This document shows, piece by piece, positions 1-64,000 of a stretch of DNA of 64,000 bases. The stretch is from NCBI GenBank assembly GCA_021776615.1, contig JAJFFO010000008.1:1-64000 (forward strand). Direction: 5' to 3'. Source of the DNA: Robiginitomaculum sp. Lineage in GTDB: Bacteria > Pseudomonadota > Alphaproteobacteria > Caulobacterales > Maricaulaceae. The notes under the pieces were generated by a model. That model did no database searches, was not told the DNA's origin, and saw only the letters and a program-made list of their open reading frames with translations. A program made the position numbers and the translations under genes. How positions within the stretch are numbered: position 1 is the first letter of the stretch; every line of letters starts with the position of its first letter.

Positions 1-107
1 CCCAGATATGCATATTTCGGGTTTTGATTTGCTTCTCGCATTCAGAGTTGCCGGTACGGTAAAATCAGTTTTTTTTGCGATTCTCCTGAATGCCATACTC
101 ACGGTGA

Positions 108-323
108 ACGCTTCGGCGTTACTCTCCAAAACCCGACGGGGACTTGTCGCAGCTAAGCTATGATCTGGCTTCGCTCACCAGCCCGGTGGACTTTGATTTT
201 ACCAATGATGGGGCAGGGCGTTTGACGTCCGAAACGATCTCGGACCCGGCCTGGATGTGGCAGCCGACCACGGAACGTAATGTCACCTATGATGCGGCCA
301 ACACGCTGGACCAGCTGAATTGA
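108..323 (+). pseudogene. RHS/YD-repeat protein, C-terminal fragment
   Basis: An open frame of about 71 codons with no plausible start reads as RHS/YD-repeat core: it contains PDGDLSQLSYDLASLTS, then FDFTNDGAGRLTSETISD and a final VTYDAANTLDQLN before TGA. These are the spaced Y-D and G-R-L-T-S elements of RHS repeats. Intact RHS proteins run for hundreds of residues and have a core boundary plus a variable tip after this point. Here the frame is closed by a stop at 105 upstream and ends abruptly at 321-323, so I read it as a decayed remnant. It lies 24 bases from a tRNA gene, a common site of gene exchange. A divergent short gene cannot be fully excluded. Confidence 0.6.
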
Positions 324-347
324 TAAGAAAAGAAATTAAAGTAACAC

Positions 348-437
348 TGGCGGATGGGGGGGGATTCGAACCCCCGAGACGCTCTCACGCCCGCTGGTTT
401 TCAAGACCAGTGCATTCAACCACTCTGCCACCCATCC
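348..437 (-). tRNA. tRNA-Ser (anticodon TGA)
   Basis: The reverse strand folds as a class II tRNA. The acceptor GGATGGG pairs with CCCATCC, followed by discriminator G and an encoded CCA at 348-350. The anticodon loop is CTTGAAA inside the CTGGT/ACCAG stem, giving anticodon TGA, which reads UCA serine codons. A long variable arm (GCGGGCGTGAGAGCGTCTC region) and a T-arm with TTCGAAT fit serine tRNA. Length is 90 nt with CCA. Confidence 0.95.
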
Positions 438-659
438 GCTGAAGGCGAGGGCTAGCAAGCCTTGAGGGTTACCGCAAGATAGCCGGTGTAAAAACGTGTT
501 ATAAAATCCAATAAACTTTCATCAAGCGGACTCATAATCTGGTAACCATCCCGTTTAACGCTGTCTTTAGCGCCATGCCCTATGGTGTTTTCTCAATGGT
601 TGTAAAACCCAGTAAAAAACAAGCGGCCATAAAGAGCTGCAATATCAGGGAAAAACGAA

Positions 660-1697
660 ATGGTATCTGCGCAAAACAACAGCGAAGCTCAGCACGCTCT
701 TCACGGGAAGATTGTTCGCATAGGGTTAGCGACACGGGTGCTCAAAGTGTTGGGGGCGTTGGGGGCGCTGGCAACCGTGAGCGCGTGTGCCAGTTCGGGC
801 GTCAATGTTTCCGCTAATGGCAGCCGTTGGGGCGTGCCGGTTAGCGCCAACACCCATTTGGGCCGCTCGCAAAAATATTCGCGCAATGGCAAGTCATCGC
901 CATCAATTGCCGGCTCCAGTGGTCATCAAAAGATTGGGCGACCCTATCAGATCGCCGGGCGCACTTATATCCCGGCGCGCCAGGACGATTATAATCGTAC
1001 CGGTGTGGCCTCATGGTATGGCCAAAAATTCCACGGACGTAAAACCGCCAATGGCGAAATTTTTGATATGAATGCCATGAGTGCGGCGCATACGACCTTA
1101 CCATTGCCCAGTCTGGTGCGGGTTACCAATTTGGAAAATGGCCGATCGATAATCGTGCGGGTCAATGATCGTGGGCCATTTGTCGACAATCGCCTGATTG
1201 ATCTGTCCAAAAAGGCGGCGGGTGAATTAGGCTATGTCAAACAAGGCATTGCCAAAGTGCGGGTGCAATATGTTGGCCCTGCCATTGGTGGTTCGGGCGT
1301 GAATGGAAGCCGGGCCAGCGTACGCACGGCGTCGAGCAGCAATCGTGCTCCTGCGGCCAAGGTTTGGCCGCAACCAGCCAGCGCCAGACCGGCGACAAAT
1401 GGGGGATGGCCGGAAGCGTCGGAAGATAAATACCCCATTGCCTTGTCCAAGCCGCGCGTCGCGCCTAGTGGCTGGTTCGTACAATTGGGGGCCTTTGGTG
1501 ACCGCGGGCGCGCCGAACGTATTGCCGCCAATCTTGATACCTCCGGCCAAGCCAAAGTGCAGACCGCGTGGATTAACAATCATTACATACACAGAGTTCT
1601 GGTCGGGCCATATCGCGACCAAAATAGCGCCTATCGACAACAACAAGAAGTAGCCAATGCAGGCTATCCAGAGGCGAGGGTGACGGAGCAGCGCTAG
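660..1697 (+). CDS. rlpA: RlpA-like septal lipoprotein with DPBB and SPOR domains
   Basis: 345 residues. A hydrophobic N-terminus ends in a lipobox (VSAC, Cys43), so it is probably a lipoprotein. A double-psi beta-barrel follows from about residue 118 (GVASWYG, then RTANGE-like and VRVNDRGPF), the fold of RlpA lytic transglycosylases that cleave denuded peptidoglycan strands. The last 70 residues (GWFVQLGAFGDRGRAE onward) form a SPOR domain, which binds septal glycan. The long polar stretch before the signal helix suggests that an internal GTG at about codon 27 could be the real start. A terminator follows. In many Alphaproteobacteria rlpA sits next to dacC and tmk; that context is absent here. 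Confidence 0.9.
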   Translation: MVSAQNNSEAQHALHGKIVRIGLATRVLKVLGALGALATVSACASSGVNVSANGSRWGVPVSANTHLGRSQKYSRNGKSSPSIAGSSGHQKIGRPYQIAGRTYIPARQDDYNRTGVASWYGQKFHGRKTANGEIFDMNAMSAAHTTLPLPSLVRVTNLENGRSIIVRVNDRGPFVDNRLIDLSKKAAGELGYVKQGIAKVRVQYVGPAIGGSGVNGSRASVRTASSSNRAPAAKVWPQPASARPATNGGWPEASEDKYPIALSKPRVAPSGWFVQLGAFGDRGRAERIAANLDTSGQAKVQTAWINNHYIHRVLVGPYRDQNSAYRQQQEVANAGYPEARVTEQR

Positions 1698-1720
1698 GAA
1701 TAAGCGCGCTCCCGGGGTGC

Positions 1721-1760
1721 AAAGCGGGTCCGGCCATAAAGGCTGGGCCCGCTTTCTTTT
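1721..1760 (+). terminator. Intrinsic terminator after rlpA
   Basis: AAAGCGGGTC (1721-1730) pairs with GGCCCGCTTT (1745-1754) with one G-T wobble, and the stem is followed by a T-rich tail (CTTTT). It lies 24 bp past the rlpA stop and just before the convergent HIT gene. The stem begins with A and ends with T, so it may also work on the opposite strand. Confidence 0.8.
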
Positions 1761-1779
1761 GTGCTTCTTTAAAGGGCGG

Positions 1780-2223
1780 TTATACCAGCGCGCTTATGGC
1801 CTTGGCGATTTTGGCCGCTTGTGCGTGCAAAACCTCCTTGTCAGCCTGTTGCGCCAGACCATGGCGGTCGAAGGGCTGGTGTTCGAAGCGCGGAATAATA
1901 TGAAAATGTAAATGGAACACCGTCTGCCCGGCAGTTTCACCGTTAAACTGGGTTATGATCAGGCCATCGGGGGCAAAGGCTTTTTCGACGCCCAAGGCCA
2001 CCTTTTTTACGCCTTTAATGGCTTCGGCCAACACATCACTATCGGTATCCAGCAAATTCCGCCCGGCGGATTTTGGCAGTACCAATGTATGCCCCGGTGC
2101 TTGCGGGAACATATCCATAATCGCCAAAACTTGGTCGTCTTCATAGGCTTTGCAACACGGCGCTTCGCCGCGCAGTATTTTTGCAAAGATATTGTCCGCC
2201 TGATAGGCACCCCGAATACTCAT
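1780..2223 (-). CDS. HIT family nucleotide-binding protein
   Basis: 147 residues, normal for HinT-type histidine-triad hydrolases. The C-terminal catalytic HxHxH motif is HLHFH (His104, His106, His108), preceded by the NGETAGQTVFH strand that positions the nucleotide phosphate. The N-terminal IFAKILRGEAPC is the standard HIT opening. The family hydrolyses purine nucleoside phosphoramidates or adenylylated substrates; the substrate here is unknown. A clear ribosome site (AAGGAG) precedes ATG at 2223. It is the last gene of a minus-strand cluster with a RidA protein, a FemAB-like acyltransferase and a hydrolase. Confidence 0.9.
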   Translation of the reverse strand: MSIRGAYQADNIFAKILRGEAPCCKAYEDDQVLAIMDMFPQAPGHTLVLPKSAGRNLLDTDSDVLAEAIKGVKKVALGVEKAFAPDGLIITQFNGETAGQTVFHLHFHIIPRFEHQPFDRHGLAQQADKEVLHAQAAKIAKAISALV

Positions 2224-2328
2224 TCGCTACTCCTTGGGGTTCAGCCCCCGAATAAGGCCATAATATAGAACAGATGGCGACGCCATGCGACATTTTGGGC
2301 AATGTTTTGCAAAAAAATAGAGCCGAAC

Positions 2329-3096
2329 TTAAGCCTGATTATCAATATAGCGGCTTACCCAGGCGGCAATAACCGCCGCCGCATAGCGCACATCGGCGCT
2401 TTTGGAGAGCAAATGGTCGGCGCTATCCAGGGGCACAAAGCTTTTGGGGTGTTTAGCGACCGCGAAGATATGGCCCGCATTTTCAATGCCAACGGTCTGG
2501 TCAGTTGGCGCGTGCATGACCAAAAGCGCGCGTTTGAGACCGGCAATGTCTTCGTCGAGATTATGGCCGCGTACATCTTCCAAAAATTGTTTTTGCACCT
2601 GAAATGGTCGCCCGGCCAAGGTCACTTCGGCGGCGCCCTTATCTTCGATTTCGCAAATGGCCGGTCCCAGATTGTGCAGCACATGTGCCGGGTCTGCTGG
2701 CGCGCCAATGGTAGCCACGGCGCGTACCGAGGGCAAATGGCGTGCGGCAGCAATAACGGCGGCACCGCCAAGGCTGTGGCCGATTAACAGGGTAGGCGGG
2801 GCCACCCGCTCCGATAAGGCCTGCGCGGCGGCAATCAAGTCAGCAATGTTGGAGGTGAAATTGGTATTGGCAAATTCGCCTTCAGAATTGCCAAGCCCGG
2901 TAAAGTCAAAGCGCAAAACCGCTATGCCTTCTTTGGCCAAAGCGCGGGCAATTTCGCGGGCTGCCAAAATATCTTTGGAACAGGTAAAACAATGGGCAAA
3001 CAGGGCGCTGGCCCGAATTTCACCATCAGGTTCCTCTAACAGCGCCGCTAATTGCACGCCGCTTTGGGTGGTAAAGTCAAACCTTGTGGATGTCAT
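2329..3096 (-). CDS. Alpha/beta hydrolase, serine aminopeptidase (S33)-like
   Basis: 255 residues with an alpha/beta-hydrolase fold. The nucleophile elbow is GHSLGG (Ser108). HCFTCSKD near residue 35 forms the oxyanion-hole strand, and a C-terminal DSADHLLSK carries the candidate catalytic His. This HCFTCSKD arrangement is typical of the hydrolase half of bacterial hydrolase/OsmC fusion proteins, but no OsmC domain follows here. It is cytoplasmic with no signal peptide. It starts 2 bp after the stop of the FemAB-like gene, so the two are very likely co-transcribed. The substrate cannot be inferred. Confidence 0.85.
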
Positions 3097-3098
3097 AA

Positions 3099-4295
3099 TT
3101 ACTCTCCAGTATCGCGAAGAGATAGGCCCTGCGCGCCTTTGCGAAAAGGGGTGAGCTCATCAAGTGCGATCACATCTTGTTCAACCATTTGTCTCTCACG
3201 CGCTAAATAATCATCCACCGCCGTGTGCAGGCCGCTATCGGCAAACCAGTGGGCCGAATGGGTGCGCACTGGCACATAGCCACGGGCGATCTTGTGTTCA
3301 CCTTGCGCACCGGCCTCAACGCGCGTCAAACCGCGAGCAATGGCCGCTTCTATGGCTTGATGGTAGCACAATTCAAAATGCAGGCCGGGTTTTTGCAAAA
3401 CACAGCCCCAATAGCGCCCATAAAGCGCATCACCGCCAATAAAGTTGAGCGCCCCGGCCACCCAATGCCCGTCAGTGCGCGCCATAATCAGCAATATATC
3501 TTGCTTCATAGTGCGATGAATTTCTTCAAAAAATTCGCGATTGAGATAAGGTTGGCCCCATTTGCGCCGCCCGGTATCCTGATAAAATTCAAAAAACGCA
3601 TCCCAATGGACAGGGGTTATTTCATCGCCGCTAAGGTGCACAATCTCGACGCCATTTTGCGCCTGTAGGCGTTCTTTGCGCAGGTTTTTGCGTTTGCGTG
3701 ACGATAGGCTGGTCAAAAACCCTTCATAGTCTTCATAGTCCGCATTTAAAAAATGATATTGCACGTCCATGCGCCGGGTAAACCCTTGGGCGCAAAGCGT
3801 GTCGGCATCGCGGTCCGAGGCAAAGGTGACATGCACCGATGAGGCACCAATTTCGTGCGCCGCCGCCTGCATACCATTGGCCAAAGCCCGCTGCACCGCC
3901 GGGTCGGCACTGAGCAGGCGCGGACCGGGGACCGGCGTAAACGGCACCGCCGACTGCAATTTGGGGTAATATTGCCCGCCCGCCTGTTCATAGGCATTGG
4001 CCCACGCATGGTCGAACACATATTCGCCCTGACTATGGCTTTTAAGATAGAGAGGCGCCGCGCCGACGATCTTGCCGTTCGCCGTCTGCGCCAAAACATG
4101 CAAGCTTTGCCAGCCGCTCTGCCCACCAACACAGCCGGTTTCTTCCAGCGCGTGCAAGAAGGCCCAACGCAAAAACGGGTTGGCGGTTTGGGGGGCGGGA
4201 TTGGCTAAACCATCCCATATCTGTTCATCAACGCCGCTTATCGAGGGCAGGAGTTTTAACGTCAGGTCTAATGGTTTTTGTGCGTCCTTCGACAC
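3099..4295 (-). CDS. GNAT/FemAB-like N-acyltransferase (DUF482 type)
   Basis: 398 residues, the usual size of the DUF482 'peptidogalycan biosynthesis/recognition' family, a double-GNAT fold related to FemAB aminoacyltransferases. Recognisable stretches are [33 protein letters not shown] and the [15 protein letters not shown] segment before a YHQAIEAAI helix. The real acceptor is unknown; related folds transfer acyl or aminoacyl groups. It lies between RidA (8 bp upstream) and the S33-like hydrolase (2 bp downstream). RidA and HIT neighbours are common for this family in Alphaproteobacteria. Confidence 0.85.
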
Positions 4296-4303
4296 GGGCG
4301 GGC

Positions 4304-4765
4304 TTATTGCACCTCGAACATGGCATCTACTTCGACGGCGGAACCCAAGGGCAGGTTAGGGCAGGCCACCGCGGCGCGGGCATGGCGGCCGACATCGCCA
4401 AACACTTCAACCATCAAATCTGATGCGCCATTAATCACATGCGGAATATCTTCAAAATCGGCGTGTGCATTGACGAAGCCGCCAAGGCGCACCACCCGGT
4501 TTATGCGGTCCAAATCCCCATCCAGCGCGGCATTGGCTTGCGCAATGAGGTTTAGCGCACACAAGCGCGCCGCCTGCTGCCCGGCGGCGACATCCATGGT
4601 GCGGCCAAGGCAGCCACGCACCAATCCCTTTTCTCCAAAGGCAATTTGCCCGGAAACCACCAATAGATTGCCGGTCAGCACATAAGGAAGATAATTCGCC
4701 ACCGGCGCGGCAGCTTTTGGCAGGGTAATCCCCAGTTTTTTAAGTCGAGCATGAATGGCAGACAT
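4304..4765 (-). CDS. RidA family protein (YjgF/YER057c/UK114)
   Basis: 153 residues; a RidA-type fold longer at the N-terminus than the 130-residue archetype, matching the YjgF-like subgroup. Seen: LTGNLLVVSGQIAFGEKGLVRGCLG, then LCALNLIAQANAALDGDLDRINRVVRLGGFVNA and the final NLPLGSAVEVDAMFEV. RidA enzymes deaminate reactive enamine/imine intermediates, but several subgroups lack the catalytic Arg. Here the end reads GSAVEVDAMF, without an obvious Arg before the glycine-rich loop, so activity is uncertain. I chose ATG 4765 because GGAG lies 8 bases upstream; a TTG two codons earlier is less likely. It is the first gene of a three- or four-gene minus-strand operon. Confidence 0.85.
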   Translation of the reverse strand: MSAIHARLKKLGITLPKAAAPVANYLPYVLTGNLLVVSGQIAFGEKGLVRGCLGRTMDVAAGQQAARLCALNLIAQANAALDGDLDRINRVVRLGGFVNAHADFEDIPHVINGASDLMVEVFGDVGRHARAAVACPNLPLGSAVEVDAMFEVQ

Positions 4766-4815
4766 GGGCAATTCTCCAGTTTTAAGGTGTCACATGGATA
4801 TCCTTATGCCTAATT

Positions 4816-5598
4816 CTACGCGGCGGTATAGCCGCCATCAATTAAGTGCGCTGAACCTGTGCAGTAGGACGCATCGTCGCTGGCCAAAAATGCTGCCAGA
4901 TTCGCCACTTCCTCATTGGTGCCATAGCGTCCAAGGGGAATCTGTTCATTCATACCCGCTACGAAACCAGCTTGATCGTCCGGTGCCATTTGTCCGCCGA
5001 GTGAGCGCATCATGCGGTTATCAATCGGACCGGGGGAGATGCTATTCACGCGAATACCAGAGGCGCCCAGCTCCAGCGCCGCAGTTTTGACCAGCCCGTT
5101 AACTGCATGCTTGCTAGTAATGTAAGGTGCTATATTTGGGAACCCAACGGCACCGGCAATCGACGCCGTGGCAATGATCGAGCCGCCGCCGCGCGCTTTC
5201 ATTGGCGCAACGCAATATTTCATCGATAACCAAACCCCAAGGACGTTGGTATTGAGCACATGTGAAAACTCTTCCAAGCTTAATTCATCCAGCGGTTTCG
5301 CAATCCCTTCTACGCCGGCATTGGCAAACAAAATATCAATGCCGCCAAATGCTTCTATGGTTGCGGCAATGGCGGCAGCGGTTGCCTCTTCATCCAGCGC
5401 ATCGGCGATACTGCCTGCAAGGTTACCTTGCGCGCCTAACCGCTCGCGGGTTGCGGATAATTTGTCCGCAGAGCGCGCCACCAGCATCACCTTGGCACCT
5501 TCTTGTAAAAACAGCTTGGCCGTGGCTTCACCAATGCCGCCTGTAGCACCGGTGATGATGGCCACTTTACCGGCCAGCCTTCCCTTTGAGTTTGTCAT
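4816..5598 (-). CDS. SDR family oxidoreductase
   Basis: 260 residues, a classical short-chain dehydrogenase/reductase. The cofactor motif TGATGGIG begins at residue 16, the NAG motif is at about 93-95, and the catalytic Ser146-Tyr159-Lys163 set lies in SIAGAVGFPNIAPYITSK. The end, YCTGSAHLIDGGYTAA, is the usual C-terminal signature. An open frame extends 33 codons further upstream, but ATG 5598 is preceded by AAAGGGGA and matches the family start. It is NAD(P)-dependent and cytoplasmic; the substrate is unknown. It appears to be transcribed separately from RidA, with about 50 bp between them. Confidence 0.9.
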   Translation of the reverse strand: MTNSKGRLAGKVAIITGATGGIGEATAKLFLQEGAKVMLVARSADKLSATRERLGAQGNLAGSIADALDEEATAAAIAATIEAFGGIDILFANAGVEGIAKPLDELSLEEFSHVLNTNVLGVWLSMKYCVAPMKARGGGSIIATASIAGAVGFPNIAPYITSKHAVNGLVKTAALELGASGIRVNSISPGPIDNRMMRSLGGQMAPDDQAGFVAGMNEQIPLGRYGTNEEVANLAAFLASDDASYCTGSAHLIDGGYTAA

Positions 5599-5765
5599 GT
5601 TATCCCCTTTGATTAGAAAAAACCTAGTCATCGGATAGCATAGACGGCCGCGTATCACTCTGGCCATAATAATTTGGCATTTGTTATCTGGTAACACAGG
5701 AATGCAGCATCCCGGCTTGACTTGACGAGCACGTAAGTTGGCAAAGTAAGGAAGCGGAGGGAATA

Positions 5766-6650
5766 ATGCGCGAATCCAGTATCAAAAAACAGGATATACA
5801 AATATCTACGCCAGACGGGGTTTCGCTGGCGGCGACGCTGTTTTTGCCGCTGCCGTCAGCACCGGCACCAAAGGCGGCGGTGTTGATATCGTCCGGCACC
5901 GGCTTTCCCAAAGCGTTTTACCAGCTCTTTGCTGCTTATGGCGCGTCGCGCGGCTTTGCCTGCATGACTTATGATTATCGTGGTATTGGAGGTTCCGCCC
6001 CCGCCGACATGCGCGGCTGCCAAGCCGATATCATTGATTGGGGTACTCGGGATGCGCCTGCCGCCTTGGCATTTTTGGCGCAGCGTTTTGATGGCGTGCC
6101 AATATTCACCCTTGGCCATAGCGTTGGCGGGCAGATTATCGGGCTGATGGATAATCATGATTTGGCCTCTGCACACGCATTTGTGGCGGTTGGCAATGGC
6201 TATATGCCGTATCATTGGCCGCGCTACTGGCCGCTGGAACTTTTGTTTTTCTATATTTTGGGGCCGTTATCGCTTTTGCACCATGGCTATATTAAAGGCC
6301 CCGATTATTGGCCGGGTGCCAGCATGCCGCGCAAAGTGTTTTTGCAATGGCGGCGTTGGTGTCAGCGCAAAACCTATTATCAGCGCGATGTGGACGAAAA
6401 ACTGGGCGGCGGGAATTTTGCCATGGGCGGCGTGCCGATACGCCAATTTGGCTTTGCCGACGACCCAGTGATCAATAGCCGCTCGGTCAAATTGATGGAA
6501 CAGCTATATGATTCTGCCAATTACGACACCAAATGGATCCGCCCGGCCGATATCGGGGTGAAGGCAATTGGCCATAGCGGCGCATTTTCAACCAAGGCCA
6601 AAGGATTTTGGCCGATGCCGTTTGACTGGTTCGAGACGCTGATACCATGA
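5766..6650 (+). CDS. Alpha/beta hydrolase family protein
   Basis: 294 residues. The nucleophile elbow is GHSVGG (Ser119), the strand before it is VPIFTL, and the N-terminal AAVLISSGTGFPKAFY looks like an oxyanion-hole region. The central WPRYWPLELLFFYILGPLSLLHHGYIKGPDYWPG is rich in aromatics and resembles the cap of uncharacterised COG4757-like hydrolases. Near the end, GHSGAF supplies a candidate catalytic His. No signal peptide. The ribosome site is GAAGCGGAGG. It is divergent from the SDR gene. Substrate not recognised. Confidence 0.8.
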   Translation: MRESSIKKQDIQISTPDGVSLAATLFLPLPSAPAPKAAVLISSGTGFPKAFYQLFAAYGASRGFACMTYDYRGIGGSAPADMRGCQADIIDWGTRDAPAALAFLAQRFDGVPIFTLGHSVGGQIIGLMDNHDLASAHAFVAVGNGYMPYHWPRYWPLELLFFYILGPLSLLHHGYIKGPDYWPGASMPRKVFLQWRRWCQRKTYYQRDVDEKLGGGNFAMGGVPIRQFGFADDPVINSRSVKLMEQLYDSANYDTKWIRPADIGVKAIGHSGAFSTKAKGFWPMPFDWFETLIP

Positions 6651-6685
6651 GCGATAAAATTTGATGAACGATTGCCGCCTCTCTT

Positions 6686-6860
6686 GTTCATGAACCGTTC
6701 AGCGAGGGAATCATAGTTTCGTTCTTGAGATTGTTGCCCGTCATAACGTCCCTCGCGCGGGTTTTGATCTCACGGTTGTAACTAACCCAGCCTAGCACCG
6801 GTTTCCGCAAGGAGACCGGTGCTTCTGGTTGGGCGTTATGTTGGCCAAAGCAACCCGCCA
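6686..6860 (+). ncRNA. Candidate structured RNA (unknown family)
   Basis: The gap between the hydrolase and acetoacetyl-CoA synthetase (6651-6960) has no convincing ORF but dense pairing. A long hairpin has CCCAGCC (6786-6792) with GGTTGGG (6827-6833), then AGCACCGGT (6794-6802) with ACCGGTGCT (6815-6823), extended by TTCC/GGAG around a GCAA tetraloop. A second hairpin pairs GAGAT (6727-6731) with ATCTC (6767-6771) and CCCG with CGGG inside. Its loop holds TCCCTCGC (6749-6756), complementary to GCGAGGGA at 6702-6709, and CATAACG (6742-6748), complementary to CGTTATG at 6834-6840. These mutually exclusive or pseudoknot pairings look functional. I could not match it to a known riboswitch, 6S, SRP or tmRNA. 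The strand is inferred from the G-T pairs on the plus sense. Confidence 0.45.
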
Positions 6861-6960
6861 AACCTAGCTAAAACTGTGTACACCAAGGTCATGCGATTGC
6901 TTGGCCCTTGCCCGGCTTAATCTCAATGGTAATGTTACCCAACACTGCCAATGAGGAAGA

Positions 6961-8919
6961 ATGGCCATGCGCGTCCTGTGGACCCCCGATGATCAACAAA
7001 AAGCGACGTGCAATATGGGCAAATTTGCGCAATCTGTGGCGCAAATAGACCCGGCCGCGCCCGACGCTTACGCCCAGCTTCACGCCTGGTCTGTTGAGGA
7101 CCCGGCACGGTTTTGGCGGGCGATGTGGGACGAATGCGGTCTGAAGGGCGATCCGGGCGATATTATTCTTGAGAATAGCGAGCAAATGCCCGGCGCACAG
7201 TTTTTCCCCGATGGACGGTTAAATGCGGCGGAAAACCTGATTGAACGCGGCGACCGGCTGGACCAGGCCATTGTGTTTTGGACCGAAGACGGCCGCGAAG
7301 AAAGCTGGACCCGCAAAAAGTTAAAGGAAAAGGCCGGGCGCTTTGCCGCCACTTTTACCGCGCTTGGTATTGAGGAAGGCGACCGCATTGCGGCGATTAT
7401 GCCAAATATGCCGATGACCATTGCTGCGTTTTTAGGCGCAGCATGGATTGGCGCGGTGTTTTCTTCCGCGTCACCGGACTTTGGTGTTGGCGGCGTCACC
7501 GATAGATTTGGCCAAATTGAGCCAAAAATCCTCATTGCCTGCGACGCTTATCGCTATAATGGCAAAATATTCGACGTCTCGGGCAAGCTGACCGCCATTG
7601 CTGATAATATTCCCTCGATTGAACATATATTGGTGGTGCCATACCAAAAAACCGACCCGGATTTGAGTGTTGATGAGCGCTTTATCAGCCTTGAAAAATT
7701 CATGAAAATCGGGGCAGGGGGCGGCATCCCTTATAAGGGATTTGCGTTTAATCACCCACTTTACATCCTGTTTTCATCGGGCACCACCGGCCAGCCGAAA
7801 TGCATTGTGCATAGCGCCGGCGGCGCACTTTTGCAGCAATTTAAAGAACACAAACTGCATTGTGATAATGGCGTAAATTCGCGTGTGTTTTTCTTCTCGA
7901 CCTGCGGCTGGATGATGTGGAATTGGCTGGTGGCCGGGCTGGGCGTTGGTTCGACCATCCTGCTTTATGATGGTTCACCCTTTGCCATGGACGGGCGCAT
8001 ATTATTTCGCATTGCTGACCGCGAAAAGGCGGATTATTTTGGTATATCCGCTAAATGGATTGATGCCGTGCATAAGTCCGGCCAGCACCCGGCGGTGGAA
8101 AATAATTTGTCATCGGTGTGCATGATTGGCTCTACCGGGTCGCCATTATCGCCCGAAGGGTTTTCCTTCATTGCCGACAAAATATCGCCCACAGCGCAGA
8201 TTGCCTCCATGTCCGGTGGCACCGATATTGTTTCCTGCTTCGTGTTGGGTAATCCGCTGCAAAGCGTTGTTGAGGGTGAAATTCAGGGGCCCGGCCTTGG
8301 CATGGCGGTGGAAGTTTGGGACGAAGACGCCAAGCCGGTGATTGGGCAGAAGGGCGAATTGGTGTGTGTCAAACCGTTTCCGTGCATGCCATTGGGGTTT
8401 TGGAATGATGGCGATAATTCGCGCTATAAAGCCGCGTACTTTGAAGACTTTCCCGGCATTTGGCGCCATGGCGATTGGGCGGAGATTACCGAACATGGCG
8501 GGGTGCTTATCCATGGTCGCTCTGACGCAACGCTTAATCCGGGCGGCGTGCGTATTGGTACCGCCGAGATTTACAATCAGGTCGAACAAATCCCCGCCAT
8601 TCTCGATAGCGTTTGCGTCGGGCAGGATTGGGATGATGATGTAAGGGTGATTTTGTTCGTGGTCTTGCGTGAAGATGCAGCGTTGGACGCAGCCTTGATC
8701 AAGGAAATCAAAGGAAAGATCCGAAAAGGCGCTAGCCCGCGCCATGTGCCCGCCAAAATCATCGCGGTCGCCGATGTACCGCGCACCAAATCTGGCAAAA
8801 TAACCGAATTGGCAGTGCGAGATGTGGTGCATAACCGCGCGGTGAAAAATCAACACGCCTTGGCAAATCCCGAGGCGCTAGCATATTTCAAAAACCTGCC
8901 GGACCTGCAAAGCGCTTGA
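6961..8919 (+). CDS. Acetoacetate--CoA ligase
   Basis: 652 residues, the usual size of acetoacetyl-CoA synthetase (EC 6.2.1.16), which activates acetoacetate with ATP and CoA so that ketone bodies can be used or polyhydroxybutyrate carbon recycled. The ANL-superfamily P-loop is SSGTTGQPKCIVHSAGG from about residue 272, the adenylate motif is in SMSGGTDIVSCF, the hinge is HGRSDATLNPGGVRIG, and the catalytic Lys is in KSGKITE near the C-terminus. The segment KEHKLHCD after the P-loop is typical of this subfamily. The start is ATG 6961 or ATG 6967; GAGGA lies at a better distance for 6967. A structured intergenic stretch precedes it. Confidence 0.93.
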   Translation: MAMRVLWTPDDQQKATCNMGKFAQSVAQIDPAAPDAYAQLHAWSVEDPARFWRAMWDECGLKGDPGDIILENSEQMPGAQFFPDGRLNAAENLIERGDRLDQAIVFWTEDGREESWTRKKLKEKAGRFAATFTALGIEEGDRIAAIMPNMPMTIAAFLGAAWIGAVFSSASPDFGVGGVTDRFGQIEPKILIACDAYRYNGKIFDVSGKLTAIADNIPSIEHILVVPYQKTDPDLSVDERFISLEKFMKIGAGGGIPYKGFAFNHPLYILFSSGTTGQPKCIVHSAGGALLQQFKEHKLHCDNGVNSRVFFFSTCGWMMWNWLVAGLGVGSTILLYDGSPFAMDGRILFRIADREKADYFGISAKWIDAVHKSGQHPAVENNLSSVCMIGSTGSPLSPEGFSFIADKISPTAQIASMSGGTDIVSCFVLGNPLQSVVEGEIQGPGLGMAVEVWDEDAKPVIGQKGELVCVKPFPCMPLGFWNDGDNSRYKAAYFEDFPGIWRHGDWAEITEHGGVLIHGRSDATLNPGGVRIGTAEIYNQVEQIPAILDSVCVGQDWDDDVRVILFVVLREDAALDAALIKEIKGKIRKGASPRHVPAKIIAVADVPRTKSGKITELAVRDVVHNRAVKNQHALANPEALAYFKNLPDLQSA

Positions 8920-9033
8920 AGTAAACCGCCTCCCCATGAAGGGAGGTATGCCCATCTCCTGCGTCTATTTGTGCCAGTGCGGCGGCGATGATTATCGCCT
9001 ATGCTTGGGCGCATAGCACGGAGATATAAGCCT

Positions 9034-9420
9034 ATGGAAACCTCACTCATTATCGCCAAAGTTTTGGGGCCGCTTTACATGGTGGCCGCCATTGGCTGGC
9101 TATTTAACCGCGATTTTTACCGCAAAATGATTGCGCAGTTCTCACAAAGCCACACAACGCTTTATGTTTCCGGCATTTTGGCGTTTCTGTTTGGCGCGAT
9201 AATTTTGCTGCTCCACCCTTATTGGGGCACGGATTGGCGCGTAATTATTACCCTTCTCGGCGGGATAGGGCTTTTGAAGGGGTTGAGTATTCTGCTTTTC
9301 CCGCGCACTTTAATTACGTGGTCGCTGGCCTTCGTAAATCGACCGGCGCTTGTTGCCGCGGCGTTTGCGTTGGCTTTTGTGCTGGGTGTTGTGCTTACCT
9401 GGTTTGCTTATTTCGCCTGA
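9034..9420 (+). CDS. Four-helix membrane protein, copy 1
   Basis: 128 residues with four predicted transmembrane helices and few charged residues. It opens KVLGPLYMVAAIGWLFNRDFY, has a central YVSGILAFLFGA and a DWRV loop, and ends FVLGVVLTWFAYFA. The next gene is the same length and shares these landmarks, so the two are tandem paralogues. ATG 9034 was preferred to ATG 9001 because it has a GGAGA ribosome site and gives exactly the same length as copy 2. No function is recognised; the size and topology would fit a small integral membrane partner or transporter subunit. Confidence 0.8.
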   Translation: METSLIIAKVLGPLYMVAAIGWLFNRDFYRKMIAQFSQSHTTLYVSGILAFLFGAIILLLHPYWGTDWRVIITLLGGIGLLKGLSILLFPRTLITWSLAFVNRPALVAAAFALAFVLGVVLTWFAYFA

Positions 9421-9446
9421 CCCCAGCCAGTTTTAGGAGAAATATT

Positions 9447-9833
9447 ATGGATACAGCATTGCTGGTAGCGAGAATATTGGGTCCAATTTATCTATTGGTC
9501 GGGATTGGCTGGATGCTTAATCGCGCGCATTATGACGCCATGCTGGCCGATTTCACCAATAGCCCAACGGCCATGTATCTGAGCGGGATATTGGCGTTTG
9601 GCATGGGCATACTAATTTTGCAATTCAACTGGATATGGGCCAATGACTGGCGGGTTATGGTCAGCATTATTGGCGTTTTGGGCGTGCTTGAAGGCGCGAT
9701 TCTACTCACTTTCCCGAAGATATTGACCACAATCATGGATGCCCTGACCGCGCGGCCAAATCTGATGCGTTTTATGATGCTGCTGGCGTTTGCACTGGGC
9801 GCAGCGTTCACATGGTTTGGTTATTTCGCATAA
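9447..9833 (+). CDS. Four-helix membrane protein, copy 2
   Basis: 128 residues, four predicted transmembrane helices, with a strong TAGGAGA ribosome site. It aligns end to end with the gene 26 bp upstream: RILGPIYLLVGIGWMLNR, YLSGILAFGMG, NDWRV and FALGAAFTWFGYFA. The shared Asn-Arg after helix 1, the Asp-Trp-Arg-Val loop and the aromatic C-terminus are the best candidate functional residues. The equal length and adjacency point to a tandem duplication kept as a pair, possibly a heterodimer. Function unknown. Confidence 0.82.
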   Translation: MDTALLVARILGPIYLLVGIGWMLNRAHYDAMLADFTNSPTAMYLSGILAFGMGILILQFNWIWANDWRVMVSIIGVLGVLEGAILLTFPKILTTIMDALTARPNLMRFMMLLAFALGAAFTWFGYFA

Positions 9834-9892
9834 GCGCGTATTTGCGTTATATTGACTTTCGCTCCGAGGGGCGCCCCTGATTCCTATATGCT

Positions 9893-11872
<1,980 letters not shown>

Positions 11873-11886
11873 CTTTTACAATTCGC

Positions 11887-11993
11887 TACCCCCTCATCCC
11901 AACCTTCTCCCCATGGGAGAAGGAGTAAAAAGGCGATGGTATAATACCGCCTTGCTTCCTCTCCCTTGGGGAGAGGATCGAGGTGAGGGGTTA
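11887..11993 (+). repeat. Multi-hairpin repeat, copy 1 (downstream of DUF559 gene)
   Basis: CCCCTCA at the left edge pairs with TGAGGGG at the right edge. Inside are CCTTCTCC/GGAGAAGG, a central GGTATAATACC hairpin and CCTCTCCC/GGGAGAGG. Together they would form a branched cruciform or RNA. It sits between thiC and the DUF559 gene and reaches that gene's stop codon, TTA at 11991. Confidence 0.85.
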
Positions 11994-12341
11994 GGGATTA
12001 TCCAATTTAATCTCACTCAAAATCGTTATCAGCACGCCGTCGAGGTTTTCGGAAACCTGATTATTCCAAAACCTGAGAACTTTGTATCCACAACGCTCCA
12101 ACGTCTGCGTGCGTAAAGCATCCTTCGTTCGATCGTCATCATGCTGGCCGCCATCAAGCTCGACAATCAGCTTTGCGGCTTCGCAGATAAAATCGGCGAC
12201 GTAATTGTCGACAGGAACTTGGCGGCGGAATTTATATCCGCCCAATTGGCGGTTGCGTAAGTTTCTCCAAAGCAGTTTTTCCGCTTCGGTTTGGTCCCGT
12301 CTTAGCTTTCGTGCCAATTTGATTTTTGTCTTTGGGTCCAT
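11991..12341 (-). CDS. DUF559 (Vsr-like endonuclease fold) protein
   Basis: 116 residues, complete for this family. The PD-(D/E)XK-like core is readable: RKLRRDQTEAEKLLWRNLRN, then YKFRRQVPVDNYVADFICEAAKLIVELDGGQHD, with Asp/Glu in YVADF and VELDGGQH and a LRFWNNQV segment near the end. The fold is related to very-short-patch-repair endonucleases, but the biological role is not settled. No strong ribosome site precedes ATG 12341. It is bracketed closely by two copies of a multi-hairpin repeat, so this may be a small mobile or repeat-associated unit. Confidence 0.88.
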   Translation of the reverse strand: MDPKTKIKLARKLRRDQTEAEKLLWRNLRNRQLGGYKFRRQVPVDNYVADFICEAAKLIVELDGGQHDDDRTKDALRTQTLERCGYKVLRFWNNQVSENLDGVLITILSEIKLDNP

Positions 12342-12375
12342 TTGGTAAGTGTAGCGTATAATTCTGCACGTGTAT

Positions 12376-12482
12376 TACCCCTCATCCCGACCTTCTCCCC
12401 GTGGGAGAAGGGGTAAAAAGGGTGGCGGCATATGCCGTTGGGCTTCCTCTCCCATAGGGAGAGGATTGAGGTGAGGGGGTGG
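12376..12482 (+). repeat. Multi-hairpin repeat, copy 2 (upstream of DUF559 gene)
   Basis: It has the same layout as copy 1: ACCCCTCA outer arm with TGAGGGGG, CCTTCTCCC/GGGAGAAGG, a central palindrome CGGCATATGCCG and CCTCTCCC/GGGAGAGG. The central hairpin differs in sequence from copy 1 but stays self-complementary. It begins 34 bp upstream of the DUF559 start, so that gene's promoter would lie in or beyond it. Confidence 0.85.
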
Positions 12483-12530
12483 GGGTAGCAGAATAAATCC
12501 ACTGCCCATAAGTTTCGTTCTTTGGTTTCT

Positions 12531-12577
12531 TACCCCCTCATCCCGACCTTCTCCCCACGGGAGAAGGAGAAAAAGGC
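12531..12577 (+). repeat. Multi-hairpin repeat, partial copy 3
   Basis: Only the left part is present: TACCCCCTCATCCCGACC followed by the CTTCTCCCC/GGGAGAAGG hairpin and an A-rich run. It breaks off before the central and right hairpins. It lies just downstream of the XRE-2TM gene on the minus strand and could act there as a 3' hairpin. Confidence 0.75.
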
Positions 12578-12600
12578 GAGTTTCCTTCAATTCGCCGCGG

Positions 12601-13086
12601 CTAACCGGTATATTTGCCCATACGTTTTCGAAATTGTTGCTGTTCCCATTTTGCGCCAAAAATACCGAACAGGCCGAATATGGTGATGGCGTGGAGGATA
12701 ATGCCAAGGCCCCAGCCGAGGGCGACGATGGCTACCCACCAAAAGTCGGGGCTTATAATGCTGTTGAAGGCGGCAAGGCCGGGAATGATCACCAAAAAGG
12801 CAATCCAGTTCATATGAAAGGCTTTGAGGTTTTGGACATATTCAATGGCCTCGCGCTCAAACTCATTCATTGGCGATTGCTCGGCGGGTTGGGTGTTGGT
12901 CATGTTCTGCTCCTGCATCAAAGTGCTGATTGAAGTTTCAAACACAGCAGCAAGGCATTTGAGCGATTCAAGACCGGGGCGTTGGCCGCGTTCTATCCGT
13001 TGGATAGTGCGGACACTAAGGCCGGAATGCTGGGAAAGTTCCTCTTGGGACCAACCCTTTTCCAGACGGCGTTCTTGAATGTTCAT
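12601..13086 (-). CDS. XRE-type regulator with C-terminal 2TM domain
   Basis: 161 residues. The N-terminal 60 form a helix-turn-helix: RRLEKGWSQEELSQHSGLSVRTIQRIERGQRPGLESLKCLA. A linker is followed by a 2TM domain, EREAIEYVQNLKAFHMNWIAFLVII then WWVAIVALGWGLGIILHAI, ending in a basic tail KWEQQQFRKRMGKYTG. Such proteins are membrane-anchored regulators of unknown signal. ATG 13086 follows GAGG by 8 bases; a GTG three codons upstream is the alternative. No neighbouring target gene is evident, so it may act on itself. Confidence 0.85.
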   Translation of the reverse strand: MNIQERRLEKGWSQEELSQHSGLSVRTIQRIERGQRPGLESLKCLAAVFETSISTLMQEQNMTNTQPAEQSPMNEFEREAIEYVQNLKAFHMNWIAFLVIIPGLAAFNSIISPDFWWVAIVALGWGLGIILHAITIFGLFGIFGAKWEQQQFRKRMGKYTG

Positions 13087-13220
13087 TGTGTTCACCTCTG
13101 CTGTGCGGCTCCTTGATGGCCCGGATTGTCGGCGCTAACCACGACAGCTTCCCGACATTAGCACGACAGTTCAGCGACACTGACACGCCATTGCGCATCG
13201 CAGATAAAAGTCGTGCCCAA

Positions 13221-13256
13221 ACGAAAACGGCGCCCGTGATATTATCACGAGCGCCG
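13221..13256 (-). terminator. Terminator of the cold-shock gene
   Basis: GGCGC-C-CGTGATA at 13229-13241 pairs with TATCACG-A-GCGCC at 13243-13255 (plus-strand coordinates). Read on the minus strand, the stem is followed by GTTTTCGTTTG. It lies about 60 bp past the cold-shock stop. The stem is long and nearly perfect. Confidence 0.8.
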
Positions 13257-13314
13257 CTAAACCTGCAGGCTATATGTTAGCGCCGAAGCGCCAATAGCTT
13301 ACAAAAGTTCGGTA

Positions 13315-13521
13315 TTAGTCAGCCAGCTGAACGTTGGCCGCAGCGTCTTTGCCGCGGTTGCTGGTGATTTCATAGCTTACTTTTTGGCCATCGTTCAACT
13401 GAGCAATGCCAGCTTGTTCGAGGGCAGAAATGTGTACAAACACGTCTTTGCCGCCATCATCGGGAGCGATAAAACCATAACCTTTAGTGGCGTTAAACCA
13501 TTTTACTGTACCAGTAGCCAT
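13315..13521 (-). CDS. Cold-shock protein (CspA family)
   Basis: 68 residues, a single OB-fold cold-shock domain. RNP1 is KGYGFI (in [20 protein letters not shown]) and RNP2 is DVFVHI. These bind single-stranded RNA and DNA and melt secondary structure, either in cold or constitutively. The frame is open nine codons further upstream, but MATGTVKWF is the family start. A strong terminator follows, and about 300 bp without a gene precede it. Confidence 0.95.
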
Positions 13522-13829
13522 TTGTGCGTTCCTTAATTTGTAGTGCACTTAATTCCCAAATCATTTCGGGAAAACGTAGAGTTCGTAAAAGTCCGTATTT
13601 GAAGGGGTAGGCGAGCTTTAGAAAGTGACAGTGGTGATCGCACAACGATCGGTACCTTTGGTAGGGTCTGCTTAAAATCCAAAATTCGTGTCCTTGAAAA
13701 GGGCAATGACGTAATCCGCGACCGCTATTACAGAATTTCCAGGAAATTGCAAACCAATTTCTCATGACGTTATCGTGTGTTCGTCAACGGCAAAACCGGC
13801 GCAGATAGGTGCGCCGCCATTTTTGCGCC
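13522..13829 (-). promoter_or_regulatory. Long leader/intergenic region of the cold-shock gene
   Basis: This 308-bp stretch has no gene I can support. A 90-codon minus-strand frame at 13493-13765 overlaps the cold-shock gene and resembles nothing known. Cold-shock genes often have long 5' leaders that refold with temperature, and this length would suit that. A TTGACG box on the minus strand near 13785-13790 is a possible -35 element, but I see no convincing -10 partner. Confidence 0.35.
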
Positions 13830-14261
13830 TTAAGAGAAAATATGAAAAGCCACCCCAGCGGCCAATAATACGGTGCTAAGCGTGGCACCGATAAACGGGA
13901 TGGAGAACCAAAAAAAGTGCGCCATAACCGCGTAAAGAAAGGCCGCACCAATTAATATGGCGCTGAATATTGGCAGGAATAGCAAATCAGGCTGCACCAC
14001 GCTAATCGTCGCAAACACCACCGCATAAACTAAAATACCAAGGCTGTGGCTGGCATTAAAGCCCATATAGGCCAGCCAGAAACTCTTATTGGCACCGCGC
14101 AGGCGGATGCTGGTATTGTGCATGCCTGCCAATAACGTGCGGTCGGTGGGGGCGAAGCGTTTGGGGTTGCGCAGGTCCAACAGGGTGTAGAGCAGGTGCA
14201 AAGTGCCCAATGTCGCCATAATCGCCAGCGCAATTCTTATAAGTAAAAGGTCCATAATCAT
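13830..14261 (-). CDS. Small integral membrane protein of the Rrf2 operon
   Basis: 143 residues with four predicted transmembrane helices: LLLIRIALAIMATLGTLHLLY at the start, LGILVYAVVFATISVV, a third around AILIGAAFLYAVMAHFF, and STVLLAAGVAFHIFS at the end. His22, His70 and His113 lie in or near helices. Its ATG overlaps the stop of the upstream cytochrome-like gene by one base (TAATG), so translation is probably coupled. No family is recognised with confidence. A role as partner of the cytochrome-like protein is inferred from the operon. Confidence 0.75.
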   Translation of the reverse strand: MIMDLLLIRIALAIMATLGTLHLLYTLLDLRNPKRFAPTDRTLLAGMHNTSIRLRGANKSFWLAYMGFNASHSLGILVYAVVFATISVVQPDLLFLPIFSAILIGAAFLYAVMAHFFWFSIPFIGATLSTVLLAAGVAFHIFS

Positions 14262-14950
14262 TATCCTGATGTTGGGGAAAACGAGGGTAGGAAAAAACGC
14301 AAATACTCAATCCATTCCGGCGGCATAGAAATAGGAAATAGCATGCCGGTGAGAATCGGGATGATAAGTGCGCCAATGGCAGCACCGGCGATCATAAAAC
14401 CAATGCCGATGGTGTTGCCAAGAGCGAGCCCAAAAACGGAAGGATTGGCGTCCATCGCCCAATATCGCAAGCCGACGCCAATATGGGTCATAAGCGCGAA
14501 AACCCCGAGAAAATAATAAGGAATGAAGTAATAGGTGTAGGGTGGTCCGCTCATCACCGATGCAGGCCAGTAAAAATTTGTGTCGAGCTGGAAATAAAGC
14601 CGCGCCATGGCCAGCGCAAACATATGTTCGGCCATGAAAAGCAAAAATATCCCGCCTGATAAAATTTGCGCCCACGCCCAAAACCCTTGCGGCCAACCAC
14701 GAAGGATAGCGCGCACCAGCAAAATCCCGCCAAGCACCATTTGCACGGCGATGACGATAAGAAGTATCGCCTCGACCAGCCAAAATCGATACACGATGCG
14801 CATGGTTTTCTGCACCGCATTATAGGTCTCGATGCCAAACAGGCCGGAGACATGGTTGAAAAGATGAGCAAACACGAAGACGCCAAGGATGATGGCGCTA
14901 AGCCGGTGCAGGCGGCGTATCTTGCTTGAGGGGGCAGGTGTGGCGGTCAT
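14261..14950 (-). CDS. Cytochrome b/SdhC-like multi-helix membrane protein
   Basis: 229 residues with five to six predicted transmembrane helices. Histidines within helices at His29 and His33 (AHLFNH), His109 (AEHMF) and His156 (MTHIGVGLRYW) are spaced as in heme-b ligating membrane anchors of succinate dehydrogenase/fumarate reductase-like proteins. No flavoprotein or Fe-S subunit is adjacent, so it is not an ordinary complex II anchor. It overlaps the Rrf2 regulator by 4 bp (ATGA) and the next membrane gene by 1 bp. I infer heme binding and redox or NO sensing/handling; neither is proven. Confidence 0.65.
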   Translation of the reverse strand: MTATPAPSSKIRRLHRLSAIILGVFVFAHLFNHVSGLFGIETYNAVQKTMRIVYRFWLVEAILLIVIAVQMVLGGILLVRAILRGWPQGFWAWAQILSGGIFLLFMAEHMFALAMARLYFQLDTNFYWPASVMSGPPYTYYFIPYYFLGVFALMTHIGVGLRYWAMDANPSVFGLALGNTIGIGFMIAGAAIGALIIPILTGMLFPISMPPEWIEYLRFFLPSFSPTSG

Positions 14951-15435
14951 TTTAAGGCGTCTCCAAACCAGGCAAGCGACTTTTCGAGTTGTTCGTGCGG
15001 GGTTTCTTCAAGGCCGGTATGGCGAATTTCTTCGAGGCTGACCTTGCCCAATTCATCTCGCCAGGCGGTTTCGGCGCGCCACATGGCACGGGCAATGCCG
15101 CAGGGCTTGCCATAGCATTTATCATCAACGCCGGACGGTCCCTTGCGACGGATTTCGGTGCAACGAAAATGCGGGGCCGGGCCATCAATGGCCAACACGA
15201 TATCCAACAGCGCTATTTCCGTGGCCGGGCGCCCCAAACGATAACCGCCGCCGGGGCCTTTGCTGCTGCTGACCAGCCCTTGTTGCGACAGGCTTTGCAT
15301 GTGCTTGGCCAGATAATGCTCCGGCAGGTCGAAAAATTCAGCCAGCTTGCGCGCGGGCAAAGCCATGCCCGGCGGCAAAGAGGCGAGGATGCTACAACAG
15401 TGGACGGCCCACTCTATGCCTTCATTTAATTTCAT
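14947..15435 (-). CDS. Rrf2 family transcriptional regulator with Cys cluster
   Basis: 162 residues. A winged helix at the N-terminus (ALPARKLAEFFDLPEHYLAKHMQSLSQQGLVSSSKGPGGGYRLGRP) is followed by a loop with Cys92, Cys107 and Cys112. Three conserved cysteines in this place ligate an Fe-S cluster in NsrR/IscR-type Rrf2 proteins that sense NO, iron-sulfur status or redox. It is the first gene of a three-gene overlapping operon. A perfect 11-3-11 palindrome begins two bases upstream of its ATG, leaving no room for a normal ribosome site and suggesting autoregulation. Confidence 0.9.
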   Translation of the reverse strand: MKLNEGIEWAVHCCSILASLPPGMALPARKLAEFFDLPEHYLAKHMQSLSQQGLVSSSKGPGGGYRLGRPATEIALLDIVLAIDGPAPHFRCTEIRRKGPSGVDDKCYGKPCGIARAMWRAETAWRDELGKVSLEEIRHTGLEETPHEQLEKSLAWFGDALK

Positions 15436-15436
15436 A

Positions 15437-15483
15437 ATAACGGATATAACATATCCGTTATAAAACGGTCAATATATATCCGT
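15437..15483. promoter_or_regulatory. Operator: 11-3-11 palindrome plus second half-matched site
   Basis: ATAACGGATAT (15437-15447), AAC, ATATCCGTTAT (15451-15461) is a perfect inverted repeat directly before the Rrf2 start. A second, weaker dyad follows: ACGG at 15465-15468 and CCGT at 15480-15483 flanking an AT-rich centre. The likely ligand is the adjacent Rrf2 regulator. Confidence 0.75.
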
Positions 15484-15673
15484 AATTAATTTGACCAAAT
15501 TGAACCGTGCTTTTTACACTAATCTGCGATGGCCTTGGTAGAGGACGGGGCTGACCACCTTGGTTCGGGCCGACATCTTATGTTGCGGCGCACAAAAAAC
15601 TGCTCTAGACACCCAACGCCTTATCCGTCTTTAGGCCAACAGGGCCTATTCTCCATTATCAATTGAGTTTTAT

Positions 15674-17158
15674 ATGATTTCGCTGTCGACCTATCGTGAT
15701 GAATGGTTTTCCAATGTGCGCGGCGATGTCCTCGCCGGTCTGGTGGTGGCGCTGGCGCTAATCCCCGAGGCCATCGCCTTTTCCATTATTGCCGGTGTGG
15801 ACCCCAAAGTCGGGCTGTATGCGTCTTTTTCCATTGCGGTGATCGTGGCGATTACCGGTGGGCGGCCGGGTATGATTTCGGCGGCCACGGCGGCCACCGC
15901 GGTACTGATGGTGTCTTTGGTGAAAGACCATGGCTTGCAATATTTGCTGGCGGCAACAGTGCTTGCCGGGCTTTTGCAAATCGGTGCCGGTTTATTGCGC
16001 CTTGGCAGCTTGATGCGTTTTGTTTCGCGCTCAGTAATAATTGGTTTTGTGAATGCTTTAGCGATATTGATTTTTCTGGCGCAATTGCCGGAGCTGATTA
16101 ATGTGCCATGGCTGACCTATGTCATGGTCGCCGGTGGGTTGGGTATTATCTATCTGTTTCCGTTTCTCAATAAGACCATTCCATCGCCTTTAGTGTGCAT
16201 TTTGGTGTTAAGCGCCATCGCCATTTTTATGGGGCTAAATGTGCGTACCGTTGGCGATATGGGCGAATTGCCCTCAACCTTGCCGATATTTCTCTTGCCG
16301 CAAATCCCGCTTAATTTTGAAACTTTGCAAATCATCATGCCGTATTCCATCGGCGTCGCCGTGGTTGGGTTGCTGGAATCGTTGATGACCGCCTCCATCG
16401 TTGATGATTTGACCGACACCGAAAGCGATAAAAATCAAGAATGTATCGGGCAGGGCATTGCCAATACGGCGACCGGGTTTATTGGCGGCATGGCCGGTTG
16501 CGCGATGATTGGGCAATCAATGATTAATGTAAAATCCGGCGGACGCGGGCGGCTTTCCTGTCTTTGCGCCGGATTGTTTTTGTTGTTTCTGATTGTGGTC
16601 TTGGGCGATTGGGTGAAGCAAATCCCCATGGCGGCTTTGGTGGCGATCATGATTATGGTCTCCATCGGTACTTTTAGCTGGTCGTCGATCAAGAATTTGC
16701 GTGACCATCCGCGCTCGTCCTCCATTGTTATGATTGCCACGGTGATTGCGGTGGTTTCCACCCATAACCTGGCCATTGGGGTTTTGGTTGGCGTATTGCT
16801 TTCGGGCCTGTTTTTCGCATGGAAAATCTCGCAAATCTTCGAGATTAATTCATCGACCGATGCGGACGGCACCACTCGCTTTTATGTGGTCGAGGGCCAG
16901 TTATTTTATGCCTCCGCCGAACAATTCACCAAGTCCTTTGATTTCAAAGAGGTATTGGAAAAAGTGGTGATTGATGTCAGCCGCGCCCACATTTGGGACA
17001 TTTCCAGCGTCAATGCTTTGGACATGGTAGTATTGAAATTTCGCCGCGAGGGTGCCGAAGTTGAGCTCATCGGCTTAAATGAAGCCAGCGAAACCATGGT
17101 CATCAAATTAGGTACCCATGACAAACCGGGCGCGCTTGAACGCTTGATGGGTCATTAA
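15674..17158 (+). CDS. SulP family anion transporter with STAS domain
   Basis: 494 residues. About eleven hydrophobic helices fill the first 390 residues, starting [34 protein letters not shown], the SLC26/SulP signature region. [28 protein letters not shown] lies in the second half of the transport core. A STAS domain follows, with [30 protein letters not shown]. The family moves sulfate, bicarbonate or similar anions across the inner membrane; the substrate is not set. It is followed after 10 bp by a universal stress protein gene, a pairing often seen for SulP transporters. Confidence 0.92.
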
Positions 17159-17168
17159 GGAGAACGAT

Positions 17169-18023
17169 ATGCCGCAAATTATGGCTTTGATTGATGGTTC
17201 GGTTTATGCGCAAAGCGTTTGCGACCATGCCGCGTGGATTGCCAAAAGGGGCGAAGCCACGGTCAAACTGGTGCATGCACTGGGTCGCCGCCACGGCCCC
17301 ACCAAGCAGACCGATCTAAGCGGCAGTATCGGCATTGGCGCTCGCAGCGTCCTGCTCGACGAATTGGCGGCCCATGATGCGCAAACGGCCAAACTGGCGC
17401 AAAAGCGCGGCCGGGCCATTCTGGAAGATGCCAAAGCGCGCGTTGAAGCGGCGGGCGCTCACGATGTCACCACGCAAATGCGCCATGGCGATGTGGTGGA
17501 AAGTGTTCAGGAATTGCAAGACGAGGCCGACCTGATCATCATCGGCAAACGCGGCGAGGCGGAAGGCTTCGCCAAAAAGCATTTGGGTTCGAATATGGAA
17601 CGGGTGGTGCGTTCCACCCATAAGCCGGTATTGGTCAGCTCGCGCAGTTTCACCCCGATAAAAAATTTCATGATTGCTTATGATGGCGGTGCCAGCGCGC
17701 AAAAGGCGATCGAACACGTCGCCAATGCCAAGACGCTTAAGGGGTTGGCTTGCCATTTGTTGACCATTGGCGCTGATTCTGCTGCCAATCAGCAAAAATT
17801 GCAGGCCGCAACGACGATTTTGCAAGAGGCCGGATTAGAGGTCAGCGCGCAAATTATCGATGGCCAGCCGGAAGAGGTGATTGTGAAAAAGATTGCCGCC
17901 GACGACATTAATTTGCTGATGATGGGCGCTTACGGCCATTCGCGCATTCGTAATCTGGTCATCGGTTCGACCACGACCGCCATGGTCAGCGCCTGCAAAA
18001 TCCCGGTATTGCTGTTTCGCTAA
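17169..18023 (+). CDS. Universal stress protein, tandem Usp domains
   Basis: 284 residues made of two Usp folds. Domain 1 is about 1-150, with IMALIDGSVYAQSVCDHAAWIAKRG and the nucleotide loop GKRGEAEGFAKKHLGSNMERVVR. Domain 2 is about 155-284, with FMIAYDGGASAQKAIEHVA and the ATP-binding G-x2-G-x9-G-S/T loop in MGAYGHSRIRNLVIGSTT. A strong AAGGAGAA site precedes ATG, 10 bp after the SulP stop, so it is in an operon with the transporter and may tune it. Cytoplasmic. Confidence 0.92.
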   Translation: MPQIMALIDGSVYAQSVCDHAAWIAKRGEATVKLVHALGRRHGPTKQTDLSGSIGIGARSVLLDELAAHDAQTAKLAQKRGRAILEDAKARVEAAGAHDVTTQMRHGDVVESVQELQDEADLIIIGKRGEAEGFAKKHLGSNMERVVRSTHKPVLVSSRSFTPIKNFMIAYDGGASAQKAIEHVANAKTLKGLACHLLTIGADSAANQQKLQAATTILQEAGLEVSAQIIDGQPEEVIVKKIAADDINLLMMGAYGHSRIRNLVIGSTTTAMVSACKIPVLLFR

Positions 18024-18040
18024 GCGCAGGCGCACTTAAA

Positions 18041-19096
18041 TTATATGGCGTCAAATTCGCGCATGGTTTTGGCCATAGATACCGACATTTCCTCTAACGA
18101 GCGCGGCTCAATCCCCAATGTTGTGCGCAAAGCCTGATTGTCGAATTTGGTTTGCTTGCCCAGCCCCGGCAAAATCATGCGCAGGGTTTTGTCAAACCTG
18201 GCAATGAAACGCAGCAAAAAGTCGGGCATGGCGCGGGTCGGTGCCTTAAAGCCATTTTTGGCAAGAATTTTGGAAATCTCCAGCATCCAGCCATTGGCAG
18301 ATACCAGCACAAAGCGCTTGCCGGCGGCTTCATCGCGTATCATCGCCTCGTAATGAGCATCGGCCACATCGCGTACATCAATCAGACTGAAATTAAGCCG
18401 GGGGCAAGCGGGAACTTTGCCGTCAATAAGGCGCGAAACAACCTGTCCGGAAGTGGAAAAGCCCTTATCCAATAACGGGCCTAGGACGCCGCCCGGATTA
18501 ATCACCGCCAATTGCATTTTCCCGGCTTCGCGGGTTTTCATAAAATCCCATGCCGCCCGTTCGGCAAGGGTTTTGCTTTTGGCATAGGCGCTAATCGGGC
18601 CATCCACATTCGACCAGTCGGCTTCGCTAAATATGCGGTCTTGCTGGGCGATTTCTTGCCTGTGCGTGCGTCCATAAGCAATGGCTGCCACCGATGAGGT
18701 TAGTACCGTGCGCTTGACGCCGGCTTTGGCCGCTGCGCGCAGTGCCCGCAATGCGCCTTCGCGCGCCGGGATAATCAACTCGTCCTCATGTTCCGGCTCA
18801 GTTGGTGGAAACGGCGAGGCCACGTGTTGCACATAGGTGCAGCCACGCACGGCCTCATCCCAACCTTCATCCTTATCCAAATCTAAAGTAACAAACGACA
18901 GACGGGCCGTCGCTTTACCGTCCGGGTCTACCGCGCCCCGTACTTCATCAGCGCGGCTGGGCGTGCGCAAAGAAGCGCGCACGGCATAGCCTTCCTCAAG
19001 CAGCTTCTTAATGCAGTGCTTGGCGATAAAGCCCGAAGCGCCGGTCACCAATACGGTTGTTGCCGCGCTTTTAGTAGTGTTTTTCTCTTCTGGCAT
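18041..19096 (-). CDS. NAD-dependent epimerase/dihydroflavonol-4-reductase-like protein
   Basis: 351 residues, an extended SDR. VLVTGASGFIAKHCIKKLLEEGYAVRASLR is the Rossmann start. The catalytic pair is in PISAYAKSKTLAERAAW (YxxxK), and VINPGGVLGPLL follows as in dihydroflavonol reductase-like enzymes that reduce aldehydes or ketones with NADPH. Substrate unknown. It is convergent with the universal stress gene and 17 bp downstream of the secreted protein gene on the same strand, so those two may be co-transcribed. Confidence 0.88.
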   Translation of the reverse strand: MPEEKNTTKSAATTVLVTGASGFIAKHCIKKLLEEGYAVRASLRTPSRADEVRGAVDPDGKATARLSFVTLDLDKDEGWDEAVRGCTYVQHVASPFPPTEPEHEDELIIPAREGALRALRAAAKAGVKRTVLTSSVAAIAYGRTHRQEIAQQDRIFSEADWSNVDGPISAYAKSKTLAERAAWDFMKTREAGKMQLAVINPGGVLGPLLDKGFSTSGQVVSRLIDGKVPACPRLNFSLIDVRDVADAHYEAMIRDEAAGKRFVLVSANGWMLEISKILAKNGFKAPTRAMPDFLLRFIARFDKTLRMILPGLGKQTKFDNQALRTTLGIEPRSLEEMSVSMAKTMREFDAI

Positions 19097-19113
19097 TTAC
19101 GTTCTCCCAGACC

Positions 19114-19854
19114 CTAATTAACGCGGTTGGCTAATGTGTCATGGTGGGCGGCTAGCAATTCGCGCAAGTAAAAGCCAATGCTGGAACCATCTTCAAAGCC
19201 CGCATCTTTAGCAGCTTTTTCGGTTTGCTCATCACTGGCCCCGGACGGTTTGGCGAAGGCAACAATATCGGCATAAGCACCAATGGTGAAATTATCGACA
19301 TTGGTGCCCATATCGCCAACAAAAATTAAATTACCGCGCCGATTAGTGTCCTCAAGATAGCGGTTTTCCATTTCTCTTTGTTCATGCAATTTGTGTTTAA
19401 GGCCGGGCGCGGCGTCAAACATTTCAATATGGAAAAATTTCATATCCTTGGTGTAACCATCGACAAATTCTGCTGACGGGCCGTAGGCAAACAATTCATC
19501 GCGATAGGCAATGCGGCCATCAAGCGCCGCCAGCGGATCGTCGAAGGCCGTGGCGGCCGCCTCGGCGGCCAGCCGTTCGGCGGCGAAAAACGCGCTATAG
19601 CTGCCAATTGGTTCCAACAACATCAAATCCCATTGGTCGCCTTGGCTATGGCGCATAATGAGCGGCGCGGTGCGCCCGGCCATGGCATAAAAACCCTGGT
19701 CCTCAAGGCTGCGCAAATCTGCAATCATGGCTTTTAATTCCCCCGGTGCGGCGCGCATGGTGGTGGTTAGCCACAAGGTATCGCGAGGTGGTTCCGCAGC
19801 CTTGGCAGCAAAACCGGTGAGTACAAGCAATAGGGTCAGCAAGAAGGGGCGCAT
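19114..19854 (-). CDS. Secreted protein of unknown function
   Basis: 246 residues with a clear Sec signal peptide (FLLTLLLVLTGFAAKA, cleavage near residue 20). The mature part has two similar halves around LWLTTTMRAAPGELKAMIADLRS and MKFFHIEMFDAAPGLKHKLHEQREM. Each reads beta strand then helix and would fit tandem ferredoxin-like (dimeric alpha-beta barrel) modules. I do not recognise a named family. Probably periplasmic. It is upstream of the epimerase-like gene on the same strand. Confidence 0.75.
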   Translation of the reverse strand: MRPFLLTLLLVLTGFAAKAAEPPRDTLWLTTTMRAAPGELKAMIADLRSLEDQGFYAMAGRTAPLIMRHSQGDQWDLMLLEPIGSYSAFFAAERLAAEAAATAFDDPLAALDGRIAYRDELFAYGPSAEFVDGYTKDMKFFHIEMFDAAPGLKHKLHEQREMENRYLEDTNRRGNLIFVGDMGTNVDNFTIGAYADIVAFAKPSGASDEQTEKAAKDAGFEDGSSIGFYLRELLAAHHDTLANRVN

Positions 19855-20096
19855 GGTAATTCCTCAAATCATGATTGTCGTACCCCACCATGGGTCTTGC
19901 CCCCTGAATTGGCAAGCATGATCTGAATGCCCCCAGAGTTGTTGGCAGGGTCGTTGGCCGGCTAGCTTTGCTTTAGTGTGCGATCACATAAATATTTTTC
20001 AAACAATTTGTTGCGCAAAATTAATTATTATGACGTGGGAAAACCTACTAATCATGAAACTTATCAATGCGTTTAATTGCGAAGAGGTAGATTAGG

Positions 20097-20789
20097 ATGC
20101 GTTTGAAGACCATTACCGGAATATCGCTCTCGGGGCTTGGCGCTTTGCTGATCGCTGGATGTGTAGATCTGAATGCCTGGGCACAATCAGATGCAAATGC
20201 AAACAAGGCGGCGGACCAGAGCATGAGCTTTTTTCTGACCAGTGTCGGCCCCGGTGATGGTGCCAATCTTGGTGGTTTGAACGGTGCCGACGCCCATTGT
20301 GGTACGCTGGCCAGTGCCGCTGGCACCACTGGTAAAACTTGGCGTGCCTATCTGAGCACCACCGGACAAGGCGGCGTCAATGCCATGGACCGGATTGGCA
20401 CTGGCCCATGGTTTAATGCCAATGGCGAACAAGTTGCCTCTAGTGTGGAAAACTTATTGTCAGACGACAACAATCTGACAAAGACGGCTTCAATTTCTGA
20501 AACTGGCGCCATAATTAGCGGGAACGGCGACTACCCCAACCGTAACCGTCACGATATTTTAACCGGCACTATGCTGAACGGGGCCGCCTCTACAGATAGC
20601 GAGGATAGCACCTGTTCAAACTGGACCAGCAATGGTGAAGGCAGTGCGCTCGTCGGTCATCATGACCGGTCTGGCGGCGGGCCAAACCCAACCTCATGGA
20701 GCACTGCACACGGCTCACGCGGCTGTAGTCAGGAAAACTTGCAAAGTTCGGGCGGAGACGGGCTTTTCTATTGCTTTGCGGTCAAATAA
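20097..20789 (+). CDS. Lectin-like (C-type lectin/endostatin-type fold) lipoprotein
   Basis: 230 residues. The signal peptide ends with LIAGC (Cys22), a lipobox. The mature domain has MSFFLTSVGPGDGANLGGLNGADAHC, then WRAYLST and RIGTGPWFNANG, and later CSNWTS and a final GLFYCFAVK. This C-W-C layout matches the small C-type lectin/endostatin-like domains of exported bacterial proteins, including the DUF1554-like group. It is probably on the cell surface or outer membrane. Ligand unknown. It is flanked by unrelated minus-strand genes and likely transcribed alone; the upstream region is AT-rich. Confidence 0.7.
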   Translation: MRLKTITGISLSGLGALLIAGCVDLNAWAQSDANANKAADQSMSFFLTSVGPGDGANLGGLNGADAHCGTLASAAGTTGKTWRAYLSTTGQGGVNAMDRIGTGPWFNANGEQVASSVENLLSDDNNLTKTASISETGAIISGNGDYPNRNRHDILTGTMLNGAASTDSEDSTCSNWTSNGEGSALVGHHDRSGGGPNPTSWSTAHGSRGCSQENLQSSGGDGLFYCFAVK

Positions 20790-20820
20790 GCGGGTTGGCT
20801 TTTAGGTCATCCACAAAGTT

Positions 20821-22362
20821 TTATTTCTCTTTCAGCAATTTCGCGGCGCTGACATAGTCGATCTTGCCAGAGCCCAATACCGGAATCGTCTCGGCAAACT
20901 GAATTTTCTTGGGCACTGCAAGTTCGGGCACACCGTGGGATTGTGCCCATGCCAACAAGTCGGCGCGGTCGGCGTCAGCATAATCAGAAATCAGAATAAT
21001 CTGTTCGCCCTTTTTATCGTCGGCAATGGTGATGGCCACGTGTTGATTGTCCGGCCATACGGCGGTGGCGCAATTCTCGACCACGGCCAAGGACACCATT
21101 TCGCCGCCAATTTTGGCAAACCTTTTGGCCCGGCCACGAATGGCAATATAGCCATCCTTGTCGATCTCGACGATATCGCCGGTATCGTGCCATTCTTCGG
21201 GCAAAGGGATAATCTCGCCCGGATGTTCGGGCGTCAGATAGCCTTGCATGACATTGGGGCCACGAACAAAAAGCCTGCCGCCTTTTTCAATGCCGGGGAC
21301 TGGCTCAAGCCGTGATTCCATACCCGGTAATAACCGCCCCACCGTACCAAAATGATTGTCGTCCGGCGTGTTCACAGCGACGACGGGGGAGGCTTCGGTA
21401 ACCCCATAGCCTTCGAGCACGGTCAGGCCGTATTTTTTCTTGACTGCAGCCCGGGTTTCATCGCGCACGCGCTCGGCCCCGCAAACGGCAAAACGCAGGC
21501 CATCCATATCGCCTTGATTGCCCGCGCGGGCATAGCGATTAAGGAAGGTGTCGGTGGCAAAAAGAATAGTCGCCCCGGTGGTGCGTACCCGCTCAGGGAT
21601 GATTTTGACATGCAAAGGCGAGGGGTAAAGCGCCGCTTTCATGCCGCTGAATAATGGCAACAAAACCCCGCCGGTAAGACCAAAGCAATGAAAGGTGGGC
21701 AGGGGGTTAAACACGACGTCGGTCGTGCGCAAATCAATATGGGCGCGTACCTGTTCGCAATTGGCAACCACATTGCCATGGCTAAGAACTGCGCCCTTTG
21801 GGTCGCCTTCGGTGCCGGAGGTAAAGAGAATGACGCCCGGCGAGGTGTGGGCCGGATGGGCGCGAAACAGAAACGGGCAAAGCGGACCCAATGCCGCTGC
21901 GACTTTATCAACAGGGCCAAGAGCTTCGCGCACATCTTCCAGATAGACCATGTCGACTTCGGCCTGTAATTCTTCTTCCAGCTTTTCCAGCTTGGCCACA
22001 GAAATGAAACGGCGTGCGGTAATCACGGTTTTGATGTTGGCAACATTAAAGGCAGATTTTAAATTGCGCGAACCAGCGGTGAAATTGAGCATTGCCGGGA
22101 CGCGGCCATAGGCCAATAGCGCAAAAAACGCGAGCACTGACCCGGCACCGGTTGGCAGCAATATCCCGACATTCTCGCCAGCCTTGGTATGGCGGCGAAG
22201 GGCGCTGCCAAGCGCAAAGGCGGCGCGAACAATTTCGGTATAGGAGAAGGTACGGTCATCCGCATCAACAATGGCGATGGTTTTGCCGCCAAATTGACGT
22301 CTGGCGCGCAACAACGCCGCGAATATGGATTTGTGCGCTTTTCGTGGGCGATACTGAGACAT
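20821..22362 (-). CDS. AMP-dependent acyl-CoA/acyl-ACP synthetase-like protein
   Basis: 513 residues of the ANL superfamily. The P-loop is FTSGTEGDPKGAVLSHGN near residue 180, the adenylate motif is EGYGVTEASPVVA, the hinge is DTGDIVEIDKDGYIAIRGRAKRFAKIGGEMVSLA, and the C-terminal Lys is in LGSGKIDY. SxKIGGEMVS and PLPTFHCFGLTGG are characteristic of the acyl-ACP synthetase part of Aas, which re-acylates lysophospholipid, rather than of acetyl-CoA synthetase. No acyltransferase domain is fused here. It probably acts at the inner membrane on fatty acids. Confidence 0.82.
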   Translation of the reverse strand: MSQYRPRKAHKSIFAALLRARRQFGGKTIAIVDADDRTFSYTEIVRAAFALGSALRRHTKAGENVGILLPTGAGSVLAFFALLAYGRVPAMLNFTAGSRNLKSAFNVANIKTVITARRFISVAKLEKLEEELQAEVDMVYLEDVREALGPVDKVAAALGPLCPFLFRAHPAHTSPGVILFTSGTEGDPKGAVLSHGNVVANCEQVRAHIDLRTTDVVFNPLPTFHCFGLTGGVLLPLFSGMKAALYPSPLHVKIIPERVRTTGATILFATDTFLNRYARAGNQGDMDGLRFAVCGAERVRDETRAAVKKKYGLTVLEGYGVTEASPVVAVNTPDDNHFGTVGRLLPGMESRLEPVPGIEKGGRLFVRGPNVMQGYLTPEHPGEIIPLPEEWHDTGDIVEIDKDGYIAIRGRAKRFAKIGGEMVSLAVVENCATAVWPDNQHVAITIADDKKGEQIILISDYADADRADLLAWAQSHGVPELAVPKKIQFAETIPVLGSGKIDYVSAAKLLKEK

Positions 22363-22600
22363 GCTTCCCCGATTATCTTGCCAGCTTAGTGCCGGACTTA
22401 TCTTTATCTGGGGACTTTATCGCCATACGCACGCTTTGAAAACCCGCTGTGTCTTTTCCCGGTTTGGCGCTTATTTGCTCGAGGTTTGAAGCCGCGCTGC
22501 CCGCCACGTTACCAACATGAAATATCATTAAGGTTTTTGTCGCTGGTCTTCGCAGGCAAGTCTTGATAGAACCGTTTCCATAAATCGGGAGGGTTTTTGA

Positions 22601-25000
22601 ATGAAACGCATAATAGGCGCTGTTGCGCTATTTTCTATGTTTTCGACGCCTTTGCTTGCTGACGTTGTCAAGCAAACTAAAGGATCGTTCGAAGATAAAT
22701 TTCGTCAACTGGAAGACGAAGATTGGCCAACACCAAATGGTGTTCGCTCGGCAACCGGGGCGCCCGGCCAGGATTATTGGCAGCAGCAAGCCGATTATGT
22801 GATCAAAATTGCGCTGGATGAAGACAAACGTCGCCTTTCCGGCAGTTCGGAGATTATTTATACCAATAATTCCCCAGAAAGCCTGTCGTTTTTGTGGGTG
22901 CAAATGGATCAGAATCGTTTTCGTGCTGATTCGCTCGCCGAGATGTCTTCAACCACCAATCCATCAAACAGAATTTCCTATAATGCCGTTCGCCGTGCCA
23001 TGCGCATGGAAACCTTCAAAGGCGGCTTTGATGTTTCCGGCGTAACCGACGGCAATGGCGGGGCCTTGCCTCATAAGGTTGTTGATACCTTGATGCGTGT
23101 TGATCTGCCGACGCCATTGGCACCGGGCGAAACCACCCGCGTGCGCATTGGCTATGCCTATAATATTGTAGAGCAGCGTGTCATTGGTGGCCGCGGCGGC
23201 TATGAGTGCTTCACCAAAGAAGATGAAGACGGCAATTGCATTTTTGAGATTGCCCAATGGTTCCCGCGTATTTCCGTGTTTTCTGACTATGAAGGCTGGC
23301 ACAATAAAGCGTTTATGGGTCGCGGCGAGTTCACTCTCGAATTTGGCGATTATGATGTCGAAATAACGGTTCCTGCTGATCTCATTGTTGGTTCAACCGG
23401 CGTGCTTACTAATCCCGAAGAGGTAATGAGCGCCACACAGCGCGAGCGTTTTGAAACCGCCCGCACCGCCAAAGCGCCGGTTTTCATTGTCACCCCTGCC
23501 GAGGCAAAAGCTGCGGAAAAAGCCAAAGCCAAGGGCACCAAGACATGGAAATTTAAAGCCGAAGATGTTCGTGATTTCGCCTGGGCCGCTTCTCGGAAAT
23601 TTATCTGGGATGCGCAAGGCGTGAATTTGAATATGGAAGGTTCACCAGACACCATTATGGCCATGTCTTTCTACCCGAAAGAAGCTGAGCCACTTTGGTC
23701 GTCTTATTCTACCAAATCCATCATTCACACACTGGATGTTTATTCGCGCTTCACCACGCCCTATCCGTGGCCGGCAGCGATTTCGGTCAATGGTCCGGTC
23801 GGTGGCATGGAATACCCGATGATCACCTTTAATGGCCCACGGCCGACCAAGGATGATGACGGCAATCTGACCTATTCACGGCGTACCAAATACGGCCTTA
23901 TCGGGGTGATTATCCACGAAATCGGTCATGGCTTTTTCCCGATGATGGTCAATTCAGATGAGCGTCAATGGACCTGGATGGATGAAGGCTTGAATACCTT
24001 CACGCAATTCCTGGCCGAAAGTGAATGGGAAGATGAATATCCGTCCCGCCGCGGCGATGCGAAAAACATTGCGGGTTATATGAAGTCACAACGCCAAGTG
24101 CCGATCATGACCAATTCGGAATCGATTTTGCAATTTGGTAATAACGCCTATGCCAAGCCAGCAACGGCATTGAACATTTTGCGCGAAACCATTTTGGGCC
24201 GTGAATTATTTGATAAAGCCTTCGCAACCTATGCAGATCGCTGGCGCTTCAAACGCCCGACTCCCTATGATTTCTTCCGCACCATGGAAGAAGTTTCCGG
24301 TGTTGATCTCGATTGGTTCTGGCGCGGCTGGTTCTACTCAACCGACCATGTGGACATTTCCCTCGACAACATTGTGAAAGGGACCATCAACACCACAGAC
24401 CCTGATGTTGAAGCGGCTTATGCCCGTGCCAAGGAAAAATCAGATCCAGGTTCGCTTTCTCGTATGCGTAATGCCGATATTGAAAAATGGGCAGATCGCG
24501 ATCCTTCGGTTATTGATTTTTACAATAAGAATGACCGGCACACGGTCTCTGACGGTCAGCGCAAGAAGTATAAGAAAGGCTTCGAAAAGGCTGAACAGTG
24601 GGAGAAGGACGTCCTGACCAGCAAAGATAATTTCTATTTGCTGACATTCTCCAATAAGGGTGGTTTGGTCATGCCGATCTTGCTCGAGCTGACTTATGCC
24701 GACGGCAGCAAGGAGACCATTAACTACCCGGCCGAAGTTTGGAAGAACAATCCCAATACCGTCACCACACGGGTGATGCGTGAGAAGGAATTAGTTTCCG
24801 CTACGGTCGATCCAAGATGGGAAACTGCTGATGTTGATGTGGAAAACAACACTTTTCCACCCAAAATCGCGCCTTCGCGTCTCGAAGCGTTTAAACGCAA
24901 ACCTTCAAAAAGCCTCATGCAACGCATGGAAATGGCCGTGGACGAGGATAATTTAACGCCACACAAAGCCAAGAAGAGCAAGAAGGACAAAAAAGACTGA
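22601..25000 (+). CDS. M1 family zinc metallopeptidase
   Basis: 799 residues with a signal peptide (VALFSMFSTPLLA). The substrate-binding GGMEYPM motif is at 401-407, equivalent to GAMEN. The zinc site is H439EIGH443 with Glu462 in MDEGLNTF, so it looks active. The last 30 residues are Lys-rich (KAKKSKKDKKD). M1 enzymes remove N-terminal residues from peptides; this exported type is likely periplasmic or membrane-bound. The ribosome site is GGGAGG. It overlaps the DUF6702-like gene by one base, and the two often travel together, which suggests a functional pair. Confidence 0.93.
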   Translation: MKRIIGAVALFSMFSTPLLADVVKQTKGSFEDKFRQLEDEDWPTPNGVRSATGAPGQDYWQQQADYVIKIALDEDKRRLSGSSEIIYTNNSPESLSFLWVQMDQNRFRADSLAEMSSTTNPSNRISYNAVRRAMRMETFKGGFDVSGVTDGNGGALPHKVVDTLMRVDLPTPLAPGETTRVRIGYAYNIVEQRVIGGRGGYECFTKEDEDGNCIFEIAQWFPRISVFSDYEGWHNKAFMGRGEFTLEFGDYDVEITVPADLIVGSTGVLTNPEEVMSATQRERFETARTAKAPVFIVTPAEAKAAEKAKAKGTKTWKFKAEDVRDFAWAASRKFIWDAQGVNLNMEGSPDTIMAMSFYPKEAEPLWSSYSTKSIIHTLDVYSRFTTPYPWPAAISVNGPVGGMEYPMITFNGPRPTKDDDGNLTYSRRTKYGLIGVIIHEIGHGFFPMMVNSDERQWTWMDEGLNTFTQFLAESEWEDEYPSRRGDAKNIAGYMKSQRQVPIMTNSESILQFGNNAYAKPATALNILRETILGRELFDKAFATYADRWRFKRPTPYDFFRTMEEVSGVDLDWFWRGWFYSTDHVDISLDNIVKGTINTTDPDVEAAYARAKEKSDPGSLSRMRNADIEKWADRDPSVIDFYNKNDRHTVSDGQRKKYKKGFEKAEQWEKDVLTSKDNFYLLTFSNKGGLVMPILLELTYADGSKETINYPAEVWKNNPNTVTTRVMREKELVSATVDPRWETADVDVENNTFPPKIAPSRLEAFKRKPSKSLMQRMEMAVDEDNLTPHKAKKSKKDKKD

Positions 25001-25554
25001 TGCATTTCGGTTCAGTTGAGAGGGCGCCAGAGCATAAGCTTTGGCGCCTTCACCTTTTTTTGGGTCTGGTTTCGCTGATTTTATTGATCGGCTGGAGCAG
25101 TGTCGCTGCCGCGCACCGCGCTCATGCTGGTCTTACCGAGATAGAGCGCAGTCGCAGCAATACCGAATTTGAAATTATCCACCGGGTTTTTGCCCACGAC
25201 CTCGAGCCGTATTTATTTGGTGAGAATAATGGGGTGTGGGAAGAACAGCTCGAAGATGTCAAAAAAATTGGTACTTATGTAGAGGCCCATTTTGCACTGG
25301 TGGTAGACGGCGAAGCGTTGCCGACGACCTATATTGGCGCGGAAACCGATGGGGAGTTTATCTTCATATATTTCACCACCCCCATCCCAGACGACCTACC
25401 CAGTTTTGATGTGTACAATGCCCTGCTGACCAATATTAAGGATGATCAGCTGAATTTGGTAAATTTGACCTTGGACGGCGAAACCCAGAGCCATTATTTT
25501 CAATTTGGCGAACAGCCCAAGACATTCGTGATGAAAACGTCAGGCGCTGACTGA
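25000..25554 (+). CDS. DUF6702-like membrane-anchored/secreted protein
   Basis: 184 residues. An N-terminal hydrophobic stretch (LFLGLVSLILLIGWSSVAAA) is followed by a conserved AHRAHAGLTEIERSRSNTEFEIIHRVFAHDLE block that marks this uncharacterised family. The remainder is beta-rich and ends before FQFGEQPKTF. ATG overlaps the M1 peptidase stop (TGATG), so it is translationally coupled to it. I infer a periplasmic partner of that peptidase. No enzymatic motif is visible. Confidence 0.8.
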   Translation: MHFGSVERAPEHKLWRLHLFLGLVSLILLIGWSSVAAAHRAHAGLTEIERSRSNTEFEIIHRVFAHDLEPYLFGENNGVWEEQLEDVKKIGTYVEAHFALVVDGEALPTTYIGAETDGEFIFIYFTTPIPDDLPSFDVYNALLTNIKDDQLNLVNLTLDGETQSHYFQFGEQPKTFVMKTSGAD

Positions 25555-25600
25555 TTTCTCACCCTTGCCTGAAACAAAATAAGAGGTCATTTTGCGCCTC

Positions 25601-26596
25601 ATGGCCACATTAATCGACAAAACGCAAAAGCCCCAAACCCACCGCCATCCGGAAAAGCGAAATCGCCCGGATAGCCCGATGCAACGTAAACCCGATTGGA
25701 TCAGGGTTAGAGCGCCCATGGGTAAAGGGTATTTGGAAACGCGCAAAATCGTACATGAAAAAGGCCTGTTCACGGTCTGCGAGGAGGCGGCTTGCCCCAA
25801 TATTGGCGAATGTTGGGAAAAGAAGCACGCCACCTTGATGATTATGGGCGATACCTGCACCCGCGCGTGTGCGTTTTGCAATGTAAAGACTGGCCGTCCG
25901 GCAGCTTTAGACCCTAATGAGCCGCAAAATGCTGCCAAAGCCGTGGTCGAGATGGGCCTGAACCATGTGGTGATTACCTCGGTCGATCGTGATGATCTGG
26001 ACGATGGCGGGGCGGCGCATTTCGCCCAAACCGTAAGCGCCATTCGCGCTGCCGCATCGAGCACCACGATTGAGATTTTAACCCCCGATTTTTTGCGCAA
26101 AGGCAATGCGGCAGATCAGGTTATAGACGCACAGCCAGACGTGTTTAACCACAATTTGGAGACCGTACCGCGGCTTTATCTCTCCATCCGCCCTGGAGCG
26201 CGCTATTTTCATTCCTTGCGGCTGCTGCAAAGTGTCAAAGAGCGTGACCCGGAGCAATTCACCAAATCCGGCCTGATGGTTGGCCTTGGGGAAAGCCGCG
26301 AAGAAGTGATGCAGGTGATGGACGATATGCGTTCCGCCAATGTGGATTTCCTCACCATCGGCCAGTATTTACAGCCAACCCGCAAGCACGCGCCGGTGGA
26401 GCGTTTTGTGACGCCGGAAGAGTTTACAAACTACGAAACGCTGGCCCGCGCCAAAGGATTTTTGATGGTTTCGGCCTCGCCCTTGACCCGCTCCAGCCAT
26501 CATGCGGGCGAAGATTTTGCCCGACTGCAGGAAGCGCGAGCGCAATTGCGCCTCAAGGCTGGCAAAAACACACAAAAGCCCAAAACCCTTGGCTGA
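25601..26596 (+). CDS. lipA: Lipoyl synthase LipA
   Basis: 331 residues. LipA is a radical-SAM enzyme that inserts two sulfurs into octanoyl-E2/GcvH. The auxiliary cluster is Cys60-x4-Cys65-x5-Cys71 and the SAM cluster is Cys86-x3-Cys90-x2-Cys93 (CTRACAFC), all present. The terminal SSHHAGEDF with RSS is also conserved. ATG 25601 matches family starts (MATLID then RHPEK and RKPDW). A TTG at 25592 sits closer to the AGAGG site and cannot be excluded. It overlaps the RatA-type gene by 8 bp. Confidence 0.96.
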
Positions 26597-27095
26597 ACAT
26601 CATATCTGGCAACGGGTGAAATTTGCACCGGACGACGTGTTCACCTTGGCGTCTGATGTGGAAGATTATCCAAATTTTATAAAATTTATCAACGCTATCC
26701 GCATACAAAGTGATGTGATTGACGGCGATGTACGGATGCTTTTGGCGGAAGTGCGGGTGCGCTATAAATTCATTCGCGAGCGGTTTTCCACCCATGTGGC
26801 TTTAAACCCGATTGCCCGTACACTGGCGACCAAATTGGCCCGTGGTCCGTTTCGATCGTTGAGTAATCGGTGGGTTATTCATCCGCTTGATGATGGATCA
26901 TCGTTGATAGAATTTATTGTTGCCTATGAATTTAACGTGCCGTTTTTGGGGCAGTTTTTAGCGGCACGTGAAGATAAAGCCGCGCATTTCATCATCAACG
27001 CGTTTGAAGGCCGGGCTGCCGAGCGCTTTAGCGGCGTTGGCGGCGATGAACAGGCGGTGCAGGCGCAAATTGCCTCAATCAAAGGCCTCAATTAG
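26589..27095 (+). CDS. Coq10/RatA-type START-like protein
   Basis: 168 residues with a START-like lipid-binding fold: [31 protein letters not shown] opens it, and [11 protein letters not shown]-like and [12 protein letters not shown] end it. Coq10 homologues bind ubiquinone intermediates and support respiration. E. coli RatA was described as a toxin that blocks 70S assembly, but the alphaproteobacterial form next to lipA is more likely Coq10-like. No ATG is suitably placed: TTG 26589, overlapping the lipA stop, gives the family N-terminus. The 3' end overlaps the convergent cinA-like gene by 21 bp. Confidence 0.85.
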
Positions 27096-27566
27096 CATCT
27101 TCAAAGCAGCGCTAACGCTCTGCGCGCGCACCTCGGCGCGGCCCAAATCACCAAATTGACAGGTTAATATGCGGGTTTTAGCGCCAATGCGGGCGCAGGC
27201 AAAGCATACGGTGCCAATGGGCTTGTCGGGCATGCCGCCAGTTGGTCCGGCGATGCCGGTCAGGGCCAGGGAAACGGTCGCATTGGAATGGGCGAGGGCA
27301 CCTTCGGCCATCAATTCGGCCACCTGTTCACTCACCGCGCCGTGTTCGACCAGAATGCTTTGCGGCACGCCCAAAAGCGATGATTTTGCTTTATAGGAAT
27401 AGGTGGAAAACCCGCAATCGAACACATCGGATGAGCCGCCAATGGCGGTTAAAGCGGCGCTAACCAGCCCGCCAGTGCAGCTTTCCGCCGTACTGATCAT
27501 CGCCTGATTATCGCGCGCCTTTTGCAAAGCCGCTTGCGCAAGCTCTAATATATCAGCAGAAAACAT
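27075..27566 (-). CDS. CinA family protein, nicotinamide-nucleotide amidase
   Basis: 163 residues corresponding only to the C-terminal domain of CinA (PncC). It hydrolyses nicotinamide mononucleotide to nicotinate mononucleotide plus ammonia in NAD recycling. The motifs are STAESCTGGLVSAALTAIGGSSDVFDCGFSTYSYKAKSSLLGV and LTGIAGPTGGMPDKPIGTVCFA. Single-domain forms like this are standard in Alphaproteobacteria. It is convergent with the RatA-type gene, with overlapping stop regions. A purine-pyrimidine hairpin (27674-27698) lies between it and ispDF. Confidence 0.92.
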   Translation of the reverse strand: MFSADILELAQAALQKARDNQAMISTAESCTGGLVSAALTAIGGSSDVFDCGFSTYSYKAKSSLLGVPQSILVEHGAVSEQVAELMAEGALAHSNATVSLALTGIAGPTGGMPDKPIGTVCFACARIGAKTRILTCQFGDLGRAEVRAQSVSAALKMLIEAFD

Positions 27567-27701
27567 ATGTCCCTCATACGATCCGAATGTGGCCGGACGT
27601 TAGCCGCGACAAAGCGCAATGTCGAGAAAGCCGCAGAAAACATTTCTGTGAGTAAAAGTGATTTTATAGCCTAGCGGTAGACTTCCTAGGAATACCGCCC
27701 T

Positions 27702-28871
27702 TTAAGGCTTTAATTGCACGCTGGCGGTGGCCAAAGCCGCCAGACCTTCGCCGCGACCAAGAAAGCCCAGTTTCTCCGTCGTGGTAGCTTTGATGCTGAC
27801 CCGCTCTATATCTAGTGCCAAGAGTTCCGCCAGCCGCCCGCGCATGGCCTCGCGGTGCGGCTTGATTTTGGGGCGTTCACACATGAGGGTCACATCAACA
27901 TGCAGCAATTTGGCGCCATTTTGTTTCAACAAAGCGTGGGCCGCGCTTAAAAAAAGCGATGATGACGCGCCTTTCCATTGCGGATCATCGGGCGGAAAAT
28001 GATCGCCAATATCACCAGCGGCAATGCTGCCCAGCAAAGCGTCGGTCAGGGCATGCAGGCCAGCATCGGCATCGGAATGGCCTTCCAGTGTGAGGTCGCC
28101 CTCAATGGCTATGCCGCACAACATCATGGTTGTACCCGCCACCAAACGATGCACATCAAATCCGGTGCCGGTAACGCAAACCGGCGTGGACGCAAAGGTA
28201 GGGGGGGAGCGCAATAGCCGTTCTGCGCGTTCAAGATCGCCGGGGCGGGTGATTTTAAAATTCTCGACCTCGCCTTCAATGATGGTGCACGGCAATTGCC
28301 CGCTTTGGGCCACGGCAATGTCATCGGCAAAGTCGGCAGTTGATGGCAGCTTGGTATAAATCTGATAAAGCGGTTTGAAGGGAAAAACCTGCGGCGTTTG
28401 CACCTGCGCCAAGCCGCTGCGCGCAACATCTTCTGCGGCTTGGTCGTGCTCAACGATTTTTTTCAGAGCGTCGCTGGGGGCGAGGCCCGGTGCCGCGCCA
28501 TTGGTGCTCGACGCGGCGGCAATCAGGCGACTGATCAGGTCGGCGCTGATAAACGGCCGCGCCGCATCATGGATCAGCACCAAATCTGGTGGATCATCGG
28601 CCAAGGCCGCCAATCCGGCGCGTACCGAGGCGGTGCGGCATTCGCCGCCAACATGGCTTTGCACGTCTAAACCGTGGGCAGCCATCGCGAAAAGCGGCGC
28701 GGCATCCTTGGCGATAATCGCATGGACGCTGTTTATCTGCGGGTGTTCACAAAATGTGTTTAGGGTGCGGCGAAACACCGGAATATCGCCAAGAGACTGA
28801 TATTGTTTGGGAATATCGCCGCCATGGCGAGTGCCGCTGCCCGCGCCAACCATTAGTACTGCACACTTCAT
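27702..28871 (-). CDS. ispDF: Bifunctional IspD/IspF enzyme of the MEP pathway
   Basis: 389 residues. The N-terminal half (1-225) is 2-C-methyl-D-erythritol 4-phosphate cytidylyltransferase: VGAGSGTRHGGDIPKQY and LIHDAARPFI. The C-terminal half (from about 230) is the 2,4-cyclodiphosphate synthase: GTGFDVHRL with its zinc Asp/His, then LEGHSDADAGLHALTDALLGS and TTEKLGFLGRGEG. The fusion is typical of Alphaproteobacteria and supplies isoprenoid precursors. It is divergent from dusB, with 80 bp between starts. Confidence 0.97.
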   Translation of the reverse strand: MKCAVLMVGAGSGTRHGGDIPKQYQSLGDIPVFRRTLNTFCEHPQINSVHAIIAKDAAPLFAMAAHGLDVQSHVGGECRTASVRAGLAALADDPPDLVLIHDAARPFISADLISRLIAAASSTNGAAPGLAPSDALKKIVEHDQAAEDVARSGLAQVQTPQVFPFKPLYQIYTKLPSTADFADDIAVAQSGQLPCTIIEGEVENFKITRPGDLERAERLLRSPPTFASTPVCVTGTGFDVHRLVAGTTMMLCGIAIEGDLTLEGHSDADAGLHALTDALLGSIAAGDIGDHFPPDDPQWKGASSSLFLSAAHALLKQNGAKLLHVDVTLMCERPKIKPHREAMRGRLAELLALDIERVSIKATTTEKLGFLGRGEGLAALATASVQLKP

Positions 28872-28951
28872 TGGCCAACTCCCTTTACAAACCGGTGATT
28901 TACCGCAATTTGTGCTTAAAATTTAGGCACACATAAAGACGCGCTCCTCGC

Positions 28952-29956
28952 ATGACCCTTATTGTAGACAATTTAGAGCTTGGCAATGCGGTAATCCTGG
29001 CCCCCATGTCAGGAATAACCGACTTGCCGTTTCGCGCGCAGGTCAAACGCCTTGGTGCGGGCATGGTGGTCAGCGAGATGACCGCCAGTCGCGAGTTGGT
29101 TCGTGGGCGCAAGGATATGCTGCGCAAGATTGCCGCCGATGCTGCGTGCAGCCCCACAGTTATTCAAATTGCCGGGTGCGAAGCCCATTGGATGGCCGAA
29201 GGCGCAAAACTGGCGCAGGACGCTGGCGCGCAAATGATTGATATCAATATGGGCTGTCCCTCCCGCCAAGTGACCAGCAGCGCCACTGGCTCGGCATTAA
29301 TGCGCGATCTCGATCATGCTTTGCATCTGATCGAGGCCACCATTGGCGCTGTTGACGTGCCAGTGAGCGTTAAAATGCGCCTTGGGTGGGATGATCAAAG
29401 CCTCAACGCCCCCGAACTTGCCAAGCGGGCACAAAATGCCGGAGCGGCGATGCTGACCGTGCATGGGCGCACGCGCTGCCAGTTTTATAAAGGCAAAGCC
29501 GATTGGCACGCGGTGCGCAACGTGGTCGAGGCCGTCACGATCCCGGTGGTGGTGAATGGCGATATTACCAGTGCCGAGAATGCCAAAACTGCTTTGGCGC
29601 ATTCGGGCGCGGCCGGGGTCATGGTCGGCAGGGCCGCTTGCGGGCGACCATATCTGCCGGGGCTGATAGCCGCGCAATTGAACGGCGATAAATCCTTTGC
29701 CGTGCCGTCACTGGCCGAGCATTTTTCGCTTTTGACCGAACAGTTCGATGGCAGTTTGCGGCTTTATGGCCATGCGCTTGGGGTGCGGATGTTTCGCAAA
29801 CATTTATCGGCGAGTATTGACGCCGCCCCCTTGGAAATCACGCCACCCAGACGCCGAACCTTACGGGCGCAATTATGCCGTTTGGCCGATCCGGCGGCGC
29901 TTTTTTCGCACATGGAACGCCTTGGGCAAAATCAGCCAATTGCGTTGGCGGCGTGA
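28952..29956 (+). CDS. dusB: tRNA-dihydrouridine synthase DusB
   Basis: 334 residues, an FMN-binding TIM barrel. [31 protein letters not shown] opens it. The catalytic Cys lies in [22 protein letters not shown], and the FMN site is in [12 protein letters not shown] and [16 protein letters not shown]. It reduces a uridine in tRNA using NADPH. Historically it is called nifR3 when it precedes ntrBC. Here its TGA overlaps the GTG start of ntrC by four bases and no ntrB lies between them. Confidence 0.96.
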
Positions 29957-31296
29957 GCGAGCAGCATCAGCAGCGGGTATTATTGGCGCATAATGACCGC
30001 ATTGCCCGCGAAACCTTGGCCCGCGATTTGACCGGCAAGGGCTATGCGGTGCGCGCTACATCCAGTTTCGACACTCTATGGCGGTGGATACGCAAGCAAG
30101 AAGGCGATTTAATTCTTATCGACGTGGACATTCCCGATCCGGCGCGCAACGGGTTTGAGCTATTAAAGCAAATTCGCCAAACCTATCCGCACTTGCCGGC
30201 CATGGTGTTAAGCGCGGAAAATACGGTTTTGACCTCGCTATTGGCCGCCCGCTTTGACGCCACGGACTATTTTCCAAAACCTTTTAGTTTTGCCCAGCTT
30301 AGCGCCTCAATCGCCCGTGCCTTGCAAACCTCTGCCCCGGGCCCGGCGGCCCAAAACCCGCGCACCAATTTGCCGTTGGTCGGCAGTTCTGCGCCGATGC
30401 AGGAGGTTTACCGCACCGTGGCGCAGGCGGCACAATCTGACCTTCCCGTCCTTATTACCGGCGAAACCGGCACCGGCAAAAGCCTGATTGCCAGCGTGAT
30501 TCATGATTTTGGCGCACAGGCGCAGGGTGAAATTACGGTTTTGCATTTTCCGCTCAGTGATGAAGCACTGGGACAGGCGCTGAAAACCATTACATCAAAA
30601 GGCAGTGTGCTGGTTGAGGAAGTCAGTGCGCTTACCGAGGCGCAGAATGCCCAATTGATTGGGCTTTTGTCGCGGCTTGAGCAGGCCGGTAATTGTCCAC
30701 GCCTGATCGCCACCACCGGTTCGCCATTATCGCCAAGCGGGGGAATTGATGGCCTTAGTCCGCAATTGCAATTTCGCCTAAACACCATGCACCTTGCTTT
30801 ACCGCCTTTGCGTGATCGCGAGGCTGATGTGGATGCATTGGCCACCGCTTTTGTGGCCGAATTTAGCCAGAATAGCATAACCATAAGCCCGCGGGCGCGG
30901 CGCAGCCTCTTGGGCAGAGCGTGGCCGGGCAATGTGCGCGAACTTAAAAACCTTATCCAGCGGGCGGTTTTGAGTGCGCGCGGCAAGGTTCTTGATGCGG
31001 ATGATGTACGCCCCTCTATGGCAGTCGATAGCGGCGACGGCGCACCGGGCCAAACCGCCCCATTGGAAGCGGCGATCGCGCGCGCGCTGGCCGCGCATAT
31101 GAGTGGTTTTGACGAAAACTGCCTGCCGCCGGACTTCTACCAATACAGCCTGGCAGCGTTTGAACGGCCCTTGCTAAAACGGGTCATGGCCATGGTTGGC
31201 GGCAATCAACTTAAAGCCGCAGCATTGCTGGGCATTAATCGCAATACCTTGCATAAAAAGCTGGTTCACTATGATTTGCGCCCTAATATGAGCTAA
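29953..31296 (+). CDS. ntrC: NtrC-like response regulator lacking the GAFTGA loop
   Basis: 447 residues from GTG 29953, which overlaps the dusB stop. The receiver has the probable phospho-Asp57 ([10 protein letters not shown]) and Lys109 (FPKPF), but its N-terminal acidic pair is reduced to HND. Walker A is GETGTGKS (170-177). The next segment, 186-215, is about 20 residues shorter than in NtrC, has no GAFTGA sigma-54 contact, and Walker B reads [10 protein letters not shown]. capsulatus NtrC also lacks GAFTGA and works without sigma-54, so this protein may too. The C-terminal Fis-type HTH ([18 protein letters not shown]) is intact. The cognate kinase NtrB is absent here. Confidence 0.88.
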
Positions 31297-31364
31297 AGTG
31301 TTGAATATTAGCAACAGGTGGTGCAAATTAGTCGCTGTTTGCAGAAGGTGGAGCAGCCTATTTT

Positions 31365-33626
31365 ATGACTGATATGGTGAGCACACAGGCCAATATTGAC
31401 CCGCGCTTCCCCAAACCGGCCCGTTTGCTTAGCTCGGCCTTGTTTGGCGTATTCTTTGCCATTGCCATTGTCATCACCACATTGGCGGCGTTTTTTGCCT
31501 TGTCCGGCGCAGGTCAATTAGGACCGGGCAGCCCTTCGCTGATTACCATTTTGATAGCCAATTTATTGTTGATTCTGGGCCTGGCGGGCTATGTTTTATG
31601 GCGCCTTGGGCAGTTGTGGGTGGTGCGTACGCGCGAAGAATCAGCACCCAAACTGCATTTGCGTTTTGCCGGTATGTTTAGCATGGCAGCGGTTTTGCCT
31701 GCGATTATTGTCGCTATCTTTTTTGCGGTGGTCTATACGCGCGGCATTGAATACTGGTTTTCTGATCGCGTTGCGACATTGACCAATAATATTGTTTCGG
31801 TCGCCAAAGCAACATTTCAAGCCCAAGTGGATGAAGTGCTTAGCGAAATGAAACCCATGGCTAACGACCTCAATCATCCGGACGCCGTGCAGAATTTAAC
31901 CGAAGGGCCCATCGCCTTTACCGAATATCTGCGCGGTCAGGCAGAATTTCGGTTTTTCCAATCGGCCTATGTTTTGGACAAAAATGGCACGGTTTTGTCG
32001 AGCGTTACCGGGCAAAACGGGCCGGATTTCGTGGTGCCATCACTCGAAGCGTTCACCGCCGCTGGTACTGGCGACATAAATTTACAATTTGACGAGGATC
32101 AAAACCTGATATGGGGGCTTATCCGCTTAACCGGCTATGAGGATGCTTACCTCTATGTGGTGCGCTTTGCCACGGGTGGTAGTTTGCGCACTTTGGCCGA
32201 TGCGCAAATTGCTTTTGGGGCCTATCAGGAAGCCGACACCCGCCGGGGGCAATTGGCCGGCACATTTATGCTGATCTATCTCGAAACTGCGCTGTTAATC
32301 CTCATCGGGGCTATCTGGGTTGGTTTGGCGGCGGCAACCAAAATTGTGCTGCCCATCGGGCGCTTGGCCAAGGCCGCGCAGCAAGTACGTGATGGCAATT
32401 TAGCGGCGCGGGTATGGGTTGGCGGAGAGAGTGATGAAGTCGCTGAACTTTCTCATGATTTCAACGATATGACCGCACAACTTCTATCACAAAGAAAAGA
32501 ATTGATTGCTGCCCATCAGGACTCTGAAAGCCGCCGGGTTTTTATTGAAACCATGCTTTCCGGGGTCAGTGCCGGGGTGCTTGATCTGGATGCCAAGGGC
32601 CGCATTGGCTTCGCTAACCCCTCAGCGATTACATTGTTGGGGCTGGAGGAGGGCGCTTTGCAGGGCAAAAAACTGCAAGACTGCGTGCCTGAGTTTGCAG
32701 CTTTGTTCAATAAGGCCAAACATTCGTCCGACCATCGGGCCGAGGGGCAAATTGAATTGGCTGGCGAAGACGGCGCAATTTACCTGAACACCAAAGTGGT
32801 GCCCGTGGGCCGCAGCAAGTCGCAAAGCTTTGTGATTACATTTGATGATATGAGCCGGGCGATTGCCGCGCAGCGCAGCGCCGCATGGCGCGAAGTGGCG
32901 CGCCGCATTGCCCATGAAATTAAAAACCCGCTAACGCCGATTCAGCTGTCAGCGGAACGCATACGGCGCAAATATCGCGATGCGTTTACCATTGACGGCG
33001 AGGTTTTTGATAAATGTGTCGACACCATCGTGCGGCAGGTCAGCGATATTGGCCGCATGGTTGATGAGTTTTCATCCTTTGCCCGCATGCCAATACCAAA
33101 AAACAAGGTGATCGACCTCGATCAATTGGTGCGCGACGCGGTGTTCGCCCAACACGTGGCGTTTCCCGATATTAAGTTCAATGCGGGCATCTCGTCCGAC
33201 GATGTTATGGTGTGGGGCGATGAACGGCTGGCGGCGCAGGCGGTTGGTAATGTTTTGAAAAATGCTGCCGAAGCAATATTGGGCGCGGGCGGCGACCAGC
33301 CGATTGGCGAAATTGAAGTGACGGTCTCCAAGCTGCCCAATGGCGGCACGGTGCAGGTGATGGATAATGGGCCGGGCTGGCCGATGCGCGGGCGAGACCG
33401 ATTGCTGGAGCCATATATGACCACACGCAGCAAGGGCACCGGCCTGGGGCTGGCGATTGTGAACCGGATTATGGAAGATCATGATGGAGATTTGCGCCTG
33501 CTTGATCGCGATGATGAAGGGCGCGGGGCCGTAGTGGTGCTACGTTTTCCTTTCCCAAAATCAGAGATTAATGAAGCCAAAAGCAAAGCCAACAACAAAG
33601 CCAAAAACAAGGAAATAAGCGCGTAA
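31365..33626 (+). CDS. ntrY: Sensor histidine kinase NtrY
   Basis: 753 residues. Three N-terminal transmembrane helices and a second membrane segment at about 300 bracket an extracytoplasmic sensor. HAMP is next (PIGRLAKAAQQVRDGNLAARV), then PAS (SGVSAGVLDLDAKGRIGFANPSAITLLGL), the phospho-acceptor H517EIKNPLTPIQLSAERI, and the ATPase with N-box NVLKNAAEAI and G-boxes DNGPGWP and KGTGLGLAIV. NtrY phosphorylates NtrX and takes part in nitrogen, redox and envelope responses. Its stop overlaps the ntrX start (TAATG). Confidence 0.96.
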   Translation: MTDMVSTQANIDPRFPKPARLLSSALFGVFFAIAIVITTLAAFFALSGAGQLGPGSPSLITILIANLLLILGLAGYVLWRLGQLWVVRTREESAPKLHLRFAGMFSMAAVLPAIIVAIFFAVVYTRGIEYWFSDRVATLTNNIVSVAKATFQAQVDEVLSEMKPMANDLNHPDAVQNLTEGPIAFTEYLRGQAEFRFFQSAYVLDKNGTVLSSVTGQNGPDFVVPSLEAFTAAGTGDINLQFDEDQNLIWGLIRLTGYEDAYLYVVRFATGGSLRTLADAQIAFGAYQEADTRRGQLAGTFMLIYLETALLILIGAIWVGLAAATKIVLPIGRLAKAAQQVRDGNLAARVWVGGESDEVAELSHDFNDMTAQLLSQRKELIAAHQDSESRRVFIETMLSGVSAGVLDLDAKGRIGFANPSAITLLGLEEGALQGKKLQDCVPEFAALFNKAKHSSDHRAEGQIELAGEDGAIYLNTKVVPVGRSKSQSFVITFDDMSRAIAAQRSAAWREVARRIAHEIKNPLTPIQLSAERIRRKYRDAFTIDGEVFDKCVDTIVRQVSDIGRMVDEFSSFARMPIPKNKVIDLDQLVRDAVFAQHVAFPDIKFNAGISSDDVMVWGDERLAAQAVGNVLKNAAEAILGAGGDQPIGEIEVTVSKLPNGGTVQVMDNGPGWPMRGRDRLLEPYMTTRSKGTGLGLAIVNRIMEDHDGDLRLLDRDDEGRGAVVVLRFPFPKSEINEAKSKANNKAKNKEISA

Positions 33627-35020
33627 TGTCTGCTGATATATTGGTGGTTGATGATGAAGAGGATATCCGCGAATTGATTAGCGGTATTCTCGAAGATGAT
33701 GGCTATTCGGCGCGTATGGCCGACGGTGCCGGTTCGGCGCTGAGAGCCATTGCCGAGCGCAAGCCGGCTTTGATTGTATTGGATGTCTGGCTGCAAGGCA
33801 GCGAGCGTGATGGCATTGGCGTTTTGGAAGAAGTAAAGGCGCTGGATCCGGATCTGCCAGTTATCCTGATCTCCGGCCATGGCACGATTGAAACGGCGGT
33901 ATCAGCCATTCGCAAAGGCGCGTACGACTTTATTGAAAAACCATTCACCAGCCAGCGCTTATTAATGGTCATTCGCCGCGCCTTGGAAACCTCCCGGCTG
34001 AAGCGCGAAAATACAGACCTTAAAGCGAATGCTGCCAATGCGTCGGAACTAATCGGCGTTTCGCAAAATATCAATGCGGTGCGTCAGATTGTTGCCAAAG
34101 TTGCCCATGCCAATAGCCGGGTTTTGGTCATCGGCCCGTTGGGGGCGGGCAAGCAATTGGTCGCGCGCCAGATCCATGAACAGTCGGAGCGTAAAAATGG
34201 TCAGTTTGTTGCCATTAATGCCGCCGCCATCACCCCGGATTCGGTGGGGCTGGAATTGTTTGGCTCGGAAGACCGTTCCGGCAGAGTCACCAAAGCCGGT
34301 CTGTTTGAACAGGCGCATATGGGCACGCTCTATATTGATGAAGTTGGCGACATGCCGCTGGAAACCCAGAGTAAACTTCTCAACCTTCTGGTCGGCCAGC
34401 GGTTTCGGCGCATGGGCGGCACCAATGATGTGCGCGTTGACGTACGGGTGATTAGTTCGACCTCGGTCAATTTGCTGAACCTTATCGAAAAGGGCTTATT
34501 CAGGGAGGCATTATATCATCGGCTGAATGTGGTACCGGTTCATGTGCCGTCCTTGGGCGATCGGCGCGAAGACATACCGGCTTTGGCAACATTTTTTGCC
34601 GCCCAATTATGCGCTGCTGCCGGTCGGCCGGTACGGCCAATCCATGATGATGTGATGGCTTATCTGCAAGCGGCCAGTTGGCCGGGCAATGTGCGTCAAT
34701 TACGTAATAATATTGAGCGCATCCTAATCCTGTCCAGCGGTGATGCTGCGGAAACCATAACCCTTGACCATTTGCCCAGCGAATTAAATTCCAGTGATGA
34801 TGGAGCCGCTTTGGGCGCTGAAAAACTGGTCACCTTCCCCCTGCGTGAAGCGCGCCTTGAATTTGAACGCGAATACCTGAAAGTCCAGGTTAGCCGCTTT
34901 GGTGGCAATATTTCACGCACCGCCAGCTTTATTGGCATGGAACGCTCGGCCCTGCACCGCAAGCTCAAATCATTGGGGGTTCAGCACCGCTCCCCCAAGG
35001 AAAATGGTGATTTGGTATGA
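33626..35020 (+). CDS. ntrX: Response regulator NtrX
   Basis: 464 residues. Receiver: ILVVDDEEDIRELISGILEDDGY, with phospho-Asp in LIVLDVWLQG and Lys in IEKPFTS. The AAA domain has GPLGAGKQLVARQIH as Walker A and GTLYIDEVGDMP as Walker B. The usual GAFTGA is replaced by GSEDRSGRVTKAGLFE, as is normal in alphaproteobacterial NtrX. A Fis-type HTH is at the end (GNISRTASFIGMERSALHRKL). It overlaps ntrY by one base and trkA by four. Confidence 0.95.
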   Translation: MSADILVVDDEEDIRELISGILEDDGYSARMADGAGSALRAIAERKPALIVLDVWLQGSERDGIGVLEEVKALDPDLPVILISGHGTIETAVSAIRKGAYDFIEKPFTSQRLLMVIRRALETSRLKRENTDLKANAANASELIGVSQNINAVRQIVAKVAHANSRVLVIGPLGAGKQLVARQIHEQSERKNGQFVAINAAAITPDSVGLELFGSEDRSGRVTKAGLFEQAHMGTLYIDEVGDMPLETQSKLLNLLVGQRFRRMGGTNDVRVDVRVISSTSVNLLNLIEKGLFREALYHRLNVVPVHVPSLGDRREDIPALATFFAAQLCAAAGRPVRPIHDDVMAYLQAASWPGNVRQLRNNIERILILSSGDAAETITLDHLPSELNSSDDGAALGAEKLVTFPLREARLEFEREYLKVQVSRFGGNISRTASFIGMERSALHRKLKSLGVQHRSPKENGDLV

Positions 35021-36390
35021 AAGTGATTATTTGTGGTGCCGGGCGGGTTGGCCATGGCATAGCCAGCCAGCTTTCGGCGGAGAATAACGAAGTTACGGTG
35101 ATCGATTTATCGCCGCGACTGGTGCAGCGCATCTCAACGGATCTGGATGTTCGCGGCGTGGTTGGCCATGGCTCGCACCCGGATGTTTTGGTAAAAGCCG
35201 GCGTTCAGGACGCCGATATGATTATCGCGGCCACCCAATTGGACGAGGTGAATATGGTTGCCTGCCAGGTGGCGCACTCTTTGTTCAATGTTTCTGTAAA
35301 AATTGCCCGGGTTCGCGCTCAAGCCTATCTGGACAAGGCATGGCAGGATCTTTTTGCCAATAAAAACATGCCAATCGACGTGATTATATCGCCTGAAATT
35401 GAAGTGGCGCGCACCATTTTGCAACGCATTACCACGCCCGGTGCATTTATGACGGTGCCCTTTGTTGGCGGTCGGATTAAATTGCTGGGCGTGCGCATTT
35501 TAGAAGATTGCCCGGTCACCAATACCGCATTGTCGCAACTCACCGAGCTATTTCCGGACCTGCATGCGATGATTACCGGCATTAAGCGCGAGGGACGGCT
35601 ATTTGTGCCAAAGGGTACGGATCAGGTGCTTATTGGCGATGAGGTTTATGTCATTGCCCATGCGGAGCGGGTGGCGCGCACCCTGGATATTTTGGGGCGT
35701 AAGGAAGAACGCGGGCGCAAAATCATTATGGTCGGTGCCGGCAATATTGGCATTCATGTAGCCGAACAACTCGAAGCCGTGCCGGGCATGCGCGTGCGGG
35801 CGATTGAGGCCAATACCAAACAAGCGGAGCGCGCGTCCATAGCGCTAAAACGCACCGTGGTGCTGAATGGCGACGGGCTGGATTACGACACCATGGTTGA
35901 AGCCGGGGTTGAGGAGGCGGACATTGCGCTGACCCTGTCTAATGATGACCGGGTTAACGTATTGTCGGCCGGTTTTGCCAAAGCAGCAGGGGTGCGCCGG
36001 GCCTTGTGTCTGGTTAATGATCGCACCTTGGAGCGTCTGAAAGAACCATTGGGTATAGACGTATATATCGACCCGCTGGAGACCACGATTTCTACGATTT
36101 TGCAGCATGTGCGCCGTGGCCGTATCATCTCGGTACAAACCATAGAAGATGGCGAAGCAGAAGTGATCGAGGCGGTGGCGCTGGCGACTTCCGGTCTGGT
36201 TGGGCGGCCATTACGCGACGTGGATATGCGCGATGGCATTCGCGTGGCAGCCATTGAGCGCGATCAGCAATTATTATTTCCCGACGGCGATTTTGTGGTT
36301 AAAGCTGGTGATCATGTGGTGTTGTTTGCTGAACGCGCGGCGGTGCCGAATGTGGAAAAAATGTTCCGCGTCAGCCATGATTATGTCTAG
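35017..36390 (+). CDS. trkA: Trk system potassium uptake protein TrkA
   Basis: 457 residues with two RCK units. Rossmann motifs are IICGAGRVGHGIASQLSAENNEVTVID at 3 and IIMVGAGNIGIHVAEQLE at about 239. Each is followed by a TrkA_C region (for example IISVQTIEDGEAEVIEAVAL). TrkA is the peripheral NAD-binding regulator that gates TrkH. ATG overlaps the ntrX stop, and trkH follows 39 bp later, so the nitrogen and potassium genes form one run. Confidence 0.96.
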   Translation: MKVIICGAGRVGHGIASQLSAENNEVTVIDLSPRLVQRISTDLDVRGVVGHGSHPDVLVKAGVQDADMIIAATQLDEVNMVACQVAHSLFNVSVKIARVRAQAYLDKAWQDLFANKNMPIDVIISPEIEVARTILQRITTPGAFMTVPFVGGRIKLLGVRILEDCPVTNTALSQLTELFPDLHAMITGIKREGRLFVPKGTDQVLIGDEVYVIAHAERVARTLDILGRKEERGRKIIMVGAGNIGIHVAEQLEAVPGMRVRAIEANTKQAERASIALKRTVVLNGDGLDYDTMVEAGVEEADIALTLSNDDRVNVLSAGFAKAAGVRRALCLVNDRTLERLKEPLGIDVYIDPLETTISTILQHVRRGRIISVQTIEDGEAEVIEAVALATSGLVGRPLRDVDMRDGIRVAAIERDQQLLFPDGDFVVKAGDHVVLFAERAAVPNVEKMFRVSHDYV

Positions 36391-36429
36391 CACCACGAGC
36401 GCAGCGAAAATACCGGCATAGGGGCGGCC

Positions 36430-37839
36430 ATGAGCGGTCTTTGGCGAATTTTAGCGATTATTCCGGCGATTTTGACCATCAATGCCGTGATTGCCGGGGC
36501 CTTGGCCGCCGAACAGGGGGATCGCGAAGCGGTGATGGCATTTGCCCTGACCGCCATATTGTGCGGCACCATCGGCGTGTCCTTATGGGTAGGCGAGCGC
36601 GGCATGCGCCGCCCGGCCAGTATTCGCAGCGCCTTGGCATTAATGCTTATCGTATGGCTGGGCACCCCGGCTTTGGCGGCAATTCCGCTGCTTATGGCCA
36701 AGGCGAATGCGCCGTTTATGCTGGCCTATGCCGACGCCATGGCGCAATTGACCACCACTGGCGGCGAGTTTTTAAGCTTTGCCGCCGAGCGCAAAGCCAT
36801 CCTATATTGGCGCGGCTCGCTGCAATGGTTTGGCGGCTATTTATCCATCCTGCTGGCGCTAACGGTTTTGGCGCCGCTTAATCTTACTGGGCCGGGGGTG
36901 TATCGCTCGTCCTTGCTGACCGTGCGCAAAGACGACCTCACCAGCCGCATATCTTCGCTGTCAATCATTGTGTTGATTGCCTATGGCAGTGCCAGCGCTT
37001 TTGTTTTGGTTTGGCTTATTCTGGCCAATGCTTCGCTTTTCAATGCGGTTATTGGCATGTTTGGCGCGGTTTCCACCGGCGGTATTTTACCCAATGTGCC
37101 ATCATTTGACGCGATTGCCGGGCGCATTGGCGCTTTTGGCGGCGCTATCGGCATGTTGGTTGGCGCTACCAGCTTTGCCATGCATTGGGAATTGCGCCGT
37201 GGTCAGGCCGGGCATCGCCATGATCCGGAAACCCTGGGTGTTTTATTCATGGCTGGCTTGGCGGCTTTGGCGCTCTTCGCCCTTGGCACATCGTTAAGCC
37301 CGGCAATTTTGAATGGTATTTCGCTGGCAACCACCTATGCCGCGCCGATGACCGAGGGCGGTATGGCGGTTTTGCCCTTGCCGGTGATGATGGCCTTTGT
37401 GTTGGTGGGCGGCGCCGCACTTTCCACTGCCGGGGGGGTGAAGGTCATCCGCTTTTTATTGTTGTTTCGCTATACCAGCGCCGAACTTTTCAAGCTCAGC
37501 CATCCGTCGGCTATGCAGCCAACCCGGTTTCGTGGGCAAATTGTTGGCGAAAGCGCCTTGGTCAATTTGTGGGTGTATGTGTTGGGCTATGCCGGGGCGC
37601 TGGGGTTTTTGATTATCGCCGTTTCCGCTTTTGGCTCCGGCTTTGAAGAGGCCAGCAATGCGGCCGTTGCCGCATTGTCGAATGCTGGCCCGGCGTTTTT
37701 GGCGGGCGAGGGTGGTCCCGGTGATTTTTCCCACCTGCACCCGAAAGCAATTTTGGCGTTGAGCGCAGGCATGGCGCTGGGCCGGTTTGAAATTCTGGCA
37801 GTTTTGGCCTTGTTATCGCCAGAATTCTGGAGAGAGTAG
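36430..37839 (+). CDS. trkH: TrkH family potassium uptake protein
   Basis: 469 residues, inner membrane, with four repeated membrane-pore-membrane units. Selectivity-filter-like loops are seen as MAQLTTTGGEF, GAVSTGGILPN, LSTAGGVKVI and NAGPAFL. With TrkA it forms a K+ channel or transporter driven by membrane potential. The first filter is TTTGGEF, normal for TrkH. It is followed after four bases by the aminotransferase gene. Confidence 0.93.
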   Translation: MSGLWRILAIIPAILTINAVIAGALAAEQGDREAVMAFALTAILCGTIGVSLWVGERGMRRPASIRSALALMLIVWLGTPALAAIPLLMAKANAPFMLAYADAMAQLTTTGGEFLSFAAERKAILYWRGSLQWFGGYLSILLALTVLAPLNLTGPGVYRSSLLTVRKDDLTSRISSLSIIVLIAYGSASAFVLVWLILANASLFNAVIGMFGAVSTGGILPNVPSFDAIAGRIGAFGGAIGMLVGATSFAMHWELRRGQAGHRHDPETLGVLFMAGLAALALFALGTSLSPAILNGISLATTYAAPMTEGGMAVLPLPVMMAFVLVGGAALSTAGGVKVIRFLLLFRYTSAELFKLSHPSAMQPTRFRGQIVGESALVNLWVYVLGYAGALGFLIIAVSAFGSGFEEASNAAVAALSNAGPAFLAGEGGPGDFSHLHPKAILALSAGMALGRFEILAVLALLSPEFWRE

Positions 37840-37843
37840 CACT

Positions 37844-38695
37844 ATGTCGAGAACTGCTTATGTAAATGGTGCTTATGTGCCGCATCGCCGCGCCGGTGTT
37901 CATATTGAAGACCGGGGCTATCAGTTTGCTGATGGCGTTTACGAGGTATGGAGCGTCCGCCATGGCGCTTTGATGGACAATGAGGGGCATTTTCGCCGCC
38001 TTTGGCATTCTTTGAAAGAATTGCAAATTGTCGCGCCGATGCCTGAGGTCTCTTTGGCGCATATATTGCGCGAAATTGTCCGTAAAAACCGGGTGCGCAA
38101 TGGTTTGGTGTATTTGCAAGTCACTCGCGGCGTTGCCCCGCGTGACCATGCCTTTCCCGCCGATATTGCGCCGGCTTTGGTGATTACCGCCAAGAGCATG
38201 AGCACCCAAAAATCGGAAGAAACTGCCAAAAAAGGCGTGGCGGTATTTAGCACCCCTGATGAGCGCTGGGCGCGGTGCGATATTAAATCGGTTTCGCTTT
38301 TACCCAATATTTTGGCCAAGCAGGTCGCCAAACGACAAGGCGGCTATGAGGCATGGATGGTCGATGCGCAAGGCATGGTCACCGAAGGTTCGTCGTCCAA
38401 TGCCTGGATTGTCACCAAAGACGGCGTGTTGGCCACCCGAAGTCTGGCCGACAATATCTTAAGCGGCGTGACACGGGGGCGGGTTTTGGCGTTGGCGGCG
38501 CAACGGCAACTGACGGTTGAAGAGCGCCCCTTCAGCATAGAAGAAGCGCAAGCGGCAAAAGAGGCATTTTTGACCGCTGCGACCAATTTCGTCATGCCGA
38601 TTGTGCGTATTGATGATGTGCCGGTTGGCGAGGGCATGCCTGGCCCCTTAGCCGAAGCCTTGCGCAAAGATTATTTGCAAAGCGCAGTTACCTGA
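37844..38695 (+). CDS. dat: D-amino-acid transaminase (class IV PLP enzyme)
   Basis: 283 residues, the length of D-alanine transaminase. Seen: GAYVPHRRAGVHIEDRGYQFADGVYEV, the PLP Lys148 in ARCDIKSVSLLPNILAKQ, EGSSSNAWIV and LSGVTRGRVL. It interconverts D-amino acids and 2-oxo acids, providing D-Glu or D-Ala for peptidoglycan. An upstream ATG in the same frame lies inside trkH; ATG 37844 with GGAGAG is preferred. Position between trk genes and hfq is conserved in Alphaproteobacteria. Confidence 0.92.
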   Translation: MSRTAYVNGAYVPHRRAGVHIEDRGYQFADGVYEVWSVRHGALMDNEGHFRRLWHSLKELQIVAPMPEVSLAHILREIVRKNRVRNGLVYLQVTRGVAPRDHAFPADIAPALVITAKSMSTQKSEETAKKGVAVFSTPDERWARCDIKSVSLLPNILAKQVAKRQGGYEAWMVDAQGMVTEGSSSNAWIVTKDGVLATRSLADNILSGVTRGRVLALAAQRQLTVEERPFSIEEAQAAKEAFLTAATNFVMPIVRIDDVPVGEGMPGPLAEALRKDYLQSAVT

Positions 38696-38742
38696 CCTTA
38701 GAGCCCTTGCAGCCGCGCACGAGGCGCGGCACAATAGGACAT

Positions 38743-38821
38743 AACAGACTGCGGACAACAAACAGACTGCGAAACGGTCCCCGAATTCGGTGTCAGGATT
38801 TTGGCATTTGGTGTCGGGGCC
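38743..38821 (+). promoter_or_regulatory. hfq leader with direct repeat and hairpin
   Basis: AACAGACTGCG occurs at 38743-38753 and again at 38761-38771. TCCCCGA-side bases at 38779-38784 pair with TCGGGG at 38814-38819, closing a loop of about 29 nt. A GC palindrome, GCCGCGC/GCGCGGC, lies earlier at 38712-38730. These could terminate dat transcription or allow autoregulation of hfq. Confidence 0.4.
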
Positions 38822-38839
38822 GAAAACGGAGCAAGGCAA

Positions 38840-39100
38840 ATGGCTGGCGAAAAAAAACAAAACCTGCAAGATATTTTTCTCAACTCTCTACGGAAGACCA
38901 AAACACCGCTCACCATATTTTTGGTGAACGGGGTGAAGCTGCAAGGAATCGTCACCTGGTTTGACAATTTCAGCGTGCTATTACGCCGCGATGGCCATTC
39001 GCAATTGGTCTATAAAAGCGCTATTTCGACGATTATGCCGTCAGTCCCCGTCTCCTTGTTCGAACAGGAAGAAATGGACAGCGGCGACGAAAGCGCGTGA
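38840..39100 (+). CDS. hfq: RNA chaperone Hfq
   Basis: 86 residues. Sm1 is [44 protein letters not shown], with Gln8 and Phe42 for the proximal RNA site. Sm2 is [10 protein letters not shown], where the usual YKH reads YKS, so the proximal-face His is replaced by Ser. The acidic tail is short, as usual in Alphaproteobacteria. It promotes sRNA-mRNA pairing as a hexamer. The ribosome site is GGAGCAAGG. Its stop overlaps the GTG of hflX. Confidence 0.96.
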
Positions 39101-40413
39101 GCGGCACTGCCGAGACGCAAAACCGAGTTATCATTCTGGCGCCGTCTTTATCCGGCACCCGCCGCGACCCTGCGGTGCGCCTTGAAGAGGCCAAAGGGCT
39201 TGCCTTTGCGCTGGATCTGCAAGTTGCCGAGGCGCGGCTGGTGCCGCTGCGCAAGGTGCATGCCAGCACGCTTTTTGGCAAAGGCCTGATCGCGACCGTA
39301 AAAGATGAGCTAAAGGCGGTCGATGCCGGGTTATTAATGGTTGATGCCGCCTTGAGCCCGGTGCAACAGCGCAATTTGGAAAAAGCGCTGGACGTCAAAG
39401 TGATGGATCGCACCGGCATTATATTGGAAATTTTTGGCCTGCGAGCGCGCACCAAAGAAGGGCGGCTGCAAGTCGAATTGGCGCGTCTTACTTATGAGCG
39501 CTCACGGCTGGTGCGCACATGGACCCATTTGGAGCGTCAACGCGGGGGCAGGGGCTTTCTGGCCGGCCCCGGCGAGCGGCAATTGGAAACCGATCGACGA
39601 TTACTCGATCAGCGCCTGATGCGGTTGCGCCGAGATTTGCAAGAAGTACGCCGCACACGCGGCCTGCACCGCGCCGCGCGGCAACGGGTGCCATATCCGG
39701 TGATTGCCCTGGTTGGCTATACCAATGCGGGCAAATCAACCCTGTTCAACGCTTTGTGCGGCACGCAAATGCTGGCGCAGGACATGTTGTTTGCCACCCT
39801 CGACCCGGCTATGCGCCAAATTGAGCTACGGCCCGGCGGCGAGGCCATTCTTTCGGATACGGTGGGATTTATTTCGGACCTGCCGACCGAACTTATTGCC
39901 GCGTTTCGCGCCACCTTGGAAGAAGTGCTGGAAGCCGATTTGATTGTGCATGTGCGCGATATTGCATCGCCGCAAAGCGCCGAGCAGCGGGATGATGTCA
40001 ACGCCATTTTGGAGGAACTGTTATCCAATCAGGACGAAGAAGTGCCGGTTCTGGAGGTATGGAATAAGATCGATTGTGTAGCATTGGAAGAACGCCCGTT
40101 ATTGGCGGCACAAGCGGCGTCTATAGAGCCGCAGCCGGTTTTGCTGTCTGCAGTAGATGGCACTGGCCTAGAAGCCTTAAAAGCGCAAATGAACACCATT
40201 TTGGAGCGCAGTTCGGTAATTCTGGAGGTGGAGATTCCCGTGGGCGAGGGGCGGGTGAAGCCATGGTTGTTTCGCAATGGTCATGTGTTGAGCGAGAAGG
40301 CGGATGCGCACGGCGCTCAAACCCTGCAGGTCAAGCTCGATGCCAAAAGCATTGGCGCGCTAAATGCCGCTTTCCCGCAGGTGAAAGCCCGCCGGGCGCG
40401 TATAGCCTCATAA
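39097..40413 (+). CDS. hflX: GTPase HflX
   Basis: 438 residues, from GTG 39097 overlapping the hfq stop by four bases. The N-terminal HflX domain ([18 protein letters not shown]) and the coiled GxGE segment [23 protein letters not shown] precede the G domain: G1 [10 protein letters not shown]3 DTVGFI, G4 NKID. HflX splits or rescues stalled ribosomes under stress. The hfq-hflX pair is conserved. Confidence 0.95.
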
Positions 40414-40426
40414 GGATTGGCGCTTT

Positions 40427-41227
40427 TTAGGGGTTTTCGCGTCTTTTCGCCTCAACCCAATAGCTTTCCATCTCATCCAGACTGGCATCTTTCGGGTTTT
40501 TGCCTTGGTCGTTCAGGCGCTTCTCAATCCAGGAAAACCGGTGTTCAAACTTTTGATTGGTGCCGCGCAAAGCGCCCTGGGCATCAACATTGAGTTTGCG
40601 CGCCAAGTTCGTGCAAACAAACAGCAAATCTCCAACTTCATCCATAATATTATCGGCGTTATCTGGTATCGCTATCGCTTCTTTGAGTTCGGCAACTTCC
40701 TCGTCCAATTTATCGAAAATCGGCGCTAAATTGGGCCAGTCAAAGCCAACGCGGGCGGCGCGATCCTGCAGCTTTTGCGCACGTTTTAAAGCGGGCAGAG
40801 TTTTGGCAATACCGTCCAATATACCGGATGGGGCGGCGTCATTCGTGGATTTGGCGGCACGCTCTACCGCTTTCAGCTCTTCCCACGCGCCAGCTTGGGC
40901 GCCGGCCTTAATTTGTTTTGGCGTGCCATAAATATGCGGATGGCGGCGCTCCATCTTGTCACAAATACCGCTAATGACGTCATCAAGGGTGAAGGCACCG
41001 GCTTCTTGCGCCATTTGCGCGTGAAACACCACCTGAAACAGCAAATCGCCCAATTCCTCGCGTAAATCGGCCATATCATGACGCTCAATGGCGTCGGCGA
41101 CCTCATACGCTTCTTCAATGGTGTAGGGGGCGATGGTCGAAAAATTCTGCTTAATATCCCACGGGCAACCGCTTTTGGGGTCGCGCAATTGCGCCATAAT
41201 CTGTCGCAGATTTTCCAGTGATTTCAT
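40427..41227 (-). CDS. mazG: Nucleoside triphosphate pyrophosphohydrolase MazG
   Basis: 266 residues with two MazG modules. The first is residues 1-120: LRDPKSGCPWDIKQNFSTIAPYTIEEAYEVADAIE, then the EExxD-type LREELGDLLFQVVFHA metal site. The second is about 150-260, with EVAELKEA and MDEVGDLLFVCTN. It hydrolyses dNTPs/NTPs to NMP plus pyrophosphate, cleaning aberrant nucleotides. It is convergent with hflX. Its product pyrophosphate is the substrate of the neighbouring ppa. Confidence 0.94.
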   Translation of the reverse strand: MKSLENLRQIMAQLRDPKSGCPWDIKQNFSTIAPYTIEEAYEVADAIERHDMADLREELGDLLFQVVFHAQMAQEAGAFTLDDVISGICDKMERRHPHIYGTPKQIKAGAQAGAWEELKAVERAAKSTNDAAPSGILDGIAKTLPALKRAQKLQDRAARVGFDWPNLAPIFDKLDEEVAELKEAIAIPDNADNIMDEVGDLLFVCTNLARKLNVDAQGALRGTNQKFEHRFSWIEKRLNDQGKNPKDASLDEMESYWVEAKRRENP

Positions 41228-41257
41228 CCTAGTAACCGGCGTATGAGGGCAGGGGCA

Positions 41258-41788
41258 TTAAACGCCCTTCGCCCGGGCAATTGCCGCTTCAACTGCGGCA
41301 GCGGCGCTGTCCGCATCTTCCCAATTGCCGACTTTTGACCATTTTTCGTGCTCAAGGTCCTTATAATGGGTGAAAAAGTGCCTGATCTGGTCGATCATCA
41401 CTTCCGGTAGATCCTTATAAGATTTCACCTTGGCATAATAAGGGTGCAGGTCCGAAACCGGCACGGCGAGGATTTTTTCGTCAGGCCCGGATTCGTCTTC
41501 CATTTGCAACATGCCAACCGGGCGCACCCGCATCACGCACCCGGCGATCACCGGCGTACGGCCGACCACCATAACGTCAATTGGATCGCCATCGAGGCTT
41601 AAGGAATGTGGCACAAAGCCATAATTGCCGGGGTAGAACATCGCCGTGTGTAAAAACCGGTCGACATAAAGCGCACCGGATTCCTTATCCACTTCATATT
41701 TTACCGGCACGCCGCCAAGCGGAATCTCGATAATGGCGTTAATGTCCCAGGGCGGCGCTTTGCCAGCCGATATTGCATTAATATTCAT
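41258..41788 (-). CDS. ppa: Inorganic pyrophosphatase (family I)
   Basis: 176 residues, the bacterial hexameric length. Signature acidic residues are in DGDPIDVMVV (SLDGDPIDVMVVGRTPV), with IPLGGVPVKYEVDKESGALYVDRFL at the N-terminus and the KSYKDLPEVMIDQIRHFFTHYKDLEHEKWSKV region. It hydrolyses pyrophosphate and drives biosynthesis. It is upstream of mazG on the same strand with 30 bp between them. Confidence 0.96.
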   Translation of the reverse strand: MNINAISAGKAPPWDINAIIEIPLGGVPVKYEVDKESGALYVDRFLHTAMFYPGNYGFVPHSLSLDGDPIDVMVVGRTPVIAGCVMRVRPVGMLQMEDESGPDEKILAVPVSDLHPYYAKVKSYKDLPEVMIDQIRHFFTHYKDLEHEKWSKVGNWEDADSAAAAVEAAIARAKGV

Positions 41789-41911
41789 AGCGATTTGACC
41801 TCTTTGACTGACATATCATGCGCGAACGCGTGCATACAGGCGCTCTAGCGCTTCGGCAATGGTCTTATATCAGGCGCGAGCCGTACCGGGCACAAGCTGC
41901 GGCTCCTTTTT

Positions 41912-41946
41912 CGTCATTCCGGGTTCGGGCCTTCGCCGGGGTGACG
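41912..41946. repeat. REP-like palindromic element
   Basis: CGTCATTCCGG (41912-41922) pairs with CCGGGGTGACG (41936-41946) over 11 positions including two G-T wobbles, enclosing TTCGGGCCTTCG-like loop bases. CGTCATTCC...GGGTGACG is a form met as dispersed repeats in many Alphaproteobacteria. It lies upstream of ppa and downstream of the peroxidase-like gene. Confidence 0.65.
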
Positions 41947-42007
41947 AATAGAGAGAAGGAGGCACGAGTGGAGCGGGTGGCGTGACCGTCTGGTACTGCC
42001 TATATGC

Positions 42008-42556
42008 TCATAGGGCGTCAATAACACCGGCATAACTGGGGCCGTTCGCCAATCTTTCGCCCGCGGCTTTGTAAAATTGCTGGCTTTGTTTAATGCCATA
42101 GCCGTCCATCATGCGATTGTACAAATTAAACAGGCCACAGATCATAATCATGAATTGAAAGTCGGTTTCGTCCCATCCGGCATCGAAAATAGCGTCGGCG
42201 TCGGCTTGCAGCATTTTCGAAGGGGTGAGGGTAAGTTTGCGCACATAAAAAAGTACCGGTTTCAGCGCAGCTTCAATGGGGCTGTTGTCCAGGTTTTCAA
42301 ACAGGCTTTCGAATAAATCCGGGTCAATGCCAAAGGCGGCGGCGGTTTCCTTATGAGTGTTGAAGCAAAACTCACACCCATTAACGCCGGAGGTGAAAGC
42401 GGCAATAAGCTCTCTTTGCGGTACGGAAAAGTTGCACGACCCGTCGCGCATAATCTCTATGGTCAATTCGGTCAACGGCACCGCTTGGCGGGGAAATTTT
42501 CTTAAAACGGCGAGTACGCCCTGGGTTGAAACCGGTATGGATTTAACAAAGGCCAT
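42008..42556 (-). CDS. Carboxymuconolactone decarboxylase/peroxidase-related (AhpD-like) protein
   Basis: 182 residues, all-helical AhpD-like fold. The redox motif is present as EFCFNTHKE (Cys-x-x-x-His; ExxCxxCxxH is reduced to one Cys), in TSGVNGCEFCFNTHKETAAAFG, giving Cys-x2-Cys at GCEFC. It may act as a peroxidase-related thiol enzyme. ATG 42556 follows AAGGAGAGG. The gene appears alone. Substrate unknown. Confidence 0.82.
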   Translation of the reverse strand: MAFVKSIPVSTQGVLAVLRKFPRQAVPLTELTIEIMRDGSCNFSVPQRELIAAFTSGVNGCEFCFNTHKETAAAFGIDPDLFESLFENLDNSPIEAALKPVLFYVRKLTLTPSKMLQADADAIFDAGWDETDFQFMIMICGLFNLYNRMMDGYGIKQSQQFYKAAGERLANGPSYAGVIDAL

Positions 42557-42599
42557 TAAAATTCCTCTCCTTGGTTTCTGACGCAAGCTGGTGGCCGCA

Positions 42600-43397
42600 T
42601 CATTGCGCCATGGCTGCCTTAAAGTACGGGGCCGGGTCTACGAGAACAATGTCATCGCGCAGACGTAATTGTTCCAAAAACCAGTATTTATGTCCCGCAC
42701 CATAAGTGATCAACACGGTTGCGCCTTCATATTGATGATTGTTGAGCGCTGCCTCAATCAGTGTGTAATGGGCTGCATTGATGCTTTCCCAATCGCCGCG
42801 CCCCAGATCATGGGCAAAAAGCGTGGCATAGGGCGTCAGGCCTTCTTTGGTGATGGCGTCATATTCGTCTGAATGAATAAAAAATGGGTCATCCTCGCGG
42901 CCCTTGAGCTTTTCCTCCATGACCGCATTGGCGTCCTCATAGGCCTGCCAATCCTCGGCACGGGCCGGGTCATTGGCAATGCGATCAAGCGCAAGCTGAC
43001 GTGTGCGGGCCATTTGCGTGGTCCAGCCGGCCGTTGGGATGATTTTGAAGTCAAATTCGCGGCTCATGGGGAATAACACGTCTTTATATTCCGGAAAGCG
43101 CATCACCCGCGCCTCGCTGACGACACCATTGGCGGTAAAACCAGCCATGGCATTGGCCAGACGGTCTGGCGGTATTTCGGTCAATACGTAATCAGGCGCG
43201 ATTTCTTCGATGGTTTTACGCAAAAGGGGCAGGGCGTATCGATCCGAGGTCAGATGGTCACTATGGATCATGCCCAGCACAATGACTTTGGTTTTGGTGT
43301 TTGGATCCTGATCGTCCGCCACCGCTGCGTTTAAGCCCATGGTTGCGCCAATCATGAACATTGCCGCCAAAGCCTTTAAACTCAATAATTTCATCAT
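42600..43397 (-). CDS. Secreted TraB/TIKI-like (possibly DUF5694) protein
   Basis: 265 residues with a signal peptide (LKALAAMFMIGATMGLNAAVA). The mature domain starts VIVLGMIHSDHL, has YVLTEIPPDR, and ends with VLITYGAGHKYWFLEQLRLRDDIVLVDP. The early GxxH and late GxGH motifs with an internal E resemble metal-binding signatures of the TraB/TIKI/EreA fold group, and the last block resembles DUF5694. Metal-dependent hydrolase activity is an inference. Likely periplasmic. Confidence 0.65.
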   Translation of the reverse strand: MMKLLSLKALAAMFMIGATMGLNAAVADDQDPNTKTKVIVLGMIHSDHLTSDRYALPLLRKTIEEIAPDYVLTEIPPDRLANAMAGFTANGVVSEARVMRFPEYKDVLFPMSREFDFKIIPTAGWTTQMARTRQLALDRIANDPARAEDWQAYEDANAVMEEKLKGREDDPFFIHSDEYDAITKEGLTPYATLFAHDLGRGDWESINAAHYTLIEAALNNHQYEGATVLITYGAGHKYWFLEQLRLRDDIVLVDPAPYFKAAMAQ

Positions 43398-43569
43398 TTG
43401 TCTTCATGCCCCCATGCTGAATGATCACAGTGCGAGTATCCCGTTGCGCCCGGTCTTGGGTCAATAAAACTAAAAGTGATGAGAGGGGGCGCGTAGATAA
43501 TTTTTTGCGCGTGACAAAGTGGGGCATGAGCGACGATTTTCACCTCAAACTCCACCCATCAACAAGGCG

Positions 43570-43585
43570 CATAATATATATTATG
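43570..43585. promoter_or_regulatory. Perfect 16-bp AT palindrome
   Basis: CATAATATATATTATG reads identically on both strands. It lies in the 260-bp gap between two minus-strand secreted-protein genes, about 170 bp upstream of the start at 43397. It may be a regulator site or a promoter -10 region; AT palindromes of this sort also arise by chance. Confidence 0.35.
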
Positions 43586-43659
43586 TGTTGTTATTGAGAT
43601 CGAAAAGCCAATAAACAGGCGGCTTATGGCTTTAAGGAAAACAAATAGCGCCTTGGCGC

Positions 43660-44145
43660 CTAATCCTCGCTGTGCGCCGCCTCATCATCAATTGGCGGTT
43701 CGGGATAAGCTTGCCACAGCACGTTGACGATCTTCCAATGGCCATCGAAATTGGTCAAATGGATATAATCCACGCCCCAATCGGCCTCTAACTTGGCGGA
43801 TGCGGTTTTATCATTGACCTCGAACACGGTGATGACCTGCGGCGCATCGGCTTTGGGCGGGTGTTCGGCGTATACGTTGGCGGCGACCTTCAAAAGCTGC
43901 TCATAGGACATAAAGTGAGGCCCGCTATAGGCTTCACCGGCCTTGGTGTGCCAATAGCCATGCTTGGCAACTTTGTCCCACACGCTCTTTTTTGCCAATT
44001 CCGGGTCGGTTTTATAGAACGCATTTACATAATTACTGATCGCTTCGCGCACTAACGTCTCGTCATTAGCGTCGGAAGCCAGCGATGAAGCCGGTATGCA
44101 GACGCTGAATGCCGCCATGGCCGCAATAATTTTCAGGTGTTTCAT
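43660..44145 (-). CDS. NTF2-like (putative lumazine-binding type) exported protein
   Basis: 161 residues with a signal peptide (IIAAMAAFSVCIPASSLA). The mature part has the NTF2-like cone: ETLVREAISNYVNAFYKTDPELAKKSVWDKVAKHGYW, then ASAKLEADWGVDYIHLTNFDGHWKIVNVLW. This agrees with the putative lumazine-binding group. No catalytic residues are evident. Monocistronic as far as visible. Confidence 0.8.
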   Translation of the reverse strand: MKHLKIIAAMAAFSVCIPASSLASDANDETLVREAISNYVNAFYKTDPELAKKSVWDKVAKHGYWHTKAGEAYSGPHFMSYEQLLKVAANVYAEHPPKADAPQVITVFEVNDKTASAKLEADWGVDYIHLTNFDGHWKIVNVLWQAYPEPPIDDEAAHSED

Positions 44146-44259
44146 GATCTGTCCCTTTATGCCTAAAGGCTATTAGGCCCTCAAGCTTGTGAGCACTCAA
44201 GTTACAAACGGGTAAGAATCCCAAGCTCAGAACCTAATATATACGCGCACCAAATGTAA

Positions 44260-44532
44260 TCACACGTATTTTCCGGGCGGCATTAAATCGCCCTCCTCCG
44301 CATTAACAGCTTCTTCCTGATCCTGGTTAAGTCGCCAGATCAGTTTTTTAAGGGCGATTTTCTGGGCGTCGCGCTCATTAACGGTCGCCGGTAAAACCGT
44401 AATTATTTCAATGCCGGTTGCCGCATCCACCGCACAAACGCGCTGGTTTTCCGCCAATTGCGTGATTTCAAAGAATATTTCGCGGCCCTCTAGCCCGGCT
44501 TTAGGAGGCCCGGCCTTGGGCGCCCCGCTCAT
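44260..44532 (-). CDS. DUF6898-like small protein downstream of hemA
   Basis: 90 residues: [53 protein letters not shown]. This small alpha-beta protein of unknown function follows hemA in many Alphaproteobacteria. ATG 44532 overlaps the hemA stop by four bases (ATGA), which fixes the start and couples translation. The N-terminus is Pro/Gly-rich and the end acidic. No signal peptide. Confidence 0.78.
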
Positions 44533-45746
44533 GCAGCCTTGGCGGCAAGGCCCAATTTGGACCAAACCGCCTGCAACGCATTGATCAGTTCGGCCATTAA
44601 CGCGTCATCGTGCAAAGGTGACGGGGTTAAGCGCAGGCGTTCGGTGCCGCGCAGCACGGTCGGATAATTGATTGGCTGCACGTAAATGCCAAATTTGGTC
44701 AGCAATTCGTCAGTGACCGCCTTGCAGGCCACCGGGTCGCCAACCAGCAATGGCACCACATGGGTGGATGAGGGCATAAGCGGCAAATTGGCTTCGCGCA
44801 ATAAGGTTTTAAGGCGCAATGCGCGTTCCTGATGTTTTTCGCGCAGTCCATTGTTTTGCTTTAAGTATTTTATGCTACTTACAGCGCCCGCAGCGATGGC
44901 AGGTGCCAATGAAGTGGTAAAAATAAAGCCGGGTGCCTGGCTGCGGATGGCGTCAATCATATTGGCTTTGGCGGCGACATAACCGCCCATTAAACCAAAG
45001 GCTTTGCCAAGGGTGCCATTAACAATATCAACCCGGTCCATCACCCCATCGCGCTGGGCAATGCCAGCGCCATTTTTGCCGTAAAGACCAACCGCGTGCA
45101 CTTCGTCCAAATAGGTTATGGCACCGTATTTGTCCGCTAAATCACAGACTTGCTCAATGGGGCCAACATCGCCATCCATGGAATAGACCGATTCAAAGGC
45201 GATGACTTTTGGCGCATCTACTGGTGCGGCGGCCAGTAATTCTTCCAAATGCTCAAGATCATTATGTCGCCAAATGTGCTTGGGCGTTCCGGCGCGCTTA
45301 ATGCCTTCAATCATCGAGGCATGGTTCATAGCGTCGGAGAAATAGATACAGCCCGGTAAAATCTTGGCCAATGTGCCCAAAGTGGCCTCATTGGCGATAT
45401 AGCCAGACGTGAATAAAAGCGCGCCTTCCTTGCCGTGCAGACTGGCAAGTTCCTGTTCTAGTTCAACATGATAGCGGGTGGTGCCGGAAATATTGCGGGT
45501 ACCGCCTGCCCCTGCCCCAACCGCATCAATGGCGCTGTGCATGGCTTCAATAACCGTGGGGTGTTGGCCCATGCCCAAATAGTCATTGGAACACCAGATT
45601 ACGATATCCTTATCGTCGCCATCGGGGGAACGCCAGGTGGCGCGCGGAAACTGCCCGCGTTTGCGGCGCAAATCAGCAAAGACCCGATAGCGGCCTTCGG
45701 CCTTTACCTGATCAATAGCGGCCTCAAATTTGGCTTCGTATTCCAT
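44529..45746 (-). CDS. hemA: 5-aminolevulinate synthase
   Basis: 405 residues. The PLP enzyme condenses glycine with succinyl-CoA as the first step of heme synthesis by the Shemin pathway. [40 protein letters not shown] and the PLP Lys248 in [14 protein letters not shown] are intact. The frame extends 80 codons upstream, but [11 protein letters not shown] (ATG 45746) matches family starts; the ribosome site is weak. Its presence supports an alphaproteobacterial origin. Confidence 0.96.
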
Positions 45747-45900
45747 GCGTCCAGCGAGCAAAGTAAGCTCACTCCTCTTGTCCGTAATTTTACCTGCATT
45801 GGGACCATATATTGCCCTCGCGCGCAAGGGAAGGCAGGCAGGCGAAACGACGCAGGTGTTCACGAACGAGTGATGCCTTTGCCTTAAATAAGTCCAGACT

Positions 45901-46695
45901 CTAAATAAGCCCGGCAAGCGGGCTGGATGGGTCCGCATAAAGTTTTTTCGCCATACGCCCGGCCAAATACGCCTCGCGCCCGGCAATGACTGCGTGCTTC
46001 ATGGCCTTTGCCATACGCACCGGGTCGCGCGCTTCGGCAATGGCGGTGTTCATCAACACCCCATCGCAGCCAAGCTCCATGGCTACACAGGCGTCTGAGG
46101 CGGTGCCAACCCCGGCATCAACAATCACCGGCACTTGGGTTTGCTCGACGATAAGCCGGATATTGACCTTGTTTTGCAGCCCCAAACCAGAACCGATCGG
46201 CGCGCCAAGCGGCATAATTGCGGCGCAACCCATATCTTCGAGCTTTTTGGCAAATACCGGATCGTCCGAACAATAAACCATCACCTCAAAACCATCGTCA
46301 ATCAACATTTTGGCGGCGCGCAGGGTTTCTTCCATATCGGGATATAGATGTTTAGGGTCTGACAGAACCTCGAGCTTGACCAGCGACCAGCCCCCGGCCT
46401 CGCGGGCCAAACGCAAGGTACGCACCGCGTCCTCGCCGGTAAAACAGCCCGCTGTATTCGGCAGATAGACAGTCTTTTTCGGGTCAATAAAGTCGACCAG
46501 CATCGGCTCGTCCGGATTGCCAATATTGACCCGGCGCATGGCCACGGTGACGATATCTGCGCCCGAAGCCGCTAACGCCGCAGCGTTTTGCGCATAATCC
46601 TTGTATTTGCCGGTGCCAATGATCAGCCGCGACGAAAATTCCCGCCCGGCAATCACCAAAGGTTTGTCAATATGGTTTGTTGCGCTGCCCGGCAT
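45901..46695 (-). CDS. thiG: Thiazole synthase ThiG
   Basis: 264 residues. ThiG forms the thiamin thiazole ring from deoxyxylulose phosphate, dehydroglycine/iminoglycine and ThiS thiocarboxylate. The Schiff-base Lys107 is in SLVKLEVL, and phosphate-binding [31 protein letters not shown] is intact. ATG 46695 is one base after the thiS stop, so the pair is an operon. No ThiO, ThiF or ThiE gene is next to it. Confidence 0.95.
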
Positions 46696-46696
46696 G

Positions 46697-46897
46697 TCAG
46701 CCACCTCCAATAAAGCGGACGATTTCAATCTTATCGCCGTCGACAAGCTGCGTTGATTCGAATTGCGAGCGCGGCACAATCGACAGATTGCGCTCCACCG
46801 CCACTTTGGCAAGCGCAATACCCAGCCCCGCCAAAAGCCCGGCAACACTGGTGTTTTGCGCCATAATGTGTGGCTCGCCATTGAGAGTGATGTTCAT
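46697..46897 (-). CDS. thiS: Sulfur carrier protein ThiS
   Basis: 66 residues, a ubiquitin-like fold: [12 protein letters not shown], then [35 protein letters not shown]. The C-terminal Gly-Gly-Gly supplies the thiocarboxylated glycine. Upstream codons in frame belong to the aroQ leader. The 97-bp divergent gap to aroQ has no TPP aptamer, unlike the thiC leader. Confidence 0.93.
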
Positions 46898-46994
46898 GTT
46901 GGGAGCATTATCTGCTTCGTCATCCTTCGACAAGCTCAGCATTGACTTAATCCAAACCTTGCCCCCTGCCCGCATAGCGCTTAAAACGCCGCCC

Positions 46995-47459
46995 ATGAGC
47001 AAAATGCTATACATTCTGAATGGTCCGAACCTCAACCGCTTGGGCACGCGCGAGCCAGAGGTCTATGGCAGCGCGAGTTTGGCCGAGATTGAGGGCCAAT
47101 GCGCCAAGCTGGCGCAAGCCAATGGCATATCTTTGGTGTTTCGCCAGACCAATGCCGAGGGTGAATTGGTTGATTGGGTGCAGGAGGCCGCGGACAAGGC
47201 CTGCGCGCTCATCCTTAATGGCGGTGCCTATACCCATACCTCAATTGCCCTGCATGACGCGCTGCGATTGGTAGCCGTGCCGGTAATCGAGTTGCATTTA
47301 TCCAATCCGGCGGCGCGCGAGGCGTTTCGGCAGGTGAATTATGTGGCCCCGGCGGCCACTGCCAGTATTTGCGGCTTTGGTGCAATGGGATATGACATGG
47401 CCGTGACAGCGGCGGTGCATCTCGCTAAAATCAGCAAACCAATCAATAAGACGTCCTAA
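46995..47459 (+). CDS. aroQ: 3-dehydroquinate dehydratase, type II
   Basis: 154 residues. YILNGPNLNRLGTREPEVYG holds the catalytic Tyr region and Arg. FRQTNAEGELVDWV, NGGAYTHTSIALHDAL and VIELHLSNPAAREAFR (catalytic His) follow. It forms 3-dehydroshikimate in the shikimate pathway. ATG 46995 was chosen because earlier in-frame codons overlap thiS. It is 41 bp before accB, an arrangement common in Proteobacteria. Confidence 0.96.
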   Translation: MSKMLYILNGPNLNRLGTREPEVYGSASLAEIEGQCAKLAQANGISLVFRQTNAEGELVDWVQEAADKACALILNGGAYTHTSIALHDALRLVAVPVIELHLSNPAAREAFRQVNYVAPAATASICGFGAMGYDMAVTAAVHLAKISKPINKTS

Positions 47460-47500
47460 AGCCGCCCCCACAAGATTAATAATAACCGGAAAAATTCATT

Positions 47501-47998
47501 ATGGCATCAAACACAAATTCAGGCGGGCGCGCGCTCGGCAAAGGCGATCTTGCTCTTATCAGAGAACTGGCCGACATTTTGCGCGACACGGATTTGAGTG
47601 AAATTGAAGTTGAACGCGATGGTTTAAAATTGCGCGTCAGCCGCACCATGGCCACGCAAATGGTGCAAGCGGCTTTGCCTGCCGCCGCACCGGCAAGCCC
47701 GGCCCCCGCCAGCATGGCTCCGGAAACCCCCGCGCCCGACGCGGCGGTGGACTTCTCGGTGCATCCGGGCGCTGTTCACGCGCCCATGGTCGGTACCGCC
47801 TATTTTGCGCCAGAGCCGGGCGCCACACCATTCATCAAAGCTGGCGACACAGTGGCCAAAGGCGATACCTTATTGCTGATCGAAGCGATGAAAACTTTCA
47901 ACCCGATCCTGGCCGAAAAAGCTGGCAAGGTGATTGAAATATTGGTGGATGACGGCTCGCCCGTAGAGTTTGGCGAAACCCTTTTAGTGATCGGGTAA
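47501..47998 (+). CDS. accB: Biotin carboxyl carrier protein of acetyl-CoA carboxylase
   Basis: 165 residues. The N-terminal BCCP domain is followed by an Ala/Pro-rich hinge ([23 protein letters not shown]) and a lipoyl-like domain with the biotin Lys131 in [12 protein letters not shown]. It carries carboxybiotin from AccC to the carboxyltransferase in fatty acid synthesis. accC starts 4 bp later. Confidence 0.96.
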
Positions 47999-48002
47999 GC
48001 CG

Positions 48003-49349
48003 GTGTTCAAAAAAGTCCTTATCGCCAATCGCGGCGAGATTGCGCTTCGCATTCACCGGGCGTGCCATGAAATGGGCATTGCCACCGTGGCCGTGCATTC
48101 TACCGCTGACCGCGACGCCAAGCATGTTTTGCTGGCTGATGAGAGCGTGTGTATTGGCCCCCCGGCAGCGGCGCAAAGCTATTTGAATGTGCCCTCCATC
48201 ATGGCCGCCGCTGAAATCACCGGCGCCGAAGCGGTGCATCCCGGCTATGGCTTTTTGTCGGAGAATGCCCGTTTTGCCGAAATTGTTGAATCCCATGGTT
48301 TGACCTTTATTGGCCCCAGCCCCGAACATATCCGCCTAATGGGCGATAAAATTACCGCCAAAGCCGCGGTTAAAGAGGCTGGCATCCCAGTGGTGCCGGG
48401 ATCAGAAGGCGAAATTGCCGACCCTAAAGACGCGATGGCCATTGCCGAAGAGATCGGTTTTCCGCTCTTGGTCAAAGCCGCTTCCGGCGGTGGTGGGCGC
48501 GGCATGAAATTAGCGCGCGGGCCCGAAGATTTGGTGCAGGCGGTGCAAACCGCCCGGGCCGAGGCCGCCGCTGCATTCGGTGATGGCACGGTTTATCTTG
48601 AACGCTATTTGGAGCAACCGCGGCATATTGAAGTGCAGGTGATCGCCGATAGCCATGGCAATGTGGTGCATCTTGGCGAGCGCGATTGTTCCTTGCAACG
48701 GCGCAACCAAAAAGTGCTCGAAGAAGCCCCTTCCCCGGCATTGGGTGCCGCCGAGCGTGAACAGATTGGCGAAACCGTTCGTCAGGCCATCACCCGCATT
48801 GGCTATCTTGGTGTCGGCACCATTGAATTTTTGTACGAGAATGGCGAGTTCTTCTTTATTGAAATGAACACCCGTTTGCAGGTCGAACACCCGGTGACCG
48901 AAATGATCACCGGCGTTGATCTGGTGCGCGAACAAATCTCCATTGCCGCGGGTGAAAAGTTGTCATTCGCGCAAGAGGACATTCGCTTTCGCGGCGCGGC
49001 TATTGAATGCCGTATCAATGCCGAACATGCCCGCACCTTTGTGCCATCGCCGGGCACGGTGCGCGAGTTTCATGCCCCCGGCGGGCTTGGGGTGCGCCTC
49101 GATTCGGCGGTTTATTCGGGCTATTCCATTCCGCCCTATTATGACAGCCTGATCGGCAAGCTGATCGTCCACGGGGCCTGCCGCGAAGACGTGTTGCGGC
49201 GGCTAAAACGGTCTTTGGAAGAATTGGTGGTGACCGGCATTGAAACTACCGCGCCATTGTTTCGAGACCTGTTGAATGAACCAGACTTTATCGCTGGCGA
49301 TTATCACATTCACTGGCTGGAACAATGGCTAGCCAAGCAAGACAGTTAG
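48003..49349 (+). CDS. accC: Biotin carboxylase AccC
   Basis: 448 residues from GTG 48003: [28 protein letters not shown]-grasp motifs are [49 protein letters not shown] and [18 protein letters not shown]. It carboxylates BCCP-biotin with ATP and bicarbonate. It is in an operon with accB, and aat follows after 3 bp. Confidence 0.97.
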
Positions 49350-49352
49350 GCC

Positions 49353-50009
49353 ATGGCCAATCTTCTTGGGTCTAGAGAACTTCTCGAACTCTATGCGCAA
49401 GGGCTTTTCCCCATGTCCGACAGTCGGCATGATGCTAAAGTAGCGATCGTTGACCCTATTTTACGCGGCATTATCGCACTGGACGCCGTACATGTGCCGC
49501 GCCGCCTGCGCCGTACTATTCGCCAAAACATTTATGAAGTCCGCGTCAATAGCGCCTTTGCGGCGGTGGTGGCTGCGTGCGCAGCGCCCGGCCCGCAACG
49601 CGAAGATACATGGATAAGTTACGGAATTGAAAACCTATATTCGCAATTGCATATGATGGGATCGGCGCACAGTGTGGAATGCTGGCAAGACGGCGCGCTG
49701 GTTGGCGGCCTTTATGGCGTGTGCCTTGGTAGCGCTTTTTTTGGTGAAAGCATGTTTTCGGTTAAGCGCGACGCCTCAAAAGTGGCGCTGGTGCATTTGT
49801 GCGCCCGGCTTATCAAAGGCGGGTTTTCGCTGCTGGACACCCAATTCATCACCAGTCATCTCGAACAGTTTGGCGCACAGGAAATCTTGCGCGAGGATTA
49901 TCAGAAAATTCTGACCGCCGCGCTTAAATCGAATGCCGACTTTGCCGCTTTGCCGCAAGGTAAGGACGGCAAGGCGACGCTTGAGATTATCAATGGTGCT
50001 GTAAAGTGA
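49353..50009 (+). CDS. aat: Leucyl/phenylalanyl-tRNA--protein transferase
   Basis: 218 residues. LLELYAQGLFPMSD opens it, with RAYIRLH-like segments and the conserved GGLYGVCLGSAFFGESMFS and LLDTQFITSHLEQFGA blocks. It adds Leu or Phe to proteins with N-terminal Arg/Lys for N-end-rule proteolysis. The last gene of accB-accC-aat, with a short hairpin at its stop. DUF2155, its common neighbour, is displaced by about 2.5 kb. Confidence 0.94.
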   Translation: MANLLGSRELLELYAQGLFPMSDSRHDAKVAIVDPILRGIIALDAVHVPRRLRRTIRQNIYEVRVNSAFAAVVAACAAPGPQREDTWISYGIENLYSQLHMMGSAHSVECWQDGALVGGLYGVCLGSAFFGESMFSVKRDASKVALVHLCARLIKGGFSLLDTQFITSHLEQFGAQEILREDYQKILTAALKSNADFAALPQGKDGKATLEIINGAVK

Positions 50010-50030
50010 GGCGTTAGGCCTCATCTTTAA
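50007..50030 (+). terminator. Short terminator hairpin overlapping the aat stop
   Basis: TGAGGC (50007-50012, beginning with the stop codon) pairs with GCCTCA (50018-50023) around GTTAG, and is followed by TCTTTAAATTT. The stem is short but GC-rich and well placed. Confidence 0.5.
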
Positions 50031-50120
50031 ATTTGATGTTTAAACCAATTGCATCGAGATTTAACACGATTTAAACACCCGATATTTTACCTTGTCAGGT
50101 ATAGCGTTGGTGAATGCAAA

Positions 50121-51416
50121 ATGTCGAATGCAAACATAAAAACAAAACCGGGTTTAGTTGCAAGCAATGCTGCGACAGTGGGCAATCGGGATTTTCAAAG
50201 CTTTCATTTTGTTAGTCTTGATAAGGTGGAGATGACCGCCGGCGCAGCGTGGCCGAGGCTCTGCGGCAAGGTATTTAACGTTTGCAAACGCATTTTAGAA
50301 AAACAGCTGTCGCCGGACGACCACATTATTAGGCTGCAAAACGGGTTTTTGATTTTATTTGCCACCATTACGGCCGATGAGGCGGCAATTCTTGGACGCA
50401 AAATTAACAAGGATGTCGACCAGTTTTTTATTGGTGACGCGGCCTTCGGCGCATTGAAAACCAAAGCAAGTCATGATGCGGTGAAGCCAGAAATTATAAA
50501 CCAACTCGTTGCTGATATCGAGCGCCGCGAGAATGCGCTTCATTTGGATAATGCCGCGGCGATCGACCATGGCCTGCCCGCCTCGCAAGAACTCATCAAG
50601 CAGATAAAATTTGCGTATCAGCCGATTTGGGACAGGGATAAGGAATTTGTTTGCTCAAATTTCTGTATCCCCCAGCTAAAAAGTGGCGACTACCATATTG
50701 AACGCATGGAAGATTTACGAGATGAGCTTTCACCGGATTTGATGTGTGCGCTGGAAGTGTTGATGCTTACGCGTGCGCAAGAGATGCTAATCAATGGTGC
50801 CAAGGAAAATAAGTTTTGCGTAATTGCCACCAGTGTAAATTACCACACCGTGCATGGGCATAAATTCCGGGGCGCGTATTTGGAGCAATTATCAAAAACG
50901 CCAAAGCATTTACGCAAGTTTTTAACCGTATGTGTCGATCATATTCCGGCGGGCGCGCCAGTCGGTGTTCTGGTGGAGAATTTGCGACCAATTCGGGCGA
51001 TGGCGGGCGGCATGATGGTGCATTGCCTACCGGGCTCCATCAGCCTTAGTCGCTTTCAGGGATGCAATATTTCCATGATTGGCTTTTCGCTCAACGAATA
51101 CCTGCAACACGGACAATCGCTAACGCCGCAACATCTCAAAGAAATTGCAGAATTTTGTGAAGATGTGCACACGCAAAAGGCGATGGCGTATATTTTTGAT
51201 GTGGATGATCTGGATCAGGTGCCGCTATTACGCGAGACAGGTGTTCGCTATTTTGGCGGTGCCAGTGTCGGCCAGCAAAGTGCTATGCCGACCTTATTAC
51301 GCACCTTACATGCCAAAAGCGTGTTTTGCCCCAATTGCCTGAATAAGGACAATTGCGCCCCCCCGCCCGGTCACGCAGTGCCGTGCTCTGATTTCGTGAA
51401 TCTGGCAAAACTGTAG
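50121..51416 (+). CDS. Degenerate GGDEF/EAL-like protein with C-terminal Cys cluster
   Basis: 431 residues. The N-terminal part (about 28-115) has the rhythm of a GGDEF fold (FHFVSLDKVEM, HIIRLQNGFLILFATI) but no GGDEF. A middle domain begins IKFAYQPIWDRDKEFVCSNFCIPQL, like EAL's YQPIVD opening, but lacks EAL and the metal acidic residues. The end has CPNCLNKDNC then Cys after APPPGHAVP, a four-Cys set that could bind zinc. I infer a c-di-GMP-related but probably non-catalytic protein. It sits between aat and DUF2155, which are usually adjacent, and looks like an insertion. Confidence 0.6.
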   Translation: MSNANIKTKPGLVASNAATVGNRDFQSFHFVSLDKVEMTAGAAWPRLCGKVFNVCKRILEKQLSPDDHIIRLQNGFLILFATITADEAAILGRKINKDVDQFFIGDAAFGALKTKASHDAVKPEIINQLVADIERRENALHLDNAAAIDHGLPASQELIKQIKFAYQPIWDRDKEFVCSNFCIPQLKSGDYHIERMEDLRDELSPDLMCALEVLMLTRAQEMLINGAKENKFCVIATSVNYHTVHGHKFRGAYLEQLSKTPKHLRKFLTVCVDHIPAGAPVGVLVENLRPIRAMAGGMMVHCLPGSISLSRFQGCNISMIGFSLNEYLQHGQSLTPQHLKEIAEFCEDVHTQKAMAYIFDVDDLDQVPLLRETGVRYFGGASVGQQSAMPTLLRTLHAKSVFCPNCLNKDNCAPPPGHAVPCSDFVNLAKL

Positions 51417-51540
51417 AAATTCAAAGCCTCAGACTTTCTATTTTGTAAGGCCGGTTACGGGAGGCACGACCAGCCAGCAAGAAGTCTCGCCGGAGTCTGA
51501 AGGTCTTATTGCAGGCTTTATGTATTTACGCACTTACGCG

Positions 51541-51750
51541 TCAGCTTGGTTTATGAAATAGGTGTCTGGATACTGCAAGTGCAGTCAGCCCGGCCGTTAG
51601 TCTAACCAAATCTGCATCTAGTATCATGCCAAGCGACTGAAATTTAAATGACCTTTCACTCACCATTTCTATGACACCAAAAACCAAGTGAAAGGATACT
51701 TGTAAAACCAATATTCCGCCAAAAATCAACAATACCAATCGCATCCACAT
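51541..51750 (-). CDS. Possible small membrane protein
   Basis: 69 residues. A strong hydrophobic helix at the N-terminus (LVLLIFGGILVLQVSFHLVFGVI) is followed by a weaker second one (LVRLTAGLTALAVS). A GGGTGG stretch just before ATG could serve as ribosome site. No homologue is recognised and it lies in an otherwise gene-poor region, so it may be real or chance. Confidence 0.4.
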   Translation of the reverse strand: MWMRLVLLIFGGILVLQVSFHLVFGVIEMVSERSFKFQSLGMILDADLVRLTAGLTALAVSRHLFHKPS

Positions 51751-52188
51751 CCACCCATGCTACATTTTTATCCAATGCATCTGTGAATACAGCATACTAT
51801 AAAAGACAATTCAACATATCGGAAATTCCAGAAAACCTAAAATGCGGCAATTCGAACTTTCCCTATTTTTAATAATACCTCATCCGCACCGGTGATGGAT
51901 AAGTTTGTGTAATCCCGCATTTGCGAAAGCCAGTGCCGATACGACTATGTGGCATCAGAGGATAATTCGTAATAAACCGATGAGTATCACCTGCCCTTGG
52001 TTCGGTGTCCCTTAATTGTCCCTTCTATGCCCCTTAGGCGAAGCTTATGCCGCAAAATATGGTGCTTAAATGCCCCTTAATTGTGGCTAAGTGAGGCTTA
52101 TTGCCCCTGTGAAAATTGCACGCGGACGCGCTTATCCTCGCTTGAACAAAACCCGTTATACTGGTGCAATTTGCGTGGTGATGCAGGC
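51751..52188. other. Gene-poor, lower-GC intergenic stretch with short repeats
   Basis: No ORF worth naming. CCCTTAATTGT occurs at 52009-52019 and again at 52074-52084, with a related GCCCCTTAG between them at about 52029-52037. Composition is lower in GC than the neighbours. The region lies within the accessory insert between aat and DUF2155. I see no tRNA, integrase or clear attachment site. Confidence 0.5.
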
Positions 52189-52551
52189 CTATAGGGCGAT
52201 GTAATCGCGGGTTCCAGCGGAATAGCAGATTAGCAATTCCACCGGCTTGTCACTGGCAGGGTTTTCAATGGCGTGCGGCGTATCGCGGGGTATAAAAACG
52301 GTTTCGCCCGCCGGTAAGGTCAATGCCTGTTCGCCCATATGCACAATGCATTGGCCGTTGAGCACGCTGAGCGCTTCATTGCATTGATGGTGCATATGGC
52401 GGTCAGAACAGGCACTCGGATTAATAATCATACGCGCGACAGAAAGCCCGGCTTCTTGGTGATTAATATCGTCGACTAACCAGTGCATTTGTCCCCAATC
52501 AAACCGGGTCAGACGCGGCGTTTCAGCCTTTACAGTCAAGAACCCAGACAT
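52189..52551 (-). CDS. Cupin domain protein
   Basis: 120 residues, a single cupin barrel. Motif 1 is HMHHQCNEALSVLNG (two His and Glu) and motif 2 is FIPRDTPHAIENP (His). Metal binding is therefore likely. The function is open (isomerase, dioxygenase or regulator). It starts inside the 3' end of DUF2155 (29-bp overlap), so it is probably co-transcribed from the mlaD cluster. Confidence 0.8.
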   Translation of the reverse strand: MSGFLTVKAETPRLTRFDWGQMHWLVDDINHQEAGLSVARMIINPSACSDRHMHHQCNEALSVLNGQCIVHMGEQALTLPAGETVFIPRDTPHAIENPASDKPVELLICYSAGTRDYIAL

Positions 52552-52948
52552 CGTATATCGGGTGTTCCAGCGCATTTAAGGCGGGGTTTGAGGCAAACAT
52601 CCAACCGGAGAAAATTTCCTCATCCTGATCGGCATTGCCGCCGCCATCGGTGCGCTTGTCAGTGACATTCATGTAGACAAAGACTTCGGGGCGTTCTTCC
52701 GGCGGGGTTTTACGGCAATAGTTTACGGCAATATTGAAGGTGCCAAAGCGCACGGTTTTGTCGACAGGGACTTCAAAGTCGCGGGTTTCAGCACTGATTT
52801 TATCCAAGCCACGCAACACGGCCACCGTGCCGGGCTGCGATGAAAGCAGATCAATGTCTGCTTCAGAGCCCGCATTTTGGGCGCTGGATGGTGGTGCTAT
52901 GGCGCAGGCGAGCGGGATAGCGATGAGCATTAACAATAAAAAACGCAT
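52523..52948 (-). CDS. DUF2155 domain-containing exported protein
   Basis: 141 residues. A signal peptide (FLLLMLIAIPLACAIAPPSSA) precedes the DUF2155 fold: LRGLDKISAETRDFEVPVDKTVRFGTFNIAVNYCRKTPPEERPEVFVYMNV and EIFSGWMFASNPALNALEHPIYDVWVLDC. Two Cys could form a disulfide. The family is alphaproteobacterial and periplasmic, of unknown role. ATG 52948 was chosen over an earlier in-frame start because it directly begins the signal peptide. Confidence 0.9.
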   Translation of the reverse strand: MRFLLLMLIAIPLACAIAPPSSAQNAGSEADIDLLSSQPGTVAVLRGLDKISAETRDFEVPVDKTVRFGTFNIAVNYCRKTPPEERPEVFVYMNVTDKRTDGGGNADQDEEIFSGWMFASNPALNALEHPIYDVWVLDCKG

Positions 52949-52993
52949 GGGCTCATTTTTCAAAATAGTTGTGGCATTAATATGGCCAGCCAA

Positions 52994-53452
52994 TTAATCC
53001 GTTGGTTCTTTCGCAGAACCGTTGGCAAACTGCCCTAAAAGGCCCAATAAGTCCACTGCGCCTTGCGTATAGGTGAATTCTTCGCCTTCTACGAGAAGTG
53101 TCTCTTCAGCCCCCGGTTCAATGGAAATATAGGCTGAGCCCAGTAATCCGTCGGTGGTGATGGTGGCGGAGGAATCTTCTGGAACCGGGATCCCGGAACG
53201 AATGCTCATATCAACGCGTGCGTCATAGGTATTGGTGTCTAGCGATATATCGCGCACCACACCGACTTTAACACCAGCCATACGAATGTCGGCACCAGAA
53301 TCAATACCGCCAATCGAGCCAAATTTGGCCGTTAGTGTATAATCCCCGGCGTTTTTGCCCTCGCCTACGGTTTCGATAGCGTAAAACACAAACATACCCG
53401 CTGCGATCAGCACAATCAGGCCGACCAGCGTTTCTACCAATTGTTCTTTCAT
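52994..53452 (-). CDS. mlaD: Outer-membrane lipid asymmetry protein MlaD
   Basis: 152 residues. One N-terminal transmembrane helix (TLVGLIVLIAAGMFVFYAI) anchors an MCE domain (LTAKFGSIGGIDSGADIRMAGVKVGVVRDISL and TTDGLLGSAYISIEPG). MlaD forms the periplasmic hexamer of the Mla phospholipid transporter. ATG 53452 overlaps the NDUFA12-like stop by one base (TGATG). The mlaE/F genes are not in this window. Confidence 0.93.
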   Translation of the reverse strand: MKEQLVETLVGLIVLIAAGMFVFYAIETVGEGKNAGDYTLTAKFGSIGGIDSGADIRMAGVKVGVVRDISLDTNTYDARVDMSIRSGIPVPEDSSATITTDGLLGSAYISIEPGAEETLLVEGEEFTYTQGAVDLLGLLGQFANGSAKEPTD

Positions 53453-53862
53453 CAGGAATTCGCTCCATCTGGCGACCACGCCTCATAATCGCCGGTGGCG
53501 GCAGCACGGGCGCCGCCCTTTGTCAAAGACCCCTTTGGCCGCCACGCATGTATGGTGCCGGTGAGATTGGGGTGGTGTTCTTTTTCCCACACTTTGTGCG
53601 GCAACGGTGTTTGCGTCGGCGCATCGGCAAATGTGTGGTGCAGCCAGCCATGCCATTCACTCGGCACGCGCGAGGCATCGGCATAACCGCGATAGACCAC
53701 CCAGCGGCGCTTCTTGCCGTCATAACTGGGTTGGCGTTCTTCAAAATACTGGTTGCCATAGTCGTCAGTGCCAATTTTGTGGCCACGGCGCATAATGGTA
53801 AGCAGCGTGCCAAACGTGGCGCCGTCCCACCAGGCAAACAATCGTTTGATAAAAAGCAACAT
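53452..53862 (-). CDS. NDUFA12 family NADH:ubiquinone oxidoreductase subunit
   Basis: 136 residues. GTLLTIMRRGHKIGTDDYGNQYFEER, RRWVVYRGYADASRVPSEWHGWLHH and TPLPHKVWEKEHHPNLTGTIHAWRP are the family's core. It is an accessory subunit of respiratory complex I shared by Alphaproteobacteria and mitochondria. It heads the NDUFA12-mlaD-DUF2155-cupin run. Confidence 0.95.
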   Translation of the reverse strand: MLLFIKRLFAWWDGATFGTLLTIMRRGHKIGTDDYGNQYFEERQPSYDGKKRRWVVYRGYADASRVPSEWHGWLHHTFADAPTQTPLPHKVWEKEHHPNLTGTIHAWRPKGSLTKGGARAAATGDYEAWSPDGANS

Positions 53863-53951
53863 ATTCAGATTCGCCTTTAGATTTCTGGGCGACTATGCCG
53901 CGCGCTTTCGCCAAGGTAAAGCCATGAAAGCCATTAGGGTCAGGATGTTGA

Positions 53952-54683
53952 TCACAGGTGTCCGGTGCTGCGCAGACGCTCTATCATACGCTCGCGGGCT
54001 TCGGGCAATTGCTTGTCCACCGGCCACAAAACCCGGCGTTCCAAAAAATAACCGGTCAGCGCCAGACCCGCTTCCACATCGCCCTTCTCAAATGGTGTGG
54101 CAGCAGCGCGCAAAAACCCCGGCAATGTCAATAATTTGTCCAGATAAGGTTGTGCTGCCTCAGCACTTACCGCCTGGCCGCTGCGCGGACTGACATGGGT
54201 AAGGTTTTCTGGCGTACCCGTGGCGGCGCACTGCTCCAACTGCAACCCATAGCCCAATTCGCGCAATATGCCGGCTTCCCAACGAACATAAAGCGCCGGC
54301 CACACGTCAATATGGGCCATTTGTTCCATGAGAATATCAAACGCCTGATATATATGCGGCGATGGCTCGCGTTCGGGCAGAGTCAGGCTAGCCATGGCAC
54401 AGGCCGCGCCAAGACCGCTTAGCGCCAAAGGGTCGTCAAAAAGTGTCGGGGCGCGGGCGTCGACCAATTCAAGGGTAAACATGCCCAAATGTTCGGAAAG
54501 TCTGGCGCGCCATTCAATGTCAACAATATTGCCGGGTTGCAAAACGCCGCGCAGGCGCTTGCCCGTTGCCCCGCGCACCAGACCGGCATGGCGGCCATGA
54601 GAAGGCGTCAACACCTCGACTATGGCGCTGGCCTCGCCGTGTGGCCGTACCATCAGCAAGATGGCGCGGTCCGTCCAGTTCAT
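53952..54683 (-). CDS. recO: DNA repair protein RecO
   Basis: 243 residues. An OB-fold N-terminus (DRAILLMVRPHGEASAIVEVLTPSHGRHAGLVRGA) precedes the helical RecO_C with YVRWEAGILRELGYGLQLEQCAATG. The zinc-finger cysteines of the E. coli-type are not all present, as is common in the family. RecO loads RecA with RecR onto SSB-coated DNA. ATG overlaps the era stop by one base. Confidence 0.93.
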   Translation of the reverse strand: MNWTDRAILLMVRPHGEASAIVEVLTPSHGRHAGLVRGATGKRLRGVLQPGNIVDIEWRARLSEHLGMFTLELVDARAPTLFDDPLALSGLGAACAMASLTLPEREPSPHIYQAFDILMEQMAHIDVWPALYVRWEAGILRELGYGLQLEQCAATGTPENLTHVSPRSGQAVSAEAAQPYLDKLLTLPGFLRAAATPFEKGDVEAGLALTGYFLERRVLWPVDKQLPEARERMIERLRSTGHL

Positions 54684-55636
54684 TATTCGATTTCCAGCCC
54701 AAAAAGCGCAAGGTGGGCGCGGTCATGGGACCAGTTTTCGCGCACTTTAACGTGCAAAAACAAATGTACCTGCCGGTCAAGCATTTCGCTAAGTTCGTGC
54801 CGCGCCGCCGCGCCAATCGCCTTAATTACCTGCCCGCCTTTGCCCAACACAATTTTGCGCTGACTTTCGCGTTGCACGAAAATGACCTGGCCAATACGTA
54901 CCGAGCCATTGCGGTGTTCTTCCCAGGTTTCGGTCTCGACGCTGGCTGCATATGGCAATTCCTCATGCACTCGCAACATCAATTTTTCGCGGGTGATTTC
55001 GGCGGCCAGCAAGCGTGATGGCAAATCGGCGATTTGGTCTTCCGGATAATGCCATGGCCCGGCGGGCATAGCTTCTGCCAAGGCGGTCTTGAGTTCTTTT
55101 AAGCCAAAACCACGGCTGGCACTTATCATGAAAGTATTGTTGTAACATCCTGTTTCTTCAAAATGTTTTGCCAAAATGAATAATTCTTCTTTTTCCAATT
55201 GATCAATCTTGTTGAGGGCCAAATCGGCGCGCAATTCATGTTTTTTTAAGCCCTCAATAATGCGACCAACGTCCTCAAACGCCTTTTTGTCCTGGGGCTT
55301 GGCGGCGGCATTATTCAAAACCCGGGCAAAGGCGGGCGCGTCGATAAGGTGCACAATCAAGTCGGCCTCGGCAGCACCATTCCAGGCCGCCTGCACCATG
55401 GCACGATCCAAAGCCCGTTTGGGCGAGAATATGCCAGGCGTGTCCACCAGCACCACTTGGCTAGCGTCCTCAATCAGCACGCCGCGCACATTAAAGCGGG
55501 TGGTTTGCACCTTGTGGGTGACGATAGAGACTTTGGCACCGACCAGAGCGTTTACAAGGGTGGATTTGCCAGCATTTGGTGCGCCAATAATGGCAGTAAA
55601 GCCGCAAGCTTTATTTTCGAGCGATTGCTCAGTCAT
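54683..55636 (-). CDS. era: Ribosome-maturation GTPase Era
   Basis: 317 residues. G1 is GAPNAGKST, G2 TTRFNVRG, G3 DTPG (LVDTPGIF), G4 NKID and a C-terminal KH domain with GKGGQVIKAIGAAARHELSEML. It binds 16S rRNA and aids 30S assembly. ATG 55636 or 55648 are both possible with no strong ribosome site; the later one is given because it overlaps the rnc stop by 8 bp and matches usual starts. Confidence 0.95.
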   Translation of the reverse strand: MTEQSLENKACGFTAIIGAPNAGKSTLVNALVGAKVSIVTHKVQTTRFNVRGVLIEDASQVVLVDTPGIFSPKRALDRAMVQAAWNGAAEADLIVHLIDAPAFARVLNNAAAKPQDKKAFEDVGRIIEGLKKHELRADLALNKIDQLEKEELFILAKHFEETGCYNNTFMISASRGFGLKELKTALAEAMPAGPWHYPEDQIADLPSRLLAAEITREKLMLRVHEELPYAASVETETWEEHRNGSVRIGQVIFVQRESQRKIVLGKGGQVIKAIGAAARHELSEMLDRQVHLFLHVKVRENWSHDRAHLALFGLEIE

Positions 55637-56327
55637 GGGTATGTCCATTTTGTTTCAATATTTCTCGCGCCGCTTGGCGCTCGGCTTCTTGCTTGCTGTT
55701 GGCGGTGCCAATCGCCTTTTGGCCTTTGGCTTGCACCTCAACGACAAATTGTGGCGCATGGTCAGGGCCTTGGCGAGTCTTCAAGGTATAGACTGGCAGC
55801 TCGCCACCTTCACTTTGCGCCCATTCCTGCAAATGGCTTTTTGGATCGCGCACATTGCCCATCACATCGCGCAAATTTTCGGCCCAATAGGTTTCAAAGA
55901 AATGCGAAGCCGCTTCCATGCCACCATCAAGATAAAGCGCGGCCAATACCGCTTCGCAAACATCACCCAATATCTTGGTTTTGTCGCGTCCACCGCTGCG
56001 GGTTTCCGCTTTTGAGAGACGCAAGGCTTCGCCAAGATTAGCCAAACGAGCTGCATCAGCACAGGTTTCCTTGCGCACCAAAGTGTTCAGGCGCGGTGCC
56101 ATGTCGCCCTCGTCAAACCCGCGGTTTTCCAAAAACAGAAAGCGCGCGGCCAACAAGCCCAGAACCCGGTCACCCAAAAACTCTAAACGTTCGTTATTTG
56201 GTGCGTCGCCCCGGCCATCGCCATAGCTTGAATGGGTTAACGCACGCAGCAATAGCGCCTTGTCGGTAAAACGGTGGCCAAGGCGTTCTTCAAGGGCAGT
56301 TAAGGCTTCTGTTGTTGGTTCGCTCAC
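55629..56327 (-). CDS. rnc: Ribonuclease III
   Basis: 232 residues from GTG 56327, whose GTGA overlaps the lepB stop. Catalytic motif NNERLEFLGDRVLG and GDVCEAVLAALYLDGG are intact, and a dsRNA-binding domain (DPKSHLQEWAQSEGGELPVY ... GTANSKQEAERQAAREIL) ends the protein. It processes rRNA precursors and structured RNAs. The frame runs on 47 codons upstream inside lepB, which I do not take as coding. Confidence 0.95.
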   Translation of the reverse strand: MSEPTTEALTALEERLGHRFTDKALLLRALTHSSYGDGRGDAPNNERLEFLGDRVLGLLAARFLFLENRGFDEGDMAPRLNTLVRKETCADAARLANLGEALRLSKAETRSGGRDKTKILGDVCEAVLAALYLDGGMEAASHFFETYWAENLRDVMGNVRDPKSHLQEWAQSEGGELPVYTLKTRQGPDHAPQFVVEVQAKGQKAIGTANSKQEAERQAAREILKQNGHTHD

Positions 56328-57094
56328 CGGTTTTTTCGCAGGCTGACAAATACACGCGGGCGGAACTGATACCAGGTCCATGGCCGCGTCAGGCGGAATT
56401 TGGGATTCACTGAAAACATAACGGCCTCCCCTCGCCCAACCAGGTTTTGCGCCGGTGTAAAGCCCCAATCGCGACCATCGAGAGAATTATCGCGATTATC
56501 GCCCATCATAAAATAATGCCCCTGTGGGATCTTGTAAGATGGAGTATTATCATATTGCCCGCTCGCCGTCATTTTGTTGATGATATAACTATGGCCGTTG
56601 GGCATGGTTTCGCGATAACGCGTGACCTGTCTTTGACCACCGCGATGCTCGGTAATGGTTTCCACGCCAATACGTTCGCGTTCAAGCGCCTGCCCGTTGA
56701 GAATGATTTGGCCGTTGCGCATTTGTACGGTATCGCCGGGCAGGCCAATCAGGCGCTTAATGTAGTCGGTTTTATTATCGCGTGGCCATTTGAACACCAC
56801 AATATCGCCGCGCTTTGGCTGGCTTGCCAAAATCCGCCCGGAAAACAGATTAGGGCTGAAAGGCAAGGAATAGCGGCTATAGCCATAGGCGTATTTGGAG
56901 GCGATGAGATAATCACCGACAAGCAGTTGCGGACGCATGGATTCGGACGGAATGGTGAAGGGCTGATAGAAAACGGTCCGTAACGCCCCGGCAATAATCA
57001 GTGCCCAGAATACAATGCGAATGGTCTCGCCCCATTCGCTGGGCTTGGTTTCCACTTCGGCCCCGCTGCTGCCCGTATTTGTGGTTTTTGTCAT
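56324..57094 (-). CDS. lepB: Signal peptidase I
   Basis: 256 residues. One transmembrane helix (IVFWALIIAGALRTVF) precedes the catalytic Ser52 (TIPSESMRPQLLVGDYL) and the general-base Lys113 (TDYIKRLIGLPGD). GDNRDNSLDGRDWG near the end is also conserved. It cleaves Sec/Tat signal peptides at the inner membrane. ATG 57094 follows AAGG by 8 bases; an earlier in-frame ATG overlaps acpS. Confidence 0.95.
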   Translation of the reverse strand: MTKTTNTGSSGAEVETKPSEWGETIRIVFWALIIAGALRTVFYQPFTIPSESMRPQLLVGDYLIASKYAYGYSRYSLPFSPNLFSGRILASQPKRGDIVVFKWPRDNKTDYIKRLIGLPGDTVQMRNGQIILNGQALERERIGVETITEHRGGQRQVTRYRETMPNGHSYIINKMTASGQYDNTPSYKIPQGHYFMMGDNRDNSLDGRDWGFTPAQNLVGRGEAVMFSVNPKFRLTRPWTWYQFRPRVFVSLRKNR

Positions 57095-57107
57095 GCGATC
57101 AACCTTG

Positions 57108-57509
57108 TTATTGTAACGGTCTGGCTTCAATCACCACAAACGCCTGCGCCAGTGGGTAATCATCGGTGATGGTCAGATGAATGAGGGCCTGATACCCCTT
57201 TGGGGTCAAGGCGTCCAGTCGCGCGGCTGCGCCGCCCAATAAAGCCATGGTCGGTTGGCCGGACGGCAAATTCACCACGCCCAGCTCCCGCCATGCCACC
57301 CCAAAACGCATGCCGGAGCCCAAGGCTTTGGAACATGCCTCTTTGGCGGCAAAACGCTTGGCGTAGGAAGCCGCCCGTTCTTTGCGCCGGTCTGACTTGG
57401 CCCGCTCAATATCGGTAAAAACCCGGTTGGTAAACCGCTCGCCAAAGCGTTCCAGGGTTTTTTCAATGCGCTTAATATCGCAAAGGTCAGCACCTATTCC
57501 CAATATCAT
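57108..57509 (-). CDS. acpS: Holo-[acyl-carrier-protein] synthase
   Basis: 133 residues. [32 protein letters not shown] opens it, with the metal Asp in GADLC and [14 protein letters not shown] holding the catalytic Glu/Lys. It transfers phosphopantetheine from CoA to ACP. ATG overlaps the pdxJ stop by four bases. Confidence 0.95.
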
Positions 57510-58306
57510 GCGCCCCGCCCGCTGCCGCTTCGTGCGGCGACCATTAAGGCACGCATTTTGGTGATCGCCTCATGAAAACCAATAAAAATAGCTTCACTGA
57601 CCAAAAAATGCCCAATGTTAAGCTCACAAATCTCGCCAATAGCGGCAATTGGCGTCACCGAGTCAAAAGTGAGGCCGTGCCCCGCATGAATTTCCAAACC
57701 CTCGCGGGTGCCAAAGGCCGCCGCTGCCCGTAAATCTTCCAAAATACTGGCCGCCTCGTCCGCATTGCCCTCATTACAGGCTTCCGCATACGCACCAGTA
57801 TGCAGTTCCACCACCGGCGCCCCCAGGGACAAAGCCGCCTCGATCTGCGCGGTTGAGGGCTCAATGAATAGTGATACGCGTGAGCCATTGTCCTTCAGCG
57901 CCCGGACAAAATGCGCCAGATGATTGTGCTGTCCAGCGGCGTCCAGTCCACCTTCCGTCGTGCGTTCTTCGCGCTTTTCGGGCACAATACAGGCCGCATG
58001 GGGGGCGGCTTTTAGGGCGATCGCAAGCATTTCTTCGGTGGCGGCCATCTCGAAATTTAGCGGCAAGTCAATTTCCTGCCCCAGACGCTCAACGTCCCGG
58101 TCGGTAATATGGCGGCGATCTTCGCGCAAATGTGCTGTGATGCCGTCCGCACCAGCCTTGGCGGCAATGTGTGCCGCCTTCACCGGGTCCGGATAATCAC
58201 CGCCGCGCGCATTACGAATGGTAGCCACATGGTCAATATTCACGCCAAGACGTAAGCTAGGACGCGGGTCAAGACGGAGGATGTTGTCGTTAGTCGCCCC
58301 AGACAT
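57506..58306 (-). CDS. pdxJ: Pyridoxine 5'-phosphate synthase PdxJ
   Basis: 266 residues, a TIM barrel: [56 protein letters not shown] and HAGHGLTF. It condenses 1-deoxyxylulose 5-phosphate with aminoacetone phosphate into pyridoxine phosphate. [16 protein letters not shown]-type loop is present. The start overlaps the pyrE stop by one base. Confidence 0.96.
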
Positions 58307-58893
58307 TACGAATTTATATCCCGGCTGCCCGGTTTGCGCGGTGCAATGGCTGCCAACGCATCTGGTAATTCATCGGGCGCATAGGATGGAAAATCTACCT
58401 GCGCCAACGCGATTAACGGCGCGCCGACATCGGCTTTGCCGCCAGAACGGTCGATTAAGCACGCTTCGGCAATCACCTTGGCACCTAACGCGCCAATTGC
58501 CTCAATGCATTCGCGCGATGACAGGCCGGTGGTGACAATGTCCTCGACCACTAACACCCGCGCTCCCGGTTTTAACGTAAACCCGCGGCGCAGGCTGAAA
58601 CAGCCCTCCACCCGCTCCACATACATGGCTGGCAAATTCATATGCCGCGCGGTCTCATAGCCCGGAATAATGCCGCCAACGGCGGGCGAGACAATGGCAT
58701 CTATCTGACCAAGATTGGCATCAAGCACCTTCTTTGCCAAGGCTTTGCACAATTTCTCCGTGCGCTGCGGGTCCATAAAAATGAAAGCCTTTTGTAGAAA
58801 AACCGGACTGTGGCGGCCGGAAGACAACACGAAATGGCCCTCCAACAGGGCCCCGGCTTGGCGAAACTCGTCAAGAACGTCATTGGTGTTCAT
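58306..58893 (-). CDS. pyrE: Orotate phosphoribosyltransferase
   Basis: 195 residues. The PRPP-binding motif is [38 protein letters not shown] and [17 protein letters not shown] are also present. It makes OMP in pyrimidine synthesis. Its ATG overlaps the 3' end of rsh by 14 bp. Confidence 0.95.
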
Positions 58894-61123
58894 TACTCAA
58901 ATCCTCGGTAACATTGCCTGCCCGGGCGCGCTTGGCCTCGACAATACTGTTGCAGGCCCGCATGGCGGTAACAATATGCGATAAGTGTTTAGCGTCCACC
59001 ACTTCAACATCAAAATACATTTCAAAAAATCCGGGTGTCCGGGTGAGCGAACGCACATCCATAATATTACCCATGGAACGCCCTACCACATCGGCAATCT
59101 CTGCCAAGGCGCCCGGTTGGTGAACCACGGTTGCCAAAATCCGCCCAATTGATGCCGAAGTTTTGCCGGCTTGCGGGGTCCAGATTAAATCAATCAAATT
59201 GTCTTCATCGTCCTCATGCTTTTCCAGGCGCTCGCAATCAATGGTATGCACGTTGACGCCTATGCCTGGCTCGAACACACCAAGAATACGATCACCCGGC
59301 AAGGGGGTGCAGCACCGGCCTAAATGCACTGCCATATGGGGGTCTAGCCCTTTACCACGCACATAAAAATGTGCCGTCTTATCGCTGATCAATTCGTTTT
59401 GGGGCATGGTGTCCGTGCCCTCATCTTTGCGCCCCGGAAATAATGCGTCCATCAATTTGTCAGTACGCAACACCCCCCGGCCCACTTGTATATAAAGCTC
59501 TACCGTATTCTTCAGACCAAGACGTTTTATCGCCGATTTGAGTGCAACCTTGCCTTTTAAATTCTCGCGGATCAAAAGCCTTTCCACGAACGCAAACCCC
59601 AGTTTTTCGAATTCCTGGCGCTCGACCTCGCGGATGTGACGACGAATGGCCGAGCGGGCGCGGCCAGTGATTACCATGCCTTCCCATCCATGGGGTGGCT
59701 CCTGCACACCGCCGCGAATAATTTCAACGGAATCGCCATTATTGAGCGCGGTGCGCAATGGCCGCGCGCGACCATTTATCGTTACTCCAACACATTCATC
59801 GCCAATAGCCGTGTGTACGGCATAGGCAAAATCCAGGGCTGTGGCCCCGGCAGGCAGGGAAATCAACCGCCCCTTTGGGGTAAAGGCAAACACCTGATCT
59901 TGAAACATTTCCAATTTGGCGTGTTCCAAAAAGTCATCTGGATCGCCACCAAATTCGAGAATATCCAATAACGGTTTTAACAGCTCCAGCGGGTCGCCAC
60001 CGACGGCGCTGTCATACGCGTAACCGCCTTGTTTATAACGCCAATGGGCGGCAACGCCTTCGTCGGCAATGCGATCCATCTCCTCGGTGCGGATTTGTAA
60101 TTCCAAGCGCACATTATCTTTGCTGATAACCGTGGTGTGCAAGGATTGATAATGGTTGGGCTTTGGCACCGAAATGAAATCGCGAAAGCGTTCCGGCACA
60201 CAACGCCATGAGGAGTGGATAAGCCCCAACACCCGATAGCAATCTTCCGGTCGATCAACAATCACCCTAAAGGCATAAACATCGGCAAGCTCATCAAAGG
60301 TGATGGCTTGTTTCTCCAGTTTTCGCCAAATCGAAAAAGGGCGTTTTTCACGACCAAAAACCCGCGCCTCTATACCGGCGGCCATTACCCGCTCAGAAAT
60401 GGTTTGCGACACTTGTGCGACTTGCGCCGAGGTGCTTTCGCGCTGGGTTTTCAGCCTTCGCGTGATGGATACCCATGCTGGCGGGTTGAGATGGCGAAAA
60501 GACAGGTCTTCCAAATCAGCGCATATTTTCTGAATCCCGATCCGGCGCGCCAAGGGGGCATATATATCGGCCGTTTCGCGCGCAATGCGCTCGCGTTTTT
60601 CCTTCTTTGAGATAAAATTCAAGGTGCGCATATTGTGCAAACGGTCGGCAAGTTTGACCAATAAAACCCGCACGTCCTTGGTTATCGCCAATACGAATTT
60701 TTGTAAGTTCTCGCCCTGCTGCGTGCGTTCGGAAATTAATTCCAATTGGCCAAGTTTGGTCACCCCATCAACCAGTTGAGCGACTTCTTCGCCAAATTTC
60801 TCGGTCAATTCCTCCAAGGTGGCGTCAGTGTCTTCAACCGTGTCATGAAGGAGTGCGGTGATGATACTGGCCGGGTCCAGCTTCAAGCCAATCAAAATCA
60901 GCGCGACATTGACCGGGTGACCGTAATACGGCTCGCCGGAGGCGCGTAATTGGTCGCCATGCTTTTCGCGAGCATAGGCGTAGGCTTTGGTTATTTGGGC
61001 AGCATCTACAGCGGGATTGTAAGCCCGGATGCGGGCAATCAGATCCTCAGCTTCGGGTATTCGCACCGGCGCACCGCCTGGCGAGGGCGGCGAAGAATGT
61101 GGCGACGGTGTCGCCGTTCCCAT
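58880..61123 (-). CDS. Bifunctional (p)ppGpp synthetase/hydrolase (Rsh)
   Basis: 747 residues. An HD hydrolase domain ([31 protein letters not shown]) is followed by the synthetase ([35 protein letters not shown]), a TGS domain ([28 protein letters not shown]), a zinc-finger region and a terminal ACT domain. Both HDxxED and synthetase residues look intact, so it likely makes and degrades (p)ppGpp. rpoZ ends 2 bp upstream, an arrangement conserved in Proteobacteria. Confidence 0.96.
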
Positions 61124-61125
61124 CT

Positions 61126-61485
61126 CTAAAAGCGATTGTCAGGCGCGCCATCGCGGTCTGCGGTGAGCGCCTTAAGCATATCAACTTCAGAAATGGCATC
61201 GTCGGCTTTTTGGTGTTCAATCGCCATACGCTCGGTTTCTTCAACGCTTTCTTCTTCAGGAAGAACCCGCTGCAAGCTGTTGACCAGACTTTCCGTCAAT
61301 ATGTCGACACCAACCGCTTCATCGGCAATCTCGCGAAGCGCAACAACGGCGTTCTTATCATTGTCCCGATCAATCAACAAAGGCGCGCCAGAAAGAATTG
61401 CGCGTGCCCGGTGTGCCGCCAGCAAAATGAGGTCGAAACGAGTTTCAACTTTTTCAATGCAATCTTCAACGGTAACGCGGGCCAT
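61126..61485 (-). CDS. rpoZ: RNA polymerase omega subunit
   Basis: 119 residues. [31 protein letters not shown] then [14 protein letters not shown] are the omega core, with a long acidic C-terminal tail as in Alphaproteobacteria. Omega helps assemble RNA polymerase and forms part of the ppGpp site, fitting the adjacent rsh. Confidence 0.95.
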
Positions 61486-61595
61486 TTGTCACTCCGAAAC
61501 TAGGAAAGGATAGAGAGTTTGAGTGCATAACCTCGTGATTGCGCCGGTGCAAGGGTCAAAACCCGCATACCAGCAACCCTTTACAGTGTTTTTCT

Positions 61596-62111
61596 CTAGC
61601 CTAGCGGCAAGGTCTCTTGCAAATCCTTCTCCGGCAGCGCACCAATCAGCACCGCGAGGCTCATATTTGTGCCTGGCAGATTTGGCTCAATAGCGATGTC
61701 TGCAAGCGGCAAGAGCACGAAGGCACGTATCGCCGCGCGCGGGTGTGGCAAGGTCAGAGTGCCGGTGTTAAGGCGCACATTGCCGTAGGAGATAAGGTCG
61801 ATATCCAAGGTTCGCGGTGCGTTGCGGGTTGTGCGCATGCGGCCAAATTGCCGCTCGACTGCACGTATTAAACGCAATAGCGCCAATGGCGGCAAAGTCG
61901 TCGCCACCTGCGCAACGGCATTAATATATGGCGGATGGCTGGGGTCTGGCCAAGCCGGGCTTTGCCAAAGGCGCGACATCGCCAACATCCGCACCCCGCG
62001 ACTTTGCAGGGAATTAGTGGCCTTTAAGAGTGTAGTTTTTGGTGCATTGCCCTCAAAAGGCAGGTTGGCACCAAAGGCGATATACGCTTTGTTAGAGGAA
62101 TGAATCATCAT
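61596..62111 (-). CDS. folK: 2-amino-4-hydroxy-6-hydroxymethyldihydropteridine pyrophosphokinase
   Basis: 171 residues. FGANLPFEGNAPKTTLLKAT, LWQSPAWPDPSHPPYINAVAQV, RTTRNAPRTLDIDLISYG and LPHPRAAIRAFVLLPLADI are HPPK motifs, with the metal Asp pair in DIDL. It pyrophosphorylates 6-hydroxymethyl-dihydropterin for folate. Two ATGs start it (62111, 62108). It is divergent from the NYN gene. Confidence 0.94.
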   Translation of the reverse strand: MMIHSSNKAYIAFGANLPFEGNAPKTTLLKATNSLQSRGVRMLAMSRLWQSPAWPDPSHPPYINAVAQVATTLPPLALLRLIRAVERQFGRMRTTRNAPRTLDIDLISYGNVRLNTGTLTLPHPRAAIRAFVLLPLADIAIEPNLPGTNMSLAVLIGALPEKDLQETLPLG

Positions 62112-62148
62112 TTTTGAGCATTAATCACTTTTTAGAAAGATTTTAAAG

Positions 62149-62706
62149 ATGGCCTTTTACCCAGACGAACGTATTGGACTTTTTATTGATGGCGCAAATT
62201 TTTATGCGGCAGTGCGCGCCCTAGATGTAGAAATAGACTATTCAAAATTCCTCGAAGAGTTTCGCAAACGCGGGCGTCTGGTGCGGGCAAATTACTATAC
62301 GGCGCTGATTGATGACCAGGACTTCTCGCCGCTTAAAAAAATGGTGGATTGGCTGGATTATAATGGCTTTAACGTCGTTACCAAATCAGCCAAGGAATAT
62401 ACCGACGCGGCCAGCGGTCGAAAACGAACTAAGGGCAATATGGATGTAGACCTTACCGTAGACGCGCTGCTGGCAACCGAATGGCTGGACCATATTATTC
62501 TTTGTACCGGCGATGGTGACTTTTGCCCGCTGGTACGGGCAATCCAAAACAAGGGCGTACGGGTTTCAGTGGTATCGACGACAGTTTCCAATCCCCCCGT
62601 GGCGTCGGACGATTTACGCCGGGTCGCCGACGCCTTTATCGAACTTGATGATCTGGCCCCGCTTATTGCCCGGCCTCAACGCCATAGCGATCATGACAGT
62701 GTTTAA
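62149..62706 (+). CDS. NYN domain (LabA/DUF88) protein
   Basis: 185 residues. GLFIDGANFYAAVRALDVEIDYSKFLEEF and KGNMDVDLTVDALLATEWLDHIILCTGDGDFCPLVRAIQNKGVRV show the PIN-like NYN fold with conserved Asp in DGAN, DVDLTVD and GDGDF, the metal sites of RNases. The function is probably RNA cleavage, unproven. It precedes the uracil-DNA glycosylase by 3 bp. Confidence 0.92.
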   Translation: MAFYPDERIGLFIDGANFYAAVRALDVEIDYSKFLEEFRKRGRLVRANYYTALIDDQDFSPLKKMVDWLDYNGFNVVTKSAKEYTDAASGRKRTKGNMDVDLTVDALLATEWLDHIILCTGDGDFCPLVRAIQNKGVRVSVVSTTVSNPPVASDDLRRVADAFIELDDLAPLIARPQRHSDHDSV

Positions 62707-62709
62707 CCC

Positions 62710-63372
62710 ATGAGCACCGCCATTCCGCCAGAAGCGCCGCGTGATTGTGATCTGTGCCAGCGCTTGGTCGCGTATCGGCAGGATATCGCGCGCGTTGAGC
62801 CCGATTGGCATAATGCGCCGGTGGACTCCTTTGGTGATATTGAGGCCCGGCTTTTGGTGATTGGCATGGCACCCGGTCGCGGCGGTGCCAACCGTACCGG
62901 CCGCCCCTTCACCGGGGATGGCGCTGGAGATTTGCTTTATAAAGCACTGGAAAAACATAAGTTTTCCATTGGGAAGTTTGAAAAAAATGGCAATGACAAC
63001 CTCAAGCTTCGCGACTGTATGATAACCAATGCGGTGCGCTGTGTGCCGCCGCAAAACAAGCCATTGGGCGAGGAAACCCGCAATTGTCGTCCATTTTTAA
63101 TTTCTCGTCTGGCGCATTTACCCAAAGTGACGGCCTTGTTTGCGCTAGGCCGCATTGCCCATGACAATGTGCTTTCTACCTTGGGCTTGCGCCGGGCCGC
63201 TTTTCCGTTTGGGCATGGTGCGCAGCATAGTTTGAATAGCGAGGGGCGCGAATTTCGGTTATTCGACAGCTATCATTGCTCGCGCTATAACACCAACACA
63301 GGTCGCTTGACTGAACCCATGTTTGACGAGGTATTTGTGGCGGTACGACGTTTTTTGGATAGTACAATATGA
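62710..63372 (+). CDS. Uracil-DNA glycosylase, family 5 (UDGb)-like
   Basis: 220 residues. Fe-S ligand candidates are Cys13, Cys16, Cys111 and Cys126. The active-site motif is GMAPGRGGANRTGRPFTGDGAGDLLY, and SYHCSRYNTNTGRLTEPMFDEVF is the second motif. UDGb enzymes remove uracil or hypoxanthine from DNA. Its stop overlaps the next gene by four bases (ATGA). Confidence 0.9.
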   Translation: MSTAIPPEAPRDCDLCQRLVAYRQDIARVEPDWHNAPVDSFGDIEARLLVIGMAPGRGGANRTGRPFTGDGAGDLLYKALEKHKFSIGKFEKNGNDNLKLRDCMITNAVRCVPPQNKPLGEETRNCRPFLISRLAHLPKVTALFALGRIAHDNVLSTLGLRRAAFPFGHGAQHSLNSEGREFRLFDSYHCSRYNTNTGRLTEPMFDEVFVAVRRFLDSTI

Positions 63373-64000
63373 GCGATTCTTCCGCCTTACAATTGATCCG
63401 ACAGCGCCGCTTTGGCCCCTTGCTTGTGGCTCAGTCCTTTGGCGCGTTTAACGACAATGTATTCAAATATTCCCTGATCATATTAGTGACCTACGGCGCG
63501 CTCAGCATTGATGGTATTCCGCGCGACGTTTTGGTGCCGGTGGCGGCAACCATGTTCTCCTTACCAATTTTCCTGTTTTCGGCCATTGCCGGGCAGATTT
63601 CAGACCGCTATCCGCGCGACCAAATACTCAAATATGCTAAAATAGCTGAAATTGTTCTGATGGTTTTTGCCGCCATTGGTTTCATCTTTAACTCAGCGCT
63701 AATTTTATTTGGCACCTTGTTTTTTATGGGCGCGCAGTCGGCGGTTTTTGCGCCAGCCAAATTGGCGGCTTTACCGCACTATTTAAGCCGTAAGGAATTG
63801 GTGCCCGGTAATGCGATGATTAGCGGTACCTTGTTTTTGTCTATTTTAACTGGTTCGCTGCTGGGAATCTTGTTCATCCGTCGCCCTTTTGGTGTGGAAA
63901 TTATTGGCGGTACTTTGGTCGCGCTGGCGATTTTAGGTTGGTTGATGATGAGCTTACTGCCACCCAAAGATACCGATCGACCCGATATAAAGCTCAATTG
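63369..64000 (+). CDS. MFS transporter, LplT/Aas-type, cut by the window end
   Basis: About 210 residues are visible; the frame is open to the last base, so the C-terminus is outside. It starts RRFGPLLVAQSFGAFNDNVFKYSLIILVTYGA, then LPIFLFSAIAGQISDRYPRDQILKYAKIAEIV and GAQSAVFAPAKLAALPHYLSRKELVPGNA, all typical of the lysophospholipid transporter LplT and of MFS-acyltransferase-Aas fusions. Six of the usual twelve helices can be seen. Whether acyltransferase or synthetase domains follow cannot be told. Confidence 0.8.
   Translation, partial: MSDSSALQLIRQRRFGPLLVAQSFGAFNDNVFKYSLIILVTYGALSIDGIPRDVLVPVAATMFSLPIFLFSAIAGQISDRYPRDQILKYAKIAEIVLMVFAAIGFIFNSALILFGTLFFMGAQSAVFAPAKLAALPHYLSRKELVPGNAMISGTLFLSILTGSLLGILFIRRPFGVEIIGGTLVALAILGWLMMSLLPPKDTDRPDIKLN

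Follow-up and report, generated by a model that had tools for sequence, protein, structure and literature searches.

A candidate LexA-controlled small RNA family with a near-invariant loop in Caulobacterales

Caulobacter is a leading model for cell-cycle arrest after DNA damage, and our literature search, largely of open-access papers, found no report of a LexA-controlled small RNA (sRNA) in Caulobacterales. The accessible portions of PMC6120978, PMC3073932, PMC11005374, and PMC5988900 describe no such RNA. In the available text of PMC6237742, nine annotated sRNAs of Caulobacter crescentus are induced by mitomycin, and none is given an SOS box near its start. According to the accessible part of PMC2527527, 113 loci with LexA boxes have been predicted across bacteria and are listed in a supplementary table; a homologue of the RNA described here may already be among these computational predictions.

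Four described sRNAs resemble this RNA in part. GsrN, the general-stress sRNA of Caulobacteraceae (PMC5869019, accessible part), is likewise small and structured, comes from the same order, and exposes a conserved 5′ loop that contains C. That text gives GsrN a sigma-T promoter (GGAAC-N15-17-CGTT) and six tandem C residues in its loop, whereas here the sigma-T motif occurs neither in 181 homologous upstream stretches nor in the window (the whole 64,000-nucleotide stretch of Robiginitomaculum sp. DNA that was analyzed), and a six-C run within 12 nt of the loop seed is found in none of the 181. ChvR of C. crescentus is a small three-hairpin RNA with a link to DNA damage and a stem-loop that pairs with mRNA; as far as the available text of PMC6237742 goes, it depends on ChvI-ChvG, lacks an SOS box, and was detected only in C. 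crescentus. In contrast, the RNA described here has a box and occurs order-wide, and the two are set apart by description and by the ChvI motif (TTGC-N3-GCAA in the accessible part of PMC9731502), which is missing from all 181 upstream stretches and from the window. IstR2 of E. coli, from another bacterial class, is a LexA-repressed sRNA (PMC2527527, accessible part) and is likened to our RNA by description, not by sequence. EcpR1, an alphaproteobacterial stress sRNA of Rhizobiales, also has a strongly conserved first-hairpin loop, but the available text of PMC4414408 gives that loop as UCCGCCGCAUCU, under stringent-response control, and its order is a different one. The locus reported here probably holds the gene of a LexA-repressed, trans-acting SOS sRNA that pairs through its loop, as judged from comparative sequence analysis.

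The RNA lies within positions 6651-6960 of the window, between an alpha/beta hydrolase ORF (5766-6650, plus strand; Pfam Hydrolase_4) and an AMP-binding ORF (6961-8919, plus strand; Pfam AMP-binding and ACAS_N). A preliminary description of this DNA had named the downstream gene acetoacetyl-CoA synthetase; its domains agree with an enzyme of the acetyl/acetoacetyl-CoA synthetase type, and the exact name is that description's own. The pairings that it had listed are all in place: a 13-bp stem (6794-6806/6811-6823) capped by GCAA, GAGAT at 6727-6731 with ATCTC at 6767-6771, CATAACG at 6742-6748 complementary to CGTTATG at 6834-6840, and TCCCTCGC at 6749-6756 complementary to GCGAGGGA at 6702-6709. 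The 175 nt folded at −73.6 kcal/mol versus −50.6 kcal/mol (SD, 4.1) for 200 shuffles, better than all of them (z, −5.64). Self-complementary 7-mer matches in the region numbered 20 versus 3.3 expected, a count reached in 0 of 300 shuffles, and 8-mer matches numbered 10 versus 1.3 expected, reached in 4 of 300. Thus, the pairing content of the stretch exceeds chance. No Rfam 15 family reached its gathering threshold in the region, in agreement with the earlier failure to match it to a known family; in the whole window, only TPP and tRNA were found, both elsewhere, and a search of 6600-7000 at E values up to 5 gave two chance-like eukaryotic matches on the other strand.

An alignment of 12 sequences (A2) was used to build model R1, and a further alignment (A3) comprises one homologue from each of the 37 genomes that R1 matched. 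In A3, 97.2% of the cells of two hairpins are paired, with two-sided changes in 14 of 20 pairs, G-U pairs included; the covariation score was 0.485, as compared with 0.266 for shuffled and at most 0.160 for slid controls, and none of five covariation measures was reached by any of 500 shuffles. Stem-loop 1 (6727-6771, plus strand; arms 6727-6741 and 6757-6771) shows two-sided changes in 8 of its 10 modelled pairs, with 95.6% of the cells paired, while the terminator-like hairpin (6794-6823, plus strand; 13 bp, GCAA loop) shows them in 6 of 10, with 98.6% paired. The structure of two hairpins is real, and it is near certain that they belong to a new conserved RNA family. The predicted sRNA of ~108 nt (6727-6834, plus strand, both ends being predictions) starts 8 nt after the predicted −10 element and folds with a z of −6.15 into the covarying structure, leaving the loop at 6742-6756 unpaired. 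Of 40 sampled homologues, 34 have this hairpin with at least four T residues among the 8 nt that follow it, and the T-run is weak in the window species. A short coding RNA was considered and set aside: counting ATG starts only, 143 of 181 predicted transcripts have no complete ORF of at least 10 aa, and 38 have one. The compact noncoding RNA that the preliminary description had put forward as one of two readings is supported by this covariation among relatives and by the distribution given below.

Its other reading, a switch working through competing and crossing pairings, is not supported. The 6702-6709/6749-6756 helix is paired in 53.7% of the cells and shows no two-sided change; the 6702-6709 segment does pair with the loop in the minimum-energy fold of the whole stretch alone, but not in the structure that the relatives support. 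Since GCGAGGGA (plus strand) lies upstream of the predicted −10 element, it is probably outside the RNA, and we judge it to be promoter DNA. The other partner, 6834-6840, falls at the predicted 3′ end or beyond it, and by eye none of the remaining 12 sequences in the genus alignment shows it. The conserved, mutually exclusive pairings that define an RNA switch are thus not seen here.

In a BLASTN search with the stretch, matches were obtained in 13 of 61 genomes, namely its own and 12 of the 17 others of the genus, and in none of the 43 outside the genus. Model R1 extended the range to 37 of 137 genomes of the family (all 18 listed members of the genus, 5 in g7, 13 in g9, and 1 in g15), and model R2 gave matches in 100 of 398 genomes of the order at E ≤ 0.01. 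Among 40 order matches of R2 that were fetched, 30 have [AG]TTCN7[AG]TTC together with GTCCCTCG, 3 have the seed only, and 7 have neither; L136, L137, and L149 have the seed with an incomplete box. The seven with neither (L138, L139, L147, and L156-L159; E values of 4.7e-4 or worse) were taken as chance, as were model matches outside the order that lack the seed (L114-L119; E values of 3.4e-4 to 8.2e-3). A model-independent signature combining box, spacing, and loop (TTCA-N6-GTTCA-N36-52-GTCCCTCG) was found in 107 of the 398 order genomes, and its reversed pattern in none of them. These 107 genomes fall into three families (39 in f1, 31 in f3, and 37 in f4); f2 and f5 contribute none. The signature under-counts, leaving out two model-found members of the genus with ATTC as the second half-site; R2 in turn under-detects in genus g28, since the signature is present in 18 of 21 sampled genomes there and R2, even with its threshold relaxed to E ≤ 0.1, matched 29 of 75. 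In a class-wide sample of 385 genomes, the signature occurred in 2 (the window's own and one other) and the control in 1.

A scan of named genomes yielded at least 118 stretches. Among the matches listed, most are labelled Caulobacter, Phenylobacterium, Maricaulis, other Caulobacterales, or unclassified, and a few carry other labels, such as Marinobacter and Streptomyces. Robiginitomaculum is also among the named carriers in these matches, and named strains with the RNA include Maricaulis maris DSM 4734 and Caulobacter zeae 410. In L136 and L137 (family f2, genus g38), the RNA is seemingly present with a loop containing TGTCCCTCGATGG, and the first half-site of the box is degraded, perhaps reflecting a loss of control. 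In one relative, the RNA occurs twice, once in full (C254) and once in a shortened form (L013; G011:C185, 3396-3492, minus strand) whose middle is lost, which allows pairing between the 3′ arm of stem-loop 1 and the terminator arm. At L012:1720-1898, the contig end consists of near-identical tandem units of ~60 bp, which may be an assembly artefact.

The preliminary description predicted no promoter, and the region opens with a LexA/SOS-type box, GTTCATGAACCGTTC (6686-6700, plus strand), the sole exact GTTCN7GTTC in the window. The same motif is the published SOS box of C. crescentus (PMC6237742, available text). The form [AG]TTCN7[AG]TTC occupies the box position in all 37 relatives, and the first half-site serves as an independent check because both R1 and R2 start at the second. 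The box is perfect in 24 of the 37 and imperfect in 13, the latter counting against an SOS reading. Five GTTCN7GTTC sites of the window genome stand 34 to 222 nt ahead of ORFs that match, over their first 60 residues, LexA, RecA, UvrA, RadA, and DNA polymerase III alpha, and the site before the UvrA-matching ORF has SSB on its other side. The number of sites alone proves nothing, since the genome has 34 of them versus 74 for the reversed pattern, and the motif is not enriched. The RNA thus has the conserved promoter box of a LexA-controlled sRNA, in a motif tied to SOS genes, and LexA control is likely on these sequence grounds. As its gene carries an SOS switch, the RNA is probably made upon DNA damage. 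The predicted −10 element, TAGTTT (6714-6719, plus strand), begins at an offset of 12 nt from the box, where.A...T is found in 115 of 181 distinct signature sequences; none of the other offsets between 4 and 23 has it in more than 33, and the strict TA...T is present there in 40 of the 181. This pattern suggests a −10 element at 6714-6719 and a start near 6727. No recognizable −35 element was found at the promoter, which counts against it.

Several other genera have a third GTTCA, 11 to 13 bp further upstream than the box (L032-L042 and L074-L080, by eye), an arrangement like that of response-regulator arrays. Together with the C. crescentus mitomycin-induced sRNAs, near which the available text of PMC6237742 reports no SOS box, it would fit a real trans-acting sRNA whose GTTCA repeats serve a different regulator, such as one of the OmpR type, in a non-SOS stress. 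We regard this as unlikely, given that GTTCN7GTTC precedes lexA, recA, uvrA/ssb, and radA in the window genome, and that neither the ChvI nor the sigma-T motif is found among the homologous upstream stretches.

The loop of stem-loop 1 is CAUAACGUCCCUCGC (6742-6756, plus strand), with the core GUCCCUCGC at 6748-6756. The nine letters of this core, GTCCCTCGC, are unchanged in all 37 sequences of A3, where mean column identity is 61%. Three families of the order share the whole set of features: the box, the −10-like element 12 nt downstream of it, the 5′ stem-loop whose GUCCCUCG loop is near-invariant, and the terminator-like hairpin. Promoter signature, open invariant loop, and terminator-like hairpin, the predicted features of a trans-acting sRNA, all lie on one strand. 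In the SOS sRNA model that we prefer, LexA bound to the box would block transcription until, upon DNA damage, RecA triggered LexA cleavage and an RNA of ~110 nt, starting at the base of stem-loop 1, were made regardless of the adjacent genes. The open loop would then pair in trans with CGAGGGAC-like stretches of mRNA, probably near ribosome-binding sites, and would lower mRNA translation or stability. Regulation through such loop pairing is plausible.

Six genomes were searched for complements of the seed ahead of ATG, three with GAGGGAC-N1-9-ATG and the other three with CGAGGGAC-N1-9-ATG; 58 sites were found versus 26 for the reversed patterns, an excess that may come from a Shine-Dalgarno-like word before ATG. 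In this small exact-word search of six genomes, no shared target was found among the 24 ORFs of at least 50 aa that were compared, which derive from 52 of the 58 sites. Likewise, the seed complement had no recurring position in the flanks of the 118 named loci among the matches listed. The loop-complement 10-mer GCGAGGGACG had 13 matches in five genomes of the genus, 5 of them being the RNA itself; the 8 outside the RNA are no commoner than the 8 of the reversed control in these five genomes, which counts against mRNA pairing. In three of these 8 matches, near position 1500 in L398, L396, and L404, GCGAGGGACG stands 31 to 46 nt before ORFs with an exported-looking start. These three ORFs are each different (reprolysin-like, GH53-like, and without a Pfam match) and are a lead only; two of the three places have TTTTTGCGAGGGACG in common.

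The invariance of the loop core across genera and the lack of a conserved mRNA target in these searches would also be expected if the RNA acted by binding a protein at the loop rather than by pairing with mRNA. On the other hand, the target search was small, confined to exact words in six and five genomes, and pairing of a C-rich loop with G-rich mRNA sites is the mode described for GsrN in Caulobacter (PMC5869019, accessible part). Protein binding therefore seems to us a rather improbable mode of action.

Nine marker proteins were mapped on 189 loci, some genomes being represented more than once. The map suggests an ancestral order of CoA-transferase family III, RNA, BrkB/YihY, CoA-transferase A, and CoA-transferase B on one strand. 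In the window clade, the order is hydrolase, RNA, and AMP-binding ORF, and in Maricaulis a pentapeptide-repeat gene lies upstream of the RNA. The downstream gene varies among a BrkB/YihY family member, a CoA-transferase, and the AMP-binding ORF, and Maricaulis has none of these within 1.5 kb. Because the RNA outlasts changes on both flanks, we argue that it is an independent gene. The same map bears on whether the RNA could act in cis on the downstream gene, as its leader or attenuator. The two are mostly on the same strand, the gene begins shortly past the terminator-like hairpin, and it often acts on acetoacetate (CoA-transferase A/B or the AMP-binding ORF). A leader is nevertheless very doubtful: its gene would differ between clades, with none of the three kinds within 1.5 kb in Maricaulis, the competing pairing is not conserved, and the RNA has a promoter signature of its own. 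For the same reasons of clade-dependent neighbours and unconserved pairing, an acetoacetate-gene attenuator or riboswitch is not favoured. That there is no RNA gene at all, only a conserved DNA element or chance structure, is hardly credible, since the good fold of the opposite strand (z, −4.49) is outweighed by G-U-inclusive covariation, an open invariant loop, a promoter signature, and a terminator-like hairpin on one strand. An integron attC-like site, an idea raised by the GGGCGTTATG end, was discarded: that end is confined to the window species, and the genome has a single copy of this DNA. A phage origin was also rejected, with no match to a stricter signature among viral contigs.

Returning to an SOS-controlled sRNA, we lean, by a small measure, toward the view that Caulobacterales have an old LexA-controlled RNA near one ancestral locus, which would use one near-invariant loop to give the SOS response a posttranscriptional layer. 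If true, this would be the first characterized SOS-box sRNA family of Alphaproteobacteria, and an RNA that went unreported in the main model organism's DNA-damage transcriptome. The presence of the conserved, boxed RNA in named strains makes this possible new layer directly testable, and both the models and the signature are ready for use in annotating the RNA.

The TPP riboswitch in the window (RF00059, 64.1 bits; 9857-9977, plus strand) lies just upstream of a 629-aa ORF (9983-11872), which by eye resembles thiC.
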